Positions 1-16,229 of a stretch of DNA of 16,229 nt are shown here, piece by piece; the first letter of the stretch is position 1; each line of letters starts with the position of its first letter. The notes beneath the pieces are model-generated. The model was given only the letters and a program-made list of their open reading frames with translations, made no database searches and was not told the DNA's origin. Both the position numbers and the translations under genes were made by a program. This DNA comes from Mageeibacillus sp. UBA1243 (GTDB lineage Bacteria > Bacillota > Clostridia > UBA1212), in contig DBWH01000009.1 in assembly GCA_002308595.1 (NCBI GenBank), positions 1-16,229 on the forward strand. The letters are read 5' to 3'.

Positions 1-120
1 GTATACCTTGACAGGGGCTGATCATTCTGTAGTAAGAAAGGCAACTGGTTTTTTCATTTAAATTCTGTTGAGCGTGATTTAATCTGTAAACAACTAATAA
101 TCACCTATTTTTAGGTTAGA

Positions 121-161
121 AACAACAGCCCATAACACATTGCGTTGTGGGTTTTGTTGTT
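121..161. terminator. imperfect hairpin downstream of transposase
   Basis: AACAACAGCCCATAAC at 121-136 pairs imperfectly with GTTGTGGGTTTTGTTGTT at 144-161 around a short ACATTGC loop. It lies just beyond the transposase stop, between the gene and the left end of the element, so it may terminate transposase transcripts. Its function is inferred from position and shape. Confidence 0.4.
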
Positions 162-185
162 ATCTACTATCTTTGTGATTATTTT

Positions 186-980
186 TTATGCTGCAGCAGG
201 TTCGTTGATTTTCCTTAAATGGTATTTGTGAAGATTAAAACCGCAGGAAATCATTCCGATCTCTAATTGTTCATAATGCCTTTGTTCAGTTGTTTTTCTT
301 TTTCCGCTCCCTCGAACGAACTTTGCAGTATCAATATTCAACAGATCTTTATACTGCGCTCGAATTTCCTCGAGATATTCTATTGTGTATTCTTGTCTGA
401 TACCAAACTTGACCCCATAGCAAAGAATGCTTTCATTTATTGTGTTTAGCAGGGATGTAACTTTCATGAAAGTCTTATCTCTATTCTTTAGACTGCTTTT
501 CTTCCACACCCAGCTATACTTGTTTGCATTTGCTGAAATCTTGGTGCCATCAATATATGCATGATTCAAGTCTACGGATTCAACATCGAAAATGTATGCA
601 TTAATATCCTTGAGAATATCCTCTATGGAATTTGCAAGACAAAAATTCATGAAATTATCAATTGTCATATGACTTGGGGCCTTCATATCCTGAAGAAGCC
701 ACATGAAACGGATATCTGTCTTGCAGAGTTTTTCTATTGCTCTCGTAGATGTGTAACCGTTCTCCATGAAGGCAAAGAGTATAACTTTGAGTAGAGTAAG
801 TGAATCATATCTTGGGCGGCCTGTATTGCTTCTTTCATTTACAATATACCTGTTTAGGTCTATATGATTCATTACTTCACAGAAAGTATACACTGAATCG
901 GTAGTTTCGATAATTGCTGAAAGTTCTAATGGCAATTTCAGTTGATATGGTGTATCATAGGTCTGTGATAGTTTATTCAT
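186..980 (-). pseudogene. IS1182-family transposase with internal deletion
   Basis: The 264-residue product begins like an IS1182/DUF772 transposase: GRPRYDSLTLLKVILFAF (about 54-71) is the N-terminal domain. AYIDGTKISANANKYSWVWKK (about 141-161) carries the first catalytic aspartate, D144. After HYEQLE (about 235-240) the reading frame jumps directly to IGMISCGFNLHKYHLRK, which resembles the extreme C-terminus of full-length family members. From family knowledge, the region carrying the second Asp and the catalytic Glu should lie between these two points; here it is absent. Full-length relatives run to roughly 450-550 residues. The deletion keeps the frame, and the junction lies near base 260. 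The protein cannot be a working transposase by itself, though it could still bind the ends or be moved in trans. TATAAT lies about 10 bases upstream of the ATG; no good Shine-Dalgarno is visible. Confidence 0.8.
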
Positions 981-1000
981 AGCAAGTATATTATATCACA

Positions 1001-1048
1001 AAAAAGAACTCGAATCTACCTATTTTTAGGAAAATTCGAGTTCTTTTT
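1001..1048 (-). terminator. 15-bp perfect hairpin upstream of transposase
   Basis: AAAAAGAACTCGAAT (1001-1015) is the exact reverse complement of 1034-1048, with an 18-base loop. Read on the minus strand the stem ends in a T-run and sits directly before the transposase promoter region. Elements of this kind often carry such a hairpin to block transcription entering from outside. The loop contains CCTATTTTTAGG, itself able to form a 4-bp stem. Confidence 0.5.
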
Positions 1049-1077
1049 GTTCAAGGGGAAGTTTTTTTACAGCCCCT

Positions 1078-1250
1078 ATTTTTGCGTGCGCGACCCCGAA
1101 GATGTGCAGAGGCACTTCGAGCGGGGAGCTCGCGCAAAGCACTTTGCCCGCAATCCTTAGCTCCTCGTTTTTGAACAATCTCAGAGTAAGAAGATTTCCC
1201 GGAATACGAAGTGTTCTATAGTATACTTGGCAAAATGCGTAAATAGTCAA
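1078..1250 (-). pseudogene. possible gene fragment cut by the insertion sequence
   Basis: Between the radical SAM gene and the insertion sequence, one minus-strand frame stays open from a TTG at 1250 into the element. In its second half (about 1078-1140) most codons end in G or C, as in the neighbouring real genes, and it would read KVLCASSPLEVPLHIFGVAH. A GAGGAG ribosome-binding-like sequence lies at about 1160 on the minus strand, but no ATG follows it. I cannot recognise the family. The simplest reading is the 5' part of a gene whose remainder was separated by the insertion; it may equally be non-coding DNA with chance codon bias. A weak TTGACT-N19-TATACT promoter-like pair lies at 1220-1250 on the same strand. 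Confidence 0.25.
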
Positions 1251-2158
1251 AAATCCGGGATAAAGGAACTGTCTGAGGAGGAAGGGTCCTGTGTAAAGCC
1301 AAGGGTAAGGTTCGCGGCATTTTCAAAATACTCCGTCGACTTTTTGTATTCCGCCTTGCTTATCGGCCCCTTAAGCCTTGCAAAGCACTCCGGCGGCTCA
1401 AGCCCCGGAACAGGCAGATACTGGCTCATCAGGCTGAAAACAATATCGCCGGGATTGAACATTTCGTTCAGTTCATCGATGACGCCAATGGTATTCCTTA
1501 TCTGCCCCGGCAGCACCAGGTGTCTGACAATTACACCTTTTTTCATAAGCCCGTCATCCCCGAAAACTGCGGGTCCTGTCAGTTCAAAACACTTTTTGAC
1601 AGCGTTTAGGGCAACGGAAGGGTAGTCCTTGGCGTGTGAAAGAGAGCCGGCAAGGTTTTCGTCGGAATACTTTAAATCGGGCATGAAAATATCGATTTTT
1701 CCCGAAAGAAGCTCAAGCATTTCGGGTTTCATATAGCCGCCGCAGTTAAAAACGAGCGGCTTTTTTATTTCAGCCCTGACATCATCCGTAAGCGCGCCGG
1801 CAATCTGCCTTATATAGTGGTCGCCCGTAACGATGCCTATTGCCGAGGCATCCGTCTTGGCGGCAGCGAGGAGAAGGCCCGAAAAGTCCTCAGCACTGTA
1901 TGTTTTGTAGCGGGAAACTGCATTGGCGGCAGGGGAGGCATTGATCTTATAGTTCTGGCAGTACACGCATTTGAGGTTGCAGCCGTAGAGGAAAATGTTT
2001 TCGACACCCTGCTTACCGCCAAGGCACGGCTCCTCCCACATGTGTCTCATCACCTTTGCGACCGTGACGCCGGAAGGCGCGCCGCAAAAACCTTTTCCCG
2101 ACGACTCGCTGCGAAGGGCTCCGCAATTTCTCGGACAGTCGCTGCAGATGTAGGCCAT
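1247..2158 (-). CDS. radical SAM protein, PflA-like (COG1313/YgiX type)
   Basis: This 303-residue protein has the radical SAM signature C60-x3-C64-x2-C67 in FLYGCNLKCVYCQNY, which binds the [4Fe-4S] cluster that cleaves S-adenosylmethionine. Before it come further cysteines, CSDCPRNC (5-12) and GKGFC (21-25), and the stretch WEEPCLGG. The C-terminus has FSLMSQYLPVPG and ends in SSFIPDF. This layout matches the COG1313 proteins usually annotated as pyruvate-formate-lyase-activating-enzyme-like, whose true substrate is generally unknown; there is no pfl gene in this window. The ATG at 2158 has an excellent Shine-Dalgarno, AAAGGAGGAAAA. It is transcribed away from the deacetylase operon and ends about 170 bases before the insertion sequence. 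Possible promoter elements are listed separately. Confidence 0.85.
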   Translation of the reverse strand: MAYICSDCPRNCGALRSESSGKGFCGAPSGVTVAKVMRHMWEEPCLGGKQGVENIFLYGCNLKCVYCQNYKINASPAANAVSRYKTYSAEDFSGLLLAAAKTDASAIGIVTGDHYIRQIAGALTDDVRAEIKKPLVFNCGGYMKPEMLELLSGKIDIFMPDLKYSDENLAGSLSHAKDYPSVALNAVKKCFELTGPAVFGDDGLMKKGVIVRHLVLPGQIRNTIGVIDELNEMFNPGDIVFSLMSQYLPVPGLEPPECFARLKGPISKAEYKKSTEYFENAANLTLGFTQDPSSSDSSFIPDF

Positions 2159-2188
2159 GGAAGTTTTCCTCCTTTAAAAGATCGACTA

Positions 2189-2217
2189 TTTTTACCACTT
2201 ACCGCCAAGTAAATCAA
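2189..2217 (-). promoter_or_regulatory. candidate promoter of the radical SAM gene
   Basis: On the minus strand TTGATT (2212-2217) is followed after 17 bases by TAAAAA (2189-2194), with a TG upstream of the -10 as in extended -10 promoters. It lies about 30 bases upstream of the start codon. The -10 is poor, so this is tentative. Confidence 0.35.
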
Positions 2218-2281
2218 CATCAAACGGCACATGTATTGAGTTTTTCAAATAACGGGGAGAACCTGAGAGCGCCGAATCTGT

Positions 2282-2310
2282 TTGTCTTTTCGGCTGTTTT
2301 GTTGTAGAAT
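2282..2310 (+). promoter_or_regulatory. candidate sigma-A promoter of the deacetylase-tsa operon
   Basis: TTGTCT (2282-2287) and TAGAAT (2305-2310) are separated by exactly 17 bases, about 60 bases upstream of the deacetylase start. A GCCGAA/TTCGGC inverted repeat (2271-2276 and 2289-2294) surrounds the -35 box and could be an operator or a chance hairpin. No other better promoter is visible in the 211-base divergent intergenic region. Confidence 0.5.
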
Positions 2311-2369
2311 AAATACGAATCGGCATGCAATAATTGTCGAAAAAATTGCCAAAGAAAAGAGAGTAACGT

Positions 2370-3455
2370 ATGAATCCTGTTTTGTTGGGTTTGGGTCTTG
2401 CAGCCGGGTTTGCCGTGATAATAGCCGGCCTCGTTCTTATGCTTATCAAAAAGCATGTTCTTTCGGGCGCATGCGTTGCGCTTGCCGGTGTTGCTCTCAT
2501 TGGCGGTATGGTCATGCTTTGGCTGATGCCTCCGGGACAAAACAGTTCAAACGAAGAAGCGAAAGCGACAGACACTCCGGAAGTTACGGCTACACCGGAA
2601 GGGGCTTTTAACACGGATAATCCGACTGAAACCGACCCGGGTACGCCCGGCGGAAACGAATCGCCTACTCCGGGAGAGACGGAAGCGGTTGTTGCGACAC
2701 CTGAGCCCACGGTCAAACCGACAGACACTCCGGCGCCGACACCTACGGTTGAACCCGGAAAGTACATGGAAGTACACTATGACGCTTCAACAATTGTGAA
2801 ACCTTCCAACTGGAACGGCGCCACCGTCTACCTTACTTTTGACGACGGACCGAGCGTTGTGACGGGCGAGATTCTTGACGAGCTCAAAAAGTATAACGTC
2901 AAGGCGACTTTCTTTGTCGTGGGAAGAGAAATCAGAGACGATACCGTACAGTACATAAGGCGCGCGCTTGAAGAAGGGCACAGCGTGGGTATTCACACAA
3001 ATACACACGACTACAGCATTGTCTATAAGTCCGTGGACGCTTTCCTTGAGGACTTTTACGCGGTCGACAAGATACTGAAGGAGCAGCTGAACTACAGGCC
3101 GCTCATTTCAAGGTTCCCGGGCGGCGGCTCGAACATGAGGAGCGCGGATTACTGCGAGGGCATTATGACGGCGCTCACGAAGAAGCTGCCCGAGCTTGGC
3201 TATGCATATTTTGACTGGAACGTGTCACCCGAGGACGCGATGGAGATACTCGATACGGATGTCATTGCCGATGCGGTTCTGTCGGGCCTGAGGGTCGGAT
3301 ACGGCGAGAACGTCGTTCTCATGCACGACTTTGATAAGATGCACAACACCGCCAAGGCACTTGGCACAATCATCGAGCAGGGACTTGCGAAAGGGTATGC
3401 TTTCGACAGACTGACGCCTGAGACGACGCCCGTGAGACACAAGGTGTTTAACTGA
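2370..3455 (+). CDS. membrane-anchored polysaccharide deacetylase (NodB domain)
   Basis: This 361-residue protein starts with two hydrophobic segments (about 4-26 and 31-52) and no signal-peptidase site. A Thr/Pro/Glu-rich linker (about 65-130) follows, then a carbohydrate esterase family 4 domain (about 150-350). The CE4 motifs are visible: TFDDGPS with D158/D159, HSVGIHTNTHD with H209 and H213 as metal ligands, RFPGGGSN with R248, DW at 282-283, and VVLMHD with H319. All key residues are present, so an active metal-dependent deacetylase acting on the outer face of the membrane is expected. The most likely substrate is peptidoglycan or another cell-wall N-acetyl sugar polymer. The PT-rich linker is a spacer typical of Gram-positive surface proteins. 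It is the first gene of the operon with tsaE three bases after its stop; the Shine-Dalgarno is weak (AAGAGAG). Confidence 0.9.
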   Translation: MNPVLLGLGLAAGFAVIIAGLVLMLIKKHVLSGACVALAGVALIGGMVMLWLMPPGQNSSNEEAKATDTPEVTATPEGAFNTDNPTETDPGTPGGNESPTPGETEAVVATPEPTVKPTDTPAPTPTVEPGKYMEVHYDASTIVKPSNWNGATVYLTFDDGPSVVTGEILDELKKYNVKATFFVVGREIRDDTVQYIRRALEEGHSVGIHTNTHDYSIVYKSVDAFLEDFYAVDKILKEQLNYRPLISRFPGGGSNMRSADYCEGIMTALTKKLPELGYAYFDWNVSPEDAMEILDTDVIADAVLSGLRVGYGENVVLMHDFDKMHNTAKALGTIIEQGLAKGYAFDRLTPETTPVRHKVFN

Positions 3456-3458
3456 GAT

Positions 3459-3944
3459 ATGTCGATTAAGATTATTTCCAAATCAGGTGTTAAAACACAG
3501 AATACAGGGAAAAAACTTGCAGGGCTTCTGAAACCGGGGAGCCTTGTGCTCTTAAACGGGGACCTCGGAGCCGGCAAGACGGTTTTCGTGCAGGGGCTTT
3601 GCAAAGCCCTTGGCGTGTCCGAGCACGTTACGAGTCCCACTTTTGCGCTGATAAACACTTATAAAGGCATTTTCCCGAAGACCGGAGAGCATGCGGACAT
3701 AGTGCACTGCGACGCTTACAGGCTGGGCTCGCTCGAGGAGCTTTACGACGCCGGTTTTTTCGATTTCGGCGAGGACGCGGTGCTCATCTGCGAGTGGTCT
3801 GAGAACGTTTTCGGGAAAAATAAAGAGCCGGGGTGCATTGAGGTAAACATAGTGCGCCGCGACGATATTTCCGCAAATTACCGCGAGATATATATCTCTG
3901 CAGACGGTGGGGAGGGTGAAGCGCTTGAAGCTGCTTTTCATTGA
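3459..3944 (+). CDS. tsaE: tRNA t6A biosynthesis ATPase TsaE
   Basis: This 161-residue P-loop protein has the Walker A sequence GDLGAGKT (34-41), followed by the family signatures TSPTFALINTY (58-68), VHCDAYRL (82-89) and ICEWSENV (110-117). TsaE is the ATPase that, with TsaB and TsaD, completes threonylcarbamoyl adenosine at position 37 of ANN-decoding tRNAs in the cytoplasm. Its usual length is about 150-160 residues. The next gene is tsaB, overlapping its 3' end by about 20 bases, and rimI follows, the order commonly seen in Firmicutes; tsaD and tsaC are not in this window. The ATG at 3459 has almost no Shine-Dalgarno and lies 3 bases after the deacetylase stop, so its translation is probably coupled to that gene. 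Confidence 0.93.
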   Translation: MSIKIISKSGVKTQNTGKKLAGLLKPGSLVLLNGDLGAGKTVFVQGLCKALGVSEHVTSPTFALINTYKGIFPKTGEHADIVHCDAYRLGSLEELYDAGFFDFGEDAVLICEWSENVFGKNKEPGCIEVNIVRRDDISANYREIYISADGGEGEALEAAFH

Positions 3945-4662
3945 TACGTCCGCAAAGCTGGCGAACGTTTTTGTTATAGAAGACGGGAAACTCCTTGCGG
4001 AGGGATTTGACAGCGGCGAGAAGACGCACGCTTCGATGCTCATTCCCGTTGTCGACAAGGCTTTAAAGGACGCCGGGCTCGGCATTTCGGATATTGACGT
4101 TTTTGCCGTCACCAACGGCCCGGGATCCTACACGGGTCTCAGAATTGCCGTGGCATGCGCGAAAATGCTTGCATACGGGGCAAAGAAACCTCTTGTGCCT
4201 GTAAATTCGCTGGATTTCCTTGCCGAGTCTGCTGTTTCGTGCGCATGCGCAGCTGAAGCGGGAAAACCTATTTACGTATTGCCGATGATGGACGCGAGGA
4301 ACACTCTCTGCTTCTATGCGCTTTATGCGGCTGAAAAGGGCCGCAAACTCGAAAACCTGACAGGTGTTCAGTCAGACTATACTGCGGATATTATCGAAAA
4401 GGTTTCCGGAAAGCAGCCGCTTGTAATCTGCGGCGACGGCTCCGTTAAGAACAGAGAGGCTCTTTTGGGAGGCCTTGGCGGCATCGTCTTTACGGAAGAT
4501 AAAGACGTCACGGGTAATTACGCAGGCGCCTGGCAGGCTGTGATTAAAAAAATCGGGGACGGAGACACTGACGCTCTCAGTGAGTTCTCGCCCGAAAAGG
4601 CCTCTGCCGACTACTTTAAAGAGGTTCACATTACGCTCAGGAGCGGCGGAAATGATCATTGA
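3925..4662 (+). CDS. tsaB: tRNA t6A biosynthesis protein TsaB
   Basis: The 245-residue product begins MKLLFIDTSAK, the standard TsaB N-terminus, and carries NGPGSYTGLR (64-73), the family hallmark in the ASKHA fold. TsaB pairs with TsaD in the threonylcarbamoyl transferase complex and serves as its scaffold. I chose the TTG at 3925 because GGGGAGG (3909-3915) sits 9 bases upstream and the protein then aligns with the family start. GTG codons at 3907 and 3916 are in frame but lie on or before that Shine-Dalgarno. It overlaps tsaE by 20 bases and rimI by 11. The middle region is more divergent, as is usual in this family. Confidence 0.92.
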   Translation: MKLLFIDTSAKLANVFVIEDGKLLAEGFDSGEKTHASMLIPVVDKALKDAGLGISDIDVFAVTNGPGSYTGLRIAVACAKMLAYGAKKPLVPVNSLDFLAESAVSCACAAEAGKPIYVLPMMDARNTLCFYALYAAEKGRKLENLTGVQSDYTADIIEKVSGKQPLVICGDGSVKNREALLGGLGGIVFTEDKDVTGNYAGAWQAVIKKIGDGDTDALSEFSPEKASADYFKEVHITLRSGGNDH

Positions 4663-5083
4663 GGTTGACGGTTCATTTTACGAAAAAATAGAGAAGCTTG
4701 AGGCGCGCTGCTTTAAGGAGCCGTGGAACGCGGAAGTCATCAGTTCGCTGCATTCGGCTTTCGGGCACATTGCGTGCGACGTCGGAGACGACGGAGAGGT
4801 CCTTGGCTATATCTTTTACAACATCGTTTTTGAGAGCGCCGAAATTCTGAGGCTTTGCGTAGATGATGAATTCAGGCGGAGAGGCATTGGCGGCAGGCTC
4901 ATCGATTTTTGCAAAAAGAATGCGGCCTTGGCGGGCTGCACGCAGATTTTTCTTGACGTCAGAAGCAGAAACAAACCGGCAATCGCGCTCTACGAGAAGG
5001 CGGGTTTTGTGAAGATTTCCGAAAGACGCCAATACTATCCGGACGGCGACACCGCCCTTGAATACGTTTGGAGAAGCTTATGA
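4652..5083 (+). CDS. rimI: ribosomal protein-alanine N-acetyltransferase RimI
   Basis: This 143-residue GNAT acetyltransferase has CFKEPW near residues 20-25, the acetyl-CoA loop RRRGIGGRL (75-83), LDVRSRNKPAIALYEKAGF (101-119), and a C-terminal RRQYYPDGDTALEY. RimI acetylates the N-terminus of ribosomal protein S18 in well-studied bacteria. The start at 4652 is supported by AGGAG eight bases upstream and by the normal family length. An in-frame upstream extension to 4580 would run inside tsaB and lacks family similarity. Its stop forms an ATGA overlap with the next gene. Confidence 0.9.
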   Translation: MIIEVDGSFYEKIEKLEARCFKEPWNAEVISSLHSAFGHIACDVGDDGEVLGYIFYNIVFESAEILRLCVDDEFRRRGIGGRLIDFCKKNAALAGCTQIFLDVRSRNKPAIALYEKAGFVKISERRQYYPDGDTALEYVWRSL

Positions 5084-6363
5084 AATTTGTGTATCAGACC
5101 AAAATTGCAGGCATGCTTGAGCCGCCCGCGAGGGATACGTACAGAATCGGGGCAATGAAGCTCGCGGCCCTCTGTCCCGACAGGACGTTCTTTAAGGGCT
5201 CCTTCATAAAGGACCCGTTCCGCGAGACTCTCGGACTTTTGAGCAGAGCAGGCGCCAATGCGCTCGAAAGAAGCGGAGGAAGCGCTGTCGCTCCTGCAAA
5301 GAACCCGGAGGCTGCGTATGCTGTGCTTTTCGCCAAAGAAATCGAGCGGTTTGACCTCATTCTCTCCAAGAAGAATTTCACGGATGAGGCGGAAGATCTG
5401 CAGGGCGGATTTGACGAAGACCCGTTCCTCGTGAAGAAACTGTTGCGCGACGACGCCGAAATGCCCGAGAATGCCGAAAAAATCGAAAATGAGGCACTTT
5501 ACGAGGGCAGTGCGTCTGATTATATATTTTCAAGAGACGTGCTCTATCTGGGCTCTGAGACGTGCGAGGAGGATGTGCTCGCGATAATCGCTGGGGACCT
5601 CATCAGAAATCATTCGCAGAAGATATATCTCGAGCTCCCGCCGGAGCGGTCCGACACGCTTGAAGATTACGTTGCCGCTGCAAATTCACTTGGCGGTGAC
5701 GTGACCGTGCAGGACTCGTGCCTGATAAAAGTTAACGGAGAGAAGAGTCTCATTGGCGGCAGTACGATTCTCCCGGGGAGCGACTGGAACATTGTCGTGC
5801 CGGCGCTCTGCTGCTCCGCTATAGGGTTTGACGTTGTGGTTAAGAACACGTTCGTCGGGTCGCCTTTTGCGAGGAAAAAGGAGTTTATCGACATGATGAG
5901 CGCGATGAAACTCATCTACGTCGAGGACGAAGACGGCAACGCATTTTTCAAAAACGCCTCGAACAAGGTTCCAGCCCGCTTTGACGCCAAGGCATGCGGC
6001 GCGAGCCTTCCCTACATTCTTTTCGTCGCCACACAGACGGACGGCGTGACCGAGTTTTACAACATTGACGAAGAGGTCATCGAAGGCTACAACCGCTCGT
6101 TTTACTACACTGTCGTCGAACTGAAAAAGCTCGGCGTCGAGTTCACCTCAAGGTGCAAGGGCTCCATGTTCGTCATCGGAAAGAATACGTTTGACGGCGG
6201 CATCAGGATCGACTGCCACAACAACTATGACGCGACTGCCGTTGCCGTGCTCTCGACTCTCTGCTCGAAAAAAGCCAACGTGCTCGAAAACTGCGACGTC
6301 GCAGACTGGGTCTGCCCCGACTTCTGGCGTCTCTACAAAACAATCGGAGGCTTTGCGGAATGA
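5080..6363 (+). CDS. degenerate EPSP-synthase (AroA)-like protein
   Basis: The 427-residue protein has the outline of an EPSP synthase. The N-terminus KIAGMLEPPARDTYRIGAM lines up with the AroA 'G.v.pPgSKS..nR' segment. The centre has LPGSDWNIVVPALCCSA, like 'pGDwSsAaf.laAA'. Then come SLPYILFVATQTDGVTEF and a C-terminal NCDVADWVCPDFWRLYKTIG like 'd...v.kSyP.F...l..lG'. Key catalytic positions differ by my by-eye alignment: the SKS lysine is Arg18, the KESDR box reads EGYNR (336-340) and keeps only the arginine, and the DHR triad reads NYD (383-385). D302 near the usual catalytic aspartate is kept. It is therefore unlikely to make EPSP, and may be a pseudoenzyme or use another substrate. It starts in an ATGA overlap with rimI after a GGAG; a 5068 start is in frame but lies inside rimI. 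Confidence 0.75.
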   Translation: MKFVYQTKIAGMLEPPARDTYRIGAMKLAALCPDRTFFKGSFIKDPFRETLGLLSRAGANALERSGGSAVAPAKNPEAAYAVLFAKEIERFDLILSKKNFTDEAEDLQGGFDEDPFLVKKLLRDDAEMPENAEKIENEALYEGSASDYIFSRDVLYLGSETCEEDVLAIIAGDLIRNHSQKIYLELPPERSDTLEDYVAAANSLGGDVTVQDSCLIKVNGEKSLIGGSTILPGSDWNIVVPALCCSAIGFDVVVKNTFVGSPFARKKEFIDMMSAMKLIYVEDEDGNAFFKNASNKVPARFDAKACGASLPYILFVATQTDGVTEFYNIDEEVIEGYNRSFYYTVVELKKLGVEFTSRCKGSMFVIGKNTFDGGIRIDCHNNYDATAVAVLSTLCSKKANVLENCDVADWVCPDFWRLYKTIGGFAE

Positions 6364-6782
6364 GCTACAGATTCTACGGAAACGAAAACTGCAACATAAA
6401 AGACGCGCGCGGCCTGACGCCAAGGGACTACTACGACATCCTCGACAAAATCTGGTGCGAGGACACCTGTGCGCCCCATATGCGCAAGGACTGGTCTGCC
6501 GCCAATAAAACCCTCGGCCAGTGCTCGATAACCGCCTTTCTGATGCAGGACTTATACGGCGGCAAGGTGTACGGCATAATCCTGCCTGACGGCATCCGCC
6601 ACTGCTTCAACGTCGTAGGCGACGTTATGTTTGACCTCACAAGCGAGCAGTTTCAGGGCAAAAAGCTTGACTACAGCGCCGCAGTTGAGCAGTCCCGCGA
6701 GGAACACTTCTTAAGGACAGAAAAAAAGGACCGCTATCTTTATCTCAAGGAGAAACTCGAGGAAGCGGTCGCAAAAAGATGA
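6360..6782 (+). CDS. YunG-like small protein
   Basis: This 140-residue protein starts in an ATGA overlap with the EPSP-synthase-like gene, with CGGAGG about 9 bases upstream. It has the features of the poorly characterised YunG family: a TCAPHMRKDW segment (36-45), TLGQCSITAFLMQDLYGG (51-68), IRHCFNVV (79-86), FDLTSEQF (91-98), and a charged helical tail. The conserved C55, H81 and D92 are in the right order for a Cys-His-Asp hydrolase of papain or transglutaminase type, but that is my inference and no activity is established. Translational coupling to the upstream gene suggests the two act together or are needed in fixed ratio. It is the last gene of the operon. Confidence 0.65.
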   Translation: MSYRFYGNENCNIKDARGLTPRDYYDILDKIWCEDTCAPHMRKDWSAANKTLGQCSITAFLMQDLYGGKVYGIILPDGIRHCFNVVGDVMFDLTSEQFQGKKLDYSAAVEQSREEHFLRTEKKDRYLYLKEKLEEAVAKR

Positions 6783-6814
6783 TGACAGCCTTGACGGCTG
6801 AATATAAAGTTAAG

Positions 6815-6865
6815 GCTCCTGCCGGGCAGCACTTGTTTGCAAAACCAGGCAGGAGCTATTTTTTA
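6815..6865 (+). terminator. rho-independent terminator of the deacetylase-tsa-rimI operon
   Basis: GCTCCTGCC (6815-6823) pairs perfectly with GGCAGGAGC (6848-6856), followed by TATTTTTTT. It lies about 30 bases after the last stop of the plus-strand operon and abuts the stop of the convergent glycoside-hydrolase-like gene. On the minus strand the sequence after the stem is moderately T-rich, so it may serve both genes. Confidence 0.85.
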
Positions 6866-9436
6866 AAGTGTAAGCCATTTGACGGGACCCAGGAGTCCGC
6901 TCCTCGGTATCGCGAGGTACTGGGTGAAGGGGTCGCGGACCGCATTGGCGAGTGTGTTTGAAACCTCGATTACAATCTCGTTGGCGCCTTTTTTGAGCGC
7001 ATCCGACAGGTCGTAGCGGTAAGGGTTGCAGACCCTGACGCCAAGGTCACAGCCGTTCACCCAAACGTGCGCCGTCATTCCGACCTCGCCAAGGTCAACC
7101 GCACTCGCACCGCAAAGTTCCTTCAGATCAAACTTCGCTGTGTACCTGAATTTGCCTGAAAATTCGACAAATCTATCGTCTGAAGAGAGCTTCGGGAGCT
7201 TTTCGCAGGGAACTGCCTTGGCGTAAGGCTCGAATGAATCCATTGCCGTGTAGGGGGCAAGCGAAACGTCGAACTTCAGCTTTGCATCGGCTGCAGCCTT
7301 GACGGTTTTGCGCTCTTTAAGACCTTCGGGGAGACCGCCTTTGTCGAATATGATTATGCAGGACTGATACGGGAGGAGTTCGAGAGTTATCGTGCCGTTT
7401 TCGGACGTGCCTTTCCACATCCCGTCGTTAAGCATGTCAAGCACTGCGTACGGTCGGCTGCCTTTTACGGAAGAGAGCTTCACGGTTGTGCTTACGGCCT
7501 CTCTCACCGACTCGTTTGAGAACATGTATACATCGGAAGTTTTGTCGTAGAAGTGAATCGCGCGGAGCGTCTTATACGTTCCTTTAACCGTGATGTCCTT
7601 TCTGATGAGCGACCTGACTTCTTTGAGGAAAGCCTTTTTGTCAAAGTCTTTCGCAACCCTTACGACTTTCACACCTTCTGCCTCAAGCGATCTGAGCGCT
7701 TTTTCGAATTTCTTCGGGAGATATTCTGCGTAGGGAATGACAAGAACGTCGTACGTTTCATTGCCGCAGGCGAGCTTCCCGTTTGAGGCAGAGGCCCTGA
7801 AGACGCGGCTTCCGGTGCCTGAGATGAAGCAGTCAACGGGCAGGATGTCAAAGTCGATCTGGTCGTCGTAGAGGACCTTGGCGGGTTCCTGGAGCATCAT
7901 CGCGCCGCCCTCGAAGTTCATCCATTCGGCGTCTGCGTGGTAGAGTATCGCCGCGTTGGCTTTGTGCGTCATGCCGCTCAGGAGGTGCGCCGCGCGGTTT
8001 GTGTAGTTCATGATCTTCGTAAAGCCATCAAACTGCGGATCCTTGTCGTCGGCGCCGAAGTGGGGAGGGCAGTCGGGGTCGGGAAAGTCGGGCGAGAACG
8101 CGTGCGGAATGAACCTGTTGACGCCCCTCACGAGCAGAAAATCAATCAGCCATTTCATCATAGGCGTGCCCTCGGCCCAGCCGTAAGCTCCGAAAACCTC
8201 GCACATGGCCCGGCCGTCCATCTGGGTGCCTATGTGGGCAAGCGAGGCCGCAAGTTTCCCTAAAACTACGTCATAAAACTCAGGGTCAGCATTGCTTCCG
8301 AAAGCCCATCCGGTGTGGATGTAGTCGTACATGCCCGGAATAATCTGGTGGAGAACGATGTCGATACCGCTCATATGCTGCCCGTCAAGTGACCTGAAGT
8401 AGTGTCCGCCCGCCGCCGAAAGCCTCGCGTGAGCATTCATGTCCTCTATGATGTGGCCGATGTACTGCACGCCGTGCGCCTCGCACCAGTCTCCGAGCTG
8501 CCTTGTAAAGCAGTCCCTGTAAAGCTTTGTCACCGTGTCCATGTACGCGTGGCGGACCGCAGGCGTCTTATCGCCAATGTCAAACCAGAGTCCCGCAAGG
8601 TACGGCAGCGCGTTCTTCCCGAAGCCGATCTTCATAAGCTCCGGCACGTCGCTCCTGAAGGGCAGGGCAAGCCCCGGCTGTCCGACTCTGTGGTTGTAAA
8701 AGCCAAGGTCAACGGTATGCTGGCCGAACCACGCATTGCCGAGACAGGGCTCGTCCGAGAAGAATCCCGCGAGCGTCTTTCCGAATTCATCCTTGTAATG
8801 CTCAAAATGCGGCTGATAAACTGTATCGACAAGAAGCTTCACCGACTCAGGGTTCAGCATGTCAATATAATCCGGGCGCACGAAGCTGCGCGTCGTCTCG
8901 TAATAGTAAAAGACCCTCCAGCAGCCCTCCGGAATGTCAAAACGCAGAAAATCGCCGCGCACGCAGCCCGAAAGGTCGATCGGATTGCCGAAAGTTGCCT
9001 CCTTAACACCCGTCCTCTTGAAGGCGAACACGCCAAGGAGCACATCCCCACCGTGTTTCTCAATCCGCAGAAGCGAATTGGCGGCAGGTCCGAGCACGTC
9101 AATGTGCTGCTCGATAAGAAACCTCTGCCTAAGCTCCGGATGGTCTTTTACACTGCCCGCCGCGTGTCCCGTCGGATAGTGGTCGTCGTCAAAAATCCAG
9201 ACCTTCATCCCGCGTTTTTTCGCCTCGCTGATAATAAGATCCATATCGTACCACCAGCCGTCTTTGCAAAAGTCTTTGTGAGTCCTTGATTCGACGCAGA
9301 AAGCCCTGCACCCGCTCCTGTAGATGCGCTCAATCTGCTCCGGTATTTTGTCGTGGTGGTTTCCGTGCTGCCAGTAAAACGGCAGGAGGTAATTGTCCTC
9401 TTTTCCTTTTAAAACTTCATCCAGCCTTCTGTTCAT
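6863..9436 (-). CDS. glycoside-hydrolase-like protein (GH106/GH2-like)
   Basis: This 857-residue protein has no signal peptide or membrane segment, so it is probably cytoplasmic. The N-terminal half looks like a TIM barrel of the large glycosyl-hydrolase group related to GH106: LPFYWQHGNHHDKIPEQI (18-35), then KVWIFDDDHYPTGHAAG (78-94), resembling 'DE..WPSG.aGG', then a candidate acidic active site in AGFFSDEPCLGN. The C-terminal 110 residues form a galactose-binding-like jelly roll: VDLGEVGMTAHVWVNGCDLG, then NPYRYDLSDALKKGANEI, as in GH2 and rhamnosidase proteins. It most likely acts on imported plant or host oligosaccharides, but I cannot name the sugar. The ATG at 9436 has AAGGAG 6 bases upstream. 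It stands alone, with its own promoter, and converges on the tsa operon. Confidence 0.7.
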   Translation of the reverse strand: MNRRLDEVLKGKEDNYLLPFYWQHGNHHDKIPEQIERIYRSGCRAFCVESRTHKDFCKDGWWYDMDLIISEAKKRGMKVWIFDDDHYPTGHAAGSVKDHPELRQRFLIEQHIDVLGPAANSLLRIEKHGGDVLLGVFAFKRTGVKEATFGNPIDLSGCVRGDFLRFDIPEGCWRVFYYYETTRSFVRPDYIDMLNPESVKLLVDTVYQPHFEHYKDEFGKTLAGFFSDEPCLGNAWFGQHTVDLGFYNHRVGQPGLALPFRSDVPELMKIGFGKNALPYLAGLWFDIGDKTPAVRHAYMDTVTKLYRDCFTRQLGDWCEAHGVQYIGHIIEDMNAHARLSAAGGHYFRSLDGQHMSGIDIVLHQIIPGMYDYIHTGWAFGSNADPEFYDVVLGKLAASLAHIGTQMDGRAMCEVFGAYGWAEGTPMMKWLIDFLLVRGVNRFIPHAFSPDFPDPDCPPHFGADDKDPQFDGFTKIMNYTNRAAHLLSGMTHKANAAILYHADAEWMNFEGGAMMLQEPAKVLYDDQIDFDILPVDCFISGTGSRVFRASASNGKLACGNETYDVLVIPYAEYLPKKFEKALRSLEAEGVKVVRVAKDFDKKAFLKEVRSLIRKDITVKGTYKTLRAIHFYDKTSDVYMFSNESVREAVSTTVKLSSVKGSRPYAVLDMLNDGMWKGTSENGTITLELLPYQSCIIIFDKGGLPEGLKERKTVKAAADAKLKFDVSLAPYTAMDSFEPYAKAVPCEKLPKLSSDDRFVEFSGKFRYTAKFDLKELCGASAVDLGEVGMTAHVWVNGCDLGVRVCNPYRYDLSDALKKGANEIVIEVSNTLANAVRDPFTQYLAIPRSGLLGPVKWLTL

Positions 9437-9501
9437 AAAAATCTCCTTGCGCTGTCTTAAGGTCTTTGAGAAATAACCAATAAGCCAATCTATGATTTTT
9501 A

Positions 9502-9530
9502 ATTATACAATTAACCGGGGCTGCTTACAA
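9502..9530 (-). promoter_or_regulatory. promoter of the glycoside-hydrolase-like gene
   Basis: On the minus strand TTGTAA (9525-9530) is followed after exactly 17 bases by a perfect TATAAT (9502-9507), about 65 bases upstream of the start codon. The leader holds no obvious operator or riboswitch. Confidence 0.65.
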
Positions 9531-9534
9531 TCGA

Positions 9535-9574
9535 TAAAAATTAAAAGTGCCGGAGCAGACTTTCAGGCTCCGGC
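9535..9574 (-). terminator. terminator of the adhE-hydrogenase operon
   Basis: GCCGGAGC (9549-9556) and GCTCCGGC (9567-9574) form a perfect 8-bp stem with a 10-base loop. On the minus strand the stem is followed by ACTTTTAATTTTTATC. It lies about 57 bases after the hydrogenase stop and just before the promoter of the next minus-strand gene. Confidence 0.75.
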
Positions 9575-9630
9575 GCGCTGTGTTAAACTGGTGTTTTAAA
9601 GCGGGTGTGTATTTCTGTTATACGTTACAA

Positions 9631-11058
9631 CTATTTCAAAAACGACGTTGCATCGGCAATGGTCTTCTCCAAGGCCTCCCTGCCGTACTTGTCGACTTCG
9701 GCCTTGTTCTTTTCGCCGTGGGTGAGGCACCCTGCGCCTCCTATGCAGCCGCCGATGCAGGCCATGCCTTCGATGAAATTGGCGTCAAGCACGTTCTTTC
9801 TCTTTTTGAGGAGGGCGATGCGGCACTCTTCGATACCGTCGCACGCGATCGGCTTGAGGTCAAAGTCGATGTTCTGCTCCTTGAGGCCCTCGGCAATGGC
9901 ATCTGAGAGTCCTCCCGAGCGGGCGAAGATCCTTCCGAAGTAGGAAGCGTTTTCGAGAACGTCCTCGGGGAGGGTTGTGATGTCGATGTCCTTGCTGTCA
10001 AAAAGCGCCTGGAGCTCTTCGAAGGTGATGACAGAGTCAACGTAGGGCTTCACTGTTTCGAGCTGAACCTCGGCTTTTTTTGCGGTGCAGGGACCGATGA
10101 AAATGACCTTGGCGGTGGGGTCGTTCGCTTTGATGTACCTTGCAACGGTTGCCATAGGCGACAGGTTGTGTGAGACGAGCGGCAGAAGATCCGGAAACGC
10201 GGACTTTATGTACTGTACGAATGCGGGGCAGCAGGAGCTTGTCAGGAAGCCCTTTTCCGCAAGCTCTTTTGACTCGGCCTGGGCGACCATGTCAGCGCCG
10301 AGAGCGGCTTCGATAACCGTGAAAAAGCCAAGGTCTTTGAGGCCAGTGACGACCTGACCGAGCTTTGCGTACACAAACTGGCTCGAAATTGACGGAGCGA
10401 CGACGGCGTACACCTTGTACTCTTTGTTCTGTTCGCTCTTTTTGATCATGTCGATGACGTCAAGGATAAACGACTTGTCCATGATGGCGCCAAAGGGGCA
10501 CTGGTAGACGCACGCGCCGCACTGGATGCACTTGCTGTTGTCGATCGTGGAGGCTCCGTCGTCGTTGATGGAGATCGCATTGACCTTGCAGGCAATCTGG
10601 CAGGGGCGCTTGCGGTTTATAATGGCTGAGTAGGGGCAGACCTTCGCGCACTGGCCGCACTCGACGCATTTTGACTTGTCAATGTGGGCAACGTGATTGT
10701 GGTCGAAAGATATAGCTCCGCGCTTGCAGACGTCCTCGCACCTGTGGGCAAGGCATCCGCGGCACGAATCCGTGACCTCGTAACCGGCCGCAGGGCACTC
10801 GTCGCAGGCGATGTCTATCACCTGGATCACGTTGGAGTTTTCACTGTCGCCGCCCATCGCAATCTTGACGCGCTCGCTGAGGATCGCGCGCTCTTTATAA
10901 ACGCAGCAGCGCATTGTCGGTGTCTTCCCCGGCACGATCATTTTCGGAATATCGAAAACATTCTGAAGGAGGGTGTCATTCCAGGCCTGACGCGCGACCT
11001 CGCGCAGAACTTTGTATTTAAGATGCTGTACTTTGGTGTCAAAAATCCTTACGCCCAT
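9631..11058 (-). CDS. [FeFe] hydrogenase, group-B-like catalytic protein
   Basis: This 475-residue protein has an N-terminal ferredoxin-like region rich in cysteines: C85, C88, C99, C102, C107, C111, then CVECGQCAKVCP (131-142), C153/C157, and CIQCGACVYQCP (177-188), enough for about three or four [4Fe-4S] clusters. The H-cluster domain has all three loops: L1 TSSCCPAF (C276, C277), L2 GPCTAKKAE (C324) and L3 EGMACIGGCIGGAG (C434, C438). The cluster ligands are all present, as is the preceding cysteine that relays protons in characterised enzymes, so it should make or oxidise hydrogen. Architecture and L1/L2 sequence fit the group B enzymes of Clostridia. It has AAGGAG eight bases upstream, lies 12 bases after the phosphatase gene and is last in the operon. 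No hydEFG maturation genes are in the window. Confidence 0.85.
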   Translation of the reverse strand: MGVRIFDTKVQHLKYKVLREVARQAWNDTLLQNVFDIPKMIVPGKTPTMRCCVYKERAILSERVKIAMGGDSENSNVIQVIDIACDECPAAGYEVTDSCRGCLAHRCEDVCKRGAISFDHNHVAHIDKSKCVECGQCAKVCPYSAIINRKRPCQIACKVNAISINDDGASTIDNSKCIQCGACVYQCPFGAIMDKSFILDVIDMIKKSEQNKEYKVYAVVAPSISSQFVYAKLGQVVTGLKDLGFFTVIEAALGADMVAQAESKELAEKGFLTSSCCPAFVQYIKSAFPDLLPLVSHNLSPMATVARYIKANDPTAKVIFIGPCTAKKAEVQLETVKPYVDSVITFEELQALFDSKDIDITTLPEDVLENASYFGRIFARSGGLSDAIAEGLKEQNIDFDLKPIACDGIEECRIALLKKRKNVLDANFIEGMACIGGCIGGAGCLTHGEKNKAEVDKYGREALEKTIADATSFLK

Positions 11059-11070
11059 GGCATAATCTCC

Positions 11071-12243
11071 TTAGAAATAACTTACTTTGATTCTTTTTCC
11101 CATCTTCCTGAGGCACTCGGAGAGCTCCTCGACCAGGTTCATCTTGATGTTGAAGGTGATCGGCAGATCGGGGTTCTGGTGAGCGGGGTTCACGGCTCTT
11201 CCCACGTAGAAGTTTATGTCGGTGGCTTCTTCGAAGAGAAGGCGGCTGATGAGAGACGCGCCGTCGCGCTGGAAGCTCCATTTTTCGTAAAGCTCGTTTT
11301 TGTCAAGCGCGTCCTTGGCGTATTCAAGAACCTGGTTCACCGTGATGACGCCTTCCGTCACGAGGTCTACGCCTTCGATCTCGGCAATGGGCGGAACGTC
11401 GCTCTTTTCAAAATTCAGGCTCGCCTTGAGGGGCTTGCCAAGGTATTTCGCGGCAATGGAAGACGTTGTTCCGCCGCATATGATGTGCTTTCCTTCCTTT
11501 GAGAAGAAGAGGGACATCATTCTGTCGCAGTCGTCGCGGTTGCGCGGCGGCCCGAAAAGTATGTTCATCGGCTCTCTCTTGCGGACCTTGACGACGCATG
11601 CAGTCGCGTCATCGCCGGGGTGAAAGCCGTACTCTTTGTTGCACTGGTCGACGAGCATCGTCGCGAGCGTCTTGGCGGTATATCCTGCCGACGCCATCGT
11701 CTGCATGAAGGATGCGATGTCCTCGAGTTTCCAGCCGAAGTTGTATGCGAGGCCTATTCCGGCGTGCGGGCAGCCGTCGCTCATCGCGATCATGAAGTCG
11801 TCCTCCTGGAGACTTATGACCGATTTTAACATTTTCTTGCCGTCAACGTTAAGCTCCGTCTTCGGGTAGTCGTACACCTCGTAGTTGCGCAGAAAAATGA
11901 CCTCCGGGTTGTCGTACTGGATGATCTCGACCGTCCTGTTTTCGATAATGTGAAGGATGGTGAAGGTCGAATAGGCAACGCCTCTCACGGAGCATATCGG
12001 GAGCGTCGCGGCAATCGTCGAAACGCAGTCCTCAAGCTTCAGCCCCTCTGCCATCATGGTTGAGATGATTTTTGAGGTGAGGGTGGAGAGAATGCTCGCC
12101 TTGACGCCGCTGCCGAGCCCGTCGGCAAGCACAATGACCTGTGAGTTTTCACCTTGATTTACGATATCAACGTGATCGCCGCACAGCTGCTCGCCTTCGT
12201 GGTTTATGCTTTTCCAGCCGATTTCAGCGCACAGGTTATTCAT
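11071..12243 (-). CDS. SpoIIE-family PP2C protein phosphatase with extra C-terminal domain
   Basis: The first ~220 residues of this 390-residue protein are a SpoIIE/PP2C phosphatase: GDHVDI (22-27), VLADGLGSGVKAS (38-50) with metal-binding D41, AMSDGCPHAG (153-162) with D156, and HPGDDATACVV (208-218). All metal-binding aspartates are present, so an active Mn- or Mg-dependent Ser/Thr phosphatase is expected. Residues ~226-390 form a second domain, starting near NILFGPPRNRDDCD and HIICGGTTSSIAAKYLGK, that I do not recognise. The gene overlaps the 3' end of the sensory hydrogenase by 8 bases (ATGAATAA), with AAGGAG 10 bases upstream, so the two are translationally coupled. The known association of PP2C phosphatases with HydS suggests it relays the HydS signal. 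No anti-anti-sigma factor gene is in view. Confidence 0.85.
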   Translation of the reverse strand: MNNLCAEIGWKSINHEGEQLCGDHVDIVNQGENSQVIVLADGLGSGVKASILSTLTSKIISTMMAEGLKLEDCVSTIAATLPICSVRGVAYSTFTILHIIENRTVEIIQYDNPEVIFLRNYEVYDYPKTELNVDGKKMLKSVISLQEDDFMIAMSDGCPHAGIGLAYNFGWKLEDIASFMQTMASAGYTAKTLATMLVDQCNKEYGFHPGDDATACVVKVRKREPMNILFGPPRNRDDCDRMMSLFFSKEGKHIICGGTTSSIAAKYLGKPLKASLNFEKSDVPPIAEIEGVDLVTEGVITVNQVLEYAKDALDKNELYEKWSFQRDGASLISRLLFEEATDINFYVGRAVNPAHQNPDLPITFNIKMNLVEELSECLRKMGKRIKVSYF

Positions 12244-13909
12244 TGGTGATTGACTCCTTAAGCTTCGTCAGAGCTATCTTTGTCTCCGCCGCGGTCTCTC
12301 CGAGCAGGGACGCAATCTCCTGCACAATCCTCATCTGGCGGTCCACAACGTTATCCGCAATCTCAATCGTCTGCTTGCTTATCTCCTCTTTCCTCTCACG
12401 TTGCGTCTCCTCTTCGGTCACGTCGCGGAAAATCCCGAGGATGAGGTGATACTCCTTGTCGTACACAATCGTCTTTTCAACGTACTTCTCGTACTCGGCA
12501 AGGTATTCGCGCTTGTCCCTGATGACCCTTCCTTTGTTAAGAACGGTGACAAAATCCGTAGGGTCGAGCACTCTGATCACCTGATCGCCAAGGATATCGC
12601 CCGCGCTGCGCAGGTTGAATATCTTAAGCGCAGCGCTGTTGACCTGCTGAACCTCCATCTTCTCGTTGAGCACAACGAGGCCGTTCGGCGTGTTGCGCGC
12701 GATCGTGTCTGAGAAGTTCTCGGCCTTGTCCTTGAGGTAGGGCAGGCACATCGAAATCTCGGCCTTGCCCTGCAGTATTGCAATCGCTTTTTCGCGGCAC
12801 GTATTGTAGCCGCATGTGCCGCAGTTCAGCTCGTCCGACGGCTTCATCTTGCCCATCTGGCGAAGCGTCTCCGTTATTTCGGCCTCTGTCGGTTTGATGG
12901 CGCGCAGGTCAATCGCCTCAAAGTGCTTCTCTATGTCGCGCGCCGCAGGCTGCTTAACGTCAAAGTCTTTCTTGCCGGCGTAGTCCGATACCGCTATATA
13001 GTCTTTTACGGGTGAACGGTGGAATTTTTCCATGACAGGGCCGCCGACGCAGCTTCCGACGCACGCGGACATCTCGATAAAGCAGCGGTGCAGATTGCCC
13101 GCTTCAATGTCCTTAAGAGCCGCTATGCAGTTTTCGGTTCCGTCGATTGCGAGGTAGCTGTACTTCGGATTCTCTTTGACCATCGTCTTCAGTATGCCGC
13201 CCGTCGTGGGGAAGAATCTTGCGAGACTGTTCTCGTTTGACTCCTTCTTCTGCTCAAGCTCAATTTTATCCGACTTGAGCCATGCCGTCAACTCGTCAAA
13301 CGTCAGCACGGCGTCGACAATGCCCTCGTAGTGCTGCGCCTCGTCCTTCTTGGCGACACAGGGACCGATGAATACGGTCTTGGCGTCAGGTATGCGCTTT
13401 TTGATGTCTGAGCAGTGGGCCTGCATTGGCGACATCACGTCGGCAAGGTACGGGAGCAGTGACGGGAAGTACTTCTGGATAAGGAGGTTCACGGAGTGGC
13501 AGCAGGATGAAATGATAATGTCCCGCGTTTCTTCGCTGAGCATGCGGTCGTATTCTCTTTTAACGATCGTCGCGCCTACAGCGGTCTCCTCAACGTCCGA
13601 AAAGCCGAGCTTCTTTAAAGCTTCGCGCATCGATTCGATTCCGACGCCGTCGTAGTTTGCGACGAAAGAGGGCGCGAGACTTACGACAACAGGACCGCCG
13701 CTCTGGAGGAGCATTTTGACCTTCTCCATTTCGCTGACGATCTGCTTGGCGTCCTGAGGACAGACAACAAAGCACTGGCCGCACATGATGCATTCATTGC
13801 CGATAATATATGCCTGATTCCCTGAAAAGCGTATGGACTTTACAGGGCAGTGGCGAATGCATTTGTAGCAGTTCTTGCAGTTTGTTTTCTTAAGCGTGAG
13901 ACATTCCAT
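12236..13909 (-). CDS. hydS: sensory [FeFe] hydrogenase with PAS domain (HydS type)
   Basis: The domains of this 557-residue protein run: two [4Fe-4S] motifs (C11/C14/C17/C21 and C40/C43/C46/C50); an H-cluster domain with L1 SSCCHSVN (C136/C137), L2 GPCVAKKDE (C184) and L3 SACVGSCVGG (C283/C287); a C363-x2-C366-x4-C371-x16-C388 iron-sulfur motif; a PAS domain (about 398-500); and a helical, charged tail (500-557) that could dimerise. This is the architecture of group C sensory hydrogenases, which sense H2 or redox state and signal rather than turn over at high rate. L1 has His instead of the usual Pro, yet keeps both adjacent cysteines. There is no kinase domain, so output probably passes to the overlapping SpoIIE phosphatase. 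It starts 4 bases after the ferredoxin gene; the Shine-Dalgarno is GAAAGGG. Confidence 0.88.
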   Translation of the reverse strand: MECLTLKKTNCKNCYKCIRHCPVKSIRFSGNQAYIIGNECIMCGQCFVVCPQDAKQIVSEMEKVKMLLQSGGPVVVSLAPSFVANYDGVGIESMREALKKLGFSDVEETAVGATIVKREYDRMLSEETRDIIISSCCHSVNLLIQKYFPSLLPYLADVMSPMQAHCSDIKKRIPDAKTVFIGPCVAKKDEAQHYEGIVDAVLTFDELTAWLKSDKIELEQKKESNENSLARFFPTTGGILKTMVKENPKYSYLAIDGTENCIAALKDIEAGNLHRCFIEMSACVGSCVGGPVMEKFHRSPVKDYIAVSDYAGKKDFDVKQPAARDIEKHFEAIDLRAIKPTEAEITETLRQMGKMKPSDELNCGTCGYNTCREKAIAILQGKAEISMCLPYLKDKAENFSDTIARNTPNGLVVLNEKMEVQQVNSAALKIFNLRSAGDILGDQVIRVLDPTDFVTVLNKGRVIRDKREYLAEYEKYVEKTIVYDKEYHLILGIFRDVTEEETQRERKEEISKQTIEIADNVVDRQMRIVQEIASLLGETAAETKIALTKLKESITNE

Positions 13910-13913
13910 TTAG

Positions 13914-14174
13914 TTATACCCTTTCTTGCTCTAAGGATTTTATAACCTTGTCATTAAAGAATGAGTCAAAGTTTTCGGGTGTTATGCCCGTGAAAACGTC
14001 GTCGTTGACGGTTACCGTCACACCTATACGGTTGCACTGGCCGGTGCAGAAGCTCCCGGCCAATGTTATTTCATCTTCAAGTTTACGCTGCGCGATTGCC
14101 TTCTGAAACAGTTCGACGAGCTTTTCGGACCCCTTCAGGTGGCAGGACGAGCCCACACAAATCTGAATTATCAT
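13914..14174 (-). CDS. thioredoxin-like [2Fe-2S] ferredoxin, second copy
   Basis: This 86-residue protein has the four cysteines of the NuoE/HydA-type thioredoxin-like ferredoxin fold: C6-x4-C11 in ICVGSSCHLKG and C43-x3-C47 in GSFCTGQC. These bind one [2Fe-2S] cluster. Such small domains usually pass electrons between NADH- or ferredoxin-linked modules and hydrogenases. Here the likely partners are the two hydrogenase proteins downstream. It starts one base after the upstream paralogue stops, with AAGGTG as Shine-Dalgarno. It is clearly related to that paralogue but diverged, and lacks the extra Cys52. Confidence 0.85.
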   Translation of the reverse strand: MIIQICVGSSCHLKGSEKLVELFQKAIAQRKLEDEITLAGSFCTGQCNRIGVTVTVNDDVFTGITPENFDSFFNDKVIKSLEQERV

Positions 14175-14175
14175 A

Positions 14176-14418
14176 TCATTTCACCTTCGGCAGGACGGCC
14201 GTCTCGAAGAACTCGCCGACGCTCTCGGGCGATACCGAATGAAACTCGTCGTCAACGGACACGCAGACTCCCTGCTGGCAATTCTTCATGCAGAATGTTC
14301 CCGCAAGCTCAACCTTATCGCCAAGGTTATTCTCTCTAATCAGGTACTGGAGCTGCTCAACAACCTGTCTCGAACCTTTGATGTGGCAGGAACTGCCGAT
14401 ACATACTGTGATTTTCAT
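14176..14418 (-). CDS. thioredoxin-like [2Fe-2S] ferredoxin, first copy
   Basis: This 80-residue protein has C6-x4-C11 (VCIGSSCHIKG) and C43-x3-C47 (GTFCMKNC), the ligands for one [2Fe-2S] cluster in the thioredoxin-like ferredoxin fold, plus an additional Cys52. The start at 14418 is chosen because GGGAGG lies about 7 bases upstream and the protein then matches the next gene from residue 1. A longer in-frame start at 14466 would run through that Shine-Dalgarno and into the kinase-like gene. It follows the kinase-like gene by 20 bases and probably serves as electron carrier for the hydrogenase proteins encoded downstream. Confidence 0.85.
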   Translation of the reverse strand: MKITVCIGSSCHIKGSRQVVEQLQYLIRENNLGDKVELAGTFCMKNCQQGVCVSVDDEFHSVSPESVGEFFETAVLPKVK

Positions 14419-14438
14419 AGTAATCCTCCCGATTGTGT

Positions 14439-15188
14439 TTATTCGTAATCTACAACGTCTACCCAAGAGAGCAGGAACTCGCGTTCTTTTTCATTGCTTT
14501 TAACCGACTGCGACGCGGCAACGATAGGCATCCACTTCTGGACGTACTGTTTGGCGGTACCGCTCTTCTCGCAGAACATGTCAAGGTATTTGTCCGCGCC
14601 GTCGATGTCGCCGTTCAGCCAGAACAGCAGGTACGTGCGGGCGATGTCGGCCGAGGCGTTGCCCTGTGTGGCGTGCGACCAGTCGAGAATGAAGGGCGTG
14701 CCGTCCTCCGCGATGATGATGTTGGAGGGGTTGAAGTCGCCGTGGCAGACCTTGTCGTGCTTAGGCATACCCTCAAGGCGTGTGTGAAGGTCGTAGCGCG
14801 TGCGCTCGTCGATGTTTGCCTGGCTTATCTTCCGGTTCATCTTGTCCTGCAGCTTGTTGAGAAGAGGGCACTTCTTTGCGTGCACCGAAATCTGCAGATT
14901 GACAAGAAGCTCAAGATACTCGTCCTTCTTTTCCGGGTTCTCCTCCATGAGCTGGGCAAGGGTCTTTCCCTTGATGTATTCGGAGACTATTGCCCATTTC
15001 CCGTCGATGGTCGTAACTTCGAGAATTCTCGGAATGTTGAGGCCTGTCTCTTCAATCCTTGCCTGGTTTAAAGCTTCGTTGAGAACGTCGGCTTTGGAAT
15101 AATCCTCATTAAATACTTTAACACATCTTTCGCCGTCGCGGTAGATGGTTTTATTATTTCTCACGGCAATTACTCTGTCAAGTTTCAT
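14439..15188 (-). CDS. aminoglycoside-phosphotransferase-fold kinase (APH/choline kinase-like)
   Basis: This 249-residue protein has the APH-type kinase core: nucleotide-binding lysine in CVKVF (K24), the hinge-like EYIKGKTLAQL (70-80), the catalytic loop CHGDFNPSNII (H149, D151, N156) and the metal aspartate in FILDWSHA (D169). All catalytic residues are kept, so it should phosphorylate something; members act on small molecules, sugars, lipids or proteins. There is no sign that it is an antibiotic-resistance gene. It begins 12 bases after the adhE stop, with a perfect AAGGAGG. Its place between adhE and the sensory hydrogenase genes suggests a regulatory or metabolic role in that system; this is inference. 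Confidence 0.8.
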   Translation of the reverse strand: MKLDRVIAVRNNKTIYRDGERCVKVFNEDYSKADVLNEALNQARIEETGLNIPRILEVTTIDGKWAIVSEYIKGKTLAQLMEENPEKKDEYLELLVNLQISVHAKKCPLLNKLQDKMNRKISQANIDERTRYDLHTRLEGMPKHDKVCHGDFNPSNIIIAEDGTPFILDWSHATQGNASADIARTYLLFWLNGDIDGADKYLDMFCEKSGTAKQYVQKWMPIVAASQSVKSNEKEREFLLSWVDVVDYE

Positions 15189-15200
15189 TTTTCGGCCTCC

Positions 15201-16229
15201 TTAAGCTTTTTTGCCCTTGCGGTAGATCGCTTTGACCGCGTCAACCTCAACTGTTTCGATGTCTGCGGCTGTGGGTTTCTCCGTTTCTTTAAACGTTCTT
15301 CCGTAGTACGCGTTGAGATACATCTGCTTGATCTCGCTCATGAGGGGGTACCTCGGGTTGGCGCCTGTGCACTGGTCATCGAACGCCTGCTCAACCATAT
15401 CGTCAAGCCTTGCGAGGAAGTCCTGCTCGTCAACGTTGTAATCCTTGATGGTGGGTTTGATACCGACTCTTGCTTTGAGGTCGTCGATCGCCTTGATGAG
15501 GTTCTCAAGACTCTCTGTGTCGTTCTTGCCGCCAAGGCCGAGGCTTTCCGCAACATCCGCGTACCTTCTCAGTGTGTGCGGGTGATCGTACTGCGGGAAC
15601 GTGCCCATCTTGGCGGGTACTTCTGCAGCGTTGAAGCGGAGAACTTCATCGATGAGGAGCGCATTGGCGATACCGTGCGGGAGGTGATGGAACGCGCCGA
15701 GCTTGTGAGCCATCGAGTGGCACACGCCAAGGAAAGCGTTCGCGAAAGCCATACCTGCCATCGTTGCGGCATTGGCCATTTTCTCCCTTGCCTCGACGTC
15801 CTGCTGACCGTTGTCGTAAGCCCTCGGGAGGTACTTGAAGATGGTCTGAAGGGCCTGCTTGGCGAGACCGTCGGTGTAGTCCGTGGCCATCATGGAAGCG
15901 TATGCCTCGAGTGCGTGGGTCACCGCGTCGATACCCGAAGCAGCTGTGAGACCGCGGGGAGCGCTCATGTGGAAGTCTGTGTCAATTATCGCCATTTTAG
16001 GCAAAAGCTCGTAGTCTGCGAGGGGGTATTTGACGCCCGTCTTCTCGTCGGTGATGACCGCAAAAGGTGTCACTTCGGAGCCTGTGCCTGCGGAAGTCGG
16101 GATGGCGATGAAGTATGCCTTCTCACCCATCTTAGGGAACGTGTAGACTCTCTTGCGGATGTCCATGAAGCGCATTGCCATGTCCATGAAGTCTGCCTCG
16201 GGATGCTCGTAGAGAACCCACATGATCTT
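15201..16229 (-). CDS. adhE: AdhE C-terminal alcohol dehydrogenase domain (5' truncated by window)
   Basis: The frame stays open to the window edge, where codons for Lys-Ile precede MWVLYEHPEADF. This is the interior of bifunctional acetaldehyde/alcohol dehydrogenase AdhE, not a start. Visible are GTGSEVTPFAVITDE, the iron ligands Asp and His in GIDAVTHALEAY, and two more ligand histidines in CHSMAHKLGAFHHLPHG. NPRYPLMSEIKQMYLNAYYG near the C-terminus is typical of AdhE rather than single-domain Fe-ADHs. The domain reduces acetaldehyde to ethanol with NADH; the acetyl-CoA-reducing N-terminal domain and the operon promoter must lie to the right. It appears to be the first gene visible of the hydrogenase operon, 12 bases before the kinase-like gene. 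Confidence 0.92.
   Translation of the reverse strand, partial: KIMWVLYEHPEADFMDMAMRFMDIRKRVYTFPKMGEKAYFIAIPTSAGTGSEVTPFAVITDEKTGVKYPLADYELLPKMAIIDTDFHMSAPRGLTAASGIDAVTHALEAYASMMATDYTDGLAKQALQTIFKYLPRAYDNGQQDVEAREKMANAATMAGMAFANAFLGVCHSMAHKLGAFHHLPHGIANALLIDEVLRFNAAEVPAKMGTFPQYDHPHTLRRYADVAESLGLGGKNDTESLENLIKAIDDLKARVGIKPTIKDYNVDEQDFLARLDDMVEQAFDDQCTGANPRYPLMSEIKQMYLNAYYGRTFKETEKPTAADIETVEVDAVKAIYRKGKKA

Follow-up and report, generated by a model that had tools for sequence, protein, structure and literature searches.

A probable adhE-kinase-hydS operon of Mageeibacillus sp. UBA1243 and a kinase that appears to accompany AdhE

Seven minus-strand genes of Mageeibacillus sp. UBA1243 probably form an operon of the H2/redox-responsive kind known from Ruminococcus albus 7, with the layout (rex-)adhE-kinase-fd-fd-hydS-pp2c-hydrogenase. 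Gene neighbourhoods across the class suggest that its kinase is tied to the ethanol-making enzyme and not to the sensor, and this is the new part of the analysis. The cluster itself is already known, and the available text of the HydS literature cited here names no protein on which the putative H2 sensor would act. Whether electrons go to ethanol or to hydrogen affects the amount of H2 that methanogens receive from fermenters in gut and rumen, and also the ethanol yield of engineered fermenters.

The window analysed here is the whole of a 16,229-nucleotide contig (C28), end to end; therefore adhE is truncated at position 16229 and the start of the operon falls outside, as does the operon's own promoter. 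A preliminary description of this DNA had reported seven minus-strand genes with spacings of -8 to +20 bases, and all seven frames were indeed present. As listed in Table 1, the end of adhE is followed by genes for an APH-fold kinase, two [2Fe-2S] proteins, HydS, a SpoIIE/PP2C phosphatase and a group B [FeFe] hydrogenase, with junctions of 12, 20, 1, 4, -8 and 12 nt in that order and an AGGAG-like ribosome site at most of them. The adhE, kinase, hydS, phosphatase and hydrogenase genes thus make up one tight same-strand cluster in the window. In L002, a relative of the same genus, rex lies 14 nt before adhE, giving an eight-gene unit.

Table 1. Features of the operon and its 3' end in the 16,229-nucleotide window.
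Feature	Position	Strand	Basis
adhE, bifunctional acetaldehyde/alcohol dehydrogenase	15201..16229	-	last 342 residues only; PRK13805
APH/RIO-fold kinase, 249 aa	14439..15188	-	PF01636 and catalytic motifs
thioredoxin-like [2Fe-2S] protein a, 80 aa	14176..14418	-	PF01257; Cys 6/11/43/47
thioredoxin-like [2Fe-2S] protein b, 86 aa	13914..14174	-	PF01257; Cys 6/11/43/47
HydS	12236..13909	-	PF02906, PF04060, cysteines; PAS_8 just under cut-off
SpoIIE-type PP2C serine phosphatase, 390 aa	11071..12243	-	PF07228
group B monomeric [FeFe] hydrogenase, 475 aa	9631..11058	-	TIGR04105; motif cysteines 277/324/434/438
terminator-like stem-loop, then T-rich tail, 3' of hydrogenase gene	9545..9574	-	-17 kcal/mol for the 30-base stretch

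A candidate for the single closing terminator proposed earlier was also found, as a stem-loop with a T-rich tail past the last gene, at about 9574-9545; a mechanical terminator scan passed over it because its loop is longer than the scan allows. That scan did mark weak terminator-like minus-strand sites inside the operon at 11065-11049 and 10730-10717, and a mechanical promoter scan marked one promoter-like site (11 of 12 matches) at 15181-15153, within the start of the kinase gene. Over positions 9000-16229 on both strands, 14 terminator-like sites were counted versus 8.8 +/- 3.1 in shuffled sequence, and five promoter-like sites versus 3.5 +/- 2.0. Promoter-like sites were no commoner than in shuffles, and an internal promoter in the start of the kinase gene, or an internal terminator, may still be present.

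A lack of recurrence in related genomes had been named as an outcome that would speak against the proposal. We found all seven genes in order at 55 of the 80 species loci nearest by kinase, and an arrangement confined to this contig was ruled out. Of the remaining 25 loci, 16 are cut short by the end of the available sequence, HydS is absent from four (L018, L021, L029 and L068), the second [2Fe-2S] gene has no match in two (L055 and L062), and adhE is just a 320-residue fragment in L060 and missing from L080. Gene counts over the 80 loci allow cross-matches between the two hydrogenases, as in L052, which looks like a broken assembly.

The closest described system is the hydS-hydA2-aad unit of R. 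albus 7, which likewise contains AdhE, HydS (there with a PAS domain), a phosphatase and a hydrogenase in the available account (PMC6776011), and a kinase beside HydS as cited in PMC5707799. Its hydrogenase is called group A1 in that account (PMC6776011), whereas the hydrogenase here is of group B. The R. albus cluster is given there as eight genes with AdhE, a ferredoxin-only hydrogenase and HydS; it was described as co-transcribed, was 111-fold down in low-H2 co-culture, and H2 sensing was proposed (PMC6776011). In Thermoanaerobacterium, the hfsABCD genes similarly encode HfsB (a hydrogenase with a PAS domain), a phosphatase-like HfsC and an [FeFe] hydrogenase, HfsD (PMC5707799, PMC11837493). 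There, unlike here, adhE lies elsewhere and has predicted Rex sites of its own (PMC5886521), and the four hfs genes, as the accessible passages describe them, include no kinase (PMC5707799, PMC11837493). Deleting hfsA or hfsB (the homologue of hydS) raised the adhE transcript two- and threefold (PMC5707799), and the hfsB work links HydS to adhE expression and to NADH-ADH, not NADH-ALDH, activity (PMC5707799).

These comparisons bear on what had been thought novel. The joining of the sensor genes to adhE and to a kinase had been singled out as the standout feature, yet on the available accounts it was already in print for R. albus 7 (PMC6776011, PMC5707799). A switch connecting HydS and the phosphatase with ethanol and hydrogen as electron sinks had also been suggested: the functional link is backed by the recurrence and by published work, but the idea is not new, given the R. 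albus 7 cluster with its 111-fold change (PMC6776011) and the rise of adhE transcript on hfs deletion in Thermoanaerobacterium (PMC5707799). H2 sensing, any phosphorylation and the direction in which the switch works are what we infer. As regards sign, loss of HydS raises adhE transcript and ethanol in Thermoanaerobacterium (the hfsB deletion; PMC5707799, PMC11837493), in contrast to the R. albus operon, which in the accounts at hand is most expressed during ethanol making.

We surveyed 292 genomes of the class for the kinase, this adhE family and HydS. All survey counts are lower bounds, as in many genomes the scoring covered a subset of the initial candidates (for example four per genome, or up to seven in another scan). 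The kinase gave at least 71 rows, probably 70 genes since the G042 kinase is split in two rows, and 59 of these follow adhE within 600 nt. Among the matches listed, 44 of the 59 have no HydS close downstream; four of the 44 (G100, G224, G285 and G034) have less than 1.5 kb of contig downstream, and G068 has HydS upstream instead. By genome, again among the matches listed, 63 of the 66 with the kinase have this adhE family and 31 have HydS. The kinase stands beside adhE in at least 57 genomes with 24 family codes, 34 of them without a HydS match. One genome, G015, was tallied as having HydS only, but its locus (L102) shows the end of adhE directly before the kinase, so the true HydS-only survey loci number four.

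Viewed from the sensor, the survey comprised 92 HydS places in 90 genomes; the two in G042 may be halves of a single gene broken between contigs. These counts exclude ten matches that span no more than about residues 4-436 and lie in reading frames of 757-919 aa; with them included, the genomes numbered 96. A survey of hydS neighbourhoods for adhE and APH-like genes had been proposed, and it did recover the association: a same-strand adhE lies within 7 kb at 21 of the 92 places among the matches listed. Fourteen of the 21 have adhE-kinase upstream and one has the adhE-kinase pair downstream, while a second AdhE family lies upstream in two and downstream in four. At 70 of the 92 there is no listed adhE within 7 kb, and HydS is therefore not a dedicated AdhE sensor.

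On a tree of AdhE, the kinase-plus-HydS label must change 13 times, and starred branches force 10 of those changes; the tree is of a quick kind with less reliable stars and four long rows, it omits the adhE fragment of G015, and G000 is represented by the partial AdhE of the window. Because most kinase rows follow adhE, the majority of those do so without HydS, and the label changes this often on the tree, the kinase looks like a long-standing partner of AdhE, one which HydS modules have repeatedly joined or left, as judged from gene content and order. The kinase had been placed with the HydS relay in the preliminary description; the survey ties it to adhE instead. Since a single kinase family neighbours a single AdhE family whether or not the sensor is present, AdhE or its regulators become the first candidates for phosphorylation.

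In the mechanism that we propose, a build-up of NADH and H2 would cause Rex to leave the promoter and the operon to be made, its output being the ethanol route through AdhE plus a further hydrogenase. HydS would bind H2 at its H-cluster, and its state would pass via the C-terminal Fe-S/PAS part to the PP2C phosphatase. The phosphatase and the APH-fold kinase would then set opposite phosphorylation states on a shared target.

The place of Rex was assessed in the relatives. The L002 protein matched the Rex equivalog at 239.8 bits (cut-off 130), and rex lies directly before adhE at 25 of the 57 loci with a readable adhE start. A Rex-operator-like site, defined as at least 11 of the 14 fixed positions of TTGTTAANNNNTTAACAA matched, was found before the first gene in 41 of the 57 relatives examined; no site of at least 11 matches was found before the operon in the other 16, including L002 and L013-L016. 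Altogether 57 such sites fell in the 1.1 kb before adhE (at 46 of the 57 loci) versus 95 across the remaining 841 kb. Zheng et al. (2014, J Bacteriol) are said to have described Rex in the R. albus 7 unit; the window ends inside adhE, and its genus-mate L002 has rex. In T. saccharolyticum, Rex sites are predicted before adhE and before hfsABCD (PMC5886521).

A regulator such as Rex or a LysR-type protein is the main alternative to AdhE as the shared target. It is quite possible, if short of probable, that the kinase-phosphatase pair targets a transcription factor (Rex or the LysR-type protein encoded upstream) or some unlinked regulator, AdhE being simply co-transcribed. Transcriptional control is what the R. 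albus authors proposed in the text available (PMC6776011; Zheng et al. as cited in PMC5707799). A lysR-type gene lies at most 3 kb upstream in 44 of the 57 loci, a share to be set beside that of rex, and one adjoins the kinase in L080 and L093 despite the missing adhE. The persistence of the kinase beside adhE in so many genomes and families, often without HydS, argues against a regulator as target, in a survey whose scoring left out rex and lysR.

It is also conceivable, although unlikely, that the protein is an APH or choline-kinase-like enzyme acting on a metabolite, perhaps to repair or salvage a by-product of AdhE, and is unrelated to the HydS-PP2C signal. The kinase scored 56.5 bits against PF01636 (cut-off 23.2), with the expected catalytic motifs (K24, HGDFNPSN at 149-156 and D169), including the HxDxxxxN / D pattern, and fell below the cut-off for classical Ser/Thr protein kinases (PF00069, 21.8 versus 31.7 bits). 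An APH(3') aminoglycoside resistance enzyme was considered and rejected (NCBIfam APH_3p, 35.8 bits versus a cut-off of 205).

We favour AdhE itself as the target, with low confidence, because the kinase accompanies adhE both where HydS is present and where it is not. Just as tentatively, the protein would be a dedicated AdhE kinase, an old and widespread partner of one AdhE family in the class, and would switch the enzyme by phosphorylation, perhaps at its ADH half or in its filament state. In lineages such as this one it would have been joined by HydS-PP2C, so that dissolved H2, through a cycle of kinase and phosphatase, would control ethanol output by acting on the enzyme itself. Among the points against the overall reading of the operon, only two of six genomes of the genus carry the unit; the kinase also occurs with HydS but without adhE in some loci (L080, L088, L093, L106 and L107), which again speaks against HydS as a dedicated AdhE sensor. 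That the neighbourhood reflects descent and transfer, with no functional HydS-AdhE coupling, fits the many HydS places lacking a listed adhE nearby but is very improbable given the repeated label changes on the AdhE tree, the involvement of two AdhE families and several gene orders, and the altered adhE expression on deletion of a hydS homologue in another genus, as available accounts have it (PMC5707799).

The remaining proteins were identified by profile and motif. The AdhE end in the window covers positions 558-871 of 872 of PRK13805 (509 bits, NCBIfam), the ADH part only, and the complete L002 AdhE of 899 aa scored 1399.5 bits (cut-off 951). The hydrogenase scored 574.1 bits against TIGR04105 for group B (cut-off 450) and was not group A by profile (TIGR02512, 152 bits, cut-off 406). 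The phosphatase, whose gene overlaps hydS by 8 nt, has the PPM fold with its metal-binding aspartates, and continues past about residue 225 with a part of unassigned family. PP2C adjoins HydS in most rows of the HydS-locus comparison, in which L151, L154 and L155 were not resolved by the simple frame caller.

HydS scored 177 bits against PF02906 and 41.6 against PF04060, and contains an H-cluster domain with predicted ligand cysteines, two [4Fe-4S] motifs and a C-terminal Fe-S motif. Its PAS_8 score was 20.5 bits, under the cut-off of 21.8. PF13426 or PF00989 is among the precomputed domains of some listed relatives. As in Thermotoga maritima HydS, in the portion of the description available, Gly and Ser occupy the positions of CpI M353 and M497 (here G182 and S281, by motif), whereas the proton-relay position is Cys here (C136) and Ala in TmHydS (PMC10055695).

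The window spans the whole of contig C28, from a draft genome of 1.82 Mb that is 77% complete. The preliminary description had read seven tight minus-strand genes closed by a terminator. This reading held: the junctions run from -8 to 20 nt (in order 12, 20, 1, 4, -8 and 12 nt), and downstream of the hydrogenase gene comes a stem-loop whose tail is rich in T. A promoter-like site is predicted within the first part of the kinase gene, and the unit also has predicted weak sites that resemble terminators. Residue inspection of the window proteins located the kinase motifs, the aspartates of the phosphatase, and the motif cysteines in both hydrogenases and both [2Fe-2S] proteins; what each residue does we take from family knowledge. 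Elsewhere in the genome, contig C51 encodes another [FeFe] hydrogenase, the third, which is 598 aa long. At its C-terminus, AdhE carries a tail of ~30 residues past the AdhE family model, often with a YRKGKKA-like end, and this tail is common to many, not all, AdhE proteins of this operon type.

Positions of features in the window and in the same-genus relative L002
Feature	Sequence	Positions	Strand	Remark
Operon	window	16229 to 9631	minus	in order: adhE end, APH-fold kinase, two small [2Fe-2S] proteins, HydS, SpoIIE-type phosphatase, group B [FeFe] hydrogenase
adhE, last 342 codons	window	from 16229	minus	open at contig end
AdhE C-terminal tail	window	15201-15300	minus	
Phosphatase C-terminal part	window	11071-11570	minus	residues about 225-390
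Promoter-like site	window	9530-9502		before the 857 aa protein gene
857 aa protein	window	6863-9436	minus	
Transposase-like open frame (presumed)	window	186-980	minus	near other contig end
lysR-type gene	L002	1739-2713		

Recurrence of the arrangement in relatives was confirmed: all seven genes were present in order at 55 of 80 species loci selected on the similarity of their kinases, and 16 of the 25 others run out of sequence. At four loci (L018, L021, L029, L068) adhE and the kinase gene are adjacent, and the sequence available downstream, 2.7 to 10 kb, contains no HydS. Because the 80-locus set is biased toward the kinase, we also took 292 genomes sampled evenly across the class. HydS, counted without its long fused type, occurred in at least 90 of these genomes (92 places), the kinase in at least 66, and AdhE-I, the AdhE family of the operon (at least 62% identity over the aligned part), in at least 92. 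Within the genus, two of six genomes (the window's own and G005) had kinase and HydS orthologues; kinase, HydS and AdhE-I were all absent from G001-G004, and two genomes of the same family (G007, G008) had AdhE-I without kinase or HydS, some of these drafts being incomplete.

In this survey the kinase was tied to adhE. AdhE-I was found in 63 of 66 genomes with the kinase versus 29 of 226 without it (Fisher p 3e-37), and HydS in 31 of 66 versus 59 of 226 (p 0.002), shared descent being ignored in both tests. Among 71 kinase rows, 44 lay no more than 600 nt from adhE and lacked HydS within 1.5 kb, a call that is uncertain for four of them because the contig ends close by; 15 had both neighbors, seven had neither, and five had HydS only, one of which (G015) really has an adhE end in front of the kinase (L102). 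A rereading of the DNA behind each AdhE-I gene gave the kinase at 57 of 95 places and matched the survey tables throughout. An adhE with the kinase beside it occurs in 57 genomes from 24 family codes; 34 of these genomes lack a HydS match. When the kinase label was mapped onto a quick tree with 96 AdhE rows, it required 12 changes versus a shuffle mean of 30.1 (none of 500 shuffles as low), and rows without the kinase were far more clustered than in shuffles. The kinase-plus-HydS group behaved much like shuffled labels, with 13 changes versus 14.2 (79 of 500 as low); 10 were forced by starred branches, the stars of such a tree being less reliable, gain and loss counting alike, and some absences perhaps being draft gaps. 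Given these linkage counts and label changes, adhE and the kinase look, from sequence comparison, like long-standing partners, with HydS modules attaching to them or leaving them on many occasions.

Other layouts were also seen. Among the matches listed, adhE lay within 7 kb of HydS on the same strand at 21 of 92 places and on the opposite strand at one. The adhE-kinase pair was upstream, as in the window, at 14 of the 21, and downstream of the hydrogenase at one (G068, L140). A further AdhE family, at about 52% identity, lies by HydS without the kinase, either upstream (G235, G045) or downstream (G057, G081, G105, G141). The same family is joined to HydS and the phosphatase, again without the kinase and on either side, at L130, L131, L132, L148, L113 and L114. 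Kinase and HydS occur without adhE at four survey loci (L088, L093, L106, L107) and at L080; at L080 and L093 a lysR-type gene directly precedes the kinase.

As the window's adhE is cut by the contig end, relatives were read for the operon front. In L002, whose coordinates coincide with those of G005 of the window's genus, a lysR-type gene comes first, followed by rex, adhE (899 aa), the kinase gene, the two [2Fe-2S] genes, and the genes for HydS, phosphatase and group B hydrogenase; 14 nt separate rex and adhE. The adhE start could be read at 57 named-record loci; rex directly preceded adhE at 25 of them, and a lysR-type gene lay within 3 kb upstream of adhE or rex at 44; because this gene precedes the operon so often, a LysR-type regulator may be a second controller. 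A Rex-operator-like palindrome, counted when at least 11 of 14 positions matched, was predicted before the first operon gene at 41 loci. Over all 57 loci, 57 predicted sites lay in the 1.1 kb before adhE versus 95 in the other 841 kb. L002 had no more than a degenerate site, matching 10 of 14, and 15 further loci, among them L013-L016, had no site at this threshold.

Control of the operon may have two layers. Rex would set its transcription by NADH/NAD+, and HydS-PP2C together with the kinase would set a phosphorylation state by H2. The strongly conserved C-terminal part of the phosphatase, without a Pfam match, could be the receiver of the HydS signal. Published work on R. albus 7 describes an eight-gene counterpart cluster that dropped 111-fold when the bacterium was grown together with an H2 consumer; ethanol was then 0.3 mM versus 8.7 mM (PMC6776011). 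In Thermoanaerobacterium, adhE transcript is reported to be up two- and threefold in strains deleted for hfsA or for hfsB, hfsB being the hydS homologue; NADH-ADH activity rose and NADH-ALDH did not, and the authors suggested extra post-transcriptional control (PMC5707799). In T. saccharolyticum, Rex sites are predicted before adhE and before hfsABCD (PMC5886521). In the portions of the literature examined, no direct demonstration of H2 sensing or phosphate transfer by a HydS system was found. As the kinase is constantly beside adhE, AdhE is the first candidate target. By predicted structure (pLDDT 83), the kinase is most similar to APH enzymes, and PRPK-type and choline kinases follow closely; its substrate may thus be a protein, and a small molecule is a serious rival.

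The preliminary description had singled out the joining of the HydS module to adhE and an APH-fold kinase; the arrangement is real and is not new, as the R. albus unit has the same core of adhE, HydS, phosphatase, kinase and second hydrogenase. A 2014 abstract on R. albus reportedly describes a single transcriptional unit with Aad, kinase, phosphatase and Rex. The window operon is thus another example of the R. albus type, differing in its group B hydrogenase where group A1 is said for R. albus. Among the literature matches listed, none described the adhE-kinase pairing as independent of HydS. Group B enzymes are reported to drive most gut H2 production, and sensory hydrogenase roles in the gut are said there to need more study (PMC12578642).

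Beyond the stem-loop, 194 nt past the hydrogenase gene, starts a gene whose 857 aa product matches a glycosylhydrolase-like jelly-roll close to the C-terminus. The open frame near the other contig end we take, by eye, to be transposase-like. A partial copy of the 857 aa protein, 90% identical, follows the operon in L002.
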